Shown here: piece after piece, positions 1-64,000 of the stretch | Layout: every line of letters begins with the position of its first letter | Position numbering within the stretch: position 1 is the first letter of the stretch | Assembly: GCF_014695575.1 (NCBI RefSeq) | Contig: NZ_JACJOO010000067.1 | Span: forward strand, 1-64,000 | Direction of reading: 5' to 3' | From: Leptolyngbya sp. FACHB-8 | GTDB taxonomy: Bacteria > Cyanobacteriota > Cyanobacteriia > Elainellales > Elainellaceae | Length of the DNA stretch: 64,000 nucleotides | The notes under the pieces: generated by a model | Told to the model about the DNA's origin: nothing | Seen by the model: only the letters and a program-made list of their open reading frames with translations | Databases searched by the model: none | Translations under genes and position numbers: made by a program

Positions 1-83
1 TTCCATGTGATACACAAACGATGCATTGGCATCAGGTGGAATCACCCAACATTCTTTCAACCAGGGCTTGAGCTCGTTTTTTT
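1..83 (-). CDS. IS630 transposase, second reading frame (partial)
   Basis: This is the -1 frame after the A7 tract at 77-83. It reads KKNELKPWLKECWVIPPDAN and then continues off the left edge. In IS630 proteins this stretch joins the helix-turn-helix part to the DDE catalytic domain. It has no start of its own, so it is expected to be made only as a fusion with the upstream frame. Confidence 0.6.
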
Positions 84-518
84 AAGAGTTTGTCGAATCG
101 TTTCATGGGAAATGCTCTCGACATACTCCAGTTCCACCATCTTTTCGGCGAGTAGGCGGAGACTCCAACGGGCTCTGCCGTCTGGAACCTCCCCACAGGT
201 CATCGTAATCAAACGGGCTTCCTGCTCACCATCTAAGCGTCGAGCTTTTCGCTGGTGCTGAACTTGCCGAGTTAAAGCGGCCTCTAAACTGGTTTCGACG
301 AACCGTTGCCGTACCCGTTCAATGGTGGCAATACTGATATCTAAGGCGTCACTGATAGCCTCATCCGTCCAACCGCCTTCCGCTCGATTGATATCGGCCT
401 TCAGCAGAATCCGGGCATGATTCATTTTGTAGGCTGAGGTTTTGCCTGTCGTCGTCAGTTTTTCCAATGTTTCTCGCTCTTGCTCAGTCAGAGCTACGAT
501 GTATTTCTTTTTTGCCAT
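57..518 (-). CDS. IS630 transposase, N-terminal reading frame (frameshifted into a second frame)
   Basis: This 153-residue frame carries the N-terminal helix-turn-helix DNA-binding part of an IS630 transposase (DEAISDALDISIATIERVRQ near residues 52-71) and ends at a TGA. Just before the stop the coding strand has a run of seven A at 83-77. A -1 shift there opens a second frame that continues to the window edge with KPWLKECWVIPPDANAS, a typical IS630 continuation. Two-frame IS630 transposases expressed by slippage on an A-run are well known, so this may be a functional programmed frameshift rather than decay. The catalytic half is outside the window. Confidence 0.8.
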   Translation of the reverse strand: MAKKKYIVALTEQERETLEKLTTTGKTSAYKMNHARILLKADINRAEGGWTDEAISDALDISIATIERVRQRFVETSLEAALTRQVQHQRKARRLDGEQEARLITMTCGEVPDGRARWSLRLLAEKMVELEYVESISHETIRQTLKKTSSSPG

Positions 519-696
519 GCTGTTAAAGGGGGAGACGAGCTTTCATCCATTATCGTTTAGTTACCCCTCAAAATAAAGCTGACAGACCACTAGTACTCGA
601 CAGTTTAAATTTGCCCAGTTTAGAGATGAAGGAGACTTTTCCCGGCTTATACCCATTCAACACGATTCAGCAAGACATTCAAAAGCTTAGGCTTAG

Positions 697-743
697 GCAT
701 TTTTGCTGTGTGGTGTGCTTTGCACACCACACAGCAAAAATGC
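697..743. repeat. Hairpin repeat, TTGTTGTGT-like family, copy 1
   Basis: Perfect 22-bp inverted repeat (697-718 with 722-743) around a TTT loop; the inner part reads GTGGTGTGC-TTT-GCACACCAC. It has the same architecture and closely related sequence as copies near 5429, 23457, 47538 and 51516. It sits at the broken 3' end of the Tat-signal remnant. Confidence 0.85.
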
Positions 744-905
744 TCTACAGATGGTGGACTTGGTAAGCCCTAACAATTGCGGAGAGTTAGACAAAGGCAT
801 CGGGGGCAGCGGCGTTGAACTCGGGCGATCGCCCCAAATATCCTTAATACGGTTTTGGGTTTGCCTCGCCTCCGCCAACCTAGGGAGTTCAGTGGTCCCA
901 ACCCG

Positions 906-1040
906 TTAAGGACGACGCAAAAATCCGCTTGCGAAGGAGGCTCCAGCTCCAGCAATAAACCCAAGGGTTCGCAAAAACTGTCTTCGGCTTAAATCAAGGG
1001 GGAAGGAAAACTTAGCCTCGTTTGCCTGTTTACGTGCCAT
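906..1040 (-). pseudogene. Tat signal-peptide remnant (44 codons)
   Basis: A short minus-strand frame (ATG at 1040, TAA at 906) encodes 44 residues: a charged N-terminus, the twin-arginine motif SRRQFLRTLGF at about residues 18-28, and a hydrophobic Ala/Gly-rich stretch (IAGAGASFASG). This is a textbook Tat export signal with no mature protein behind it. The same frame continues open past the TAA for about 50 codons (RVGTTELPRLAEARQTQNRI onward) and then runs into the hairpin repeat at 697-743. This suggests a decayed Tat substrate cut short by a stop codon and by the repeat. It could instead be a very small exported peptide, but I see no strong ribosome binding site. Confidence 0.55.
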
Positions 1041-1306
1041 AGGAGTGCGTTAAAGCCGCTGGACAGACAGCATTCGCAATTCCTATGACCCTGCCGTCAA
1101 GCGAAACTGCGCATCTCATGCATATCTATGGATTCTCCTAGAGGACTGATAGACATGATTTCTTCATTCCAAACTTAGTCTGACTACCAGCAATCGAGAA
1201 TTCGTTGTCTTTATTTGTTTGTTTGAGTTGGTGATCGCATTAACGTCTACTCCACGTTCAATATCCTGAATATTGGCATCACTTTTCAAGAACAAATTAC
1301 ATCCGT
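1041..1306. other. Intergenic, nothing recognised
   Basis: This gap lies between the 3' end of the UbiB-like gene and the Tat remnant. I see no convincing terminator, RNA gene or coding region. Confidence 0.4.
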
Positions 1307-2959
1307 TCATCGTAAGCGTCCCGATCGCAAAATTCCCACAATTAGCCACAAGCCTAAGAAGCTGGCGATCGCAAATAACGCATCACTCAACCACGACACC
1401 TGACTAAACTGTGAGTTGGCCGAAATAATTGCCGCTCCCATAATCAGCGAACCGACAAGGATACTGAAAGAGAGGCGATTCGCAGCGGTATCCATAGCCC
1501 GCCGCACCGAGTCCAATTCCTGTACGTTAATGTTCCATTGCAATGTCTCGGAGGTGAGCCGTTCGAGGAATAGTTCTACTTGACGGGGAGATTGCAGCGT
1601 CAAACTTTTCAGGTCAAGCACCGCCCGCAATAAAGAGGGAAGCGGTGCATTGCCCTGGAGTTGTTGCCGGAACACGTCAGCCATCAGGGGACGCACCTGT
1701 TCGGTGAAATTGAAGTCAGGATCTAGAATACGGGCAACGCCCTCCAGGTTGGCGATCGCTTTCGCACACAATCCCAAATTCCCTGGAATGCGGATGCGGT
1801 TATCGCGCGCAGCTTGCAGCACCTCATAGAACAACAGGCTAAAGTTCACCTCTGAGAGGTTGGTGCTGTAGTAGGTGCGGAGCAGGCGATCGTAATCCGT
1901 CTCCAGTTTGGCAAGACTGACGGGGTGGGAAGAGGGAGCCAGATTTAAGGTGAGCTGGGCACAGCGGCGAGCATCCATGCTGACGATGGAGAGGATGAGT
2001 TCTAGCAGCACTTCCTGGGTGCGAGGGTCGAGGCGTCCGACCATGCCGCAATCCAGCAGGCACACTCGCCCATCGGTCATGTAAAACAGGTTGCCAGGGT
2101 GAGGGTCAGCGTGGAAGAAGCCATCCAGACAGACTTGCTGGAAGAAAGCACGGAGGAGGAGGTCGGCGATCGCCCGCTGCTCCTCTGCACTTTCATGCAG
2201 TTCCGTTGACTCATCCCGCAACGCATTCAGCAACGGCTTCCCCTCAATCCATTCCATCACCAACACCTGCTCCGAGGTGAGGGGCCAGATAATTTCGGGA
2301 ATGGTGATTTGGGTGGGGTCAAACCAATGGCTGGTAGAGAGATTTTGTCGCAGTTGCTCCGTGGCACGGGCTTCTTTCATGAAATCCAACTCGGCTCGGA
2401 GGGCTTGAACAAATTCCTCCGCCAGAGAGACAATGTCGTAATACTGGCCAAAGTCAGTCTGGGCGACCAATGCCGCCAAAAATTGAATCAGGCTAATATC
2501 CCGTTCCACCGCAACGGATAGGCCAGGGCGTTGCACCTTGACCGCTACCGCTCGTCCATCCTGGAGGGTAGCCCGGTGGGTTTGGGCAATAGAACCCGCG
2601 GCCACGGGCACAGCGTCAAAGCTGGAAAAGGTTTCCGTCAGGGATTGAGACAAACTTTCCTGAAGCACTTTTTCAATTTCGCTCCAGGGCTCGGGCGGCA
2701 CATCTCCCTGTAAGGTGCTGAGGGATTCGATATAGGCAGGCGGCAACAAGTCAGGGCGGGTGCTAAGCAACTGCCCCAGCTTCACAAAAACAGGCCCCAG
2801 CTCAATCAGGATCTTTCGTAAAACTGCCGGAGTAGGCAATTTAGGTTCCTCAGCGCGGCCTACAGTCAGCAAGCCCCGCATATAATCCCATCCGTTCCGA
2901 AAGACGACCTCGGCAATTTCGGCCTGACGAGAGCTGCTCTTTACAAGACTGGCAAACAT
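1307..2959 (-). CDS. ABC1/UbiB-family atypical protein kinase
   Basis: This 550-residue protein belongs to the ABC1/UbiB/ADCK family, whose members support quinone and isoprenoid-lipid metabolism and are present in several copies in cyanobacteria. Visible motifs are KxGQ (KLGQ, residues 60-63), the Ala-rich nucleotide loop AAGSIAQTH (120-128) replacing the usual Gly-rich loop, the VAVK lysine (141), the catalytic HADPHPGN (283-290) and LLDCG (301-305) in place of DFG. Two hydrophobic segments at the C-terminus (about 500-545) are probably membrane anchors. GGAG lies about 9 nt before the ATG at 2959. The substrate of this paralogue cannot be told from sequence. Confidence 0.93.
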   Translation of the reverse strand: MFASLVKSSSRQAEIAEVVFRNGWDYMRGLLTVGRAEEPKLPTPAVLRKILIELGPVFVKLGQLLSTRPDLLPPAYIESLSTLQGDVPPEPWSEIEKVLQESLSQSLTETFSSFDAVPVAAGSIAQTHRATLQDGRAVAVKVQRPGLSVAVERDISLIQFLAALVAQTDFGQYYDIVSLAEEFVQALRAELDFMKEARATEQLRQNLSTSHWFDPTQITIPEIIWPLTSEQVLVMEWIEGKPLLNALRDESTELHESAEEQRAIADLLLRAFFQQVCLDGFFHADPHPGNLFYMTDGRVCLLDCGMVGRLDPRTQEVLLELILSIVSMDARRCAQLTLNLAPSSHPVSLAKLETDYDRLLRTYYSTNLSEVNFSLLFYEVLQAARDNRIRIPGNLGLCAKAIANLEGVARILDPDFNFTEQVRPLMADVFRQQLQGNAPLPSLLRAVLDLKSLTLQSPRQVELFLERLTSETLQWNINVQELDSVRRAMDTAANRLSFSILVGSLIMGAAIISANSQFSQVSWLSDALFAIASFLGLWLIVGILRSGRLR

Positions 2960-3107
2960 GGGCGATCGCTCCGGGGGTCGAACAAGGAAGGCCCCTTTGC
3001 CTTAGCCTAGCAAGGGAATAAGGGTTTCTGTGTCTACAGGAGGACAGGAATAAGAGTAGAAGCCCAAGAGGACACTGGGGATAGAAAGGTACAGCATCTC
3101 TGCTCTC

Positions 3108-3641
3108 TCACCCACCCAACTCCTCCAAAAAACGTTTTCCCTCAAGCCAAGGCCCAAACCCTGACGTTGCTGTGATATGACCGCCACCTTCGATCGCCTC
3201 AAACCGACTGCCCCAGGCTTGGGCAAACTCTTTGGAGCGGTGGAAAGCCATGTAGGGATCATCGGTGCCAGCGACGAGGATACTGGGAAAGGGGAGGGGC
3301 GATCGCGGCATGGGAGCCAGAGCTGTGATGGCGGGAATGGCATCGGGTGCTTCGCAATCCGCGGGGGCGACAAGCAGAGCACCGATGACCGTGTGGGGAG
3401 GGCATTGTTCAGCCCATAGGGGGATCAACACTGACCCGCAGCTGTGCCCGACCAGGAGAATGGGATCGGCGATCGCACGAATGGCGTGATCCAGGGTTTG
3501 CACCCATTCCGTGCGATCGAGGTTTTCCCAATCTCGTTGTTCGACCCGGCGAAAGTTGGGATGTTCTTTCTCCCAGAGGCTTTGCCAATGATCGGGAGCA
3601 GAATTGAGGTAGCCAGGAACGAGGAGAACAGTTGGAGGCAT
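3108..3641 (-). CDS. RBBP9/YdeN-family alpha/beta serine hydrolase
   Basis: I start this at the ATG at 3641 (MPPTVLLVPGYLNSAPDHWQ), because family members begin right at this strand and the 50 residues upstream look non-coding. The product is about 177 residues. The catalytic triad is visible: the nucleophile in GHSCGS, Asp in AGTDDPYM and His in GGGHI near the C-terminus. The N-terminal LVPGYLNSAPDHW motif is characteristic of RBBP9-like hydrolases. The protein is probably cytosolic and its physiological substrate is unknown. Confidence 0.88.
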   Translation of the reverse strand: MPPTVLLVPGYLNSAPDHWQSLWEKEHPNFRRVEQRDWENLDRTEWVQTLDHAIRAIADPILLVGHSCGSVLIPLWAEQCPPHTVIGALLVAPADCEAPDAIPAITALAPMPRSPLPFPSILVAGTDDPYMAFHRSKEFAQAWGSRFEAIEGGGHITATSGFGPWLEGKRFLEELGG

Positions 3642-3832
3642 GCGATCGCGACATCTATAAACTGAGCCAAACAAATTTTTCAAAATGAAGCAAAAAAGCA
3701 AACGTCGTTGACTTTTCTGCTTCATTTTGAAGTTAACGATAATGATCCTCAAACGATTGGGATGGAGCAGATAGGATACACAAAAGATCAACTATTTGAG
3801 AAAATATTATCCTTAGACTTATGAAGAATCGA

Positions 3833-5200
3833 TTACAAAATCTGATTCTCGGTCACACACTTTTGGTACCAATAAAAGCTAGCTTTTGGGATACGTTTTT
3901 GTGTGGCGTAATCAACGTAGGTGATACCAAAACGGCGATCGTATCCATAGGCCCACTCAAAGTTATCCATGAAGCTCCAGAGGAAGTAACCGGTTAAGGG
4001 GAAGCCTTCTGCCGTGGCACGATGTAGCGATCGCAGGTAGTGCCGCAGGTAATGAATGCGGTCTATATCCAATACTTCGCCAGACTTTGTCACTTCATCT
4101 TCAACAGCACAGCCGTTTTCACTAATAAAAACGGGTAACTCGGGGTGCTGAAGGGTTTCGCTGATGTGGCGAACGGCCCAATAGAGGCTGTCTGGCAGAA
4201 TGTGTAACCAGGGCATATGCAAGCGCGGGTAGCTTTTAGGAAAAGGTACTTTTTCGTACCCTCGAGGCGTGGCTGCTGCCCGCACATACACTCCTGTATA
4301 GATATTCAAACCCAAGGCGTCGAGAGGTTGGTTAATAATTTCCAAATCGCCGGGAGCAATGTCAGGAGAATCCTTGCCCAGGTCTGCAAGCAATGCAGGG
4401 CTGTATTGTCCGGTGAGAGCCGGCACAATAATGCCACCGTTGGTTCCGGTTCTCGGAAAGGCGGCTTTGGCAGCGGCAATATCTTCGGGAGTTTCCGTCA
4501 AAGGCACGGTTGCCAGGAAGTTGTCCACCAAGGCTACCTGGCAAGGTTGGGGAGTGGCGGCGCGAATGGCCTGACAACCCAAACCGTGGGCCAGCAATGC
4601 ATGGTGAGAGGTTTGCCAAACGTCTTTGGACGATCGCACTTTTGTCCCTGGCGCATGGGGAGGTTGCTGCACGCCATAACCCATGTGGGTAAAGCAGAAG
4701 ATTTCGTTGATGGTCATCCAGTGGGTGACGCGATCGCCCAACCCTTTCACCACGACGGTCACATAATCGGCAAAGTCCTGGGCCATTTCTCGACTGCGCC
4801 ATGACCCATACCGTTTTTCCAAAGCCTGAGGGCTGTCCCAGTGGAATAGAGTGACGTGGGGCGTGATGCCGTTAGCTAACAAGCAATCCACTAAACGATT
4901 GTAAAAATCTAAGCCGGCCTGATTGGTTTCCCCTCGTCCTTCCGGTACGATGCGAGGCCATGCCACGCTAAAGCGGTAATGCTTGACTCCCAGTTCCGCC
5001 ATTAATCGAACATCATCTTCGTAGCGATGGTAATGATCACAGGCAATTTTTCCGGTAGCACCTTGCAGCGTACGTCCTCGGGTGGCACTGAAGGTATCCC
5101 ACACGCTGGGCCGCCGCCCATCTGCCTCCACTGCGCCTTCAATTTGATAGGAAGCTGTTGAAACACCCCATTGAAAGGTTGGGGGAAAAACGTAATTCAT
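3833..5200 (-). CDS. GH1 beta-glucosidase
   Basis: This 455-residue glycoside hydrolase family 1 enzyme is full length for the family and predicted to hydrolyse beta-glucosides or beta-galactosides with retention. It starts with the family signature FQWGVSTASYQIEGA (9-23). The acid/base residue is E166 in TINEIF and the nucleophile is E361 in ISENG. The residue after the acid/base is Ile where most family members have Pro (NEP), a modest oddity near the active site. No signal peptide is evident, so it is probably cytosolic. Single gene, no sugar transporter nearby. Confidence 0.95.
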   Translation of the reverse strand: MNYVFPPTFQWGVSTASYQIEGAVEADGRRPSVWDTFSATRGRTLQGATGKIACDHYHRYEDDVRLMAELGVKHYRFSVAWPRIVPEGRGETNQAGLDFYNRLVDCLLANGITPHVTLFHWDSPQALEKRYGSWRSREMAQDFADYVTVVVKGLGDRVTHWMTINEIFCFTHMGYGVQQPPHAPGTKVRSSKDVWQTSHHALLAHGLGCQAIRAATPQPCQVALVDNFLATVPLTETPEDIAAAKAAFPRTGTNGGIIVPALTGQYSPALLADLGKDSPDIAPGDLEIINQPLDALGLNIYTGVYVRAAATPRGYEKVPFPKSYPRLHMPWLHILPDSLYWAVRHISETLQHPELPVFISENGCAVEDEVTKSGEVLDIDRIHYLRHYLRSLHRATAEGFPLTGYFLWSFMDNFEWAYGYDRRFGITYVDYATQKRIPKASFYWYQKCVTENQIL

Positions 5201-5428
5201 AATGTTAGGAGATTGCGATCGCGACCAGGCAAGATTGAAGCTGTTTGCCTTTAGTCCAGCATAATTCAGTCAACCGAGCGACAATACTATCTCAAGGATT
5301 GATGTACATTCTCTACACAAAATGCAATCTTGTTGGAGGATGAATATCTTGGATAATAAGGATTCTTACAAAATTAAAACTCGTAACTTTTTCGGGAGAA
5401 TGCGGTTAAGCTGCACTTTCCCGCAACG
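5201..5428. other. Intergenic, nothing recognised
   Basis: Upstream region of the GH1 gene and downstream of the SHMT-like gene. I see no clear operator or RNA element. Confidence 0.35.
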
Positions 5429-5473
5429 AATCTTTGTTGTGTAGGGTGCAAAGCACCCTACACAACAAAGATT
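5429..5473. repeat. Hairpin repeat, TTGTTGTGT family, copy 2
   Basis: Perfect 21-bp inverted repeat (5429-5449 with 5453-5473) around an AAA loop; the core is AGGGTGC-AAA-GCACCCT and the outer arm TTTGTTGTGT. It lies 60 nt downstream of the SHMT-like stop codon and could serve as its terminator. Confidence 0.85.
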
Positions 5474-5532
5474 TCATATAGAGAACTTGCATAAGCCTTG
5501 TGAAAGCCATTCTGAGTTTTATCAAAATAGCA

Positions 5533-6855
5533 TCACCGCATAAAGTGCAATGTTTGAAAACGTTGGCGGAACTTGAGAACATCCAGCGCAACGGTTTCTG
5601 GTGGTTCTTTGTCAATTAAGACACGGCTAATCAACGTAGCCAGTTCGCCCATATCGGCAGTGGTCATACCCCAGCGCACAATTTCGGGGGTACCGATGCG
5701 TAGGCCATTGAGATCCCCTTCGATGGGTTCTATAGGAAGGCCAATACCCGACGTGAGCAGATTGGCGCGACGGAGAAGTTTTGCCGCCTGTTGGCCGCCG
5801 CCAAAAACTTCGGCAATAATCGCAAATTGATGCGAGTGAGTATATCCGTCCTTGGTTTTAAAGACGGGGATTTGGGCGATCGCCAACTCCTGAGCCAAAG
5901 CGATCGCAGTTTCTGCCATCTGAGCGGCGTAAGCCTGTCCGTAAACCTTCCAATCCAACAACGTAATTGCCAGGGATGCAGATTTTGCCGCATCAAAATT
6001 AGCGGTCAATCCTGGATACGCAATCTGGTCAAGTCGTTGAGCCAACTCTGGCTCGTTGGTCACCAGTAGCCCAGACGGAGGGCCACCCAAACTCTTGTAG
6101 GTACTCATGGTCATCAGGTGTGCCCCTTCCTCCAGGGGTTGTTGCCAGGCACGACCGGCAATCATCCCCGACAGATGAGCCGCATCGAAAAGGACGTAGG
6201 CTCCCACTTCATCGGCAATTTGGCGTATCTGGCGAATCGGGTGGGGGCACAGATTTAAGCTGCCACCAACCGTAATCAGTTGAGGTTTTATCTGATGGGC
6301 CTGTTGCCGCAATGCTTCGACATCAATGGTGTAGCTTGGAATATCCACAGGTGCTGTATGAATTTCTAGACCAAACAGCCCAGCAGCACCGGGTTGGTGA
6401 TGGGTAATATGCCCTCCAATGTCAGGCGACTGCGCAATAATTTTGCTGCCTGCCTGACAGGTTGCCATGAATGCGTACAGGTTGGCCATCGCTCCCGAAG
6501 CGACACGGATTTCCGCAAACCGGGCATTAAATACTTCACAGGCGAGTTCAGTAGCGATCACCTCAATTTTCTCGATCGCCTCTAACCCCATCTCATACTT
6601 ATCCCCCGGGTAACCCAATGAAGGACGGGAGCCTAATCCGCGACCCAGTACGGCTTCTGCCTTGGGGTTCATCACATTAGTTGCAGGATTGAGATTAATG
6701 CAGCGTTGCTCGTGAATGTCACGATTTTCAGTGATCAGGCGATCAAGTTCGGCCTCCAGTGCATCGGCATTGAGCGCCGCATACTGTTCTGCCAGGGATT
6801 GAATGTAGTTTTCAGAATGGGTAGGCACCCATGACCGCTTTGCCAGGGTTTGCAT
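5533..6855 (-). CDS. SHMT-like PLP-dependent enzyme
   Basis: This is a 440-residue fold-type I PLP enzyme of the serine hydroxymethyltransferase family, starting at the ATG at 6855 behind an AGGAGA ribosome site. N-terminal landmarks are NLNPATNVMNPKAEAVLG and GYPGDKY. The presumed PLP lysine is K254 in STYKSLGGPPSG. Canonical GlyA has THKTLRGPRGG there, so both the residue before the lysine (Tyr for His) and the glycine-rich loop differ. Together with a GntR-like operator upstream, this suggests a paralogue acting on another amino acid (aldolase or alpha-methylserine type) rather than housekeeping GlyA. That reassignment is inference. Confidence 0.85.
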   Translation of the reverse strand: MQTLAKRSWVPTHSENYIQSLAEQYAALNADALEAELDRLITENRDIHEQRCINLNPATNVMNPKAEAVLGRGLGSRPSLGYPGDKYEMGLEAIEKIEVIATELACEVFNARFAEIRVASGAMANLYAFMATCQAGSKIIAQSPDIGGHITHHQPGAAGLFGLEIHTAPVDIPSYTIDVEALRQQAHQIKPQLITVGGSLNLCPHPIRQIRQIADEVGAYVLFDAAHLSGMIAGRAWQQPLEEGAHLMTMSTYKSLGGPPSGLLVTNEPELAQRLDQIAYPGLTANFDAAKSASLAITLLDWKVYGQAYAAQMAETAIALAQELAIAQIPVFKTKDGYTHSHQFAIIAEVFGGGQQAAKLLRRANLLTSGIGLPIEPIEGDLNGLRIGTPEIVRWGMTTADMGELATLISRVLIDKEPPETVALDVLKFRQRFQTLHFMR

Positions 6856-6937
6856 CAGCCTGTCTCCTAGGAAAATAAGCGAGCGATCGCATCCACCTTC
6901 CCCACCCCGGAGAAGCGGCCTGCAATCCATAGCCATA

Positions 6938-6971
6938 AATCGTATACGATTAACCCGTACAAATCGTATAC
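6938..6971. promoter_or_regulatory. Putative GntR/FadR-type operator pair
   Basis: A perfect palindrome ATCGTATACGAT (6939-6950) is followed about 24 bp further on by a near copy of its left part, ATCGTATAC (6963-6971). Palindromes with a GTATAC core are typical of FCD-type GntR repressors. The pair lies about 85-115 bp upstream of the SHMT-like start codon, where an operator for that gene would be expected. No regulator gene is adjacent. Confidence 0.5.
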
Positions 6972-7261
6972 CTCTCGCCATCCCCCACGTAACCTCCAAA
7001 GCCTTGCATCAAGCCGAAGCCATCATTGGGGAGGCCGAACTAGGAGAAGATTCATATTCATTCCGATCGCTATGTACGCTTACATCTATCTCTTACAAAA
7101 TCTCAGGCTCGTTCTCAGCTAGAGCATTATGCCATCCTGGACGCATGTAAAAAGAGTGATATTCCAACGGCTATTTCCCTTCTCACCACACATTTACAAT
7201 TAGCGAAATCTTTATTACTTGAGTATTTCAAAAATTGCGATATACAAAGCTAAAATGTGTA

Positions 7262-7329
7262 CGTTGCTGAAGGTATGAAATGGGATGTGGAACTGTGGTT
7301 CCATATCCCATTTCATACCTTCAGCAACG
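7262..7329. repeat. Long hairpin repeat, 32-bp stem
   Basis: Inverted repeat 7262-7293 with 7298-7329 around loop TGTG, with one G/T-type mismatch. It is the outermost of three consecutive hairpins downstream of the sulfite reductase gene. Confidence 0.8.
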
Positions 7330-7339
7330 CCAAAATATA

Positions 7340-7373
7340 AGACACCCGGTGTTCCTAAAAACACCGGGTGTCT
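7340..7373. terminator. ACCCGGTGTT hairpin, probable terminator or dispersed repeat
   Basis: Perfect 14-bp stem (7340-7353 with 7360-7373) containing CACCCGGTGTT. A relative of this hairpin is at 59773-59808. Similar ACCGGGT hairpins recur in other cyanobacterial genomes near gene ends. Confidence 0.6.
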
Positions 7374-7402
7374 GAGTTCCTTTATCTTCAGAAGTTTAAA
7401 GG

Positions 7403-7441
7403 AATCTATGTGAGGTGAGTGAAACTCACCTCACATAGATT
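7403..7441 (-). terminator. Hairpin overlapping the sulfite reductase stop codon
   Basis: Perfect 18-bp stem (7403-7420 with 7424-7441) with a GAA loop on the plus strand. Its right arm begins within the TAA stop codon at 7442-7440, so the mRNA would end in a hairpin directly after translation. It is followed on the minus strand by two more hairpins. Confidence 0.7.
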
Positions 7442-9341
7442 AGCCGTTCAGATAAGCTTCTAACGCCTTGGCAACCACCTCACTCATGGAGATACCCTCA
7501 GTCGTTGCAGCAGTCTTCAGGCGATCGTACAGATCATCGCGAACACCAATGCGGTGACGTACTTTCGTGGCCTTGGCAACCATCCCCGACGTGTAACGGG
7601 CTGCATACTCCCGCAAACTTTGCAGACCCACACGATCGCAGAAATCTCCAAAGCTCTCACCGGGATGGCGATCGCGCTTAAAGTACACAAACAGTGGCTC
7701 CAGCGTGACTTCCAGATCGTTGATGTGGCTCTTGTCAGCATAAATTTGAGCCAACCGATTTTGGTGGGGATCAGCACCCAACCAAATCTGGTAAGACTCA
7801 GGGGATTGACCCACAAAACCCAACTCCGCCAGATAGGGACGGGCGCAACCGTTGGGGCACCCCGTCATGCGGATAACGAAATGCTCGTCTTCCAGACCTA
7901 CTTTGGTCAGCAGGGCACGAATTCGATCGAGGATGCCGGGGAGTGCCCGCTCGGACTCGGTGACGGCGAGGCCACAGGTAGGCAGCGCAGGGCAGGCCAT
8001 GGAGTAGCGCACCAGAGTGTCAATTTCTTCGACAGCTTTAATGCCGTGGCTGCTTAAAATTTCTTGAATTTCCAGCTTATCCGCCGGTTCAATGTCGTGG
8101 AACAGAACATTTTGATGCGGAGTCAGGCGGATAGGCAGCGCGAACTTCTGGTTAATCAGACGCATCGCAGTTTTCAGCCGGAAATCGCCTTCGTCTTTAA
8201 TGCGGCCATTCTCCACAGAGATACCCAGGAAGAATTTGCCGTCGCCCTGGTCATGCCAGCCGAGAAAGTCCTTGTACTCGAAGGGAGGCAGCGGTTTGAG
8301 AGGTTGAATGGCCTTACCAAAGTAACCTTCAACAACGCTACGGAACTTGTCCACCCCCCAATCATTCAGTAGGTACTTCATCCGGGCGTGACGACGGTCT
8401 TTGCGATCGCCATAATCCCGCTGGGTTGCCACGATCGCCTTCACCAGGCTATATACATCCTCTTTATCTACATAGCCAATGGGGTCAGCTACACGGGCAA
8501 AGGTTTCTTCCTTATTGTGAGTCCGACCCAGACCGCCACCGGCGTAAACGTTAAAGCCCAGCAATTGCTTCTGGTCGTCGGTAATCACCACCAAGCTCAC
8601 ATCCTGGGAGAACAGGTCTACAGAGTTATCCCCTGGCACCGTAACAGCGATCTTGAACTTACGGGGCATGTAATGTTGCCCGTAAATAGGCTCTTCGCCA
8701 TCGTGGAAGATAGTGCGGTTGCCGTTCGCTTGACGGGCCGCAACCACATCGGGATGCTCTTCCCCAGAAATAAATTTTTCTCCATCCAGCCAGATTTCGT
8801 AGTAGGCTCCGGTTTGCGGAGCTAGCAAATCTGCAATGTTGTTAGCGTATTCCCAAGCATAGATGTACTCCGGGTGGTTGGCATAGGGAGCCGGAGGAGC
8901 CATGACGTTACGGTTCAAGTCACCGCAGGCCCCAAGGGTAGATCCCATGTTCCGCACAATGGCAGCCATGACGGTTTTCAGGTTCTTCTTGAGGATGCCG
9001 TGAATCTGAAAACCTTGCCGAGTGGTTGCCCGCAGAGTACCGTTGCCATACTCCTCAGAAAGTTGATCCAACGCCGTGTAGAGTTGCGATGGAATAATGC
9101 CCCCCGGACTACGCGTCCGTAGCATAAACTGATAGTCTTTCTCTTGGCCCTTAACGCGGTTATCACGATTGTCTTGCTGGTAAGACCCGTGAAACTTCAG
9201 AATTTGAGTGCCGTCTTCGCTGAAGTGGGTCGTGTCTTGCAGCAACTCAGTCGCAATTGGCTCTCGTAACTGCTGACTGCGCTCCTTAATGCCTTCGACC
9301 TTTGATACTTGTGAGGCAGACGGTGCAGAAGTGGGAGACAT
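7440..9341 (-). CDS. sir: Ferredoxin-sulfite reductase
   Basis: This 633-residue enzyme reduces sulfite to sulfide with ferredoxin in assimilatory sulfur metabolism. The siroheme/[4Fe-4S] cysteines are in [11 protein letters not shown] and [18 protein letters not shown], and the duplicated nitrite/sulfite reductase halves are intact. The last ~38 residues ([20 protein letters not shown] onward) resemble a ribbon-helix-helix segment; plastid sulfite reductase is known to bind DNA, so the tail may be relevant, but that is inference. No ribosome binding site is seen before the ATG at 9341. Confidence 0.97.
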
Positions 9342-9640
9342 AAGAATTCGGTTAGTACGCTGGACTGATGGGGGAATTCCCAGTATTCCTACCGGGATTA
9401 TGGAAAATTAGTTCGAAATTGATTGTAGCACCTGTTCTGTGGATCCTGGTTACGACTTAATACGATGTTCACTTACGTTGTAGGGAGAACCCGGAGGTAA
9501 GAATCTACGTTCTCCTCATACCATGCTTCTGTTGAGTGTGGTGTATTAAACCGAGCCCATATATATAAGGTAGGGAAGTACTTGGCGCAAACTTGGGCAC
9601 CTTCCATGTTTAGGGTTTTGAGATACGTTCTGTACAAGAA
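9342..9640. other. Intergenic, upstream of sulfite reductase
   Basis: Promoter region of the sulfite reductase gene. I looked for GTA-N8-TAC and other familiar boxes and found none. Confidence 0.35.
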
Positions 9641-9671
9641 ACGCGGCTCCTGGGATATCCAGAAGCCGCGT
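9641..9671 (-). terminator. Intrinsic terminator of the outer-membrane protein gene
   Basis: GC-rich hairpin with arms ACGCGGCT and AGCCGCGT (9641-9648 with 9664-9671) and an extended inner CTGG/CCAG pairing. On the minus strand it is followed by a T-rich stretch (TTTCTT). It lies 30 nt past the stop codon at 9702. Confidence 0.8.
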
Positions 9672-9701
9672 AGATTTCCTGTGTATCAATCAGGAGAAGA
9701 C

Positions 9702-10220
9702 TTAGAAGCGGTAGGCCGCACCGAGTTGTAGGCTAATGGCAGCATCATTGCTGTCTTGATAAGCATCAATGCCCACTTTCGCGTCACCGTAAACGACGAC
9801 ATTCCGGGTCACCGCTGTTTCAGCACCCGCCATCACCACAGGGGCGTTCTGGTTACCCAGAGGGGTATCACCACCTTCCTCAGTTACGAAGGAGTAGCCA
9901 CCACCCACATAGAGGTTGGTGCGGGGGGCGACGGGCAGATCGTAGGTTACGAGGGGCATCAGAGCAACGCCATCATCAGAGAACAGGGCAGCACCCCGTA
10001 CAGAGACAGGCGCAACGGGCACATCGAAACGCCCCTGCACGTTCCCGCCAAAGGTGCCATCTTCGGTAACACCTGCGGAAATACCACCACCCAGGTAACT
10101 ACCACTCATACCACCCACAAAGGGTTGAGCTGAGGCAGGACCTGCAGACAGCAGCATGGGGGCAGCGATCGCAGCGGTCATTACAGACCCCACAGCAAGG
10201 GATTTCAGTACGTTTTTCAT
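9702..10220 (-). CDS. Outer-membrane beta-barrel protein
   Basis: This 172-residue protein has a clear Sec signal peptide, cleaved after about residue 31 (ending in GPASA). The mature part is about 140 residues of alternating strands rich in Gly and aromatic residues, and ends in AYRF, the C-terminal aromatic that marks outer-membrane barrels for BAM insertion. It resembles small OmpA/OmpW-like barrels and is probably an 8-strand pore or structural protein. GAGGAGAG lies about 8 nt before the ATG. Confidence 0.8.
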   Translation of the reverse strand: MKNVLKSLAVGSVMTAAIAAPMLLSAGPASAQPFVGGMSGSYLGGGISAGVTEDGTFGGNVQGRFDVPVAPVSVRGAALFSDDGVALMPLVTYDLPVAPRTNLYVGGGYSFVTEEGGDTPLGNQNAPVVMAGAETAVTRNVVVYGDAKVGIDAYQDSNDAAISLQLGAAYRF

Positions 10221-10299
10221 GGTTTCAATCTCTCCTCAATCAAATAGTGAAGGCTTCAATGCGACGGCATAGAAAATGAATTGGGGGAGTACATCAAAG

Positions 10300-10346
10300 C
10301 TTCTATTAGGGCTTGCTTTAGTTATAAAAAACTAAAGTAATAGAAG
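10300..10346. repeat. Two-part hairpin upstream of the barrel-protein gene
   Basis: Outer arms CTTCTATTA/TAATAGAAG (10300-10308 with 10338-10346) and inner arms CTTTAGTT/AACTAAAG (10316-10323 with 10330-10337). It is about 80 nt upstream of the start codon and may be a 5' leader structure or a terminator for transcription from the right. Confidence 0.5.
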
Positions 10347-11333
10347 GAAGATTTCACCCCTCTCTATTGATACTTGATTAGTGGAAGACCATCATTTTTG
10401 CTGATAACTTTCACCTGTTCAAGAACCTATTACAGTTGTATCGATAGCCTGAAGAACTTGGATTTTGCCATAGCCTCTTTCTACAACTGTCACACAATGT
10501 GGTGGGTCTTTATAATGACAATTATGCGGTAGCCAATGAGGCAAAGGCTTTGAAAAGTGGCTATTAGAAGGATAGCAACTATGTCTTAAATTGTGTTTTC
10601 AAGGTCTTCGCAAGACGCAAGAAATTGCAGTTTGGTTCCAAGGAACAAGAAGAATCACCCATCTGGATGAGCATCTTCTAACCGAAATAGCTAACCCAAT
10701 TAGAACTTCTCTAAAAAGCGTGATTTTTTCAAGGGTCTTTAAATGCAAAAACCAGACTTTCCAAATAGCTCTTCAATATCGTGATAGAAATCCTGAATAG
10801 TTTTTGCAAGATAAGATGGGCATAGTTGGTTTTACTGGCAAAAACTGTTTCACAAATCATGTGGGAGTATACAGCGTTTTTCAACCGCTTAAAACCTGGT
10901 TGTTTTTGTGAGAGCCGCGCGGAGCGCGGCTCTCACAAAAACAACCGTGTCTAACTCAAGCGCAAGGCGCTGTATATCCCTTTCCAATTAGGCGAGATAC
11001 GAGAAATGGCTGTAGAACCTTAACCCACATCTATACCTCGTACCTCACCCATTCGAAAATGCTGCCTGTACAATGCTGAGTCTTCTGGGTCTTATGTTCA
11101 ATGAAACTGAGCTACTTCGTTAAGCCCTTGAGAATTCACCAATCGCAACAAATTTATGGGCTATCTCAGGGTATTCTGGGGAACCTTATAGAGTGAAGCC
11201 TACAGACAGCATTGGGGTTTTCACTTAGAACCTTTCATCTGCTCGCCTATAGTCAGGGCGTTTATATGGAGGTATCGAGCAACTCGCGCTACATATTGCT
11301 GGCTGGCTCTCACTCACTAAGCCAAATTTCATT
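10347..11333. other. Long non-coding gap with one MITE
   Basis: Apart from the MITE-like element at 10866-10988 I see no gene or RNA in this ~1 kb between the barrel-protein gene and the diguanylate cyclase. Short frames here lack family features. Confidence 0.4.
10866..10988. mobile_element. MITE-like element with TA-flanked terminal inverted repeats
   Basis: Terminal arms TATACAGCG (10868-10876) and CGCTGTATA (10978-10986) enclose a perfect 23-bp hairpin (10898-10920 with 10924-10946, loop GGA). The ends read TA-TACAGCG ... CGCTGTA-TA, which fits a TA target duplication as made by IS630/Tc1-type transposases. No coding capacity. Confidence 0.6.
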
Positions 11334-12950
11334 ATGGGTTATGGGTCGTCTGATTTCCCTTTCCCTGCTCTGCCGTCCTCAAATCATACCCGTGACATTT
11401 ATCCCAATCCTATGGGCTCAAGCCTATCGAAGCCAGGAGCGTGGTCGGGTGTGAACCAACCGTTACAACAGTTTGATGTCAATCGTCTGATGCAGTTGGC
11501 TCAGGCGACTTGTCAGGTACCCACTGTCCTGTTGGTGCTGAAGCTAGGCACCACCCCTCGATATTCAATTGCTAGCCAAATTGGCTGGCCCTTTGTGCGG
11601 AGTGCCGAGCCTCTAGCCCGACCCCTATTTGAGCGGGTCGAATCTCATTTTTCTGGGGAAGCTCGAGCCATCCAGGGTACGGTTCAGACCGCTGCCAGCC
11701 GAACCAGCAAAATTCAGCGGTTGTCTCATTTTCGGACCTGGGCAGGCATCGGGTTGGGGGTAGATGGGCAGATGATGGGTGCTTTGCTGGTGCTCGACAC
11801 TCAGCCTCGAACCCTGAACGCTGATCAGCTGGATATGCTGAGTCTGATTGCAGAAAAGCTGACCAGGCTGATAGCACCGATCGCCCCTGCATATCGGATC
11901 TCCCCGGAACCTCCGTCCGGCACGACTCCTAAAAACACCCTCGAACAGCTCCATCACCTGAATGCTATGAGTTGCTGGATGCAGTCCTGCATTACCCAGG
12001 CAGAATTGTTTCAGTCCCTGGCGGAGTGGGTTCAGCCTCTGATACCCGACTGCTCCGGCCGCATTTTACTCTCGCATGCGTTAGACGTTCACATGACCGT
12101 TGCCGTTGAGTGGGGAGAGTGGCCTTCCTCAGCAGAGAGTTGTGTAACCGTCTTTTGCCCTGTCATGAGAACAGAGCAGGCTCAGTTTAAGTGTTCTCGG
12201 CCCTGCCGCGATCGCCCCATCAACCTTGCGCACCCAAACACACCCACAGCCCTGCCCCCCCCGTCAGGATCACAATATTGTGTCCCTATTACGACGATGG
12301 ATCAGGTGGTCTTAGGGGCATTAGCATTCTGGCAACCTCAGACGGATAAACTGCCCGCCGAGTTGTTACCTATGGGGGAGGCGATCGCCCAACAGCTAGC
12401 CTTAACCCTATGGCGACTTCAGCATATTGATGAATTGCAGCAGCGTAGTATTCGTGACCCCCTGACAGGTTTGTTTAATCGCCGCTACCTGGCAGAGACA
12501 CTACCCCATCTGCTACATCGCGCCCTCCGAGGGCAACACCTCGTCAGTATCATTCTTCTAGACTTGGATCACTTTAAGCGCCTCAATGACCAGTTTGGGC
12601 ACCTGGCAGGAGATCAGGTATTAAGGGATTTCAGCCTGTTTCTGAAAGGATTTGTACGGGGAACGGATATTGCCTGCCGATACGGGGGGGAAGAGTTCAT
12701 TCTAATCTTGCCGCAAGCCCCTCTTGAAAAGGCCCAGGAGCGAGCCGAGCGCATTCGCCAGGGACTCCACTATATTTCCATGCACTATGCCGGAAAAAAT
12801 ATGGGCAATGTCACTCTCTCTGCCGGAGTTGCCACCTTTCCACGGCACGGCGACACGGCAGATATATTAATCGCAGCTGCGGACAAGGCACTGTATCAAT
12901 CGAAGCTGAATGGGCGCGATAGGGTAACTGTATTTGAGCCATCCCATTAA
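11334..12950 (+). CDS. GAF-type sensor with diguanylate cyclase (GGDEF) domain
   Basis: This is an up-to-538-residue soluble protein. Two poorly conserved GAF-like regions (about 45-190 and 215-365) precede a GGDEF domain (about 375-530). The active-site loop is intact as GGEEF (451-455), preceded at the canonical spacing by the inhibitory I-site RGTD (442-445). It should therefore make cyclic di-GMP and be feedback inhibited. The start is uncertain: the ATG at 11334 has no strong ribosome site, and an in-frame ATG at 11412 is an alternative. Stand-alone gene; ligand unknown. Confidence 0.9.
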   Translation: MGYGSSDFPFPALPSSNHTRDIYPNPMGSSLSKPGAWSGVNQPLQQFDVNRLMQLAQATCQVPTVLLVLKLGTTPRYSIASQIGWPFVRSAEPLARPLFERVESHFSGEARAIQGTVQTAASRTSKIQRLSHFRTWAGIGLGVDGQMMGALLVLDTQPRTLNADQLDMLSLIAEKLTRLIAPIAPAYRISPEPPSGTTPKNTLEQLHHLNAMSCWMQSCITQAELFQSLAEWVQPLIPDCSGRILLSHALDVHMTVAVEWGEWPSSAESCVTVFCPVMRTEQAQFKCSRPCRDRPINLAHPNTPTALPPPSGSQYCVPITTMDQVVLGALAFWQPQTDKLPAELLPMGEAIAQQLALTLWRLQHIDELQQRSIRDPLTGLFNRRYLAETLPHLLHRALRGQHLVSIILLDLDHFKRLNDQFGHLAGDQVLRDFSLFLKGFVRGTDIACRYGGEEFILILPQAPLEKAQERAERIRQGLHYISMHYAGKNMGNVTLSAGVATFPRHGDTADILIAAADKALYQSKLNGRDRVTVFEPSH

Positions 12951-13029
12951 CTTCGCTGGGCCGAGCATCTCAAGCGGACACCTCCATAGAACACCTCAGC
13001 TTGAAAGACCAGTCAAATTTCAAATTGCG

Positions 13030-14436
13030 CTAAAACTCCTGAAGCTTGTACAGCCAATCGAGGGTACCGGGATCTTCGCGAAAGCTGATGAGGTCAGCTT
13101 GTTCAGGATTTTCCAGCATGGATTTTGCCAGCAGGAAGCCGGCGATCGTCCAGGTCTGGTATTTCCGAGACGCTTTGCCCACCAGACGCCCATAGCGCCC
13201 GTCGTAGTATTCAGGCCAGCCGTCATCGGCCAAACGTCGCTCCGCGATTTCCATGGCCCGTTGAGCTAATTCCATACGCCCGGTTTTAATAGCAGCTCCG
13301 ACCAGGAACCACAGCAGCACAGGCCAGTTGCCACCGTTGTGATATGACCAGGGCACATTTTTGGGGTCGCAACCGGTGAGAATCTTCCATTCCTGGTCAG
13401 CGATCGCCGGGTAACAAATCTTCATCGGCATATGACCCACCAAATCCTGCCAGCGCTGCTCAATCAGGCTCATGATGAGCTGTGCTTCTTGAGCTGTCAC
13501 CAGGGAAGACATAATTGCCATTAAATTCCCCAGGGCAAAAAAGCGGAAGTCCATTCGGGCAGGGCTGAGGTTGCCCACCAGATAACCGCCCTGCTCCGGC
13601 ATCCAATCATGTACCCACTCAGGAATAGAGTCAGGGTAGATGTTGAATTTATTGATGGCAGAGGTACCAAATTCCTCAGAGCGGTAGCGATAGATATTGT
13701 TGAGCCGCTTCAGATCGAGCCAGTAGTACTGCCGCAGGTGGTAGCTTAAAGCTCCCAGACGCTGGTTGATGACCTCCAAATAAATGTCGCGCTTGTAGCC
13801 GGGTAGGAGCATTTCCCGAGCCGACTGCAGGGCCGCATAGAAGAGGGCTTGAATTTCCAACGGGTGACCGTCTACCCCCATACGGCGGTCAATCATGAAG
13901 GCACCATCGGGTACCAGGATGGTGGGGTACATGTCGAAGCGATCGGCCAGGCATAGTTTCAGAATCCATACAATGCCCTGTTGGAAATCAGGCTGGTAAG
14001 CCAGATCCAGGTCGCCTGTCGCCTTCACGTAGGCTCGCAGCACAATGAGCCACCATAAGCAGGAATCTACTGGGGTAACGCGGCCAATGGCGTGTTCGCC
14101 AAAATCAGCTACCAAGTAGTGATGGCTACCCTCATTCATCACCTTAAAGCTGGCTGGCATCAGTCCCCGTCCGGCGTGGCTGTAGTCCATTTGCTTGTCA
14201 CTACTTTGCAACGCCAGAGTTTCAATCAAGAAATTACGAACGATGTCAGCTCGACCATTTAGCAAGAACACGAGGGCCGAGGATACAAAATCTCGTACGA
14301 AGCACTGATCGTAGTTCAGGGCTTCGACGCTAGGGTCTGAGGCAGCCACGGTACCAACGGGACGATCGCCATAGTAAATGATGGATCGTTCAAGTAGTTG
14401 CCAGGAATCCGTTGTAGTCTTGATCTGAGTCTCCAT
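13030..14436 (-). CDS. Alkaline/neutral invertase (GH100)
   Basis: This 468-residue cytosolic glycoside hydrolase family 100 enzyme hydrolyses sucrose to glucose and fructose. The N-terminal region carries the family hallmarks: [20 protein letters not shown] (about residues 40-59) and [20 protein letters not shown]. The family is restricted to cyanobacteria and plants and works in sucrose catabolism. It converges on the diguanylate cyclase gene with 79 bp between, and no clear terminator is visible there. Full length. Confidence 0.96.
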
Positions 14437-15239
14437 TGCGCAATCTGAGGATAACGGGTAAGGGGCAGATAAGGAAAACTAAAAAGTTGTGGCTATCCAA
14501 CCCCGTACAATACGCCAGGATTTGGAGCCCACCCATCTCAAACAGGAACGAAGCAATGGCGATCGCCAACGCTACTACAGTTTGATAGGTATCTGCGAAG
14601 GAAGCATCCCCCTAGCTGGCAGGATGCACTCAAACACAGGATTAAATGAAGCGAGGATTAGGTGCGAGGGATAAGACTCTGGGTGCTTTACCTGGATCTA
14701 GCCTGAGCCCAAAGGAGGAGCTCGGCTTGTAGATGTATCCAGGGCAACCGGAAACGCGGGAAAGTAAACTCCTAAACGAACCGGTGGGGAACAGCGAGTG
14801 TGTCGCTCGACCGCTTGTAGCCCAATAGGGACATTTTTTTGGACAGAGCGGATAGCAAACCCAGGCAAGCCTAGGTTAGCAAAGAACAAGACTCAGTCCA
14901 AGGAGATAAAAGGACAATCATTGCCCTAACTTCCTCCTATGTAGCCACACCCAGAATGCATAAAAATACAACAACTTGCGATCAGAATTCCACCGTGGGC
15001 AGGAAATCTAACCCGGGATGGATGCGATCGCCCGACTGCTCTTTGAAGCATCCTCTACTACTAGCTTACGCGCAGTGCTTGGGATTGCGTCAGGTTTTAA
15101 TTACGCAAGTTATGGAATCCATACACATTGATAAAGATTTCGACCTCCCGTTACTTAACGGCCTCGGCAGGCAAATTATTGGCCTTAGGATTGTGGATTT
15201 CTAGCGGCAAAGCCAGAGCCTGCCGAAACTTGGGTGCGG
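14437..15239. other. 800-bp gap with an unexplained structured GC-rich block
   Basis: The stretch 14700-14900 stands out by its short pairing segments: GAGC/GCTC around 14706-14722, AGCGA/TCGCT, and AACCCAGGC/GCCTAGGTT near 14860-14880. It also has a T7 run at 14834-14840. It does not match RNase P, SRP, tmRNA or tRNA hallmarks that I can recall. It also holds a 31-codon frame at 14733-14828 behind AAAGGAGGAG, with 12-nt spacing. An unidentified small RNA or leader is possible. Nothing else is seen in the gap. Confidence 0.25.
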
Positions 15240-15782
15240 TCAAGCTTTATGAAGTTTTGAAACACTTGGGAGGTTGGTAAAAGTAGGAGTTGGCCCATTG
15301 TTGATGAGCGTGGCCTGCCGCCCTGCAGAAGTGGTAGATTTTGCCGCTTCTGAAGAAATCACCAGCTCAATCTCGCCGTAGGATTCAGGCCGCTCTGCTA
15401 ACCGCTCTGCCCACTCAATTGCGACTAAGCCAGGAGGATACTCATTTCCATCCCAATAGGTTTCTAGATATAGGTTTGCGGCTTCTTCTGAAGTGAGCCG
15501 ATACAAATCCAGATGATAGAGGGGAATACGGCCTTCGTAGTATTCGCTGATCAGCGTAAAAGTTGGGCTCAAAATAGGGTCGGTGATGCCTAGCGCTCGA
15601 CCAATTCCTTGCACCAGAGTCGTCTTGCCGCTGCCCAGATTGCCATGGAGCAACAGAACAGTACCAGGTGGAAGCGATCGCCCCAAAAATTCGCCCAGGG
15701 CCAGAGTCGCGTCAGCGTCTGCCAGAGATATCACCGATGCCGTTGTGCTCATGCCCTCTGCGCCCCTACCTGTTTCATTCAT
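15240..15782 (-). CDS. tsaE: tRNA N6-threonylcarbamoyladenosine ATPase TsaE
   Basis: This 180-residue P-loop ATPase works with TsaB and TsaD to make t6A37 in ANN-decoding tRNAs. Walker A is GNLGSGKTT (47-55), followed by the family motifs SPTFTLISEY, HLDLYRL and IEWAE. The start is ambiguous: ATG at 15782, or the in-frame ATG ten codons later (MSTTAS), which lies behind GGTAGGGG. The C-terminal tail beyond the core is low in conservation. Confidence 0.94.
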   Translation of the reverse strand: MNETGRGAEGMSTTASVISLADADATLALGEFLGRSLPPGTVLLLHGNLGSGKTTLVQGIGRALGITDPILSPTFTLISEYYEGRIPLYHLDLYRLTSEEAANLYLETYWDGNEYPPGLVAIEWAERLAERPESYGEIELVISSEAAKSTTSAGRQATLINNGPTPTFTNLPSVSKLHKA

Positions 15783-15956
15783 CTAGATTGCGGTGCAACT
15801 TTGCCATTTTCCTTAAGGATAGGTATTTTACCCACCGGATTTAAGTAAAGTGGCTACCTTACAAGGTCTAACCCCCAACCATGACGGGTATTAGCTTATA
15901 AGCCGCACTTATTCTATACTCACATCCTGGCTGTTTTTTAGACTAATCAAGTCAAG

Positions 15957-16004
15957 ACAGTGCACTTCCATTGGGTGTAGTCACACGCAATGAAAATGCA
16001 CTGT
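15957..16004. repeat. Imperfect hairpin, 17-bp stem
   Basis: Arms 15957-15973 and 15988-16004 (both starting ACAGTGCA, read 5' to 3' on opposite strands) pair with two mismatches around a 14-nt loop that itself holds GTGT/ACAC. It is downstream of cp12 on the minus strand and upstream of tsaE. Confidence 0.55.
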
Positions 16005-16017
16005 TCTGGTTGAAAAC

Positions 16018-16045
16018 AAAGGGGGATGCAACTGCATCCCCCTTT
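16018..16045 (-). terminator. Terminator hairpin 2 of cp12
   Basis: Arms AAAGGGGGATGCA and TGCATCCCCCTTT, 13 bp with a 2-nt loop. It is the distal member of a tandemly duplicated hairpin-plus-flank unit of about 105 bp (see 16122-16149). Confidence 0.7.
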
Positions 16046-16121
16046 GACAGCCTGCTTAGAGAAATTCGCTTCACAATACCTGCTTAGACAGGCAGCGGGC
16101 GATCGCTCGTCATCTCAAAGC

Positions 16122-16149
16122 AAAGGGGGACGCAACCGCATCCCCCCTT
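16122..16149 (-). terminator. Terminator hairpin 1 of cp12
   Basis: Arms AAGGGGGA and TCCCCCCTT around CGCAACCGCA, the proximal member of the duplicated pair. Both copies are followed on the plus strand by a similar flank ending in AGAGAAATTCGC, so the whole unit was duplicated in tandem. Confidence 0.75.
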
Positions 16150-16228
16150 GATGCCTATTTAGAGAAATTCGCCTACTCAAAACTGCCCAAGACAGGTCAT
16201 ACTGGCGATCGCTCTTCAACGGGTTGAT

Positions 16229-16453
16229 TTAGTTGTCGTAAACGCGGCACTCATCAGCTTCGGGGTTCGCATCGCAGTACTGCTCAAAACTAGTCTTCTC
16301 ATCGCCCCGCTCCCGTTGGTGGGACGCTTCTGCTTGCAGTTCTTCAACAGCGTCCCAGGCAGCGGCACATTCTGCCGAACCATCGCCCTTGATTTCGCAA
16401 ACTTCGCGAGCTTGGTCACGCTCTTCTTGAATTTTTTGGTGGATGTCGCTCAT
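16229..16453 (-). CDS. cp12: Calvin-cycle regulator CP12
   Basis: This 74-residue, mostly disordered protein reversibly ties GAPDH and phosphoribulokinase into an inactive complex in the dark. All diagnostic features are present: an N-terminal cysteine pair (C19, C29), the central AWDAVEELQAEASHQ motif (32-46) and the C-terminal pair (C60, C69) in FEQYCDANPEADECRVYDN, whose last residues insert into the GAPDH active site. It is followed by two near-identical terminator hairpins. Single gene. Confidence 0.97.
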   Translation of the reverse strand: MSDIHQKIQEERDQAREVCEIKGDGSAECAAAWDAVEELQAEASHQRERGDEKTSFEQYCDANPEADECRVYDN

Positions 16454-16817
16454 AGCTATAACACTCAGAGGTTGATATACGGACGATTGTATCGATAGTG
16501 CCCTCAGAATAGAGTAACTCGACGGACGGTTTCGTCAAGTCACCCAGTCAGGCTATCAAAATGGGTGAGTGAGTATTTCTACTCTTCTATATTGTAACGT
16601 GCGATTGTCAGCACGACTTGCGCCTATCGGCCAAGCTCAGCTATTACCAAAGGATGTAGCTTTTGAAAACCACTCAATCTTCACCAATTCCGGGCACTTC
16701 GGGCTTCTGGCAGTATGTCAAAATGGAGACTTAAAGAAAAGTGGAAAATTATACTGGCCCCGTATAATTCCGGTAAACCCAGTTCAGCTTCCGCTGGTGG
16801 TGACAAAGACGCACAGG

Positions 16818-18062
16818 ATGGACGCAATGGCAGACCCCCAAACCGACCCGATGCAGTGGGTTAATGCGCTATCAACGCAGCCTTCCTTAGAGGCGGCAGT
16901 GAATGAAGTCGTTGAGCAAGCCCTAAGCCAACTCCAGGCTCCGGCGGATCTGGCCATGGTGTTCATCTCCTCTGCCTTTGCCAGCGAGTATTCCCGGTTG
17001 ATGCCGTTACTAAAGGCAAAGCTGTCAGTTTCCGTGCTTATAGGTTGTAGTGGTGGCGGCACTATCGGCGTTGAGGTTAGCGGCCAAGTCCGCGAAATAG
17101 AGGATGCTCCTGCCCTGAGTTTGACCCTAGCCCGCTTACCTGGAGTGAACCTTCACCCCTTCCACATTGACAGCGATGACCTCCCTGATTTGGATGGTCC
17201 GCCTCAGCGGTGGGCAGAGTTAATCGGCGTCCCCCCCGAAGAAAATCCCAGCTTCATTCTGCTCTCAGATGCGATGTCATCGGGCATCAATGATCTACTG
17301 CAAGGAATGGATTTTGCTTACCCAGGTGCCGTGAAGGTTGGTGGCATGTCTACGGGACCATCCCTCTTTGGCACCGGGCTCTTCTGCAACTTTGAGCTGT
17401 ACCGTGAAGGAACCGTAGGGTTAGCGCTGAGCGGGCGGGTCGTGCTGGAGGCAATCGTGGCCCAAGGATGCCGCCCCATTGGCAAGCCCTTCCGAGTCGT
17501 AGAAGGCGAGCGCAACATTCTCATCAAACTGGAAGCCCAGGAAGCAGGAGCCAGCGTTTGTACGCCGCTGGAGGCATTACAGGAGCTCTATCAAGACCTG
17601 GATGCTGCGGATCAAGAACTGGCCCAGCATTCGCTGTTCGTCGGAGTGGCCCAGTCTGAATTCAAGCAGAATTTGGAACCAGGGGATTTTCTAATCCGGA
17701 ATATGCTGGGCGTAGATCCCCGTATTGGAGCCATTGCCATTGGCGATCGCGTCCGCCCAGGCCAACGTATTCAGTTCCATCTGCGCGACTCACAAGCCTC
17801 TGCCGATGACCTGGAGGCTTTGCTGGAGCGTTATCAGAAAGAACATCACGGCGTTCAACCTGTTGGGGCGTTACTCTTTGCCTGTGCTGGCCGGGGAGAG
17901 GGGTTGTACGACCAGCCCAACTTCGACTCGGGTTTGTTTCGTCAGTATATTAACCGCATTCCCCTCAGCGGCTTTTTCTGTGGTGGCGAAATTGGCCCTG
18001 TGGGAGGTTCCACTTTCTTGCATGGCTATACCTCCGTCTTTGGAATTTGCCGCGAACCATGA
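16818..18062 (+). CDS. FIST N/C domain sensor protein
   Basis: This is a 414-residue protein starting at ATG 16818 (MDAMADPQ; ATG at 16827 is possible). The open frame upstream to 16569 looks non-coding. FIST_N runs from about residue 25 to 220 (FISSAFASEYSRL, LIGCSGGGTIGVE, GGMSTGPSLFG) and FIST_C from about 225 to 400, ending in the family motif FFCGGEIGPVGGSTFLHGYT. FIST domains are proposed small-ligand or amino-acid sensing modules, usually tied to signalling. Here it is translationally coupled to a peptidoglycan peptidase gene, which may point to a cell-wall fragment or D-amino-acid signal (inference). Confidence 0.92.
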   Translation: MDAMADPQTDPMQWVNALSTQPSLEAAVNEVVEQALSQLQAPADLAMVFISSAFASEYSRLMPLLKAKLSVSVLIGCSGGGTIGVEVSGQVREIEDAPALSLTLARLPGVNLHPFHIDSDDLPDLDGPPQRWAELIGVPPEENPSFILLSDAMSSGINDLLQGMDFAYPGAVKVGGMSTGPSLFGTGLFCNFELYREGTVGLALSGRVVLEAIVAQGCRPIGKPFRVVEGERNILIKLEAQEAGASVCTPLEALQELYQDLDAADQELAQHSLFVGVAQSEFKQNLEPGDFLIRNMLGVDPRIGAIAIGDRVRPGQRIQFHLRDSQASADDLEALLERYQKEHHGVQPVGALLFACAGRGEGLYDQPNFDSGLFRQYINRIPLSGFFCGGEIGPVGGSTFLHGYTSVFGICREP

Positions 18063-19537
18063 CCGAAAGAAAACGTTGGCGGTCCCTGGCTCTGGCTCTG
18101 GCATTGGTTGGAGCGGGAGGATGGCGATCGCCCCTTCTGGCATCCATCTGCCCGGCTGACCTTCCCCAGGCAATTGAGACTATCCTCCAACAACAATCCA
18201 TCAGCCGCCGTGCCCGTTGGGGTATTCAGGTCAGTCCCATAACCGGAGGTGAGCCCCTCTACACGCGAGATGCCCAACAGTTTTTTATTCCTGCCTCAAA
18301 TATAAAGCTGTTAACCACAGCAGCGGCTCTGACAGAATTAGGGCCTGACTACCAAATTCGCACGTCGGTTTATCAGTTGCCATCCGCAGCCGGGGAAACC
18401 GTGCTGCGAGTCGTAGGGCGAGGCGATCCAACGTTTACAGCAGAATCGCTACAAAATTTAGCACAGCAAATTTATAACCAGGGCGTTCGCCGTATAGATC
18501 GGCTAGAAGTCGATGATTCCTACTTCACAGGCGACCCCATCAACCCGAACTGGGAGTGGGAAGACTTACAGGCAGGCTATGGAGCTCCGGTTAGCAGCTT
18601 GATGCTAGATGGCAATGCGATCGCCCTTCAACTAACCCCCCAATCCTCTGGCCAGCCTTTGCATGTAGCCTTTAATAACCCCGTCGATGCTGGCAACTGG
18701 CAAATTATTAACCTCAGCCGCACGCTGCCCGCCGGAAGCAACGAAGAGGAATTCACCCAAGTTCAGCAGGATGGACAGCGACGGGTACTCCGGATTGAGG
18801 GGCAACTGCAAGCAGGTAGCGAGGCTGTGGAGGAGGCGATCGCTACCCCAGATCCAAATGGGCGTTTTCTACGCCATTTTCAGTCAGCCTTAAGGGCTGT
18901 GGGAATAACGGTCGAGCGAGGGACAACGCCAAATACAGCCACCTTTCCCCCCCTCCCCAGCTCGGCATCAGAGATTGCCTTTACGCTCTCCCCGCCCCTC
19001 TCCTACCTGATAACCCAGGCCAATACCGAAAGTGAAAACCTCTATGCGGAAACCTTGCTGCGCCAGATTGGAGTTCGCCACACCTTATCGCAACCCTCGA
19101 CGCTAGTAGCCGGCTTAGAAGGGGTTGAAGCTATTTTGGCTCCTCTAGGTGTTGATCCAGATAGCATTGACCAGACGGACGGTTCTGGGTTAGCTCGCCG
19201 TAACTTAGCGACACCCGAGGCCTTTGTACAAACTCTCCAGGCTATGCACCGTGGTCCTGCGGCTCAGATGTATCAGAACTCTCTGTCTGTCGCTGGTGTC
19301 TCAGGAACCCTCCAAAACCGCTTTCAAGGAACTCCTGTGGAAGGCCATTTATGGGGTAAAACAGGGGCCATTAGTGGGATTGCAGCCCTATCCGGTTACC
19401 TTGAGCCAGACCATCACCCCCCTCTGGCCTTCAGTATCTTAGTCAATCATTTTGACCAGCCTGTGCGAACAATCCGTCCCACAATCGATCAAATTGTAGT
19501 GTTATTAGCAGACCTCTCTTCTTGCTCCAGCAATTAA
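18059..19537 (+). CDS. dacB: D-alanyl-D-alanine carboxypeptidase/endopeptidase, PBP4 (class C)
   Basis: This 492-residue periplasmic penicillin-binding protein trims peptidoglycan stem peptides and cross-links. The active-site motifs are SxxK (S80-N-I-K83 in IPASNIK), SxN (SEN in TESENLYAE) and KTG (GKTGAISG). A signal peptide covers about residues 1-29. The PBP4-specific insertion lies between the first two motifs. I chose the ATG at 18059 because it overlaps the stop of the FIST gene as ATGA, a classic translational-coupling arrangement; an in-frame ATG at 18047 is less attractive. Confidence 0.95.
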   Translation: MTERKRWRSLALALALVGAGGWRSPLLASICPADLPQAIETILQQQSISRRARWGIQVSPITGGEPLYTRDAQQFFIPASNIKLLTTAAALTELGPDYQIRTSVYQLPSAAGETVLRVVGRGDPTFTAESLQNLAQQIYNQGVRRIDRLEVDDSYFTGDPINPNWEWEDLQAGYGAPVSSLMLDGNAIALQLTPQSSGQPLHVAFNNPVDAGNWQIINLSRTLPAGSNEEEFTQVQQDGQRRVLRIEGQLQAGSEAVEEAIATPDPNGRFLRHFQSALRAVGITVERGTTPNTATFPPLPSSASEIAFTLSPPLSYLITQANTESENLYAETLLRQIGVRHTLSQPSTLVAGLEGVEAILAPLGVDPDSIDQTDGSGLARRNLATPEAFVQTLQAMHRGPAAQMYQNSLSVAGVSGTLQNRFQGTPVEGHLWGKTGAISGIAALSGYLEPDHHPPLAFSILVNHFDQPVRTIRPTIDQIVVLLADLSSCSSN

Positions 19538-19598
19538 CGAACTGGATAGATGAAGTGTGCATGACACATTTGTCATAACCGTATTCATGACAGCCGAA

Positions 19599-21176
19599 TC
19601 ATCTTGTTTGTACCTGATAACGAGCAATCTCATACCTTTGTATTTTTCGGGGCTTACCACTACGGATCAGACAAACCCCAAATTGCTCAATTTCACGAGG
19701 GAAATCCTCTAACCAGTCATTCTTTACAAGATAAAGATTGGGCGATTTAAGAACCCGGCGAACACAGCGAGAACAGCGAACACGACGGGTTCGAACGGGA
19801 ACTTTTTCGGGAGCTTTATCAGGACAGGGGGTACGCCCTTTCTGGTCATAAGGCGTGCAATTAAGATTGGCAGGATCTGCGCTGCACAGCACGTAAGAGG
19901 ACCAGTATTCTCCAATAAATCCCGCAGGAGCAAGATTCTCAAATGGCTGTAGACGCAACACATAGGGTGGTGCCACTTTCAGAGCCAGGACTGGAGTAGC
20001 TTGAAGAAAAATAGAAGCAATAGCCATCAGAAATAGGCCGAGTTTCATACGACGCCCATAGGCACCCGATACCTGTTCTACCAACAACAGAAATGCCATC
20101 CAGGCTGAGATGTAAACGACTGAGAAATATCGCAGACTTACATCGTTGATATAGAGCCAGTTAGATACCAGGATTAGCCCGAAGGAAAAAATAGCATTCA
20201 AGAAGAAGAGCATTGCCCAATGAGGAAAACGGCTCTCAAGCAGAAAGCTTCTTTCGGTACTCCACCAGTAGATGGCATAGCCCACCAGCAGCACAAACAA
20301 AACAGCATAAATTGAAAGGATTGGGCTATCAACTTGAAATGTTAATGTTTGAATGGCCGATGTTATAAGACGATTGAGTACCTCAAGGATTTGCGAAAAG
20401 CTGCTGAACCCTCCATAAGGAGAAGTTCCAGAGGCTTCATGCTTGGCAAATAAGATAAATGAAAAGCCTACAATAGAAGTAATGATGATATTAATTACAT
20501 CAGGTATTAGGAGGTTTCGCAGGCGATCGCGCCAGGAAATATCAGTACCCTGATTAACAGTTTTATCAACGTGCTGTACGGTAATGGCTGCCAGGATAGC
20601 CATAAACACAAAGTGCAGGTCGGATATCCAGAGTGAGGTAAATAGGCAAAGGGTTGCGCTAGAAATGAGAACCTGACGCCTCCATTGCTTCAGATGCTTC
20701 TGTTCCAGCAGGTAGTTGATAATGAAAAGAGCTATTCCTGTAAAAGCAAACTGGGGCCCATAGGGGTGGGCAGGAAAAACGAGCTCGTGAAAGTGTGGGA
20801 TTGGAAGAAACCAGGCCAGGGCAAAAATTAAGCGAGAGAAGTATGTTTTAAATAGAGTACTAAGACAGATAAAACCAGCCAGTAGAAGCCCATACTGTAC
20901 ATAGGAAATGGCTTCAACGGGCGATAAGGACGTAATCTTTAGTAGAAGATTGCTTAGAATTGGAACGGCACTCCCAAGGCGATTTTGGCCCCAATAGTAC
21001 AAATCTTCAGGGAGTTTGAGATGGTAGGCCATTAAGATATGAACGGCCATATCTGAGTTCAGATTAGGGATGCGATCAGCTGCGAATCTCCGAAATGAAA
21101 GCAGAAAAATGAGGACTATTAAGGATTTAGAAATCAGCGAACGGATTGATTTAAGAGAGTTAGACGTGGACAGCAA
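19599..21176 (-). CDS. Multi-spanning membrane protein, GT-C-like
   Basis: This 525-residue protein has about ten hydrophobic segments and then a soluble C-terminal tail (about 425-525) with several cysteines (VRCSRCVRRVL). The first extracytoplasmic loop holds an acidic motif (NLNSDMAVHI, about 38-47), as in lipid-sugar-dependent GT-C glycosyltransferases, but I cannot assign a known family. The start is probably TTG at 21176 behind AAGGAAAG. It shares its strand with a GT2 enzyme and a methyltransferase upstream, so a role in surface glycan or lipid glycosylation is likely (inference). Confidence 0.65.
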   Translation of the reverse strand: MLSTSNSLKSIRSLISKSLIVLIFLLSFRRFAADRIPNLNSDMAVHILMAYHLKLPEDLYYWGQNRLGSAVPILSNLLLKITSLSPVEAISYVQYGLLLAGFICLSTLFKTYFSRLIFALAWFLPIPHFHELVFPAHPYGPQFAFTGIALFIINYLLEQKHLKQWRRQVLISSATLCLFTSLWISDLHFVFMAILAAITVQHVDKTVNQGTDISWRDRLRNLLIPDVINIIITSIVGFSFILFAKHEASGTSPYGGFSSFSQILEVLNRLITSAIQTLTFQVDSPILSIYAVLFVLLVGYAIYWWSTERSFLLESRFPHWAMLFFLNAIFSFGLILVSNWLYINDVSLRYFSVVYISAWMAFLLLVEQVSGAYGRRMKLGLFLMAIASIFLQATPVLALKVAPPYVLRLQPFENLAPAGFIGEYWSSYVLCSADPANLNCTPYDQKGRTPCPDKAPEKVPVRTRRVRCSRCVRRVLKSPNLYLVKNDWLEDFPREIEQFGVCLIRSGKPRKIQRYEIARYQVQTR

Positions 21177-21319
21177 ACCTATCTTTCCTTACTAAAGAGA
21201 ATTTAAGTTTCCAAGCGTAAATCTATAAAGCTGATCCATTGCCTCCAGCTATTAGCAAAACCTGGTGAGTTTATACCCTATGGATGTGATAAATAGGAGC
21301 TTCGGCACTCATCTATTTT

Positions 21320-22009
21320 CTAAGGGAACAGGTTATATCTAAGAATGCAGTAGATAGCTCGAACGCCGTCCTTCCAACCAATCTTTTTCCCTTCTTTATA
21401 GGTACGACCATAATAGGAAATACCCACCTCATAGATACGACAGTCGAGCTTAGAAACCTTGGCCGTAATTTCAGGCTCGAAACCAAATCGATTTTCCCGA
21501 ATTTGAATGGATTGAATAATTTCCCGACGGAAAGCTTTGTAACAAGTTTCCATATCCGTCAGGTTAATATTGGTCATCATGTTGGAGAGAGTAGTCAAGA
21601 ACTGGTTACCAACCATGTGCCAATAGTAAACAACCCGGTGAGGATGGCTACCAATGAACCGAGAGCCAAATACCACATCTGCCCGATCTGCCAGAATGGG
21701 TGCAATCATAAGCGGATACTCTTGAGGGTCGTACTCTAAATCCGCATCTTGAACAATAACAATATCACCCGTGGCTTCTGCAAAACCTGTACGTAGCGCC
21801 GCTCCTTTTCCTTTGTTTCGAGGATGGTATATAACCTTGTCTACGTATGGCTCGATTGTCGAGCGCAATAGATTTTGAGTGCCATCTGTTGAACAATCAT
21901 CAACAATAATGATTTCTTTGTCTTTGACAGGTGATTCTTTAACGGCAGCCACGACTTTTCCAATCGTACCTAACTCGTTGTAGCAGGGAATAACAATCGA
22001 TAATTTCAT
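21320..22009 (-). CDS. GT2 glycosyltransferase, polyprenyl/dolichyl-phosphate mannosyltransferase-like
   Basis: This 229-residue enzyme starts at the ATG at 22009 ([12 protein letters not shown]); the 30 residues upstream are not conserved. The GT-A fold motifs are [24 protein letters not shown] and the metal-binding DADLEYDP. The length and motifs match DPM1-type enzymes that transfer a sugar from a nucleotide donor to a polyprenyl phosphate at the inner membrane face. The product may feed the GT-C-like protein encoded next to it. Confidence 0.9.
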
Positions 22010-22230
22010 AGACAAAGCCGAACATTGGATGAGAACAACAATAACTGACAGAGTGGTTACTCGTGGTACCGGGACATAGGACTGAATAGTTATTGCCATA
22101 TCCCTGTCTAGAGAAGCTGACAGAATAAACTATTATTTACCGAATGCTGGCAGCCCGCATAAATTTCGATGGCAATTGTACATCTGATCGTTAGGTGCTT
22201 GACACTCCACCTGCCATATCTAGAAGAGTT

Positions 22231-22950
22231 TTAAATGTGCTTTACGCTGTTAGCATCTACAGCATAGAAGACAATGTTGGAAACGAGACCTAATAACCGA
22301 TGTGGCCGCATATAAACCTGCATCGTTGGAGGGCACATCTGTTGCAGTTCCTGAGCAGTCAGCAGATTTAAGTTTTCCTCTCTAGCCCAGAAGTCATGGC
22401 CTAGCAAACGAAGAATTCGGCGAAACCATGTGGCAGGTAACCAGTGTATTAGTGGAAGAATGGTGTGAAACTCTACAGGATACCAGCGGTTAGGTGTGGT
22501 GATAAAGCAGCGCTTACCTACTCGGCAGAGTTCGTTAACAAAAGCTTGTTGGCGCTGGCGATCGCCTACATGCTCAATCACTGCAGAGCTCACTACAAGA
22601 TCAAAGCTCTTGTCAGGAAACGGCAGATTAAGCCCATCGGCTTGAACGTAGGTTAAGCCAGGAAATTCTTTTTCTAAAAACTTGGCATCTTCCATACCAA
22701 CAGCCGTGATGCTTTGGGGGTAAGGATAATACCTTTCAAAAAAGTTGCAATCTTCTCGTCGATCAGACGTAACACCCACATCGAGAACTTGCATGGTCGG
22801 GGTCGGTTGAACCAACTGCATCAGAGTGTTCAACATCTCCAGCCGGACTTTCAAAGAAATTTTGCTGACTATACCACCCACATTAGGTTGTACATAGTCA
22901 CTTTGCCCTTCAGAAGATGAATATAAAGACAGGCTAGTTTTGCTGTTCAT
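22231..22950 (-). CDS. Class I SAM-dependent methyltransferase
   Basis: This 239-residue protein has methyltransferase motif I at VLDVGVTSD (about 55-63), acidic motif II near AVGMED, and motif III SFDLVVSSAVIEHV (about 112-125). The C-terminal part (CPPTMQVYMRPHRLLG) resembles small methyltransferases found in cell-surface glycan clusters. The acceptor is unknown. It is on the same strand as the two glycosylation genes to the left. Confidence 0.85.
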   Translation of the reverse strand: MNSKTSLSLYSSSEGQSDYVQPNVGGIVSKISLKVRLEMLNTLMQLVQPTPTMQVLDVGVTSDRREDCNFFERYYPYPQSITAVGMEDAKFLEKEFPGLTYVQADGLNLPFPDKSFDLVVSSAVIEHVGDRQRQQAFVNELCRVGKRCFITTPNRWYPVEFHTILPLIHWLPATWFRRILRLLGHDFWAREENLNLLTAQELQQMCPPTMQVYMRPHRLLGLVSNIVFYAVDANSVKHI

Positions 22951-23456
22951 AGGCTTCGGCGCGTTTCACTCGACACGACAGATAGGAACGGAAATAGGAA
23001 TCTAGTGCGAAGTCAATGACGATCAGCAGGGCTGCAAAACAATCTCTTTGAACTAGGAAGGGGGCATCAGGTTAGCCCAAGTATTCTGTATTGGCGTTTC
23101 TAGGCATACCTTTAGCACCTGGCTACCGGACTAGAAGCAATTTCTTACACGAGAAAAGAATAAGCACCTGATTGATTTCTGGCAGAAAGATCCGTCATCA
23201 AAGTTTCAAGCATGAGTGATTTAATCCTGCAAATTTGACGCATCAACTGCAATGTCTTATACAAGAGCATTGCTTAAAGCAAAATCCTCATAACCAAGCC
23301 AGATCTACATTTATTTCTGCTGCCACACAGAACCATGGGGAGCAAAAATTGAAGTGATTATACTATGAGGAATAACTTAGCGGTCATAATAATCGACCTA
23401 TGTTGGAAGTATCACAGGTCATAATCTCCATCAGGCACTTCTGATACGCTCAGGAC
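22951..23456. other. Intergenic, nothing recognised
   Basis: AT-rich gap upstream of the methyltransferase gene. I see no RNA gene, operator or coding frame. Confidence 0.35.
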
Positions 23457-23511
23457 TAGAGCCTTTTTGTTGTGTGTTGTGCGAAGCACAACACACAACA
23501 AAAAGGCTCTA
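23457..23511. repeat. Hairpin repeat, TTGTTGTGT family, copy 3
   Basis: Perfect 26-bp stem (23457-23482 with 23486-23511) closed by a GAA loop, core TTGTGC-GAA-GCACAA and outer arm TTTTTGTTGTGT. The inner GCGAAGC heptamer is known to form an exceptionally stable DNA mini-hairpin. Confidence 0.88.
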
Positions 23512-23512
23512 A

Positions 23513-23557
23513 ATAGGAGAAGAGGTTGAGTGCGACGCACCCAACCTCTTCTCCTAT
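23513..23557. repeat. Second hairpin of a back-to-back pair
   Basis: A 21-bp stem (23513-23533 with 23537-23557) with one mismatch and loop GAC, core GAGTGC-GAC-GCACCC. It starts 2 nt after the preceding hairpin. The pair lies just downstream of the GT2 gene on the minus strand and may terminate it. Confidence 0.75.
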
Positions 23558-23604
23558 CTCTACAAAAATAACTAAGGTCAATCTCTACTAAAAGTAGCCG
23601 TTTT

Positions 23605-24630
23605 TCAACGGTCTTGCTCAACGACTTCACGCACCCGGTAAATGGGCCGCCCCTGGGATTCATGATAAGTGCGCATAGCAACCTCGGCCAGCAGGCCCAA
23701 ACTGAACAGCTGTACCCCTGTTAGGAAAAGTACTACCGCCAGAATGAGGAGGGGGCGATCGCCAATACTTTGCCCCAATACCAGCTTCAAGAAGGTGAGA
23801 TAGCTACCCAGCAGAATTCCCAACGCTAGCGACGCCAACCCAAAGCCACCAAACACATGCATGGGTCGGGTAAGGAACTTTTTCATAAAGGCGATGGTGA
23901 ACAGATCCATCAACACCCGAAAGGTACGCCCCAGCCCATATTTGCTTTGACCAAATTGACGGGCGTGATGCTTCACAGGCACTTCCGTAATTCGTGCCCC
24001 TTCAATGAAAGCCAGGGCCGGCAGGAAACGGTGCAGTTCACCGTACAGATTCATATCCATGACCAACTCAGAACGGTATGCCTTGAGGGAGCAACCGTAG
24101 TCATGTAGCTTTACCCCGGTGACCCAACCGATTAAGCCATTGGCCAACTTTGATGGTAGGAGGCGAGTTAGAGCAGCGTCCTGCCGATTCTTACGCCAAC
24201 CGCTCACCAGGTCATACCCCTCCTCCAACTTCTCAACCAGCATAGGAATGTCAGAGGGGTCGTTCTGCAGGTCACCATCCAGAGTAACAATTACATCTCC
24301 CCGGGCATGGTTGAAACCTGCAGCCATCGCAGCGGTCTGGCCATAGTTCCGGCGCAACAGCACACCTCGCAGGTCGCTTCGGCTCAGGGCCAGCTCCCGC
24401 AGCAGTGCCGTAGTACCGTCTCGGGAGCCATCGTCTACACAGATAATTTCATAGTCGAAGTCGGTGGGTTGGACGGCTGTGGCGATCGCCTCCACTAATC
24501 GGGGCAAGCTTTCCACCTCGTTGTAAACGGGTACCACCACCGACAGCCTTAGCGGGCGAGTTGCTTCATCAAGGGACGGTTGGGGTTGACCTTTAGGGAT
24601 GAGAGAAGTATCCATAGCACGGCGACTCAT
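23605..24630 (-). CDS. GT2 glycosyltransferase with C-terminal membrane anchors (GtrB/ArnC-like)
   Basis: This 341-residue enzyme has GT-A motifs LSVVVPVYNEVESL, IICVDDGSRDGT and the metal site TLDGDLQNDP. These are followed by a membrane-associated region and two transmembrane helices near the C-terminus (about 262-285 and 295-320). This is the layout of enzymes that load a sugar onto undecaprenyl phosphate (GtrB, ArnC, DPM-type). Separated from the other glycan genes by 650 bp that hold two hairpin repeats. The sugar is unknown. Confidence 0.9.
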   Translation of the reverse strand: MSRRAMDTSLIPKGQPQPSLDEATRPLRLSVVVPVYNEVESLPRLVEAIATAVQPTDFDYEIICVDDGSRDGTTALLRELALSRSDLRGVLLRRNYGQTAAMAAGFNHARGDVIVTLDGDLQNDPSDIPMLVEKLEEGYDLVSGWRKNRQDAALTRLLPSKLANGLIGWVTGVKLHDYGCSLKAYRSELVMDMNLYGELHRFLPALAFIEGARITEVPVKHHARQFGQSKYGLGRTFRVLMDLFTIAFMKKFLTRPMHVFGGFGLASLALGILLGSYLTFLKLVLGQSIGDRPLLILAVVLFLTGVQLFSLGLLAEVAMRTYHESQGRPIYRVREVVEQDR

Positions 24631-25294
24631 GAGCTAACCACCATTAAACCGGAGAAGCGGTTTCGATGGATGAGTCAGTTAGCCAGATTTTGTCAGGGCA
24701 GAAGGTGGGGGCTTTGCTTTCATCTTTTGCCCTAACAGAAAATGTAGAACAGTCTGTCATAACTTTAAGTTGCCAATATGGTCAGCAAAGATACGGAGCC
24801 TTTTCAAGAGCTAGGATGTAAACCTTTCTATATTTCATGGGGCGAGTTTGAATTTTATTCAGTCCAGATCAAATTTGCTTAACGCAGCTTTCATATTTTG
24901 GGGAAGGCCTACCCAATCTATTTCCATTTTATTTGGCTAACTTATGTAAACAGAATTCATTTAATTATTACAAGAAGTCATTCTCTCAAGGCCGATCAAA
25001 TCTCTAATACATCGGCAAAAGCTACCAGCAAAGGACTTTCATAGATTTAGGCATAAGTTAGCGTTAGTTTGCTGGCCTCTAAGATTTGCTCAAAGCTACT
25101 TCTTCAGATAGCTTTATAACTCGCAAACTAAATCAATTTGTTAGTAATTTATTTTATTTTTCTTCAGAATAAAGCCGAAACACAACGCTCAGAAAAATCC
25201 GTGGATATTCCCTACAGCTATCTTGGTGCAGCTGACTAGGATGAGCTTAAATCAATTCAATGCAATCCAATCTATCCGCTCTACAGGAGTCATC
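24631..25294. other. AT-rich promoter region of the protoglobin gene
   Basis: Divergent upstream region between the GT2 gene and the protoglobin gene. Poly-A/T tracts occur around 24955-24975 and 25135-25165. I could not assign a specific operator or promoter box. Confidence 0.35.
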
Positions 25295-25849
25295 ATGGTT
25301 TTAGATCCTCACACTTTCATGGCAAAGATGGAAGCTCGAATGGACTTTTCTACCGCTGATAAAGAGCTTCTATTAAGTAATGCAAATTGGGGATTAGAAA
25401 TTGCCTCTGACATGTCCGATCACTTCTACAGCTATATGGGACGTGACCCGGAAATGGGCGTCATCCTCAACGCCTCTGAAGGTCGGGTTCATCGGCTGAA
25501 AGAAACCTTCGTTCTGTGGTTTCACGAAATGTTTACCGGCATGGATAATTGGGGAGACGAGTACGCCGATCGCCGCTGGAAAATCGGTCTAGTTCACGTC
25601 AAGATTGGCATTGGTCCTCAGCACGTCGTTCCAGCCATGGCAACGGTTGTTCATGAGGCTGGTAAGCGAGCGATCGCTGATGGTAAATCTGAAAATTTAC
25701 GCGATGCCCTGGGTAAGATCTGCATGATCGACCTGGCATTTATTGAACAGGCTTACATTGAAGTTTCTTCAACGGCTGTGTTGAAAGAAACAGGCTGGAC
25801 TGAGGGCCTATTCCGGCGCTTAATTACAACAGGTGCTGGAGCAATGTAA
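25295..25849 (+). CDS. Stand-alone protoglobin (globin-coupled-sensor-type haem domain)
   Basis: This 184-residue haem protein begins at the ATG at 25295 behind ACAGGAGT; the 24 codons upstream are discarded. It is a single globin domain of the protoglobin/HemAT class: a long N-terminal helix, then RRWKIGLVHVKIGIGP, where H101 is the expected proximal haem ligand in the family's IGxVHxxIG motif. No kinase, GGDEF or methyl-accepting domain follows, so any O2, NO or CO signal must be passed by protein contact. It is the first gene of a same-strand cluster with Roadblock, GTPase, DUF4388 and hemerythrin genes. Confidence 0.9.
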   Translation: MVLDPHTFMAKMEARMDFSTADKELLLSNANWGLEIASDMSDHFYSYMGRDPEMGVILNASEGRVHRLKETFVLWFHEMFTGMDNWGDEYADRRWKIGLVHVKIGIGPQHVVPAMATVVHEAGKRAIADGKSENLRDALGKICMIDLAFIEQAYIEVSSTAVLKETGWTEGLFRRLITTGAGAM

Positions 25850-25888
25850 GAGCACCAGGCTCATCCTTGAAAATCTCTTTTAGAGGAT

Positions 25889-25954
25889 GTTTGAAACGTT
25901 TTAATGAGGGTTTTATTTTCCGTACACAGCATACGAAAAATGAACGTTTCAAAC
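25889..25954. repeat. Hairpin between protoglobin and Roadblock genes
   Basis: Arms GTTTGAAACGTT (25889-25900) and AACGTTTCAAAC (25943-25954), a perfect 12-bp stem around a 42-nt interior. It may attenuate transcription from the protoglobin gene into the next gene. Confidence 0.55.
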
Positions 25955-26064
25955 ACCCTACCAGGCTTATGATCCAACACTATCTATTTCGTTAATTTTC
26001 CAGAAGTTGTTGACCCTCTATTTCTCCTGACTTCCGTTCACTCCCACTAACAAAGGAAATCACA

Positions 26065-26436
26065 ATGGCTATTAGCACCGAAAAGTTGAATATGGTTTTG
26101 CAGCAGTTCGTCACAGCTACCAGTGACGTTCAAGGGGCAGCCCTGGTAACCCCCGATGGTCTGCCTTTGGCTACGAGCCTACCCGCAGGTATGGATGAAG
26201 AACGGGTTTCAGCGATGTCTGCCGCTATGTTGTCCCTGGGCGAGCGGATTGGTTCAGAGTTGGCACGGGGTGGTGTTGATCGAATCTACGTAGAAGGAGA
26301 TCAGGGCTACGGCGTGCTGACCAGCTGCGGCGAAGACGCCGTATTCCTAGTGTTGGCCAGCAAAGCGGCCAAGCAGGGTGTACTGATGCTTGAGATCAAG
26401 CGCACCCTGGGGGAATTGAAGTTACTCATGATGTAA
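26065..26436 (+). CDS. Roadblock/LC7 domain protein (MglB-like)
   Basis: This 123-residue single-domain Roadblock/LC7 protein is well conserved along its length (VQGAALVTPDGLPLATSLP, AMSAAMLSLGERIGSELARG, LTSCGEDAVFLVLAS). These proteins dimerise and act as regulators or GTPase-activating partners of MglA-like small GTPases, as MglB does in cell polarity. An AAAGGA ribosome site precedes the ATG. The GTPase gene follows 73 bp downstream, the classic pairing for this family. Confidence 0.94.
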   Translation: MAISTEKLNMVLQQFVTATSDVQGAALVTPDGLPLATSLPAGMDEERVSAMSAAMLSLGERIGSELARGGVDRIYVEGDQGYGVLTSCGEDAVFLVLASKAAKQGVLMLEIKRTLGELKLLMM

Positions 26437-26450
26437 AGTTCCGATTCGCT

Positions 26451-26475
26451 GTGGCGGAGTCCCAGGCTCCGCCAC
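26451..26475 (+). terminator. Hairpin between Roadblock and GTPase genes
   Basis: Arms GTGGCGGAG and CTCCGCCAC (9 bp) around TCCCAGG with no T-run. It is a likely mRNA-processing or partial attenuation structure rather than a full stop. Confidence 0.45.
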
Positions 26476-26509
26476 CTTCTTCACCCCTATCCCTTCATCG
26501 GTCTCTTCC

Positions 26510-27049
26510 ATGGAAATCATGCGGCTTGTGGTGACTGGCCCGGTTGGGTCGGGCAAGTCCACGTTTATTCGCTCTGTTAGCGAAATTGAGGTCGTCGATA
26601 CTGATCGCCACGCCACCGACGAAACTCTACTCATCAAAAAACGCACCACCGTTGCCTTTGACTTTGGCCGCCTCCAGTTTGGGCCAGAAATGGCATTGCA
26701 CCTCTACGGAACTCCTGGACAATCGCGCTTCGACTTTATGTGGGACATTTTGATCCGCAAAGCTCACGCGTATATCTTGCTGATTGCGGCCCACCGTCCC
26801 ATGGAGTTTCGCCACTCGCGCCGCATTCTGGCTTTTATGAAACAGCGATCGCAAATTCCCATGATCATCGGCCTCACCCATACAGACTGCGAGGGAGCCT
26901 GGGAAGCCGAGAACGTGGCGATCGCCCTGGGCTACGTCCTCCCTGAAACCCGTCCCCTAATGATTACGGTTAATCCCACGGAATCTGCTTCCGTTGCCGA
27001 AGCCATCATTACCCTCGTCCAACATTCTATGCAGGGCTGTCTTGTCTAA
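26510..27049 (+). CDS. Small Ras-like GTPase of the COG2229/MglA-related group
   Basis: This 179-residue GTPase has Walker A/G1 GPVGSGKST (10-18), a switch II motif YGTPGQ (66-71) typical of the bacterial COG2229 group in place of DxxGQ, and THTD (123-126) at the usual N/TKxD position, so the guanine-specificity lysine is replaced by His. In this group the partner Roadblock protein is usually encoded next door, as here and in actinobacterial conservons. It is probably a cytosolic polarity or signalling switch. ATG at 26510 or 26519 could be used. Confidence 0.92.
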   Translation: MEIMRLVVTGPVGSGKSTFIRSVSEIEVVDTDRHATDETLLIKKRTTVAFDFGRLQFGPEMALHLYGTPGQSRFDFMWDILIRKAHAYILLIAAHRPMEFRHSRRILAFMKQRSQIPMIIGLTHTDCEGAWEAENVAIALGYVLPETRPLMITVNPTESASVAEAIITLVQHSMQGCLV

Positions 27050-27142
27050 TAGTTGATGTTGCGTGCGCGGCCCAAACCAACCTTTCTCAGAGCGTCGCAT
27101 CTACAGGTCAGCGCATAAGCCCAGCCCTGTCCATCAGCCCCC

Positions 27143-27199
27143 ATTTGAAATGTTGATTTTTTGTAGATTAATCAGCCACGCAAAATCAACATCTCAAAT
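27143..27199. repeat. Hairpin upstream of the DUF4388 gene
   Basis: An 18-bp stem (27143-27160 with 27182-27199), one mismatch, around a 21-nt loop. It lies 40 nt before the DUF4388 start codon and could influence its expression. Confidence 0.6.
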
Positions 27200-27242
27200 C
27201 TCTCTCAAATCCATTGCAGCGACTACCTAGGTGAGATGTGTC

Positions 27243-28127
27243 ATGACCATTACCGGCTATCTATCAGAGTTTTCCTTAGCAGAACTCTTCCAAATTTTGG
27301 AACAGGGAACGAAATCGGGGTTGTTGACCATCTGCTCCCTGTTGGAACCGCAAGCACCGAAACAAGGCAATCACTACATCTGGTTTAAGCAGGGGCGCAT
27401 TGTTGCTGCCTCCAATACTCTCGACCAGCAAGGCTTAATGCGCTTGATTAATCAGCGAGGCTGGTTGGGAGAGCGAGCGGCTAACCGGCTCACTCAAAAC
27501 TGCACAGTGGGAACTCCTGCCGGAGTTTGCCTAAAAACCCAGGGAGCATTAACTGTTGAACAACTCAAGTTGTTGTTCTACTCCCAGGTCATGCGTCAGG
27601 TCTGTGCCCTGTTTGAACTAGAAAATGGCTGGTTTCAGTTTGATCCACAAGCACCAATTCCCGTAGCTGAATTGACAGGATTAAATGCATCAGCAACCGA
27701 AGTGACGCTAGCAGGACTGCGAGCGCTAAAAGATTGGTCAGCCTTACTGGACAAGCTACCCGATCCCTCCTCAGCCCTGGTTAGTGTGATTCATGGTCAG
27801 CCACAGTTCAAGCTCAGCCCAACAGAGTGGCAGGTCTGGGAATTTGCTAAGGGAACAGTGGCGTTGGGGGCGATCGCCAAACAGCTTCAGATTTCCGTCG
27901 AAAAAGTACAGCAGGTGGCTTTTCGGCTAACGGTAGTGGGTTTGGCGGAAGAAGTGCCGATGGTTTCGGAGCCCCTGGTAGCCATGCCAGATCCAGAACC
28001 TCTCGTAGATGCTCCCATCAGTGGCTTTGGATCCCACTCGGCACAAACTGAAGCAGTACCAGCAGGCCACGGGGTTAGCCAATCCTTTCTACAGAATTTG
28101 GTTGGCTTCTTGAAAGGCAAACTCTAA
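27243..28127 (+). CDS. DUF4388 (PatA N-terminal-like) domain protein
   Basis: This 294-residue protein starts at ATG 27243 behind AGGTGAG. The N-terminal region (MTITGYLSEFSLAELFQILE) is the DUF4388 domain found in PatA-type response regulators and in gliding or gas-vesicle regulators. It carries the usual pattern TKSGLLTI, HYIWFKQGRIVAASN and LLFYSQVMRQVCALFELENGW. The C-terminal half is less conserved, with a winged-helix-like stretch (about 185-230). No receiver domain. Probably a signalling adaptor for the GTPase/Roadblock pair encoded just upstream (inference). Confidence 0.85.
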   Translation: MTITGYLSEFSLAELFQILEQGTKSGLLTICSLLEPQAPKQGNHYIWFKQGRIVAASNTLDQQGLMRLINQRGWLGERAANRLTQNCTVGTPAGVCLKTQGALTVEQLKLLFYSQVMRQVCALFELENGWFQFDPQAPIPVAELTGLNASATEVTLAGLRALKDWSALLDKLPDPSSALVSVIHGQPQFKLSPTEWQVWEFAKGTVALGAIAKQLQISVEKVQQVAFRLTVVGLAEEVPMVSEPLVAMPDPEPLVDAPISGFGSHSAQTEAVPAGHGVSQSFLQNLVGFLKGKL

Positions 28128-28144
28128 GTTTTCCCAAAGGTCTT

Positions 28145-28348
28145 ATGCTCATCTTCGATTTCTTACTCGGGTTGTTCGAATTTGTAGAGTTTCTTGCCAG
28201 CCCGCTGGGTCTATCTACCAGCCTTTGGGGAAGCGCTTACTGGATTTTGCTCCAACTCTGGCACGTCAGCGTTCCCTCGGCTCTGTGGCTGCCACTCATT
28301 CCGGCCTTCTACCTCTACATCTACCTGGATAGATTGGCATGCCGTTAG
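28145..28348 (+). CDS. Small hydrophobic membrane protein
   Basis: This 67-residue product is nearly all hydrophobic, with two likely transmembrane segments (about 3-20 and 30-62) and a short charged C-terminus. It starts 18 nt after the DUF4388 stop and is on the same strand, so it would be co-transcribed. I do not recognise the family. It could anchor the cluster's signalling proteins to the membrane, but no motif shows this. Confidence 0.5.
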   Translation: MLIFDFLLGLFEFVEFLASPLGLSTSLWGSAYWILLQLWHVSVPSALWLPLIPAFYLYIYLDRLACR

Positions 28349-28462
28349 CCCTTCGGCTATGCCTCTCTCACCATTGCGCAATCTAGGGATAACGGCTCTG
28401 GTGTTCCATCACCTCCCTAGATTAGGCATGCTTTCTTCCTCTCTGCGATTCAAGGAGTGTTT

Positions 28463-28888
28463 ATGCAACGGTTTGCCTGGAACGATTCCCTCAGCACTGG
28501 CGTCCCAATGATTGATGCCCATCACAAGGAACTGATCGCGGCAGTGAATGATCTGGCTCAGGCGATTGAACAGGGCCAGGGGTCAAATGCTATTAAAAAG
28601 CTGATTATGTTTCTTAAGTACTATGCTGAGTGGCATTTTGATCACGAAGAAAAATGCGCAGCCAAGCACCAATGCCCTATGGCCGACACCAATGAGAAGG
28701 CGCATGCCGCTTTCATTGAAACCTTTGGTAATTTACACGAGCAATATCGCCAGAGCAACGCCAGCGAAGCCGTTGCCCAGCAGATTTACGATGAGCTGTC
28801 CCGCTGGCTGGTAGGACACATTATGAATATTGATACAGAGATTGGCCGATGCCTCAGGCAGCCAAAAACGGTTCTTCCTACGTCATAG
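28463..28888 (+). CDS. Bacteriohemerythrin with one altered iron ligand
   Basis: This 141-residue four-helix protein starts at ATG 28463 behind AAGGAG and binds O2 (or NO) at a non-haem di-iron site. Ligands seen are H21 (IDAHHKEL), H58 and E62 (HFDHEE), H81, H119 and D124 (HIMNID). At the first position of the usual HxxxH pair there is N77 (NEKAH), so one of the seven canonical ligands is missing. This could change O2 binding or turn the site into a sensor. It closes the protoglobin/Roadblock/GTPase gene group. Confidence 0.93.
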   Translation: MQRFAWNDSLSTGVPMIDAHHKELIAAVNDLAQAIEQGQGSNAIKKLIMFLKYYAEWHFDHEEKCAAKHQCPMADTNEKAHAAFIETFGNLHEQYRQSNASEAVAQQIYDELSRWLVGHIMNIDTEIGRCLRQPKTVLPTS

Positions 28889-28928
28889 AGGGCTTATAGC
28901 CTGACGCAACTTAGGATCGCGTATTTAT

Positions 28929-28995
28929 TAACCTGTAATTCTTGTTGTGAGAGGGGCGGCAAAGCCGCCCTTCTCACAACAAGAATTACAGGTTA
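28929..28995. repeat. Long hairpin (32-bp stem) inside a larger imperfect inverted repeat
   Basis: Arms 28929-28960 and 28964-28995 pair with one mismatch around AAA; the inner part is GGGCGGC-AAA-GCCGCCC. Outer sequences TTAGGATCGCG (about 28911-28921) and CGTGATCCTTAG (about 29004-29015) are also inverted with a few mismatches, giving a MITE-like unit of about 105 bp. It lies about 40 nt after the hemerythrin stop. Confidence 0.75.
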
Positions 28996-29085
28996 TTTTG
29001 TTCGTGATCCTTAGTAATCGACGGCTGAAGCCTGCCCACCTTCAAATATAGGTTGCTCTTTGCTGTTTACTCCTAGCCAGAACGG

Positions 29086-29125
29086 TTCATTGTTGAAAGG
29101 CCACGGAAAGCTTTTCAACAATGAA
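29086..29125. repeat. Hairpin, 13-bp stem
   Basis: Arms TTCATTGTTGAAA (29086-29098) and TTTCAACAATGAA (29113-29125) around a GC-containing loop. Part of a row of four hairpins in the gap 28889-29651. Confidence 0.65.
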
Positions 29126-29157
29126 TTTCCTGTTTCTAAGCGCGTAGCACCACAGGC

Positions 29158-29214
29158 GTTGATTACAAAGGAGGAGTGGCGTGCGTCGCACGCCACTCCT
29201 CCTTTGTAATCAAC
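29158..29214. repeat. Perfect hairpin, 27-bp stem
   Basis: Perfect 27-bp stem (29158-29184 with 29188-29214), loop GTC, core GGCGTGC-GTC-GCACGCC. Confidence 0.85.
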
Positions 29215-29349
29215 CTACTTGTAACAGGTGCATTTCACCTTATATAAGCAGGCAAATCCATTCACAACACTCGGCTATCCCCTTACACGCCGCTATAAGG
29301 GGATTTAAGGCTGAAATAATACCTTTGTTCTGGTCAGGTTTCAAACATG

Positions 29350-29404
29350 TGGATGGGGTGTGGTGAAAGGGGCATTTCGTGTTCCTTTCACCACACCCCA
29401 TCCA
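29350..29404. repeat. Perfect hairpin, 21-bp stem, 13-nt loop
   Basis: Arms 29350-29370 and 29384-29404, starting TGGATGGGGTGTGG, pair perfectly. It is the last of four hairpins before the MBOAT gene. The remaining 250 bp to the gene show no other feature. Confidence 0.8.
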
Positions 29405-29651
29405 TGCATCTAAACACTCTCCTCTATTCTGATTTCCTGAAGTGATAGTGTCTTTGAAAAGCATTGGCTTTAGAGGACAAGAATATAGGCTGTTCACTTT
29501 TATGTTAAATTTCCTAGAGTATCTACGCCGTTAGGTACAACTCCTTATTTCAAGGCTATTTCAGAACGTTGATTTCAGATCTGAAACATCCTCGAGCCAA
29601 ATTTTCTGTTGAAGCGGATCAATTTGTCTAGGCTAGGCGGTCAAAAAAAGA

Positions 29652-31085
29652 ATGCTTTTTACGAGTTTTAATTTTTTTGTATTGGTTGCGATCGCCTTCG
29701 GGTTGTACTACTCGACAAAGAAGCAAAAGTTGCAAATCCTTATACTAATCATTGCAAGCTTTATTTTTTATGCTTGGAATTTTCCTGCACTCCTTTTGCT
29801 TCTACTCCTATCAATTGCTATTAATGCTATTTCCAGCTATGGCATTACAACTACAGGGGATAAAAACCTCAGGAAGATATATGCAACGCTAGGAGTTGTG
29901 CTCAACCTTGCAATTTTAGGTTTCTTTAAGTATAGCCCTTTAATTGGCCATACTTTTTTTGAGGACAAATCAACAATTGGGCAATTTTTAGTATCAATTC
30001 CTCTACCAATTGGTATTTCGTTTTTCACCTTCCAGGGAATTAGCCTCGTTATTGATACTTTCACGGGCAAGGAATTAGTTTTAACAGAAAGCCATGGAAA
30101 CAAATTTAGTACACATCTGGCTAAAGTAACGCTATTTAAAGCCTTCTTTCCACAGCTGGTTGCTGGGCCTATTGTCAAAGCCCATGAATTTTTACCTCAG
30201 ATAAAATCTAAGTTCTTATCCAATATTGAATGGGAATTCTGCTTTAGGAATCTCGTGGCCGGGTATTTTCTGAAGATGGTTGTTGCAGACAACCTCAAAG
30301 AGCAAACCTATTGGATCACCTATCCCTGGTTTTCTAACGTTTCCTTATCTGGGTTGCTAACACTTTTGTTTGGATACTCAATGCAAATCTTTGCCGATTT
30401 TGCAGGGTATTCCCTCATCGCTATTGGCCTTGCCGCATTGTTTGGATATAGGCTAATGGACAACTTCTTGTTCCCCTATATCTCCACATCTTTCTCTGAA
30501 TTCTGGCGGCGGTGGCATATTTCCCTATCTAATTTTCTCAAGGAGTATTTGTATATACCCCTGGGAGGTAATCGGAAAGGTCGAGTCAGAACCTATATCA
30601 ACTTAATGATTACGATGATGCTAGGAGGACTATGGCATGGTGCAGCTTGGAGCTATGCAGTGTGGGGAACATACCATGGCGCATTACTCGCTTCTGAACG
30701 TTTTTTAAAGGAAAGCTTTAATCCAAAACCTTTGAATCTTCCAAAAAACGTTATTCTTATCATCAAAGGAATTTTAGTATTTACAGCGGTCAGCTTTGGA
30801 TGGTTACTATTTAAGCTACCCAATTTTGACCATGTAATCAAGTACCTACAAGCAATGATTCATAATGTTTTTTTTCTAAATCAGGATATAGACATTATGT
30901 TCTTCGTTGCAATTTATTCACTTCCTGTAGTGATTTATCATTTTCTATATCTTTATAAGGAAGGAAAGAATAGTTCTGGCTACAAGAGCTTACAGAGACT
31001 TGAGCCTATCATTTATGGAACGATGCTTTTTATGTTGATTTCAAATAGTGGTTCTTCTGGAGATTTTATCTACTTCCAGTTCTAA
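29652..31085 (+). CDS. MBOAT-family membrane-bound O-acyltransferase (AlgI-like)
   Basis: This 477-residue polytopic protein is full length for the AlgI/DltB-type MBOAT family, which moves acyl groups across the membrane onto exported polysaccharides. The family's catalytic-channel histidine lies in GGLWHGAAWSYAVWG (about 330-344). Upstream are YSMQIFADFAGYSLIAIGLA and FSEFWRRWHISLSNFLKEY, both AlgI signatures. It is followed 123 bp later by an SGNH-type protein, the usual partner. Codon use is clearly more AT-rich than flanking genes, which suggests recent acquisition. Confidence 0.95.
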   Translation: MLFTSFNFFVLVAIAFGLYYSTKKQKLQILILIIASFIFYAWNFPALLLLLLLSIAINAISSYGITTTGDKNLRKIYATLGVVLNLAILGFFKYSPLIGHTFFEDKSTIGQFLVSIPLPIGISFFTFQGISLVIDTFTGKELVLTESHGNKFSTHLAKVTLFKAFFPQLVAGPIVKAHEFLPQIKSKFLSNIEWEFCFRNLVAGYFLKMVVADNLKEQTYWITYPWFSNVSLSGLLTLLFGYSMQIFADFAGYSLIAIGLAALFGYRLMDNFLFPYISTSFSEFWRRWHISLSNFLKEYLYIPLGGNRKGRVRTYINLMITMMLGGLWHGAAWSYAVWGTYHGALLASERFLKESFNPKPLNLPKNVILIIKGILVFTAVSFGWLLFKLPNFDHVIKYLQAMIHNVFFLNQDIDIMFFVAIYSLPVVIYHFLYLYKEGKNSSGYKSLQRLEPIIYGTMLFMLISNSGSSGDFIYFQF

Positions 31086-31208
31086 AGAATGCTTTAAAGC
31101 TCACTGAAAAAGTTATTTTTCGTGCAGAAAATGCATGAAAGAAATAACTAAAACGGACCCTGGTATCTTGTCAATTTCTCCCGAAGCATTGAGCGAGAAG
31201 CACTGGCC

Positions 31209-32075
31209 ATGATGATACGTAAAACGTTGACGGTAACAATTGCTTTGATTCTGTTGTGGTCTATCATCGTCAATTTTCTACCACAGGATTTGGATACTTA
31301 TCAGAGCCAGCGAGACAATAATTTAATTCGTGCACAAGACTACCTTTATAGCGTTCCTAACATTCAGGAAGAGAATGTCATTTTAGGTACTTCTCTTTCA
31401 CAAAAAATTTCTGAATCCCTCCTATCTAAAAATTTTTATAATCTTGCCTTTGGTGGCCAGGGAATATTCGATGGTTTGGATGTTGTGAATTATCCCAAGG
31501 AGAAGCCAAGGGTAGTTTTTATAGAAATCAACAACATTTTGAAGGTAGAGGGAGACCTGTTTACAGAGGCTTTATTTGGACCAGCTACGTATAACTTGAA
31601 GAAGTACGTACCCTTGCTCAGAGATAGGAATAAGCCTGTAGGGGTCCTTAGAGGCTTTACCCGACCAAGGCAGAAAACTGCTGTGAATTTTAAGATGGCT
31701 GAAGATCAGATAGATGAAACAGATGCTTATAAGGCTGTTCTCAACCAACAAAGGGAAGCTTACAAGACGAAACCTTCGAAGCAGAGATTAGATCCACTAT
31801 TTCAAAGATTAAAGCAATCTGTTGAGAAGCTTGAAAAAGAAGGTACAACAGTTGTTTTCTTCGAGATGCCAGTGCATCAAGAACTCTGTACTATGCCACG
31901 CGCTACAACCATTAGGAAGCGCTTCTACGTCGAATTTCCTCAGAAACAGTACCTTTATATCAAACAGCCAAATTGCGGTAACTATCAGACAACAGATGGC
32001 ATTCATCTAACAGAAGCAAGTGGCAATCGGTATTCTCTGTACTTCAAAAGAAAAGCTGCAGCTTTGCCGCTTTAA
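31209..32075 (+). CDS. SGNH/GDSL-like periplasmic acyl-transfer partner of the MBOAT protein
   Basis: This 288-residue protein has an N-terminal signal anchor (about 5-24) and SGNH blocks: GTSLSQ (nucleophile Ser, about 59-64), the glycine block NLAFGGQG, and the C-terminal TDGIHLTEASG with the Asp-x-x-His dyad. It resembles AlgJ/AlgX/DltD-type proteins that complete O-acetylation outside the membrane. It starts ATGATG at 31209, and either Met could be used. It shares the low GC of the MBOAT gene, so the pair probably arrived together. Confidence 0.78.
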   Translation: MMIRKTLTVTIALILLWSIIVNFLPQDLDTYQSQRDNNLIRAQDYLYSVPNIQEENVILGTSLSQKISESLLSKNFYNLAFGGQGIFDGLDVVNYPKEKPRVVFIEINNILKVEGDLFTEALFGPATYNLKKYVPLLRDRNKPVGVLRGFTRPRQKTAVNFKMAEDQIDETDAYKAVLNQQREAYKTKPSKQRLDPLFQRLKQSVEKLEKEGTTVVFFEMPVHQELCTMPRATTIRKRFYVEFPQKQYLYIKQPNCGNYQTTDGIHLTEASGNRYSLYFKRKAAALPL

Positions 32076-32119
32076 TATTACATTTTTCATAGATAGCAAT
32101 GGGCAAGTGCATTAAGTAT

Positions 32120-32152
32120 GGTGGTATAGGACACTTTGTGCCTTATACCACC
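32120..32152. terminator. Hairpin after the SGNH gene
   Basis: Arms GGTGGTATAGGACAC and GTGCCTTATACCACC (15 positions, two mismatches) around a TTT loop, 45 nt past the stop codon. Confidence 0.6.
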
Positions 32153-32286
32153 GTCTGCTATATTTAACCTCAATTTGAGGAAAGCTCAAGTGCCCATTTT
32201 GGTATTCGCAGAGCGCCCATCAAAATGTTTTTTCAGGGATGTGCAAGGCACGCCCTCGAAAGAACCCTTAACCCGAACTCAACAGT

Positions 32287-32323
32287 TTTGTTGTATACAG
32301 TGTGCGAGCCACCACATACAACA
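32287..32323. repeat. Decayed TTGTTGTGT-family hairpin
   Basis: Outer arms TTGTTGTAT and ATACAACAA pair, but the inner part (ACAGTGTGCGAGCCACCAC) has lost most of its complementarity. It looks like a degenerate relative of the copies at 5429, 23457 and 47538. Confidence 0.45.
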
Positions 32324-32460
32324 ACAATGCGCAAGGTCTAATCAACTCGACATGAAGATGCCTCCGTTCCATACCTTAACCAGACAAAGCTAGGACATGA
32401 GAGATATCTTCATGTTGAGTGGATAGATATAGCTTATATTTTGCACATTTCTAAAACTAA

Positions 32461-32517
32461 AACCCAGAAGTATAATTCTTCCACAACAACGTGGCTGAAG
32501 AATTACACTTCTGGGTT
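32461..32517 (-). terminator. Hairpin downstream of accB
   Basis: Arms 32461-32481 and 32497-32517 (AACCCAGAAGT... with ...ACTTCTGGGTT) form a 21-bp stem with one mismatch. It is 25 nt past the accB stop on the minus strand and is the likely terminator of the efp-accB unit. Confidence 0.7.
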
Positions 32518-32542
32518 CTGGTGCAAGATCCAGGCCTATAAA

Positions 32543-33034
32543 TTATGACCCTGGGTTAACACGCATTAGAACCTGGCCAAACTCCACAGGCTGAGCATTT
32601 TGCACAAGGATTTCGACAACTTCTCCGACTACTTCGGCCTCGATCTCGTTCATGATCTTCATAGCTTCAATAATACAGACAGTTTGGCCCAGACGAATCC
32701 GATCGCCCACCTCCACAAAGGACGCCTCGTCAGGGCCGGGAGCTCGATAGAACGTACCGACTACCGGAGCAACGATATCGATAAGCCGATCGTTGGCATG
32801 GGGAGCTGGAGCAGGGGCTGAAGTAGCAGCAGGCAAAGGGACAGGAACAGGAGCGGGTAGGGAGGCAGGAACGACACTACCCCGATCAGGTTCGACGGGG
32901 AGGGAGCGATCGCTAAAAACACCTCCCTTGCGTACCGTCAGTTCAAAATCGCCACTTTTTAAGTTCAGCTCCGCAATATCGGTCTGACTCAGGGTAGACA
33001 GCAGCTCGCGCAGTTCGTTCCAGTTCAATTCCAC
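32543..33034 (-). CDS. accB: Biotin carboxyl carrier protein of acetyl-CoA carboxylase
   Basis: This 163-residue subunit carries biotin between biotin carboxylase and carboxyltransferase in the first step of fatty-acid synthesis. An N-terminal helical region (1-38) is followed by a Pro/Ala-rich linker (about 50-80) and the biotinyl domain, with the modified K126 in EAMKIMNE. It follows efp on the same strand after an 83-bp gap, the conserved efp-accB order of cyanobacteria. It also supplies malonyl-CoA precursors on which the nearby PKS would draw. Confidence 0.97.
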   Translation of the reverse strand: MELNWNELRELLSTLSQTDIAELNLKSGDFELTVRKGGVFSDRSLPVEPDRGSVVPASLPAPVPVPLPAATSAPAPAPHANDRLIDIVAPVVGTFYRAPGPDEASFVEVGDRIRLGQTVCIIEAMKIMNEIEAEVVGEVVEILVQNAQPVEFGQVLMRVNPGS

Positions 33035-33117
33035 GTCCTATCCGCTCAATCTAATCGTGCAGTTTTATAAGAGACGACTTGCTTCAACAAGCCATCATGG
33101 GTCTCCCACACCGTTGC

Positions 33118-33675
33118 CTATTCTCGGCCCAGGTAGGAGTCGTTCCGGGTATCAATCTTAATGCGTTCGCCAACGGAGATAAACAGGGGCACCATAACTT
33201 GAGCTCCAGTTTCAACCTTAGCAGGCTTGGTACCGCCCGTTGCGGTGTCTCCCTTAACGCCGGGATCAGTCTCAGTAACCTCCAAAACAACGGAGTTGGG
33301 TAGTTCCACTTCCATCACCTGGGTGTCCCAACGAACCACGCTGACTTCCATGCCCTCTTTGAGGTACTTGACACGATCGCCGATTTGCGCCGCCGTCAGT
33401 CGTCCCTCTTCGTAGGTTTCCATATCCATAAAAACGTAATCATCACCTTCCTTATAAGTGTGTTGCATCACACTCTTTTCGAGGATGGCTTGGGGTACGG
33501 TTTCACCAGCCCGGAATGTACGCTCAATCACGCTGCCCGACTGTGCATTTTTCAGTTTCGTGCGTACAAATGCAGAGCCCTTCCCCGGTTTTACGTGCAG
33601 GAATTCAACTACCCGCCAGACGTTACCATCTAGCACGATGCTGACACCGGGACGAAAGTCGTTGCTGGAAATCAT
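33118..33675 (-). CDS. efp: Translation elongation factor P
   Basis: This 185-residue factor rescues ribosomes stalled at polyproline stretches. I start it at the ATG at 33675 ([13 protein letters not shown]), matching family N-termini; the open frame upstream is not conserved. The loop at the peptidyl-transfer site is VKPGKGSAF, with Lys32 at the modified position. All three OB-like domains are present, ending [17 protein letters not shown]. First gene of an efp-accB unit. Confidence 0.97.
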
Positions 33676-33750
33676 GAATCTCTTTGATTTGTGGGAGAAC
33701 AATCGGCATCTAATTTTACCGCTTGTTGTGCGCTTGAGACATGAACGATC

Positions 33751-33903
33751 GCTTTCATTCAGCAATTCTCATTTTGAAATTAGGCCCGAAAACCGCGCGC
33801 CAAAGGCGCGCGGTTTTCGGGCATCAAAGCCAAGAGTTCACGCCCTACGGGCGTGAACTCTTGGCTTTGATGCCCATACTGAGAATTGCTGGCTTTCATT
33901 CAG
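33751..33903. mobile_element. MITE with 12-bp terminal inverted repeats and 9-bp target duplication
   Basis: A non-coding element of 132 bp (33760-33891) has ends CAGCAATTCTCA and TGAGAATTGCTG. It is flanked on both sides by the direct repeat GCTTTCATT (33751-33759 and 33892-33900). Inside lie two perfect hairpins: an 18-bp stem with AAA loop (33784-33801 with 33805-33822) and a 27-bp stem with TAC loop (33819-33845 with 33849-33875). It sits between efp and the CysA-like gene. Confidence 0.82.
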
Positions 33904-34192
33904 ACTTTGTGCTTTTACTCAGTTAAGCTCTGACAATAGGAACGATTGAGCTTCCCTGCGCCAGAACGAAAATGTTCGAATTTTGCGAATTTCAAGAGAC
34001 GCTGACACTACACATATTTTCGTGAGAATTTGCAAGTGCCAATTGACGGAGAGCTCCAAATCCAACTAATCTACAAAAAATACATCGATAAACTGGAGTA
34101 TGAGCTCATCTAAACCCTAAAGTTTGTCTCCGCCGTAGACAGCAGTGTGGGTTGGTGAAGCATATTCTCGCTTATCTCACGAGGTAATTGTT

Positions 34193-35209
34193 GTGGGCAT
34201 CGTTGTTCAGGAGGTTTCCAAGGGCTTTGGTTCATTCCAGGCGGTTGACCAGGTCAACTTGGAAGTAGAGACTGGGTCATTGGTGGCATTGTTGGGACCA
34301 TCGGGGTCTGGGAAGTCTACTCTGCTACGTCTCATTGCAGGGCTAGAAACTCCAGACGCCGGGCGAATCATCCTGACAGGACGAGATGCGACCTACGAGA
34401 CTGTGCAGGAGCGCAATATCGGGTTCGTGTTTCAGCATTATGCGCTGTTTAAGCACATGAACGTGCGGGAAAATATTGCGTTCGGCCTGAGTCTGCGCAA
34501 AACACCCAAGAAAGCGGCCCAGAGACGGGTGGAAGAATTGTTGGAGTTGGTGCAGTTGAAAGGGCTGGGCGATCGCTACCCCTCCCAACTCTCCGGGGGC
34601 CAGCGGCAGCGTGTGGCTCTAGCTCGTGCTCTGGCAGTAGAACCCAAAGTATTGCTGCTCGACGAACCCTTTGGCGCTCTGGATGCCAAAGTTCGCAAGG
34701 ACTTGCGAGCCTGGTTGCGCCGGATGCATGATGAGGTGCATGTAACCACAGTGTTTGTCACCCATGACCAGGAAGAGGCCATGGAAGTTGCCGACAAAAT
34801 TGTGGTGATGAATAAGGGGCGCGTGGAACAGGTGGGCACCCCCGCAGAGATATATGACAACCCTGCAACGGCATTTGTCATGAGCTTCATCGGCCCAGTG
34901 AACGTGTTACCGGGCACATCCCGGATTTTTGAAGGGAATGGGTTTGAGTCACCCCATCCAGAAGTCTTTGTACGACCTCAGGATGTGGTAGTAGAAGTAG
35001 AGCCCAACGGCTCAACGGTATCGGCTCGGGTGAATCGCGTTATCCACCTGGGTTGGGAAGTGCAGGCCGAGCTGATTCTAGATGATGGTCAAGTGGTGAC
35101 GGCACATTTGACGCGCGATCGCTTTGATGAGCTACAACTCGCCCCTCAACAACGGGTGTACGTTAAGCCCAAGGAAGCTCGCGCCTTCCCGCTTTACTAC
35201 TCCATCTAG
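34193..35209 (+). CDS. CysA-like sulfate/molybdate ABC transporter ATPase
   Basis: This 338-residue ABC ATPase probably starts at GTG 34193, giving [18 protein letters not shown], which matches cyanobacterial CysA N-termini; ACGAGG lies upstream. Walker A is GPSGSGKST, the signature LSGGQRQR, Walker [13 protein letters not shown], and the H-loop [11 protein letters not shown]. The C-terminal TOBE-like domain (about 230-338) is typical of the sulfate/molybdate group. No permease or binding-protein gene is adjacent, so it must serve subunits encoded elsewhere. The exact substrate is uncertain. Confidence 0.9.
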
Positions 35210-35223
35210 ATCGCCTATTCATG

Positions 35224-35289
35224 ATGCGCTGAAACGCTTGTGGTATGTGCCTTGCACGCAATGTTACTACTACAAGCGTTTCAGCGCAT
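35224..35289 (+). terminator. Hairpin after the ABC ATPase gene
   Basis: Arms ATGCGCTGAAACGCTTGT (35224-35241) and its complement at 35272-35289, a perfect 18-bp stem around a 30-nt loop with an inner GTGC/GCAC stem. It starts 15 nt after the stop codon. Confidence 0.65.
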
Positions 35290-35342
35290 GTGAGATGAAT
35301 ACGCAGGTTGGCGTCTCTAACTATGCAAGCCAATTGAATTAG

Positions 35343-35400
35343 TAGGAAGCTGTGCCTTCTACGCCCTGGCGCATCAGGACGCAAAAGGCACAGCTTCCTA
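35343..35400. repeat. Hairpin, 16-bp stem
   Basis: Arms TAGGAAGCTGTGCCTT (35343-35358) and AAGGCACAGCTTCCTA (35385-35400), with an inner CGCC/GGCG pairing. It lies upstream of the flippase-like gene. Confidence 0.65.
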
Positions 35401-35463
35401 TTGAATCTGGTACAAGTCAGTGTTATTCGTCTAAAGTCCAGAATGGAGAAATGGAGAACGTAA

Positions 35464-36387
35464 TTGACGATCGCACGGCTCAAACCCCTTCTACGCTGGC
35501 TCATTTTAGGGGCAGCGCTGTTCTTCCTGGCCAGTACGGTGCGGCAGCACTGGCATGAAGTAGCGGCAATTCGGTTGGACAAACGAGGCTGGCAGTTGTT
35601 AGCGATCGCCCTACTCACAACCCTCTTGGCGCATGTTTGGACAGGGTGGGTATGGGGTTGGATCTTGAAGGCCCTGGGCCAGTCTACCTCTGCCTCCTGG
35701 AGCATCCGTACCTATCTCACCACAAACATTGCCAAATATCTGCCGGGAAATGTCTGGCATTTTTATGGTCGGGTGTGGGCAGCCCAAAAAGTGGGGGTTC
35801 CATTAGCGATCGCCATCGTTAGCGTTGTCTTAGAACCGTTGCTCATGGCGGCCTCGGCCCTCCTGGTCGGGCTCCTGGGAATTCGACAGGCTGGATGGGG
35901 CCTACAAGCCTTGAGTTTGGCGATCGCTCTGGCCCTGGTGCATCCCCGCATTTTGAATCCGGTGTTGCACAAGCTCAGTCGTAAAAAAGCCAGCACCGAT
36001 GAAGGTATGGCAGTGGAAGCACAGCAAGTCGAGCAGATTGGGTTGCAGCGCTACCCGGTTTGGCCACTCATCGGAGAGTTGATTTTTCTCGGGTTGCGGA
36101 GTCTAGGTTTTATCTGGATTGTGTTGGCATTTGCCCCAATTCCTCCTGAGCAAGTGTTACCGGTGTTTAGTGCCTTTAGTTTTGCCTGGTTGTTAGGGTT
36201 AGTGGTACCCGGCGCTCCTGGGGGAATTGGCGTATTTGAGGCGACGGCGATCGCCCTCCTGCCAGCTCAGCTCACCCCAGCTGTGATCCTAAGTGCCGTT
36301 GCCTGTTATCGCCTGGTAAGTACCCTGGCAGAAGCGTTAGGGGCGATCGCCGGATGGGGTGTCGGTAAACTCGCCAAGCAACCTTGA
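35464..36387 (+). CDS. LPG-synthase TM / flippase-like membrane protein (UPF0104)
   Basis: This 307-residue protein has about eight transmembrane segments and the family motif NIAKYLPGNVWHFYGRV (about residues 87-103). The glycine-rich VPGAPGGIGVFEATAIALLP (about 257-276) is also diagnostic. Members share the membrane domain of lysyl-phosphatidylglycerol synthases and often move lipid-linked substrates in glycan pathways. The start appears to be TTG at 35464 with GGAGAA before it; a stop codon precedes it directly. It converges on the PKS gene with only 70 bp between. Confidence 0.88.
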   Translation: MTIARLKPLLRWLILGAALFFLASTVRQHWHEVAAIRLDKRGWQLLAIALLTTLLAHVWTGWVWGWILKALGQSTSASWSIRTYLTTNIAKYLPGNVWHFYGRVWAAQKVGVPLAIAIVSVVLEPLLMAASALLVGLLGIRQAGWGLQALSLAIALALVHPRILNPVLHKLSRKKASTDEGMAVEAQQVEQIGLQRYPVWPLIGELIFLGLRSLGFIWIVLAFAPIPPEQVLPVFSAFSFAWLLGLVVPGAPGGIGVFEATAIALLPAQLTPAVILSAVACYRLVSTLAEALGAIAGWGVGKLAKQP

Positions 36388-36457
36388 TGCCCTGACAAAC
36401 GCGACAAAGGCTATATAGTGGCAGTTTTTACTTATATCGCTTTGCTACATCCCCAAC

Positions 36458-39400
36458 TCAAAGATTAAGGCGGCTCAATTCCTCCAGCAGTAAAGCTTCG
36501 GCTTCCTCATCAGAAATTTCGTTCAGGGTTTGGAGGGAATCCCCAGTGGCGTTGGGTGAAGGGTCAGTTGGTGACACGGAAGTAAGCTCCGGAACAAGCA
36601 GGCTGATGAGATAGGTACCGAGAGCATCAGGAGTAGGGTGATCAAACAGTAGAGTGATGGGTAAAGGGCGACCCAACTCCGTTTGTAGGCGATTACGCAA
36701 CTCAACAGAGGTCAGAGAATCCAACCCCAATTCTGTGAAGCCAAGAGTGGAGTCGAGCCGAGTCACTGAAATTCCGAGAACGGTGGCCACCTGAGTTTGC
36801 ACGTACTGGGTGATCAAAGCAGGACGAGCCGACAGCTCAGTCTGTTCGAGTTGCTGAGTTAGAGCAGAGGTTGTTGCTGGCTGCACAGAGACAGCAGGAC
36901 GGGCATGGGAGGTCACGATGTCCTTTAGAAAAGCAGGAACCCCCTCCGCTTTCGTCCATTGAGCCCAATCAATCGGCAATACACTGATTTGTGCCGATGA
37001 GGAACTGAGCAGATGTTCCAGGACTGTGAGGGCCGTTTCTGGGGCAAGGAATTGGATACCGCGATCGCCCAAGTTTTTTCGCACCACCGGATCATTCGCC
37101 ATACCACTGCCCTCCCAGGCTCCCCAATTGATGCTGAGGGCGGGCAATCCCTGGCTTTGCCGGAAATGGGCCAGGGCATCGAGGAAGGCATTGGCAGCAG
37201 CATAGCTCCCCTGTCCAGCGGACCCGAGCAAAGCCGCCGCTGAGGAGAACAGCACAAAGCAATCCAATGGTTGCGCATGGGTCAGGGTGTGAAGATTCCA
37301 GGCCCCTTGCACCTTTGGAAGCAACACCTGAGCCAGCCGCTCTGGAGTTTGCTGAAGCAAACTACCATCATCCAAAACACCCGCAGCATGGAAGATTCCG
37401 CACAGAGGTGGAGTTGCGCTGCCCCAGGAGAAATGCAGGTAGGGTTGTAGAAGCATGGCTAATCCATCTGCATCAGCGACATCTCCTGTCAGGATGTGAA
37501 TGGTAGCTCCCGTCTGGCGAAGGGTGGCGATCGCCCGTTCTACCTCTACCGACGGGGCGGAGCGACCCATCAACAACACATAACGAGCACCCAGGCCGAC
37601 AAGCCACTGGGCCACCTGTAACCCTAAGGCTCCCAGACCACCCGTGATGAGGTAGGAACCATCGGGCCGTGGGCTGAAAGTAGGGGTCACTACCAGTTTC
37701 CCTAAATGCCGCCCCTGCTGCATGGTGCGGAAAGCTTCGATAGTATCTTTGGCTGCCAGTACTTGGTGGTGAATGGGGTGAAGCTTCCCAGCCTGCAGCA
37801 GACGCAGCACATCCTGTAGGAGAGACTGGATCTGCCCAGGATCAGCTTGGGTCATCTCCATTAAATCCACTACGGTATAAGCGACATCGGGCCGAACCTC
37901 AGCGACCTGTTGCGATCGCCAGATTCCAGCCTTCCCAATCTCCAAAAAATGTCCACCTGATTTCAAGAGAGACAGGCTCTTGGGAATGAAGTCTCCATTT
38001 AGAGAATTAAGTATCAGGTCAACCCCTTCACCCTGGGTCGCAGCACGGATCTGATCGGCAAACTCCAGGGTGCGTGAGTTGTAGAGGTGTTGGATACCGA
38101 GCGATCGCAAGAACTCCCATTTACTGGGAGAGGCTGTCGCAAAAATCTCTGCACCAACCAGCTGTGCGAGCTGAATTGCGGCTTGTCCGACACCTCCGGC
38201 AGCCGCGTGAATGAGAACGCGATCGCCCTGCTTTAACTGCCCCACCTTAAAGAGGGTGTAATAGGCTGTGAGAAACACCACAGGGATCGTAGCCGCTTCT
38301 GCAAAGCTAAGAAATTCGGGTTTGGGGGCAACCAGCCGGGCATCAACGGTGACAAAATCGCTGAAGCTGGCGGGGGCGATCGCGACAACCGCATCCCCAA
38401 CGTGCAGATCAGCAACACCCTCGCCAACCTGCACCACTGTTCCAGCACACTCCAGCCCCAACGGTCCAGCTTCACCCGGGTACAATCCCAGCGCGTTCAG
38501 CACATCCCGAAAGTTCAGCCCCGTAGCTCGCACCCGAATTTCTACCTCGCCCGCCGCTGGAGCCCTGCGAGCCACGGGCTGCCACGTCAAATTTTCAAGA
38601 GTACCCCGTTGGGAAATGTGGAGCTGCCGTCCCAGTCGGTCTGTTGCAATCGTGGGCTTTTCGATCGGGGAAGCCAGACGTGCAACATAACGCTGCCCCC
38701 GCCGAAACGCAACCTGATCTTCCAGGGGGGTGTTGGTCAGTTCTTGAAAGAACTGAGCAGGATCGAAATTATCGTGCTCTAAGTCGATTCGGGTACAGCG
38801 CAGTTCTGGATGCTCCAGAGCAATAACACGCCCCAACCCCCACAGCGGAGAAGCACTGGGATCGATCGGGTCAATGGATGAAACGGATTGGCTGCCCTGA
38901 GTAACGATCCACAACCGGGGTGGATTCGTAGCCGCAACCAATTTCTGTACCAGTTGCAACACCGTTTGGGTATGGCGCAGGGCCTGCGCTGGGCTGGATT
39001 CTCCTCCATCTGCCAGGTACAGAACATGTTGAATATTGGACAGAGCCTTAGGAGCCATCTGCCAGGTTGCGGGATCTCCTGTTTGGGTCCATACCGTTTG
39101 TTGTTGGGCCGTTAGTGCATGGGCCAGGGCATCGGTGAGGGGAGAGGGGGCACCGGGTACCAGTAACCATTGGGCAGGTGATAGGGAGGTTGTAGAGGAA
39201 AGAGGCTGCAATTGCCAAACCACCTCATACAGCCAATCCGCCGGGTTAGGTTCCGCAACAGGAGTCATGGAAGTACTCAAGGCTCCAGCCTCAACTCGCT
39301 GGGCTGTTAAGCCATCCACCTTGATGAGCACCTGCCCCCGCTCATCTAATAGATACACAGTAGCCGTGACAAAGGCTTTATCCTCTCGTAACGGCTGAAG

Positions 39401-42400
39401 CTGGATATAACTCCATACGGCTTCAGGGATGGGATGGAAGTACTGAAGTTGATCAATACCCACAGGCAGATAGGTCGCGCGTTCGCTTTCTGGCAACACC
39501 GCCAGAACCATTTGGAAGCAAGCATCCAATAAAGCCGGGTGAATGTGATACTCCCCTCTATGGCTTTGGTTTCGAAGGTCTTCTGGGGGAACAGATGAGT
39601 TAATTGGCCCTTTTACCCAACCCAAGACTTCGCCATCGTGAGATGCAAATTGTTGAATTCCTTGAAACGAAGGGCCATAATTCAACCCCAGTTTTTGACA
39701 AGTTTGGTAATGTTGCACAACTTCCTCAGACCTAGGCCCCCTGGAAGATGGGCTAACCTGCATGTCCATCAAGCGCCGTTGGAGTGCAGGCAAATCTATC
39801 GGTTCTGCTTGACCTGGCTCCAACGCCAGCTCCCCAGAGCAATGCAATGTCCATTCATCCCCAGTGCCACTCAGGATCTGGAAGGTTGCACCTTGAGCCT
39901 GACGATTGAGTAGAGTTTGGAGAGTTTGAGGAGCATCCGATAGCCGCAGCGGTTGTGAAATTGTGACATTCTTTAGAGTTATCGGCTGATCAGGCCAGAG
40001 GGTTTTGGCAGCGGCGATCGCCATCTCCACATATGCGGTTCCTGGCATAATAACGGTCTCGTTGACCTGGTGATCCGTTAGCCAGGCCGGTTGTGTATCT
40101 CGCAGCTCACTTTGAAACACAACGGTATCGAGTGCCAGAGACAAGCGACCCCCCAGCAATGGGTGCCCCCCAAGCCCTTGAGGCTGAGAGTGTGGATGGG
40201 TAGAACGGACAGTCCCTGGAGCATCTAACCAGTAACGTTGGCGTTGAAACGGGTAGGTCGGCAGAGAGATCCGTTGAGCCTCTATGCCATCCAGCACAGC
40301 AGACCATTCAATCGCCTCCCCAGCTTCATATAACGTCCCCAGGCTTTGCAGGAGAGTCTGAATTTCCGATTGAGCAGGCCGCAAGCTGGGCAGGTATTGC
40401 ATCGCTAAATCCTCAGCCGCCCCAAGAAGCTGTGGATTCGGGAGGTCATCTGGGCTAAGGTCCTCGACTTCAAGTAGTTGAGCATCCGATCGGTGAGCTA
40501 GAACCGATCGCGCCATACCCAACAGCACCGGCTTGGGGCCGCACTCTAGTAGAAACCGGTAGTTGGCTCGGCACAACGTTTCGACACTGCGAGCAAACTG
40601 TACGGGCTGGCAAATGTGATCGCACCAGTACTCGGCTGTGGCAATTTCAGGGCCAACGAACTCTCCGGTAACGTTCGAAACCAATGGCAGGGTGGGCACA
40701 CGGTAGGCAATCCGAGTGGCGATCGCCCGGAACTCGGCCACCATGGGCTGCATCAACGGCGAATGAAAGGCATGAGACACGGACAGAGGCGTTGTTTTAA
40801 TTCCTGCAACACTCAGGTGGTGGGCAAAGGCTTCCAGTTTCTCCAAAGGCCCCGAGAGAACCGAGTTCTCAGGGCTATTCAGGGCGGCGATCGCCACTCC
40901 CGGATACCGTTTTAGCCAGGGCTGGAGAACATCCGCAGCGGCCATCACCGCTAGCATTCCACCATTGCTGGGGAGAGCTTGCATCAGGCGTCCACGAGCG
41001 GCGATCAGCGTCAACGCATCCTCCAGAGTAAAAACTCCGGCAATACAGGCGGCGACGTACTCTCCAACACTATGCCCCATTACCACAGCAGGCTGAATTC
41101 CCCAGGATTTCCAAAGCTGGGCCAGGGCATACTCCAACGCAAATAGGGCAGGCTGGGTGTAAGCCGTCTGATTCAACACGTCAGAAGAAGCCAACTCCCC
41201 CGCTATTTCGGGACGTGAGGGATAGAGGAGGCTCACCAAGGGTTGATCTAGATGGAATTGAAGAATTTCAGCACACTGATCAATTGCCGCACGGAACAGG
41301 GGATAGCGATCGTACAGTTCACGACCCATACCAGAATATTGAGAACCCTGGCCCGTGAAGAGAAAGGCAACTTGAGAGGGCAGGGCGGTAGGGGAGCAGG
41401 GCGGTAGAGCAGAGGAGAGAAGAGATTGAAGTTGGCGATGGAGGTGTTCGGTGGAGTCGGCAACGAGAGCAAGACGGCAGCTGTTGGGCGATCGCCCAAC
41501 AGCTGCCGTCCAGCAAATATCCTCCAGGCTAGTGCTGAGGTGAGTTTGGAGAAATTGCAGATAGCGCTGGGCCAGCTCCGTCAGGGCCTGTGGGGTGCGG
41601 GCGGAGAGAGGGAGGAGATGGGGATGGGTAGATAGTTTCTCTTCTGCCTTCTTTTGTTGGGTTGTTGCCTCTTCAAGAATGACGTGTACATTGGTGCCGC
41701 CGATACCGAGAGAGTTGACACCGGCCCGGCGGGGATGACCTTCGGGGTGCCAATCTCGCAGTTGCGTATTGACGAAGAAGGGGCTATTGGGAAAATCAAT
41801 TTGCGGATTGGGTGCCTCGAAATGAAGGCTGGGAGGTATCTTGCCGTAGTGTACGCTGAGGGCCGCTTTGATGAAGCCGACTACCCCAGAGGCAATGTTG
41901 AGGTGCCCCACATTAGTTTTAACGGAGCCGATCGCACAAAATTGCTTCTTCTGAGTGCTGGCGCGGAAAGCCTGACTCAGGGCGGCCACCTCGATGGGGT
42001 CACCCATCGAGGTGCCAGTGCCGTGGGCTTCTAGATAAGTGATGGTTTCCGGGTCAATATCTGAGAGGGCGATCGCCTCTGTCGCCACAGAGGTTTGCCC
42101 TTCTCCTCGGGGAGCCAGGTAGCCAACTTTCTGGCTACCATCGTTGCCCATGGCAGAGCCTTTGACCACCGCGTAAATGTGGTCGTGGTCAGCGATCGCG
42201 GCTTCCAACGGCTTCAGCACCACCATCCCAACTCCACTGCCAAACAGCGTCCCCCGAGCGTTGGCATCAAAGGCGCGGCAGTGACCATCCGGCGTCAAAA
42301 TCATTCCTTCCTGGAACAAATGCCCGGCTTTTTGTGGAGTATGGACTGAGACCCCCCCGGCCAACGCCATATCGCACTCGCCTGCCAGCAAACTTTGACA

Positions 42401-45121
42401 GGCCATGTGTATGGCTACCAGCGATGTGGAGCAAGCCGTCTGCACATTGACACTGGGGCCGCGAAGGTTCAGCTTATAAGACACCCGCGTCGTCAGATAA
42501 TCCTTATCATTCGCCACCGTCAGTTGAAACCCTCCCAGAGAACCGAGGGTCAGCGTATCCAGAGGTTCGTGGGGATCGAGGCGATGGCGATTGGGGTAAA
42601 CGTGGTTGAGCAGGTACGTGTTCATCGAGGCCCCCGCGTAGATGGCGATCGCCCCCCCATAGCTCAACGGATCGTACCCGGCATCCTCCAGGCTTTCCCA
42701 GGCGCACTCCAGCATAAGCCGTTGCTGGGGGTCGAGCAGTTCTGCCTCACGGGGATTCAGCCCAAAAAATTCTGCATCAAAAGATTCCACATCATCCAGA
42801 ATGGGGCTGGCTTTGACGTAGTTGGGATGGTTGACTAACTCCGGTGGCACCCCGGAGGCTAGCAATTCTTCATCGCTGAAGAAAGCAATCGATTCCACTC
42901 CATCACACAGGTTTTGCCAGAACTCCGTCAGGTTTTTCGCACCGGGGAAACGGCCTGCCATGCCAATGACGGCAATATCTGTTGTACGCACCTGGGGTTT
43001 ACGACGTTGGGCACGTTGCTGCGCCTCTTGAAGCGTGGTGTTCGAAGACGAATCCTGTTCTAGAAAAGTAGCCAGCGATCGCACCGTTGAATGCTGGAAC
43101 AAATCTACCGTTGTTACCGATCGTTCCAACCGCTCCAGAATCTGGGCCATCACCTGCATGAGCGCTAGAGACGTTCCCCCCAATTCAAAAAAGTTTTCAT
43201 CCAGCCCCACCGATGGCAGGTTCAGAACTGCCTGCCAGATAGCGGCAATTTCCTGTTGCAGCCTGCTCTGGGGCAGAGATTGAGTGGACGTGGGGCGATC
43301 GCGCCAAAGCTGGGCCATCTCCTCCACGATGCGATCAAACTTTCCGGCGGCAAATCGCTGGCTGAGCTGACTGCGCTGGATTTTACCAATACTGGTTTTG
43401 GGAATGGCAGATCTTTCTACGGGAATCAAGAAGTCTGGATTGACACCAATCGTCTCGATCACCTGGCGACGGATACGGCCCAATAAATCTGCCGTGACTT
43501 GAGTGGAATCGATGGGGTGGAAGAAGATAGCGACGCGATCGGTTGTGTCGTGCGATCGCCGTACCCCGCAGGCCGCCGTGAACGATACGTCAATTTCCGG
43601 TAGTTCCTCAACGGCTGCCTCAATTTCGTGATTATAGAAGTTGGCCCCATTAATGATGATGACGTCCTTCTGGCGCCCGGTTAGGGTCAGCCGCCCCTGT
43701 TGCAAAAAGCCTAAATCTCCTGTGTTGAACCATCCGTCTGCCGTAAAAACCTCTGCATTCGCATCCGGTCGGTTGTAATATCCCTGGGTAACCGTTGCTC
43801 CCTTCACTTGCAGGGCTCCGATAGTACCTTCAGGAACCACAACATTTTGGTGATTCACAATCCGCAGCGCCACACCAGGAATTGGCTCGCCTAAATCCAC
43901 CAGAGCATTTTCATCCTGAGCAATGGTTTCGGCAAAGTTGTGGGAGTGAACAATGCCGGAGCAGGTTTCTGACATACCATAGCCGGGGCTAACAGCGGTT
44001 TTGCTCAAACCATGGGGAGCCAGCAACTCCAGAAACCGACGAGTCGTCTTGCCTACGACAGCTTCCGCCCCATTGCCCATCCAACGTATCGTCGACAAAT
44101 TCCACTGCCGCTGACTTAAAGCTTCTGCGCGATCGTTGATCAATCCATAGGCAAAATTAGGGGCCCAGGTGGCAGTTACCCGGTAGCGCTCCAGCACATC
44201 CAGCCACCGCAATGGATCCTGTAACACCCACTCATTGGCCACCTGAATCTGCTCGCACCCCAGCATGATGGGGGTGAGGTGGAACATAACGATACTGGCT
44301 ACATGCTCTAAAGGCATCCAGTTGAGCTGGATGGAATTTGCCGTTAACCCGTTGACCGTAGCCATACCGTAGGTGCTGACCCGCAAGTTTCGGGTACTCA
44401 GCATCACGCCTTTTGGCAAACCGGTACTCCCTGAGGTCAAGATCAGCAGAGCCAATGCATCTAAATCAGGGCGATAAAAATCCTCATGGGGAGCATAGCT
44501 CTCCAAATCTTCAATGGAACAGATCCATTCACCCCGTACCAGAGAAGCCGTATGCTGGGATTTGGGCAGAACCTTGGAAGCTCCTTGGCGCGATCCTTCA
44601 CTCTCCCCAACGGTGTTTTGGGCTGATGGGACAAGGGTGCGATCGCAAAACTCCCGAATTTCCCTCTCTAACTGTCGCTCGGTCACAATGACTGGATCAT
44701 CCAACAGCGCTAATGCGCCACGCAGGATCGCGGACTTACTATTGTCCGTCATATAATCCGGTGCCACGGGTACAGGTACAGGTACAAAGCCCCCCAGAAA
44801 GCAGGCCCACAGAGCAGCCAAAAAATCAGCACTTTGAGGGCATAGCACAATCACTTTTGTTTGGGGTTGTACCCCCCTGGCCTGCAGTCCTCTCAGGATG
44901 CATTGAGCCCGTAGCAACAATTCACGGTACGTTTGACGTCGTTCTTGCCCATCAGCACCCAAATAAGTGATGCCCCGAGATGACTTCGCCGCGCGCAGGA
45001 GCAAATCGGGCAAGGTCAACGTCCAATCAAACGTTGAGGGAAGGGGAATACCGGGGTGCAGCGACGGGTTAGCAATGGGTGATGATGTCGTGTTCTGATT
45101 GCGATCGCCCTTTTCCATCAC
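36458..45121 (-). CDS. Type I PKS with N-terminal AMP-ligase: AL-ACP-KS-AT-DH-ER-KR-ACP
   Basis: A 2887-residue megasynthase. Domains: fatty-acid/aryl AMP-ligase (about 30-600; [10 protein letters not shown] at 229-238); ACP1 (Ser651, GGTS); KS (Cys897 in TACSTS, H1033, H1073); AT (Ser1351 in GHSVGE; HAFH 1450-1453, predicting malonyl-CoA); DH (H1684, D1866; motif [10 protein letters not shown] has Glu for the usual Gly); ER (NADPH loop AAAGGVGQA from 2306); KR (GGLGALG 2494-2500, S2626, Y2640, LDD motif, B-type); ACP2 (Ser2802). All active sites appear present, so one fully reduced two-carbon extension of an activated acid is expected. There is no thioesterase. The protein ends in [19 protein letters not shown], like a docking helix, yet no partner PKS/NRPS gene follows. 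The AMP-ligase substrate (fatty or aryl acid) is uncertain. Confidence 0.95.
41473..41510. other. 38-bp perfect palindrome inside the PKS coding sequence
   Basis: A perfect palindrome without a loop, centred on the HIP1 sequence GGGCGATCGCCC with outer arms starting GACGGCAGCTGTT. It encodes [12 protein letters not shown] in the KS-AT linker (about residues 1205-1216), where related PKSs usually read TANxGRSxFxxR. Confidence 0.95.
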
Positions 45122-46176
45122 GGTTTCCTATATTTTCCCAGTCAGCCAATTTTACGTTGTGAAAACGCCTTTATCAGTAGTTTTATAGCACTCCCTGCGC
45201 TTGCTCAAAAGCAACTTTAACGCCAAAAAATACATTGCTGAATGCATTAGTAGAGCTGAACGTTGTGTGCACTTCATACATACAACATTGGAGGACCTCA
45301 GAAAAACTGTCCTAAATACTGTAGAGAGATGAAACGAAATATGGAATCACGATTCTACGTTCCATGCGTTCCTCTATTTGATAATGGAACAAAAAGAAAA
45401 CAGCTGAATAGATAGAAATCTCGCGTAAAAAAATACAGGTCTGCCACCCAAAATTCATGCTCATTCTGCAATACCGAGAATAGCCATTGTGCAGACAGTT
45501 TTTTCTGGAACGGTTAATTCCTGGTTGATAAATCAACAGACATTGTACTGACGCATGATTGGGTGTGTTTGTGCCCTCGACAACTGTAGGTTACGTGGCG
45601 CGAGCTTGTGTAAGCCTAGTATCAGTAGCTGAAGTTGGCCGTCAACCATAGTTAATTCCCGCTGGCATTACTAGGCGATCGAAGTTGTAAGTCCAGTTCT
45701 AAAATCAGCCCTTTCAGGAAAAAAGTTCAACTTTTTGAAAAAGGACTGTGAGGAATTGAAGAAACTAGTTAACAGTGCCCACAAGGAATGCTAGGCTCAT
45801 CGGCAAGCCATTTCCAGTCTATTTGAGGGGCATCGGCAAAAGGGAAAACGTGTGGTGTAAGGAGGCATGGTTGTGATACAAGACATCCAAAATTGGAATT
45901 TTAGGGGGAGACAGGAACCCCTATCAGGTGGCGATTGCTGCAATCTTCAAAAGCCATTAATCAGGACAGAAACGTAGGGTCTGCCGTGGTGACTGGAACG
46001 AGCCAGTTTGCCTATCGCATTTCAATCATGGCTTAAACCCGTTTTTGTCCCGTTTTTATTCAAGAGAGACTCTCACTCTTTCTCAATACAGGGTCAGTTC
46101 CCCAGCGATGCGAGGGGAACTCACTCTGTAATGGCGCTCGTGGCAGCGCTGTTCCCTGAAGATTGCTCTAAACCCT
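45122..46176. other. 1-kb divergent gap between PKS and DRE-TIM genes
   Basis: Regulatory region for two divergent genes. A short inverted repeat GTTCCCC/GGGGAAC (46097-46103 with 46114-46120) lies in the leader of the DRE-TIM gene. One tiny frame with a strong ribosome site is listed separately (45867-45977). Otherwise nothing is recognised. Confidence 0.4.
45867..45977 (+). CDS. Possible small peptide gene (34-36 residues)
   Basis: A 36-codon frame (ATG at 45867, or GTG at 45873) follows AAGGAGG; the GTG has the better spacing of 7 nt. The peptide is polar, with Trp and a CC pair (GGDCCNLQKPL). It does not resemble any family I know. It lies in the long gap beside the PKS. It may be chance. 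Confidence 0.25.
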   Translation: MVVIQDIQNWNFRGRQEPLSGGDCCNLQKPLIRTET

Positions 46177-47364
46177 ATGGAAACGCTGACTCTGACAATA
46201 TCAGACGAAACTCTACGCGATGGCCAACAGCAGGTTGGGCTCTTTTTCGACCCCGACATCGAGCATACCCTGGCCCACGCCATTGCCCGCACTGGGGTTC
46301 ACCAAATTGCATTGATGCCCGCTGTCCACGCGAGCGAAGCAACCCTGGTTCGCTCCCTGATTCATGAAGGGTTGGGGCAACAAATTATTGCCTCCACCAT
46401 GCTGACAAAAACGGCTATTGATCAATCCGTTGCCTGTGGAGTGCGGCAAATTATCCTATTCCATGCCGTGAGCGATCGCCTCCTTCTCCTCCGTGACCCC
46501 GACCTGCGACAGCACCCCGCCTACCGCGACAAAACCCTGGAAGACGGTATCCCAGAATCTGTGCTGGAACAGATCCGCCAGGCCATGCTCAATAAAGTGG
46601 TGGAACACTTACGCTACGCCGACGAGCGCGGTCTGAAAATCTGCTTTGCTGCCGAGGATGCTAGCCGCACCGACTTTGATTTTCTGGTGGATTGCATCTG
46701 CAAATTCCAGCCCTATATTGAGCATTTTCTGCTGTGCGATACCGTCGGCATTCTTACACCGGAAACAACTTATCAGTGGATTTCTAACCTCCTCGCTCAC
46801 ACCCGACAAGCACCTCTGGCCGTCCACTTTCACAACGACATGGGCATGGCTCTAGAAAATACCATTCAGGCCGTTCGAGCCGGAGCCTGTGGCATCTCAG
46901 GCACCTTCGGCGGCATTGGTGAACGGGCTGGCAATGTTGCGCTGGAACAAGTTCTCCACGGCCTAAAGTGGCGCTTTGGGTGGGAAGTCGCCGGCATCGA
47001 TTACGATGCCCTCAATCACGTCACAGAATACCTGCACAGCCTCGGAGCCCGAGCTCATGCCCCCTACTCCCCGCAGGCGCAACGCCACGAAAGCGGCGTC
47101 CACGTTCACTCGTTATTGCGCGATCGCCACAGCTACTGCATCTTTCCCCACGTCGAACCTGAAATTTGGTTTGGCAAATGCAGCGGTATCAGCAATCTCC
47201 AGCACCTATTCGAGCAGCAGTTGGGGCAATCGCTCAGTCGCCACCAGTACGAGAGCTTAAGAGCAGATTTGAAAGCGATCGCCATGCAGCAAAAGCGATC
47301 CTTTTCTGCCAGTGAGGTTCTGGAACTTTTGGAGAATGGCACGTTGAAACTCCAGATGGCTTGA
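46177..47364 (+). CDS. DRE-TIM metallolyase, homocitrate/isopropylmalate synthase-like
   Basis: This 395-residue enzyme is of the HMG-CoA lyase-like TIM-barrel family, which condenses acetyl-CoA with a 2-oxo acid. The DETLRDGQQQVG motif (residues 9-20) gives the divalent-metal Asp and catalytic Arg, the metal-binding HFHNDMG histidines are in the middle, and GGIGERAGN follows. It lacks the C-terminal LeuA regulatory domain, so it is closer in size to NifV/homocitrate synthase or benzylmalate-type enzymes. Its substrate is not known. It is divergent from the PKS gene and could make a chain-extended precursor for it (speculative). Confidence 0.85.
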   Translation: METLTLTISDETLRDGQQQVGLFFDPDIEHTLAHAIARTGVHQIALMPAVHASEATLVRSLIHEGLGQQIIASTMLTKTAIDQSVACGVRQIILFHAVSDRLLLLRDPDLRQHPAYRDKTLEDGIPESVLEQIRQAMLNKVVEHLRYADERGLKICFAAEDASRTDFDFLVDCICKFQPYIEHFLLCDTVGILTPETTYQWISNLLAHTRQAPLAVHFHNDMGMALENTIQAVRAGACGISGTFGGIGERAGNVALEQVLHGLKWRFGWEVAGIDYDALNHVTEYLHSLGARAHAPYSPQAQRHESGVHVHSLLRDRHSYCIFPHVEPEIWFGKCSGISNLQHLFEQQLGQSLSRHQYESLRADLKAIAMQQKRSFSASEVLELLENGTLKLQMA

Positions 47365-47448
47365 AAGAAGGCACATGCAATTTCCAATGCAATTTCCAGA
47401 TTTCTGAAAACACTTTAGAAATCTAAACAACCCAAGTTCGGATTAAGA

Positions 47449-47489
47449 GCGTTTTGGAGTACCACATGATACGGGGTACTCCAAAACGC
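47449..47489 (+). terminator. Hairpin after the DRE-TIM gene
   Basis: Arms GCGTTTTGGAGTACC and GGTACTCCAAAACGC (perfect 15 bp, 11-nt loop), 85 nt past the stop codon. Confidence 0.6.
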
Positions 47490-47537
47490 CTATGCGTGTG
47501 CAACGCACAACGATCCCAAAAGTCCTTAGCCCGGTGC

Positions 47538-47584
47538 ATTCTTGTTGTGTGTGGTGTACTTTGCACACCACACACAACAAGAAT
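47538..47584. repeat. Hairpin repeat, TTGTTGTGT family, copy 4
   Basis: A 22-bp stem (47538-47559 with 47563-47584) with one mismatch and a TTT loop. The inner part is GTGGTGTAC-TTT-GCACACCAC, nearly the same as copy 1 at 697-743. Confidence 0.85.
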
Positions 47585-47658
47585 AGACCTCCTGCGTGAA
47601 TTGTTGCGCGGCTGCGCAACAATTCACGCTCTCAGAAATCGATTCATGCAGGAGGTCT
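47585..47658. repeat. Nested hairpin repeat
   Basis: Outer arms AGACCTCCTGC (47585-47595) and GCAGGAGGTCT (47648-47658) enclose a perfect 14-bp inner hairpin GTGAATTGTTGCGC/GCGCAACAATTCAC (47596-47609 with 47614-47627). A 20-nt unpaired stretch on one side makes it asymmetric, as if one palindrome had inserted next to or within another. It abuts copy 4. Confidence 0.7.
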
Positions 47659-47793
47659 AATGTGTAAACCCTGGAGAGACTAAGAACGACAAAGACATAG
47701 CCAAGACTAAAAAATGAGATCTTGATGAAGAAAAGTAAAGCAGGCCGAGCCCTTTGTATCGAAGTATCAAAAAAGCCGGCACCTCTCAAAACC

Positions 47794-47816
47794 GTAGCCT
47801 ATGATACGAATATAAA
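47794..47816 (+). promoter_or_regulatory. gifB promoter with overlapping NtcA box
   Basis: The NtcA consensus GTA-N8-TAC is met exactly at 47794-47807. It is followed 3 nt later by TATAAA (47811-47816), a good -10 element. An NtcA site in the -35/spacer region is the arrangement of NtcA-repressed promoters, as known for the gif genes. The expected start point, about 7 nt after the -10, falls at about 47823, the first nucleotide of the riboswitch. Confidence 0.75.
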
Positions 47817-47823
47817 CCAATAA

Positions 47824-47905
47824 ATCGTTCATCTCTCCGCTGGGCTGAGGCTCTGAGCAGTCGCGGAGAGACGGAAGTAGGGAACCCTCCCGAAGGAACG
47901 CGCCG
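47824..47905 (+). ncRNA. Glutamine riboswitch (glnA RNA type)
   Basis: The leader matches the cyanobacterial glnA-type glutamine aptamer. P1 is CGTTC (47826-47830) with GAACG (47896-47900). P2 is TCTCCGC (47834-47840) with GCGGAGA (47863-47869). The conserved strands are GACGGAAGTAGG and CCGAAGGAACGCGCC. A strong AAGGAGG site follows about 20 nt downstream, before the gifB start. In cyanobacteria this aptamer controls translation of the glutamine-synthetase inhibitor IF17. Confidence 0.93.
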
Positions 47906-47935
47906 CACCATGCTTCATCGCTTCAAGGAGGCAAC

Positions 47936-48487
47936 ATGAAACTCAAGTATCGCGGCGTTAGCTATGATAGTTCGCCCAACTCTACACTACTTAAAATTGG
48001 CCCAGTCCTTGCGAAAGGCCTGTACCGTGGCTTATCCGTTATGTTTCGGAGAGCTGAAAATGTTCCTGAAATGCCCAGCTACGAACTGAAGTGGCGTGGC
48101 GCTACGTACCACAGCGGTCGCCCGACTCCTATTACAAGCCCGGTTCCTGTCCCTGCAACAGTTCCTATTCCTGCAACGGTTCCCGTCTTTGAAGCGGCCC
48201 CAGTCATGGCACCCGCTGCCCCTATCGCGCTCGGTGCTGTTCCTGAAGTTGTTCCTACGCCCGCAGTCGAAGCTGCTGTACCTACCATGTCTATTAATGA
48301 TCGCTCCCGCAATCTGTTTATCCAACGCCACAAGAGCATGCGTCGTCGCGAACAGGACATGATGGTACGCCTTGCCGAGAAGATTGGTCTACCCATTGAG
48401 CAGGTAACGGGCTACGAAAGCCAGATCCAGGGAAAAATCCCCCATGACTTCGGTGGTTATGAAAGTAGCCATCGAGCCATGAGTTAA
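47936..48487 (+). CDS. gifB: Glutamine synthetase inactivating factor IF17 with N-terminal DUF4278 repeats
   Basis: A 183-residue protein. The N-terminus has two DUF4278-like units (MKLKYRGVSYD, 1-11, and YELKWRGATYHSG, 49-61). A Pro/Val/Ala-rich linker (about 62-117) follows, then a basic C-terminal domain (118-183) that aligns with the small GS inhibitor IF7: three arginines fall at the same spacing as IF7's key residues (R125, R138, R145), and the end reads IQGKIPHDFGGYESSHRAMS. It should bind and inactivate type I glutamine synthetase when nitrogen is plentiful. The NtcA box and glutamine riboswitch directly upstream support this strongly. The IF7 alignment is from memory. Confidence 0.85.
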   Translation: MKLKYRGVSYDSSPNSTLLKIGPVLAKGLYRGLSVMFRRAENVPEMPSYELKWRGATYHSGRPTPITSPVPVPATVPIPATVPVFEAAPVMAPAAPIALGAVPEVVPTPAVEAAVPTMSINDRSRNLFIQRHKSMRRREQDMMVRLAEKIGLPIEQVTGYESQIQGKIPHDFGGYESSHRAMS

Positions 48488-48587
48488 GTGTCTGTGGTGA
48501 GACAAACACTATCGCTGTAAGCGAAACACTCCAGCCGATTTCAACCTTCCCTGAACAACGGATTTTGAGCTTGCCGCGATAGTGAAT

Positions 48588-48617
48588 CGGGCCAGTGTGT
48601 TTCCACACACTGGCCCG
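48588..48617 (+). terminator. Intrinsic terminator of gifB
   Basis: Arms CGGGCCAGTGTGT and ACACACTGGCCCG (perfect 13 bp, loop TTCC), followed by TTTTCTT. It is the clearest Rho-independent terminator in the window. Confidence 0.92.
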
Positions 48618-48652
48618 TTTTCTTAATCTTGCGCACTACGTACACAGAACCA

Positions 48653-48697
48653 GACAGTTTATTTTTGAAAAGCGGCGCTTTTCAAAAATAAACTGTC
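48653..48697. repeat. Perfect hairpin, 21-bp stem
   Basis: Arms 48653-48673 and 48677-48697 (GACAGTTTATTTTTGAAAAGC) with a 3-nt loop GGC. It lies between the convergent gifB and pyrG genes. Confidence 0.85.
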
Positions 48698-48757
48698 CTA
48701 ACCAGATTGTATGAGTTTGTCTCTGCACCAGAAACGTGCAGACACAGGCCGAGACGT

Positions 48758-50883
<2,126 letters not shown>

Positions 50884-51315
50884 ATGAAGGCTTACGCACG
50901 AATCGCAGGAGCAGTGCTCAGCACAGCGGTTCTGCTGGGGGGTGGCTGGGTTCATAGCGCCCTCGCAGAAACCCTGCTAACCCAGGACGGCGCTTTAGAA
51001 GAAGGCGACAAGGTACTGCCTAGTGACAATAGCCTGTACGACGAATACACCATTGAAGGACAACAGGGACAAACCATTGTCGTCAACATGGAGAGTGAGA
51101 CATTCACTCCCTATTTAGCTGTTCTGGATCCCCAAAACCCAGATTCCTTTGTTCTGGGAGAAGGCGGCAACGTTCCGGGTACCCAAAGCTCCCGCCTGGA
51201 AATCGTGCTACCTCGCGATGGTCAGTTTCTGGTTATCGCCAATGGGATGGACAGCACTAGCCGAGGCGCTTACACCCTGGAAGTCAGCACTGGGGAAGCT
51301 AGCACAGGCGAGTAG
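50884..51315 (+). CDS. Secreted protein with a bacterial pre-peptidase C-terminal (PPC)-like domain
   Basis: This 143-residue protein starts at ATG 50884 behind AGAGGAG. A signal peptide spans residues 1-28, ending in HSALA. The mature part (LYDEYTIEGQQGQTIVVNME onward, ending YTLEVST) matches the PPC beta-sandwich found at the ends of secreted proteases and alone in many cyanobacterial exported proteins. No catalytic domain is attached. It is probably periplasmic or cell-surface, with unknown role. Confidence 0.8.
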   Translation: MKAYARIAGAVLSTAVLLGGGWVHSALAETLLTQDGALEEGDKVLPSDNSLYDEYTIEGQQGQTIVVNMESETFTPYLAVLDPQNPDSFVLGEGGNVPGTQSSRLEIVLPRDGQFLVIANGMDSTSRGAYTLEVSTGEASTGE

Positions 51316-51335
51316 TCCAACTCCGGTTACTTGTT

Positions 51336-51378
51336 ATATGGGTTGTGGGCTCCGTAAAGTATTGCTCACAACCCACAT
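51336..51378 (+). terminator. Hairpin after the PPC-domain gene
   Basis: Arms ATATGGGTTGTGGGC and GCTCACAACCCACAT (15 positions, two mismatches), 20 nt after the stop codon. Confidence 0.6.
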
Positions 51379-51400
51379 CTGTTCATAAAATCCAAACACC

Positions 51401-51433
51401 AATTGTGGGCAGCGCAAAGCGTTGCCCACAATT
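51401..51433. repeat. Hairpin with AAA loop
   Basis: Arms AATTGTGGGCAGCGC and GCGTTGCCCACAATT, 15 bp with one wobble, loop AAA. It shares the TTGTGGGC arm with the hairpin at 51336 and appears to be a related copy. Confidence 0.65.
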
Positions 51434-51486
51434 CTTTTGAACAAAAAACTTCATCCTATTGTGGCTTTAGAGCCGCAATGAAAATT

Positions 51487-51589
51487 ACTAGTACGCTGCG
51501 GCCTAAGTTTGCATACTATGTTTTTGTGTGGGGTGCGAAGCACCCCACACAAAAACATAGGTGATGGATTTCCGCCTCAGCGTACTAGT
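51487..51589. mobile_element. MITE-like element carrying TTGTTGTGT-family hairpin, copy 5
   Basis: Terminal arms ACTAGTACGCTG (51487-51498) and CAGCGTACTAGT (51578-51589) enclose a perfect 21-bp hairpin (51516-51536 with 51540-51560, loop GAA, core GGGGTGC-GAA-GCACCCC). Both ends contain TA at the junction (AC-TA-GTACGCTG), compatible with a TA target. The element is about 100 bp and non-coding. Confidence 0.65.
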
Positions 51590-51636
51590 TTATGTTTGAG
51601 AAGCCGCGCTTCGTGCGGCTTCTCAAACATAAACTA
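51586..51636. repeat. Perfect hairpin, 22-bp stem
   Basis: Arms 51586-51607 and 51615-51636 (TAGTTTATGTTTGAGAAGC...), with the inner GCGC-TTC-GTGC closing further. It overlaps the end of the preceding MITE by four bases and lies 30 nt past the rnhB stop codon, so it may terminate rne-rnhB. Confidence 0.75.
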
Positions 51637-51666
51637 CAGGGCTTTGAACCCGTAGGGCTACATCAA

Positions 51667-52305
51667 CTATGGTTGAAAACTACGGGTGAAAGAACGGCGA
51701 TGCTGAGGGGTTAGCCCTAGAGTAGCGATCGCCTGCCGATGCTTCTGAGTTCCGTAGCCCTTGTTTTGAGCCAGGTCATAGCCGGGATAGCGCCGGTCTA
51801 ACCGAGTAATTAGGCGATCGCGCCATACTTTCGCCACAATACTCGCCGCTGCAATCTCCACATGGTGCTGATCGCCTTTCACCACCGCTTCCTGAGCAAG
51901 TAGAAGTTGGGGAATCGTTTGATTACCATCTATACGACACAGGTCGGGAGTGGGACTGAGTCGGGCGATCGCTCGCTGCATCGCCAACAGAGAAGCTCTG
52001 AGAATATTCATCCGATCAATTTCACGAACCGATGCATACCCAATGTGGCACGCTGTTGCCTGGGAAAGAATTTCTCGGGCCAGGCTCTCGCGTCGAGCGG
52101 GAGTTAGCAACTTGCTGTCGGTGACTCCGGCTTGCTGAAGGGCGATCGCCGCCGCATCTGACAAAATGATGGCGGCGGCGACTACTGGCCCAAATAAAGC
52201 TCCTCGTCCAACCTCATCGACTCCCGCCACCCAGTTGATACCTTCTGTGGCAGGAGCGATCGTCAGTTGCAAAAACCCGTCAGCCTGACGGCGAGTTCGG
52301 CGCAT
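51667..52305 (-). CDS. rnhB: Ribonuclease HII
   Basis: This 212-residue enzyme removes ribonucleotides and RNA primers from DNA. The active-site acidic residues are D30/E31 in GVDEVGRG, the DSK motif, the Asp in RIDGNQ and the Asp of ASIVAKVWRD. It starts 5 nt after the rne stop codon on the same strand, an order conserved in cyanobacteria, so the two are surely co-transcribed. Confidence 0.97.
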   Translation of the reverse strand: MRRTRRQADGFLQLTIAPATEGINWVAGVDEVGRGALFGPVVAAAIILSDAAAIALQQAGVTDSKLLTPARRESLAREILSQATACHIGYASVREIDRMNILRASLLAMQRAIARLSPTPDLCRIDGNQTIPQLLLAQEAVVKGDQHHVEIAAASIVAKVWRDRLITRLDRRYPGYDLAQNKGYGTQKHRQAIATLGLTPQHRRSFTRSFQP

Positions 52306-52310
52306 GGGCC

Positions 52311-54377
52311 TTAATCATCCGATCCGCCGGACGCGGACGAACGACGACGACGACGACGGTTCGGAGCACCATTCTGCTCACTCGCATCAGATGCTTCAGA
52401 GTCGGCGGCGGGTTCAGGCAATCGTACAGGTTCCGGAGTTACGGGGCCGGGCTCCCAACCATTATCCTCATCTGCCAGAGCCACCGCTCCCCTGTAGTTA
52501 TAGCTATCGTCATCACCTTCTGTGTCGTTCATTACAGACACGGTCGGTGCGGTTGCCGGAGCCATACCGGGTAAGTAAACAGATACCACTGCCGATTTGG
52601 GATTTTTTACTGTATCTGGAGCCAGTACCAGAGGAGAAATTCCCATCATGGCGTACAGTTCCTGCTCCTCTGCGGTCATCTCAACCATAACCACTTCGGG
52701 TGGCTCAGCCGGAGGTTTTTCACGACGGCCTCGACCTCGTTCAGGACGCGGTTCTTTCACGACCCGCTCCCGTTCAATGGGTGGGGCAGGGAGTTCGGGC
52801 GCAATGTCATCCAGGGGTGACACAGGCTCCGGCAAACTCGGGGCCAGTTCCAGAGGACGCCCTCCTCCCAAAACGGGCCGAGGAATACTGTCTCCATTGC
52901 GAGCAGGCCGTCCACGACGACGACGGCGATCGCCTTTACCCCGATCCTGATAGCTTGGATGGCTAATCAGGCTAGCGGCCAAAGGCTCAGCCATCCCATC
53001 AGAGCCATAATCCACGCCACTATCCCAGGATTCGCGAGGCTCTCGGGGAATGATGCGAGGTTCCGCAGGAGTCACTTCGCGAGGTGGAGCGATCGATCGC
53101 CCACTACCTCCCGTATCCAGGGCATGCACGACGTCGTCCGATTCACTGGGCAGATGCACCAAATGCCCCATCCCACCACACGTTGGACAGGGCCGCCCAA
53201 AGAGTTCATAGATATTTTGTCCCTGACGTTTGCGGGTCAGTTCCACCAGACCCAACTCCGTCAACTGGGCGACCTGAGGACGGGCTTTATCTGCACGCAG
53301 AGCCTTCGTGAATTGCTCCAGTACCTGCAACTTGTCACGGTGGGAATCCATATCAATGAAGTCCACCACAATCACCCCGGCGATGTTGCGTAGACGCAGT
53401 TGCCGGGCAATTTCTGCCGCTGCTTCGCAGTTCGTCCAGAGTACTGTCTCCCGGGCTGTTGCCGAACGGGTAAAGGATCCAGAGTTAACGTCGATAACCG
53501 TCAGAGCTTCAGTACGCTCGATAATGATGTAGCCACCGGAGGGCAGATCAACACGGGGCTTGAGCGCCTCTCGAATAGCCGCATTCACTCGGAAATATTC
53601 AAGAATCGGAGCTTTTTCCCGGTGATGGTCAATCAGCACACCCTGAGGAGCTTTACCACCGCTCCAGTTCAACAGATGTTGCTTCACCCGCTTCGTGCCA
53701 TTGGGGGAATCCACCACGATCCGGTTTACTTCCGCACTATGCACATCCCGCAATACTTTTTGGATAAAGTCATCGTCCCGGTTCAACAGGCTGGGGGCAC
53801 GGCTGGTTAGGGCTTCCTGCTGGATGGTTTCCCACTGCCGTTGCAGTGCTTCCAGATCCTCGATGATGGCTTCTTCCGGAACACTTTCCGCTTCGGTTCG
53901 CACTAACAAACCCATACCGGCGGGTTTTACCAGGATGGCCAGAGCCCGAAGACGGTTGCGTTCATTTTCATTACGAATCCGACGGGAAAGGTTCACACCT
54001 CGCCCGAAGGGCATCAGCACCAGGTAGCGTCCGGGCAGGGTGATATTTCCAGTGAGCCGGGGGCCTTTGTTACCCGTCGGCTCTTTCATAATTTGCACCA
54101 GCACCTTCTGCTGGGGAACAAGCAGCTCGGTGATGGGAGCGGCGGCGCGCTTCAGACGGAGAGGCCCCAAATCGGAGACATGAATAAAGCCATTGCGCTC
54201 ACTATCCCCAATGTTGACAAAAGCAGCATCAATACCGGGGAGAACGTTTTCAACAATGCCTAAATAGATGTCACTGACCTGATGACTGCCCGTTGCAACG
54301 ATCAGCTCTTGTATCTGATCTTCAGAGAAGACCGCGGCTATGCGGTGCTGCTCTGCGATGATGATTTGCTTTGACAT
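52311..54377 (-). CDS. rne: Ribonuclease E/G
   Basis: This 688-residue endoribonuclease of mRNA decay and rRNA/tRNA processing has an S1 domain near residues 35-115 (IYLGIVENVLPGIDAAFVNI), the DNase I-like catalytic region with VIDVNSG and VVDFIDM metal-binding acids, and the Zn-link CPTCGG. The non-catalytic C-terminal part is Pro/Glu/Arg-rich and ends with RRRRRRSSA (674-682), the nonapeptide by which cyanobacterial RNase E binds PNPase. First gene of rne-rnhB, with a long leader that could allow autoregulation. Confidence 0.97.
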   Translation of the reverse strand: MSKQIIIAEQHRIAAVFSEDQIQELIVATGSHQVSDIYLGIVENVLPGIDAAFVNIGDSERNGFIHVSDLGPLRLKRAAAPITELLVPQQKVLVQIMKEPTGNKGPRLTGNITLPGRYLVLMPFGRGVNLSRRIRNENERNRLRALAILVKPAGMGLLVRTEAESVPEEAIIEDLEALQRQWETIQQEALTSRAPSLLNRDDDFIQKVLRDVHSAEVNRIVVDSPNGTKRVKQHLLNWSGGKAPQGVLIDHHREKAPILEYFRVNAAIREALKPRVDLPSGGYIIIERTEALTVIDVNSGSFTRSATARETVLWTNCEAAAEIARQLRLRNIAGVIVVDFIDMDSHRDKLQVLEQFTKALRADKARPQVAQLTELGLVELTRKRQGQNIYELFGRPCPTCGGMGHLVHLPSESDDVVHALDTGGSGRSIAPPREVTPAEPRIIPREPRESWDSGVDYGSDGMAEPLAASLISHPSYQDRGKGDRRRRRGRPARNGDSIPRPVLGGGRPLELAPSLPEPVSPLDDIAPELPAPPIERERVVKEPRPERGRGRREKPPAEPPEVVMVEMTAEEQELYAMMGISPLVLAPDTVKNPKSAVVSVYLPGMAPATAPTVSVMNDTEGDDDSYNYRGAVALADEDNGWEPGPVTPEPVRLPEPAADSEASDASEQNGAPNRRRRRRSSASGGSDD

Positions 54378-54956
54378 TCAGTTTCCTCAATACGTAGGGG
54401 GGGTACAGGAGGTAGCGCATACGGTTTGGGCACCTGCCTGATACGATGTAAAACCTGCATGGTTCGCCTAGAGAATAATCGGGCTTCTGAAGATGGGTAT
54501 AGCTCTCACTCAGCAAGGGGAGCGATCGACCGAATACCCAGCCGCTAGCTCAATCCAAACATTGACGGTTTGTATAACCAAGTCTGACCACACAGAGAAA
54601 TGTCTGCGGGAACCAGGCACCCAAACTGCCCATGGAGGTTGTAAAAATTCCTGCGGAAGCGAAGAATCACCCGACGCTTGTCGCCGATTGGTGCCGCTGG
54701 CACTTCAGGGGCGTTCAATTCGCATCAGCGTACTTTTGACTGGAATTATAGCGCGTGTCTGAAGATGTGCTGCAAAAATTGACAATCGCTGTGGAGCAAG
54801 TCAATTTTCGGCAAGGTTTGCTTCCGCCCACAACCTTGCATCCAGCATAGCTTGTCATTCCCCGCCCTGCCAGAGAAATCAAGGAAATATGTACCCTCCA
54901 ACATCTAGCGAGTACCGCAAATACAGCCGTGCTCGCTGATTCCAGGAAATTTGAGA
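54378..54956. other. rne leader/promoter region
   Basis: About 580 bp upstream of rne and downstream of the radical SAM gene. Long 5' leaders are known for rne in cyanobacteria and serve RNase E autoregulation. No clear hairpin family element is seen here, in contrast to most other gaps. Confidence 0.4.
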
Positions 54957-57665
54957 TTACTCAGCGCTGGCCAAATGTAACTGCTGCCGATGGGCATGGA
55001 TCAGTTGCCAGGGGAACTCAGATACCACTTCTAGCATTTGTGCCACATGTTCGGGTCGCAGGAAGGTGCCATCGTTGCGGCAAACCCCTGTAAATCTCAC
55101 AAAGAGGGTATTTGCTGGTAGCGGTGACAAGGTAGGGAGAGGCACGGGAAACTTGGGAACAACTTCCAGGGCGTAAAGGCGATCGCGCATATTGACGATA
55201 TAAGCCTTGCCCGATTTCGTTGTCTGCTCCAGATTAATTTCCGCTGCTGCCCAAAGTTCTGCCACGCACTCTGCCACTTGCTCAGGGGTCAGGTCTGCCG
55301 GGGCGTCTTCGGAAGGGGCGATCGCAGCTACATACTCGGCTCGCTCCAACAATCGCGTTGCTGGGGGTGTCTCGGGAGTATTCGGCCCACCACCCAATGG
55401 AACATCCTCAACTTTATAGAGGGGCATGTCATCCGGCAACTGAACCGCTAATCGCTGACGGAATTCCTCTGGATCCACTTTCTCCGTCAAATCGAATTCC
55501 ACAATTTCGCCTGAGCTGGTTAGGCCCAGCGACAGTGCCATCGTTGGCATAATCCGAGGATTTGGGTGAAATCCTCCACTAAACGCAATGGGTAGCGCCG
55601 CCCGCCGCACCGCTCGATCCAGAAGACGTACCAGATCCAAGTGGCCGGTCAGACGCAAATCGTTCAACTTGCCAAACACGACCCGGAGCCGCTGTACTCG
55701 TTCGATGGGCGGGACAAAGTGTCCAGTGAACTGGGGAATTGGGGGGGGTGGCACCACGATATTGTGGCCGAAGTCAGTGCCACAAACTCCGCAGTGGGAG
55801 CAGCCATCAAAGGAGCAATCTGGAACAACAGCCGCTTCCAATGCCTTCTGCAAATCCGTTTTAAGCCAACCCTTATCGATGCCTGTATCGAGGTGATCCC
55901 ATGGCAACGGTGCATCGTAGATTGAAGGGTTCAATTTACGATGGGCTTCACGCTCCGAACCTTCGGGGACATCAAAGACGTTCCATTCTCCGGCATCCAC
56001 CTTGCGATACTTCCAGGTCAGGTCAGCTTCTGCGATCGCCGTTGTCCAGGCAGCAAAGGCCCGATCCAGGCTTTCCCACCAGGCATCCATCCCCGCTCCC
56101 AATTCCCAGGCGCGACGGATGACTGTGGAGAGGCGGCGATCGCCCCGCCCCACAAAATCCTCCATAGCCGAGATCCGCACATCGGTGAAGTTGGCCTTCA
56201 CCCCACGAATGGTGCGAAACTCCTGCCGCAACAACTGTTGCTTCCGCTCAAATTCAGCCGTTGATACCGAATGCCATTGGAATGGCGTGTGGGGTTTGGG
56301 GGTGAAATTAGAAATGGTGACGTTAAATCCTAACGGCTTGCGGCCCTTGATGCGGCATTCCTGCTGCAACCAGCGCATCGTTTCCGCAATGCCTAGTACA
56401 TCGGCGTCTGTTTCACCCGGAAGGCCAATCATAAAGTACAGCTTGACCCGGTCCCATCCCTGCTCGGAGGCCGTTTTGACACCCCGTAGCAGCTCCTCGT
56501 TAGTCAAACCCTTGTTAACGATGTCTCGTAGGCGCTGAGTTCCAGCTTCTGGTGCAAAGGTCAGCGTACCAGGACGCATCCCGCCTATGATATTGGCAAT
56601 ATCTTCGTCAAACCGGTCTACCCGCTGGCTGGGAAGACTGAGGGATACATTCTCCCCCTGCAAGCGGTTCTTAATTTCAATACCAACGGCCGGTAAAGCC
56701 AGATAATCAGAGCAACTTAGAGACAGCAACGAAAACTCGTTGTACCCCGTTTCTCGAATACCTCGCTCAATAGCATCCACCACCGCGGCAGGCTCTACAT
56801 CCCTCGCCGGGCGAGTTAGCATTCCCGGCTGGCAGAACCGACAACCTCGTGTGCAACCTCGACGGATCTCAATCACCAGGCGATCGTGCACTGTCTCTAC
56901 AAACGGCACCAGTCCGATCGAGTAGGCAGGCATTGGGGTTGCAACACGCCGGAGAATTCGCTTGGGCACATCAGGCCGATTGGGTTCTACCGAACCATCA
57001 GGCCGCATATCGTAAAACTGAGGAACATAAACCCCCGGAACTTGAGCCAGATCCAGAAGAATTTCTTCACGGCTCATCCCCGCCGCTTTTCCTTCTTCAA
57101 GCACCAGGCCAATTTCGGGCAGCAATTCTTCCCCATCCCCCAGCACAATGAAGTCGAAGAAATCGGCATAGGGTTCGGGGTTGGAGGTGGCGGTTTGACC
57201 GCCCGCAAAAATTAGGGGAAAACTTGTGGAGTGCTCGTCAGGCCAGGGAGAGTGATCTTGTCGCTCTCGCCAAGTCAACGGAATCTGAGCCAGGTCGAGC
57301 ATCTCCAGAATGTTAGTGGCTCCCAGCTCATAACTGAGGCTGAAGCCCAAAATGTCGAAGTTCGTCAGGGGACGGCGGGACTCCACCGCAAATAAAGGTG
57401 TTTGGGATTCCCGCAGTTTGCTTGTCAGGTCGGGAGCAGGCAGATAGGCGCGATCGCACAACTGACGCGGCTGAGTATTCAGAATGCTGTAAAGGATAAT
57501 GTGTCCTAAATTGGACGCACCCACCTCGTAGACCTCAGGATAGGTCAACACCCAACGCACCGAAGCCGTCTGCCAAGGCTTACGAACGGCTCCTAACTCA
57601 TTACCCAAGTAGCGGGCCGGACGGGAAATATCCGTTGTCAGGAGTTGATCGATTGCGATCGCCAC
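54957..57665 (-). CDS. TIGR03960-type radical SAM protein fused to a DUF2344 domain
   Basis: This 902-residue protein has an N-terminal cobalamin-binding-like region (about 30-210) and a radical SAM core with the cluster motif CTRGCRFC within RRGCTRGCRFCQPGM (about 270-285). The C-terminal part from about 650 (RVVFGKLNDLRLTGHLDLVR, LPIAFSGGFHPNPRIMPTMA) matches the TIGR03936/DUF2344 family. In many bacteria the two halves are separate neighbouring genes; cyanobacteria have the fusion. A C-rich knuckle, CSFDGCSHCGVC, lies between the halves. The reaction is unknown; in other bacteria it is often encoded next to rne/rng, as here. Confidence 0.92.
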   Translation of the reverse strand: MAIAIDQLLTTDISRPARYLGNELGAVRKPWQTASVRWVLTYPEVYEVGASNLGHIILYSILNTQPRQLCDRAYLPAPDLTSKLRESQTPLFAVESRRPLTNFDILGFSLSYELGATNILEMLDLAQIPLTWRERQDHSPWPDEHSTSFPLIFAGGQTATSNPEPYADFFDFIVLGDGEELLPEIGLVLEEGKAAGMSREEILLDLAQVPGVYVPQFYDMRPDGSVEPNRPDVPKRILRRVATPMPAYSIGLVPFVETVHDRLVIEIRRGCTRGCRFCQPGMLTRPARDVEPAAVVDAIERGIRETGYNEFSLLSLSCSDYLALPAVGIEIKNRLQGENVSLSLPSQRVDRFDEDIANIIGGMRPGTLTFAPEAGTQRLRDIVNKGLTNEELLRGVKTASEQGWDRVKLYFMIGLPGETDADVLGIAETMRWLQQECRIKGRKPLGFNVTISNFTPKPHTPFQWHSVSTAEFERKQQLLRQEFRTIRGVKANFTDVRISAMEDFVGRGDRRLSTVIRRAWELGAGMDAWWESLDRAFAAWTTAIAEADLTWKYRKVDAGEWNVFDVPEGSEREAHRKLNPSIYDAPLPWDHLDTGIDKGWLKTDLQKALEAAVVPDCSFDGCSHCGVCGTDFGHNIVVPPPPIPQFTGHFVPPIERVQRLRVVFGKLNDLRLTGHLDLVRLLDRAVRRAALPIAFSGGFHPNPRIMPTMALSLGLTSSGEIVEFDLTEKVDPEEFRQRLAVQLPDDMPLYKVEDVPLGGGPNTPETPPATRLLERAEYVAAIAPSEDAPADLTPEQVAECVAELWAAAEINLEQTTKSGKAYIVNMRDRLYALEVVPKFPVPLPTLSPLPANTLFVRFTGVCRNDGTFLRPEHVAQMLEVVSEFPWQLIHAHRQQLHLASAE

Positions 57666-57747
57666 AGCAAAACCTCAAGTTACCAGACCAGATCAACTAC
57701 CTAGTATACGGAGTCTGGCAACCGTCGGGGAGAAATAACAAGAGAAT

Positions 57748-58086
57748 CTAGGCCAGTACAGCCTCAACAGAAGAGCGATCGGGGTGAATTCGGAAAACCC
57801 GATCCAGTTGGGTCACTTCAAAAATAATTTGAATCGTGGGTGAAATTCCACAAAGATGCAGATCTACGTTGGATTGTTGAGCCAGCGAGTGCGCTGAGAC
57901 AAGGGCCATCAAACCAGCACTATCAAGAGATTCAACTTGACTTAGATCCACCAAAAGACACTGGAGAGGCTGTTGACTCAAAGCAGCCTCTAAATTTTGC
58001 TGAAATGCACTGGAGTTAGAAGCATTAATGTGCCCAGTAGGCTGCACACAAGTAATAGAAGATTTTGCTAACAGTTCTTGCATCAT
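57748..58086 (-). CDS. STAS-domain anti-sigma-factor antagonist-like protein
   Basis: This is a single STAS domain of about 112 residues. The regulatory serine lies in ESLDSAGLMALVSAH, the position phosphorylated in SpoIIAA-type proteins. I prefer the ATG at 58086 (or 58083), since AGCAGGA lies at suitable distance; the first ATG at 58092 overlaps that ribosome site. No kinase or phosphatase partner is nearby. Confidence 0.88.
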   Translation of the reverse strand: MMQELLAKSSITCVQPTGHINASNSSAFQQNLEAALSQQPLQCLLVDLSQVESLDSAGLMALVSAHSLAQQSNVDLHLCGISPTIQIIFEVTQLDRVFRIHPDRSSVEAVLA

Positions 58087-58492
58087 GACCATCCTGCTGT
58101 GGTTTGGTACGCACGATGAGCAAATCCCGTTGGATTACTCAGTAGAAATACCATGGACTATAACTGCTTCATCTCAATACGAGCCAATCATCTCGTTAGT
58201 TTCACCGAATCTTCAAGGAAACGTTACGAATACTCGCATTTTCATGCTAAACATTTCAGCAATAAGGTATGAGAGTATACGGATTGACAACAATCATCCT
58301 TAATTTCCTTCGGTTTACGGATAGCTTGAATCGAGACGAAGGCATTAAGTTCCCTAATACTTAGGAAAACGTAACTTTTATTTTGCATGCCGTGATCTTA
58401 ATCACACACCTATCCTGGGTTAGATCACCTGTCCTGCCTGGAAATACGCGGAGAATAAGCAAAGATGACGCTCTCCTCAGGACCTAGCACTA
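58087..58492. other. Divergent promoter region, nothing recognised
   Basis: Between the STAS gene and a small conserved-looking gene. AT-rich; no RNA gene or hairpin repeat seen. Confidence 0.35.
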
Positions 58493-58687
58493 ATGAAATC
58501 TACTCATCCGATTCGTCACCTTGTCGAAAAAGCGCTCTACATCAAAAAGCTCACTCCTGACATCGAAAACGAAATTAACTACGAATTAACCCGGTTGGGA
58601 TACGTATCAGAAGTAGATTATGAAGCTCTTGAATTGCTGATGGAGGAGATGGACGCCGGGAGAGTACAGCTAGTGCCCAGTCTTTAG
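58493..58687 (+). CDS. Small cyanobacterial hypothetical protein
   Basis: This 64-residue acidic helical protein (HLVEKALYIKKLTPDIENEI, EVDYEALELLMEEMDAGRVQ) resembles a short protein that I recall as widespread in cyanobacteria, without assigned function. AGGA lies about 11 nt before the ATG. It is encoded upstream of clpS on the same strand. Confidence 0.65.
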   Translation: MKSTHPIRHLVEKALYIKKLTPDIENEINYELTRLGYVSEVDYEALELLMEEMDAGRVQLVPSL

Positions 58688-58902
58688 GCCTGTGCATAAA
58701 ACCTACAATCTCTAGGATGAGGACGGACTGGGATGTCAATATGCCGAATCGCCTCTCGGAACGTTGCTGCTCTGATAACCGTGTTCTAGAATGTTGAGAA
58801 AGATGAATGGCGACCTGTGTAACTACGCAGTTTGTTGGCGTGGGTTCAGTTCATCCCTCTCCATTCGCCATTGGTTTGTCGCTAGCCAAGAGGATTTCAG
58901 CA

Positions 58903-59184
58903 GTGTCCGTCCAAACGATTGAACAGAGTTCAACCACTACTAGGCACGCACCTCGATACAAGGTTCTGCTGCATAACGACGACTTCAACTCAATGGAACA
59001 TGTGGTGCAGTCTCTCCTGAAAACCGTCGCTAGTCTGACAGTCCCTCAGGCCGTCAGCATCATGATGGAAGCTCATAGCAGTGGCGTTGCCTTGGTCATC
59101 ACGTGCGCTCAAGAACATGCAGAGTTTTATAGCGAGAGTCTAAAAAGCCAGGGACTAACCAGTACTATCGAACCCGACGAATAA
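58903..59184 (+). CDS. clpS: ClpS-type adaptor of the Clp protease
   Basis: This 93-residue adaptor delivers N-degron substrates to ClpAP/ClpCP. I chose the GTG at 58903 (MSVQTIEQSS), which matches cyanobacterial ClpS N-termini and has AGAGGA upstream; the longer frame back to 58807 is unlike the family. The core motifs are YKVLLHNDDFNSMEHVV, with the NDD substrate-binding region, and IMMEAHSSGVALVITCAQEHAEFY. The sequence is nearer the HNDD-type paralogue of cyanobacteria (these often have two ClpS). Confidence 0.93.
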   Translation: MSVQTIEQSSTTTRHAPRYKVLLHNDDFNSMEHVVQSLLKTVASLTVPQAVSIMMEAHSSGVALVITCAQEHAEFYSESLKSQGLTSTIEPDE

Positions 59185-59352
59185 TAAAGACAGAGCAGTA
59201 ATGGCTATTTTGTCTAATTAGGTCTTGGGAATTTTGAACGAAGCAGGATAGGGCTCTTGTTGTGAAAGCTATGGTCTAACAGCCATGCTTACAGCAAGGG
59301 CTACAATCTCTTTCTCTCAAGCTGTATTTAATTTCTTGAGGTCGTTTGAGCC

Positions 59353-59748
59353 ATGCTAGGGCAATTTCAACAGACCAATATCCGTATCGAAATTGAGGCA
59401 ACAGAGGCAGCTATTCGCAAAAGCCTCCTGAATGTGGCTCAGCTCAAACAATGGATGCTCCCATCAGGCTTCTCCCAAGGACTACCCGACGAATTAACCG
59501 AAGGAACTACCTTCACCCGGTGGATTGGCCCGATCGCCGTTTGCCATTATGTTCAATCTGTTGAAGCCAATACTCTAGAGTTACTGCTCAGCCAGGGAAT
59601 AGACGGATTCCATCGCTGGCACTGGGGTGATGGATGGATCCAGTCCTGCCTTGAGGGCGTCTCTCCCCTGCCATTGGGTTTGGGGCACACCATTAGCCTT
59701 CTGAGCTTGAAGCGCTACCTGACGAACCAAGCCGTTCTTAAAAGTTAA
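59353..59748 (+). CDS. SRPBCC-like hypothetical protein
   Basis: This 131-residue protein has an N-terminal pattern (IRIEIEATEAAIRKSLLNVA) and spacing resembling START/SRPBCC (polyketide cyclase-like) ligand-binding folds in cyanobacteria. No catalytic motif is visible. GAGG lies about 10 nt before the ATG. Function unknown. Confidence 0.6.
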   Translation: MLGQFQQTNIRIEIEATEAAIRKSLLNVAQLKQWMLPSGFSQGLPDELTEGTTFTRWIGPIAVCHYVQSVEANTLELLLSQGIDGFHRWHWGDGWIQSCLEGVSPLPLGLGHTISLLSLKRYLTNQAVLKS

Positions 59749-59772
59749 GGCTTTGCGCCATCCCTGCCACAG

Positions 59773-59808
59773 CAGAAAACCCGGTGTCTTCAAAGCACCG
59801 GGTTTCTG
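59773..59808. terminator. ACCCGGTG hairpin, bidirectional terminator
   Basis: Arms CAGAAAACCCGGTG and CACCGGGTTTCTG form a 13-bp stem with one bulged A and a 10-nt loop, located between convergent genes. It is related to the hairpin at 7340-7373. Confidence 0.75.
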
Positions 59809-59935
59809 ATATCTAACAACTTACCCTGAACAGGCTAGCGGCACAGCAAATTAACGAACGTGTCGCATCTAAGAAGTTGAAATGTTTGAAGAACCAGCAC
59901 TTCTAAAGTTCTTGCACCACCTAATGCTCCAATAA

Positions 59936-61261
59936 TTAGGGATGCAATTCCTGTTCTTTTTGCTCCGTTGGCACCTGAGTCCGCAACTTTACAGAATCTG
60001 CGTGGGACGGCAAGCCTTCCGCAGTAGCCAAGGTAATAATCGCATCTGCCACTTCCTGCAGAGCTGCCGGAGAATAATGAATAATGCTGGAATGCTTCAT
60101 AAAGGTTTCGACCCCCAAAGCCGAAGCATAACGAGCAGATCCGGATGTCGGCAGCGTATGGTTAGGGCCAGCCAGGTAATCACCAACGGCTTCCGGAGTA
60201 GAACTACCTAAGAAAATAGCTCCAGCATGACGGATTTTCTCCATCAAGCTCCAGGGATCTTCCACTTCCAACTCTAAGTGCTCCGGTGCAAACTCATTAG
60301 AGAGTTCTGCAGCAGTTTCCAAGGAATCTACAACGACTACTAAGCCGTAGTGGGCGATCGCCTTCTCCGTCAACATCCGTCGCGGATGATTCACTAACAT
60401 TCGATCGACTTCTGCGACCACCGCGTTTGCCAAAGCGGTACTGGGAGTTAGCAAGATAGCCGCCGCCAACGGATCATGCTCCGCTTGAGCCAAAAGGTCA
60501 GCGGCTACGTGGGTTGGGTTAGCAGAGGTATCCGCGATTACCAAAACTTCGGAAGGGCCAGCCAGAGAATCAATCCCTACTGTTCCATACACCAGCTTTT
60601 TCGCGAGGGTGACATATATATTTCCAGGGCCCGTGATCACATCCACTTTCGGAATGCTTTCAGTACCAAAGGCAAGAGCGGCAACCGCCTGCGCCCCACC
60701 TACCCGATAAATCTCGGCAACTCCAGCTTCCTGAGCCGCTACCAGCACTGATGGACTGATTCCATTCTCTCCAGGCGGCGTCACCATCACAATGCGCGGC
60801 ACTCCCGCCACCTTGGCAGGAATCGCATTCATCAACACAGTACTGGGATAAGAGGCCCGACCCCCTGGCACATAAAGCCCGGCCCGGTCCACGGGAGTAT
60901 ATCGTTTGCCCAAAACTGTCTCATGCCGTCCAAACTCAACCCAACTCTTAGGCATCCGTTGCCGATGGAATGCCTCAATGTTTCGGGCCGCCAATTGGAT
61001 TGCCTCCAACAGCTTTTGATCGACCTGATGGTAAGCAGCTTCCAAATCTGCTCCGCTTACCCGCAATTCTTCTGGTTTCAGCGTGACCTGGTCAAATTCT
61101 TCCGTGTAGTGCAGGACAGCCAGATCCCCTTGCCGTCTGACGGCCTGGATCACTTGCTGAACCGTCGCCTCTTTGTGAAGGATTTGGTCATCATGAGTGC
61201 GATCGCAAATCCGTCGCAGTTCAGTTAGCGCGTCCGACCGTTGATTGATAATGCGCAGCAT
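59936..61261 (-). CDS. hisD: Histidinol dehydrogenase
   Basis: This enzyme of about 441 residues catalyses the last two oxidations of histidine biosynthesis, from L-histidinol to histidine with NAD. Family signatures are visible: [35 protein letters not shown], the [11 protein letters not shown] stretch, and the Zn/catalytic histidines around LAQAEHDP and FAPEHLEL. It begins [10 protein letters not shown] at 61261 (ATG two codons earlier also possible). Single gene, as is usual for scattered his genes in cyanobacteria. Confidence 0.97.
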
Positions 61262-61843
61262 CGCCACTTGGGGTAAAAATGCTAATTCGGGTTCACCCGG
61301 CAGACTGCTTCAGAAATCTGTGCAGCCCACCTATCTAGATTAGCTTGTATTTCCTGAGGATTCCGTATCGTGGATGAAGACATGGCGAACTCTACAAAAG
61401 ATTTATTGCCCTGCCCATCTCAAGTATCCCGACTATTTAGATTATGAGGCGTAATGCCACCTGAATCACATCACCAACCTGTCTGGATAATACTCCGGAT
61501 AAGCTTTATAAATTGATGAGCCGGCATGTCGAAACTCAACCAGAGCAAGAAAGTACATGTGAGGATGGATGAGCGGACGATTTTTGCCTGTATCAAGACT
61601 CACTTGGCAAAACCTCCCCTCACAGCCATTGTGGTCAATAAACGAAACGGCTTTGAACTACACTCTCGATTTTATCGTGAGAAGGCCAAAATCAGCTCTA
61701 CAGATGATCACTATCATTCGAGCCTTAAAGCTTTATTCACGGGAACTTTTGCCTTCATTTGAGCTGTACAGCAAGACACCTATCCATGCGTAGTCACCAC
61801 AACGGCACAGACGATGGATGAAATAGTATTTTTCAGAGAGGGG
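61262..61843. other. Intergenic between hisD and rpsT
   Basis: Divergent region. A 78-codon frame at 61526-61762 has no recognisable family features and I do not call it a gene. The rpsT promoter lies at its right end. Confidence 0.35.
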
Positions 61844-61872
61844 TTGCAATTGCTCGACAGGTTCGTTATGAT
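61844..61872 (+). promoter_or_regulatory. Sigma-70-type promoter of rpsT
   Basis: TTGCAA (61844-61849), 17-nt spacer, TATGAT (61867-61872), about 42 nt upstream of the rpsT GTG start. It is the best consensus promoter seen in the window. Confidence 0.7.
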
Positions 61873-61914
61873 AAGCAACTGCTGAAAGTTTTACAATTAA
61901 CTCAGAGAGTCGCT

Positions 61915-62214
61915 GTGGCTAACATTAAATCTGCAATTAAGCGGGTTCAGATTGCAGAGCGCAATCGCCTCGAAAACAAATCCTACAAATCTGCGGTCAA
62001 GACCCTGATGAAACGGTACTTCACCGTTGCTGAGCAGTACGCCGCCAATCCCTCTCCTGAGTTGGAGGCGGAAGTGAAGCAGCGGATGGCTAATGCCTAC
62101 AGCAAGATCGACAAAGCTGTGAAGCGTGGTGTTTACCATCCCAACAACGCAGCTCGTAAGAAAGCTCGCTTGGCTCGCTTCTTGAAGAAATCTGCTACGG
62201 CTAGCGCATCCTAG
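61915..62214 (+). CDS. rpsT: 30S ribosomal protein S20
   Basis: This 99-residue basic protein binds 16S rRNA. It starts with GTG ([20 protein letters not shown]), the canonical S20 N-terminus. It is helical throughout, with [10 protein letters not shown] and [20 protein letters not shown] as family blocks. A small hairpin follows at 62230-62249. Confidence 0.98.
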
Positions 62215-62229
62215 GTTTGAGTCTTCAAA

Positions 62230-62249
62230 GGTCAGGGCAAGCCCTGACC
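62230..62249 (+). terminator. Short GC hairpin after rpsT
   Basis: Arms GGTCAGGGC and GCCCTGACC around AA. No T-run, so it may only pause transcription between rpsT and tatD. Confidence 0.45.
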
Positions 62250-62437
62250 CGGAGGCTAAACCTGCCAAGGTTCAAATGTGGGTTTCTCTCGCTCTTCGCT
62301 CCTGAGCGTAGGCGATAGAAAGAACGATACAAATAAGAGCCAGATGAAGCTGATGGAGCAACGACGTGGTGAGGATTCAGCCTCCCTGGCCAGGTTAGAG
62401 GGACAGAAACCGAACGGAGCGTTTACGGTCTGAACCT

Positions 62438-63262
62438 ATGCAGCTAATTGATACCCACGTTCATTTGAACTTTGATAGCTTTCAGCCGGATCTGGACGAT
62501 GTGGCTCGGCAATGGCGGGAAGCTGGGGTTGTTCAACTGGTTCACTCCTGTGTAGAGCCAGCAGAATTTTCCGTAATCAAAGGTATTGCTGACCGCTTTC
62601 CGGAGATCTCCTTTGCGGTCGGCTTGCATCCGTTGGATGCAGAAAAGTGGATGGCAAACTCTGCCGAGCAAATTTTTGATTTAGCGCGATCCGATGCTCG
62701 AATTGTGGCAATCGGTGAGATAGGGCTGGACTTTTACAAGGCCGAGAACCACGAGCATCAAATTCAGGTATTTGAGGCTCAGTTAGCGATCGCCCATACA
62801 CTTGACCTCCCCGTTATCATCCATTGTCGCGATGCAGCAGCGGAGATGGCAGAGTTATTGCGATCGCGCCAGCAGAGGGGCGAAACGGTGTGCGGCGTCA
62901 TGCACTGTTGGAGTGGTACGCCTGAGGAAACACAATGGTTTCTTGATCTGGGTTTTTATGTCAGCTTTAGCGGAATTGTAACCTTCAAAAATGCTCAGGC
63001 AGTTCATGCCTCAGCGCAGATGGTTCCGGCCAATCGTTTGCTGATTGAAACCGATTGTCCATTTCTAGCTCCGGTGCCTCACCGAGGTGAACGGCGTAAC
63101 CAACCCGCCTACGTTCGTCATGTGGCAGAACGTGTGGCGGAACTGCGTCAAGAATCTGTAGAGACGATCGCGACGCAAACAACCGCAAACGCTCGCCACT
63201 TGTTTAAGTTGCCCGATTTACCGGAGGCTACTCCAGCAAACGAATCCCTGGCAATTAGCTAG
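62438..63262 (+). CDS. tatD: TatD-family metal-dependent DNase
   Basis: This 274-residue TIM-barrel hydrolase of the TatD/YcfH family has metal ligands visible in THVHLNF (HxH), GEIGLDFY (Glu), VIIHCRD (His), MHCWSG (His) and [10 protein letters not shown] (Asp). Members are 3'-5' DNases with proposed repair or quality-control roles. The rpsT-tatD-rpoB order is familiar from cyanobacterial genomes. Confidence 0.95.
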
Positions 63263-63675
63263 ACAAATTAAATTTGTCAAGTACTTAGCTAAAATCTTTA
63301 GCTAGAATAGCGATGAGTCGATTCACATTGAACATCATTCGTTGCGCTTTACAACTTTGCTGGCCTCTGGGCGATCGCATTCTGTGCGGTGGCCCTCCTG
63401 CGTTTTAACGCTCTGCCCCTGACTGAAACAGGAGTGTCGGATGTGTGGCCACCCTCTGTCTTTCCGCTCCTGCCTATTTTGAGTCTGCCCGCTCTACTTA
63501 TATATCCTGTGCTAATTAAACGAACACCGCCTCTCCCTTTGTTCATAGCCGCAGTACATTTCAGGCCTCCTGGGTAGCTCATACCCCTATTTCATCCCCC
63601 TGATGAAATAGGGGTCGTGGCGCCTTCAGCCTCATTTCGATTTTCCCGACAAGCCGACCCGTTCTGAGGAGACGC
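63263..63675. other. rpoB leader/promoter region
   Basis: Leader between tatD and rpoB. It holds the hairpin at 63583-63615 listed separately. A 62-codon frame at 63389 is hydrophobic, but I find no support for it as a gene. Confidence 0.4.
63583..63615 (+). promoter_or_regulatory. Leader hairpin upstream of rpoB
   Basis: Perfect 13-bp stem ACCCCTATTTCAT/ATGAAATAGGGGT around CCCCCTG, ending 60 nt before the rpoB ATG. It has no T-run and could be an attenuator, a processing site, or the terminator of a leader transcript. Confidence 0.6.
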
Positions 63676-64000
63676 ATGACTAACTCACTCCAAACCGCCA
63701 TCAACTTTACGTTGCCTGACCTGGTTGAGATCCAACGGTCCAGTTTTCGCTGGTTTTTGGAAGAGGGGTTAATTGAGGAACTCGATAGTTTCTCCCCCAT
63801 TACTGACTACACCGGAAAGCTTGAGCTTCACTTCCTCGGACGGGACTATAAGCTCAAACGCCCTAAATATGATGTGGATGATGCGAAGCGGCGGGATGCG
63901 ACCTATGCCGTACAGATGTATGTGCCAACCCGTCTGATCAACAAGGAAACCGGCGAAATTAAAGAACAGGAAGTGTTCATCGGGGATTTACCCCTGATGA
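63676..64000 (+). CDS. rpoB: RNA polymerase beta subunit (5' end, runs off the window)
   Basis: The first 108 codons of the RNA polymerase beta subunit start at ATG 63676 behind TGAGGAG. The N-terminus [20 protein letters not shown], then [16 protein letters not shown] and [20 protein letters not shown], are typical cyanobacterial RpoB. Incomplete at the right edge. Confidence 0.98.

Follow-up and report, generated by a model that had tools for sequence, protein, structure and literature searches.

A conserved cyanobacterial gene cluster suggests a gas-responsive MglA/MglB-type switch that may act on type IV pili

Introduction

The closest described relatives of the locus reported here are the MglA/MglB switches. 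In Group 1, known from Myxococcus xanthus and Thermus, a small GTPase is encoded beside a Roadblock protein, as in our window (the whole stretch of 64,000 nucleotides that was analysed). Group 1 MglA, however, has the G3 motif TVPGQ and an arginine finger, whereas the GTPase of the window has GTPGQ and TT, and a protoglobin in its cluster. Group 5 of Wuichet and Sogaard-Andersen (2014; PMC4316618) covers Cyanobacteria and occasionally has a PATAN gene nearby. PATAN genes are sometimes found near MglA/MglB genes (PMC4316618), and such neighbourhoods also go back to Makarova et al. 2006, as cited by Wuichet and Sogaard-Andersen 2014. Group 5 neighbourhoods are described as widely varying (PMC4316618), whereas protoglobin is a regular cyanobacterial neighbour in our data; the word 'globin' is absent from the main text of that paper. 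Actinobacterial conservons (CvnA-D) likewise combine the gene of a Roadblock protein with that of a Group 2 GTPase (PMC4316618).

The nearest published input of the kind considered here is HGbRL of Methylacidiphilum infernorum, a fusion of a haem globin with a Roadblock domain, whose authors propose that a signal is relayed from globin to Roadblock (PMC4476040). HGbRL, with 38% identity to HGbI, belongs to a different globin group and is one fused chain, whereas the window encodes separate proteins. According to the same account, HGbRL was confined to one genus as of 2015, its operon partner is a methyltransferase and the MglA/MglB-like proteins come from a separate pair of genes (PMC4476040). 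Globin-coupled sensors belong to the same protoglobin family and carry their output domains in one chain, whereas the outputs of the window would be separate proteins. Among the literature matches listed, none described a protoglobin or haem gas sensor as partner of an MglA-type switch. If the reading proposed below is true, a haem gas sensor controls a Ras-like bacterial GTPase in trans, which would give twitching cyanobacteria a testable O2/NO route and cyanobacterial protoglobins a role. To our knowledge, the role of these protoglobins is unclear. They have been on record since at least 2006, among them NP_682779 of Thermosynechococcus (PMC1457004), a genus in which motility assays are established (PMC9090330).

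Results

The window is from Leptolyngbya sp. FACHB-8 (contig NZ_JACJOO010000067.1, assembly GCF_014695575.1, positions 1 to 64,000). A first-pass annotation had described six same-strand genes at 25295-28888, and all six open reading frames were found on the + strand. Start codons were set by comparison with orthologues for protoglobin (ATG 25295), DUF4388 (ATG 27243) and hemerythrin (ATG 28463). The features are listed with the evidence that identifies them.

25295..25849, + strand: protoglobin, stand-alone, 184 aa (Pfam PF11563, PDB 8h17 match, residue counts)
26065..26436, + strand: Roadblock/LC7 protein, MglB-like, 123 aa (Pfam PF03259, DG pair)
26510..27049, + strand: MglA-type small GTPase, 179 aa (Pfam, alignments A1 and A4, motifs)
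27243..28127, + strand: DUF4388/PATAN protein, 294 aa (Pfam PF14332, alignment A3)
28145..28348, + strand: small hydrophobic protein, 67 aa, a doubtful member of the module (no Pfam or NCBIfam match)
28463..28888, + strand: bacteriohemerythrin, 141 aa, accessory (NCBIfam NF033749, DcrH alignment, ligand columns)

A promoter scan gave 7 promoter-like sites against 5.1 in shuffles, and a terminator scan gave 1 terminator-like site against 5.6.

The protoglobin matched its Pfam family with 61.8 bits (cut-off 25; E=1e-16), and its closest solved match, over the full length, was PDB 8h17, 'Tlr1989 protein' (E=8.5e-79). A literature search for Tlr1989 matched no paper, and one for 8H17 with related terms returned no paper containing 8H17 among the matches listed. 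The protein has a proximal-type His101, Trp75 and Tyr45, the last of which we take to be the 'distal'-side tyrosine of protoglobin. His101, which the annotation had named as the proximal residue, aligned to the histidine of solved globin sensors, and a haem-type histidine was conserved at this position in 51 of the 55 rows of the alignment, which count the window protein twice and include one fragment. From knowledge of the family, the protein probably binds haem and gas. The protoglobin of a Caldiserica cluster of this kind has Tyr in place of the proximal His and Ala in place of Tyr45.

The Roadblock protein (Robl_LC7, 63.5 bits, E=1.5e-17) carries the Asp-Gly pair typical of Group 2-5 partners, with the Asp printed at position 31, and 26065..26436 is the sole place in its own genome with a match to the family at E<=0.001. 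The GTPase matched ATP_bind_1 (53.4 bits, above the cut-off) and Ras (22.5 bits, cut-off 21.6); its profile found no match in the PDB at 1e-6. Its motifs are G1 GPVGSGKS, G2 TT, G3 GTPGQ and G4 THTD, the last without the Lys of the Group 5 consensus [NT]KxD, and both G67-Q71 and T46-T47 were invariant in alignments A1 (22 sequences) and A4 (12 sequences). Because it has GTPGQ in G3 and TT in G2, rather than TVPGQ and an arginine finger, we grouped it with MglA Groups 2-5, which are described as having G3 GTPGQ and a G2 threonine in place of the arginine (PMC4316618). By analogy with the family, the Roadblock protein is likely to control the GTPase. Conservon membership was rejected, since Pfam found neither a histidine kinase nor a CvnC-like protein, as we take CvnC to look, among the six window proteins.

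The DUF4388/PATAN protein matched Pfam over residues 4-166 (95.1 bits, cut-off 25, E=4e-27) and gave a single match in the PDB, at E=0.77. It had no Response_reg match up to E=1 and is thus unlike the PATAN response regulators of the PixE/PixG type. Its C-terminal extension ends with a hydrophobic/basic segment, as judged by eye in alignment A3 (33 sequences).

The annotation had proposed a search for co-occurrence in cyanobacterial genomes; at a distance of 4 kb, protoglobin, GTPase and Roadblock proved to be linked. Among 292 sampled cyanobacterial genomes, 25 had the GTPase, 27 the protoglobin and 24 both (Fisher p = 8e-31). Within 4 kb and on the same strand, a Roadblock gene lay near all 27 GTPase places and a protoglobin gene near 25 of them, in at least five gene orders. 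The Fisher test for Roadblock used 28 strong places (25 genomes) and excluded 13 genomes with weak matches (E 3e-9 to 1e-4); the neighbourhood table was built on 20 of the 27 GTPase places. The module was also present in small cyanobacteria of one family (f18; loci L043, L146 and L147); since the nearest solved structure is that of Tlr1989 from Thermosynechococcus, we presume that they belong to this genus. Protoglobin was missing at 2 of the 27 GTPase places and an extra, unlinked copy was found in 6 genomes; therefore neither half strictly requires the other nearby. Three genomes had a protoglobin without the GTPase: in one, it adjoins a shortened DUF4388 gene, GTPase and Roadblock having been lost, and another keeps only a 40-residue remnant.

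At one cyanobacterial locus with Roadblock, GTPase and DUF4388 genes (L045), the protoglobin is 53% identical to that of Pseudoxanthomonas and 24-33% identical to cyanobacterial ones. Judging from these identities, this is slot replacement, in which a Pseudoxanthomonas-type protoglobin fills the place in the module. Across 20 loci, mostly from Cyanobacteria, distance matrices of Roadblock, GTPase and DUF4388 correlated with one another at r = 0.81-0.89, and that of protoglobin correlated more weakly with these three, at 0.35 (p=0.09), 0.48 and 0.42, respectively. Without L045 (19 loci), the protoglobin values rose to 0.45, 0.53 and 0.65, each with p=0.0005; over both sets of loci, the other three stayed within 0.81-0.90.

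GTPase and protoglobin also occur together in gammaproteobacteria, one WOR-3 MAG and one Caldiserica MAG. The non-cyanobacterial set comprised 74 loci, from the best 80 of 587 confirmed loci, and most of these 74 genomes had no stand-alone protoglobin, by which we mean a reading frame no longer than 280 aa (our choice; 17 of 45 places). Within this selection from the best 80 of 587 loci, 11 of the 17 stand-alone protoglobins lay beside the GTPase and/or Roadblock and 6 were unlinked. The first 50 of the 74 loci searched, which included all eight linked cases already known, gave 11/16; the remaining 24 added one stand-alone, unlinked protoglobin, and the full count is therefore 11/17. PAS proteins were found near such GTPases at 10 beta/gammaproteobacterial loci (two checked by Pfam). 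The four-gene core is not limited to very close relatives; it occurs in permuted orders, on the same strand and in other phyla, and the comparisons strongly support protoglobin, Roadblock, GTPase and DUF4388 as a conserved functional core.

The annotation had counted all six genes as one functional set, for which support is strong for these four, narrower for the hemerythrin and weak for the 67-aa protein. The hemerythrin (Pfam Hemerythrin, E=1e-12; NF033749, 100.2 bits, cut-off 84) has H21, H58, E62, H81, H119 and D124. Against the di-iron ligand residues as we take them to be, the set is incomplete, with Asn77 in one usual histidine position; Asn77 aligns with the first His of HxxxH in a solved DcrH domain and also with a His of the hemerythrin that lies near such a GTPase at L122. 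The close subfamily of the window's hemerythrin (at least 56% identity) was found in 5 of the 292 genomes, adjacent to the GTPase in 5/5, and more distant hemerythrins in 26 further genomes. Being present at 5 of the 27 GTPase places, it was rejected as a core member. The 67-aa protein, which had been proposed as the membrane anchor, is hydrophobic, with 19-residue means between 0.56 and 1.77. Its relatives were found in 2 further genomes of the 292, one without a link to such a GTPase, and, among the GTPase loci examined, in L030 and L049 only. With 3 of 292 genomes including its own, one of them unlinked, a general anchor role was rejected.

Discussion

The conserved neighbourhood suggests that a gas signal sets the GTPase switch, which may in turn steer surface movement by pili. 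With His101 holding its haem, protoglobin would bind O2 or NO and relay its ligand state either to the GTPase or to the regulator of the GTPase, Roadblock. Roadblock would toggle the GTPase between GTP and GDP forms, and the DUF4388/PATAN protein would sense the state of the GTPase and act on the motor that extends type IV pili. O2 or NO would thereby alter twitching or pilus use, with the hemerythrin as an optional second gas or redox input. We place this gas-responsive MglA/MglB-type switch acting on type IV pili, taken as a whole, evenly between right and wrong.

The pilus output is proposed from gene context and from the published interaction between PATAN proteins and PilB1. At two actinobacterial loci (L093 and L099), pilB-, pilT- and pilC-like genes stand after a Roadblock-DUF4388-GTPase trio, and at one cyanobacterial locus (L044), PATAN-receiver, CheY-like, CheW and GAF genes come next; none of the three loci has a protoglobin in the cluster. 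The window's own genome has two adjacent T2SSE-family ATPases, which in size and order resemble PilB and PilT. Cyanobacterial PATAN-receiver proteins are reported to interact with PilB1, whereas the window protein has no receiver match. The annotation had offered motility or cell-pole organisation as output; the pil-like genes of L093 and L099 and the PATAN-PilB1 interaction make motility plausible, and nothing in these data pointed to cell-pole organisation.

The same gas-sensing switch might instead control gene expression, with the DUF4388 protein binding DNA or a transcription partner through its C-terminal part. That part looks winged-helix-like by eye, which would also suit gene regulation; a transcriptional role has been proposed for a receiver and winged-helix protein in Group 3 MglA clusters (PMC4316618), and 13 loci of one family (f6) have a NarL-type kinase and regulator close to the cluster, which is decayed in two of them. 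However, Pfam gave no DNA-binding match in this part, and both the partnership of PATAN-receiver proteins with the pilus motor and the pilus genes after the trio in L093 and L099 point elsewhere, so that we consider a gene-expression output unlikely. A metabolic explanation, to which we give a similarly low probability, is that the trio is switched by some other signal and that protoglobin and hemerythrin serve NO detoxification, O2 storage or the protection of a nearby protein. The nitrite reductase and peroxynitrite chemistry of Methanosarcina protoglobin (PMC4020757) and the extra unlinked copies in 6 genomes are consistent with such a role, but a detoxifying enzyme is not expected to remain by the GTPase across permuted orders and several phyla, nor does the role suit the in-slot replacement at L045, and Pfam found no reductase among the six window proteins. 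Chance or lineage-specific clustering without function, to which the sporadic hemerythrin and 67-aa protein would be open, is very improbable and is refuted for the four-gene core by the co-occurrence (p = 8e-31), the 25/27 linkage, the varied orders, the spread over several phyla and the flanking glycosyltransferase and MBOAT genes, which had no tblastn match (E<=1e-3) in 20 loci.

The gas-responsive switch acting on pili may, more tentatively, be one case of widespread plug-in gas/redox GTPase switches, a reading that we think possible though short of probable. Stand-alone sensors (protoglobin, hemerythrin, PAS and a 160-aa family) would act in trans on a Roadblock-GTPase core, and PATAN or receiver/winged-helix proteins would be the outputs; in Cyanobacteria, O2 or NO would act on the movement of type IV pili with no chemoreceptor involved.

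Against Pfam, members of the 160-aa companion family gave no match for L030 and L108 and a weak V4R match (E=0.13) for L054. Of the 292 genomes, 16 carry the family, which lies near the GTPase at 10 of its 27 places; the window's own genome holds two members, neither of them inside the window.

Organization and conservation of the cyanobacterial gene set

All six genes lie on the + strand from 25295 to 28888 of the window, which belongs to a 6.9-Mb genome, as the first-pass annotation had stated, and Pfam and NCBIfam name the families it assigned: protoglobin, Roadblock/LC7, small GTPase, DUF4388 (PATAN) and bacteriohemerythrin. Neither database has a family match for the 67-residue protein. 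The intergenic gaps calculated from the coordinates are, in order, 215, 73, 193, 17 and 114 bases. A sequence scan gave a single terminator-like site, at 29084, downstream of the set, and none between the six genes. Inverted repeats lie within the set:

25884-25959, between the protoglobin and Roadblock genes
27143-27199, between the GTPase and DUF4388 genes
28375-28428, before the hemerythrin gene

Three long inverted repeats also lie downstream of the hemerythrin gene, at 28909-29404 (arms of 52, 28 and 21 nt; complementarity 85%, 100% and 100%). Elsewhere in the window, a 2887-residue open reading frame (36458-45121, - strand) resembles, by eye, an AMP-ligase plus type I polyketide synthase.

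The association of protoglobin, Roadblock and GTPase proposed from this single locus recurs in cyanobacterial genomes. In 292 genomes drawn evenly from the phylum, we found the GTPase (E ≤ 1e-10) in 25 genomes at 27 places and protoglobin (E ≤ 1e-4) in 27 genomes at 34 places, with both present in 24 genomes (Fisher p = 8e-31). Strong Roadblock matches fall in the same 25 genomes as the GTPase, at 28 places; weak matches alone occur in 13 further genomes. On the same strand and within 4 kb, Roadblock is found at 27/27 GTPase places and protoglobin at 25/27, and the reverse count places a GTPase near 25 of the 34 protoglobins. Of the nine protoglobin places without a nearby GTPase, six are extra copies, their genomes having the cluster as well. 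The remaining three are a decayed cluster (protoglobin, a 160-residue protein and a 179-residue DUF4388 remainder, with GTPase and Roadblock lost), a remnant of 40 residues and a distant protein within a longer frame. Loci were fetched for 20 of the 27 GTPase places: Roadblock, DUF4388 and GTPase are together in all 20, some DUF4388 matches having only 35 to 45% identity, and protoglobin is present in 18. The glycosyltransferase and MBOAT genes flanking the window set had no tblastn match in these 20 loci. Gene maps of the cyanobacterial clusters show at least five gene orders.

Gene orders in cyanobacterial clusters (L numbers denote loci from other genomes, with local coordinates)
Window, L043: protoglobin-Roadblock-GTPase-DUF4388
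L029: Roadblock-GTPase-DUF4388-protoglobin
L045: protoglobin-Roadblock-DUF4388-GTPase
L047: DUF4388-GTPase-Roadblock-protoglobin
L048: DUF4388-DUF4388-Roadblock-protoglobin-GTPase

The Roadblock, GTPase and DUF4388 proteins of L045 are of cyanobacterial type (median identity 0.69, 0.62 and 0.46), whereas its protoglobin (Pfam Protoglobin, 112.6 bits) shares 53% identity with the Pseudoxanthomonas one (L055) and 24 to 33% with cyanobacterial counterparts. On the simplest reading of this replacement, the protoglobin slot would call for a globin, of whatever type.

Hemerythrin belongs to the set less generally than protoglobin does: a close subfamily is always beside the GTPase, but in 5 of the 292 genomes, hemerythrins of any kind (E ≤ 1e-10) occurring in 31.

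Linkage in other phyla

A GTPase profile scan over named genomes yielded 587 confirmed loci, of which the best 80 were taken; these include 74 non-cyanobacterial genomes, picked by GTPase and not by globin. Linkage, meaning protoglobin with GTPase and/or Roadblock by gene maps and a distance check among these 80 loci, extends beyond close relatives to gammaproteobacteria and to WOR-3 and Caldiserica MAGs, although MAG assignments may be wrong.

Non-cyanobacterial loci with linked protoglobin
L055, L056: Pseudoxanthomonas; Pfam confirms protoglobin in L055
L085: Pseudomonas citronellolis; no Roadblock seen
L120: Chromatiales MAG; PAS protein too
L122: Methylobacter marinus; Pfam-confirmed; hemerythrin ~2 kb upstream of GTPase; PAS protein too
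L124: gammaproteobacterial MAG
L073: WOR-3 MAG; Pfam-confirmed
L119: Caldiserica MAG; Pfam-confirmed; no Roadblock seen, short contig

Pfam Protoglobin matches occur at 45 places in 26 of the 74 genomes. Stand-alone protoglobins (open frame ≤280 residues) account for 17 of the 45, and 11 of these adjoin a GTPase gene, a Roadblock gene or both. Eight of the 11 were assigned by coordinate match to known loci, and three are at new ones (L154, L156 and L158). The other six are unlinked, some being close to contig ends.

Companion proteins

A 160-residue family is found near 10 of the 27 cyanobacterial GTPase places; in Halothiobacillus, it lies between the GTPase and Roadblock genes. It has no Pfam match above cut-off; one member has a weak V4R match (E = 0.13). 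Members within clusters include:

L030:9185-9673, - strand
L054:7002-7481, + strand
L108:9240-9710, + strand

A protein of 212-220 residues that has no Pfam match adjoins the GTPase in 22 loci; inspected by eye, it is perhaps a second, divergent Roadblock protein. Examples beside the GTPase are:

L156:7012-7671, - strand
L122:8541-9176, + strand

A PAS-domain protein occurs close to Group 3-like GTPase clusters of beta/gammaproteobacteria, directly behind the Roadblock gene in several. The family was found in 10 loci (E of 1e-56 or better; two checked by Pfam), and L120, L122 and L156 have both PAS protein and protoglobin. Its positions include, among others:

L111:9623-10099
L117:9654-10130
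L122:10535-11011
L156:5457-5975

Protein features

His101 is present in 51 and Tyr45 in 50 of 55 aligned protoglobin rows, which count the window twice and include one fragment as well as unlinked and longer proteins. Tyr replaces the proximal His101 in the Caldiserica protoglobin (L119:4855-5424, + strand), which lies beside DUF4388 and GTPase genes. The alignment with PDB 8h17, 'Tlr1989 protein', spans the whole window protoglobin, and the name pattern of Tlr1989 presumably points to Thermosynechococcus. A Thermosynechococcus elongatus protoglobin, NP_682779, is in a list excerpted from PMC1457004; our guess is that the two are one protein.

Alignments show GTPGQ in G3 and a Thr pair in G2 of the GTPase, the signature of MglA Groups 2-5 (PMC4316618, excerpts). 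In its G4, THTD, the Lys found in the Group 5 consensus is missing. The Asp-Gly pair of the window Roadblock resembles one noted in the same excerpts. Of 33 aligned DUF4388 proteins encoded close to these GTPases, nearly all have, by eye, a hydrophobic/basic C-terminal segment, perhaps a membrane or partner contact.

The window hemerythrin has H21, H58, E62, H81, H119 and D124. Gas binding, as judged from sequence, is uncertain because Asn77 replaces a His of DcrH. Asn77 is common to all five cyanobacterial module hemerythrins; the L122 hemerythrin has His there.

Proposed signalling mechanism and pilus output

MglA-type GTPases are regulated by Roadblock proteins, MglB being the GAP of MglA (excerpts of PMC4316618 and PMC4476040). 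In Methylacidiphilum, HGbRL is a globin-Roadblock fusion whose authors propose that the haem globin signals to the Roadblock domain (PMC4476040, in part). The HGbRL globin belongs to another globin group than the window protoglobin, and globin-Roadblock coupling therefore seems to have more than one origin. MglB genes near PATAN were already in the literature in 2006 (Makarova et al., cited in excerpts of PMC4316618, from whose main text 'globin' is absent). Within the open-licence PMC literature, we found no paper on protoglobin with Roadblock in cyanobacteria, and among the matches listed, no title or opening of an abstract described protoglobin together with MglA-type GTPases. Protoglobin beside an MglA-type GTPase set is thus apparently new, whereas the MglB/PATAN linkage and the HGbRL fusion were already known.

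Gas input at protoglobin would pass through Roadblock and GTPase to a pilus output. We are less sure of this output than of the input coupling, and the gas-to-pilus step is only inferred, since protoglobin and pilus genes share a cluster in none of the loci L093, L099, L087 and L044. Roadblock, DUF4388 and GTPase genes are followed by pilB-, pilT- and pilC-like pilus genes in two actinobacterial loci (L093:8891-16491 and L099:8824-16214). In L093, Pfam identifies two T2SSE proteins (E = 2e-140 for the first), then T2SSF and a pilin-like N_methyl protein; L099 matches it, by similarity, in the three motor/platform genes. A third locus, L087, stops at the contig end. PATAN-receiver proteins interact with PilB1 (excerpts of PMC7690835 and PMC9090330); the window DUF4388 protein differs from these in having no receiver domain detected by Pfam. 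In L044, the genes that come after Roadblock, DUF4388 and GTPase encode proteins of the PATAN-receiver, CheY-like, CheW and GAF types. Two adjacent genes in the genome of the window itself encode T2SSE ATPases.
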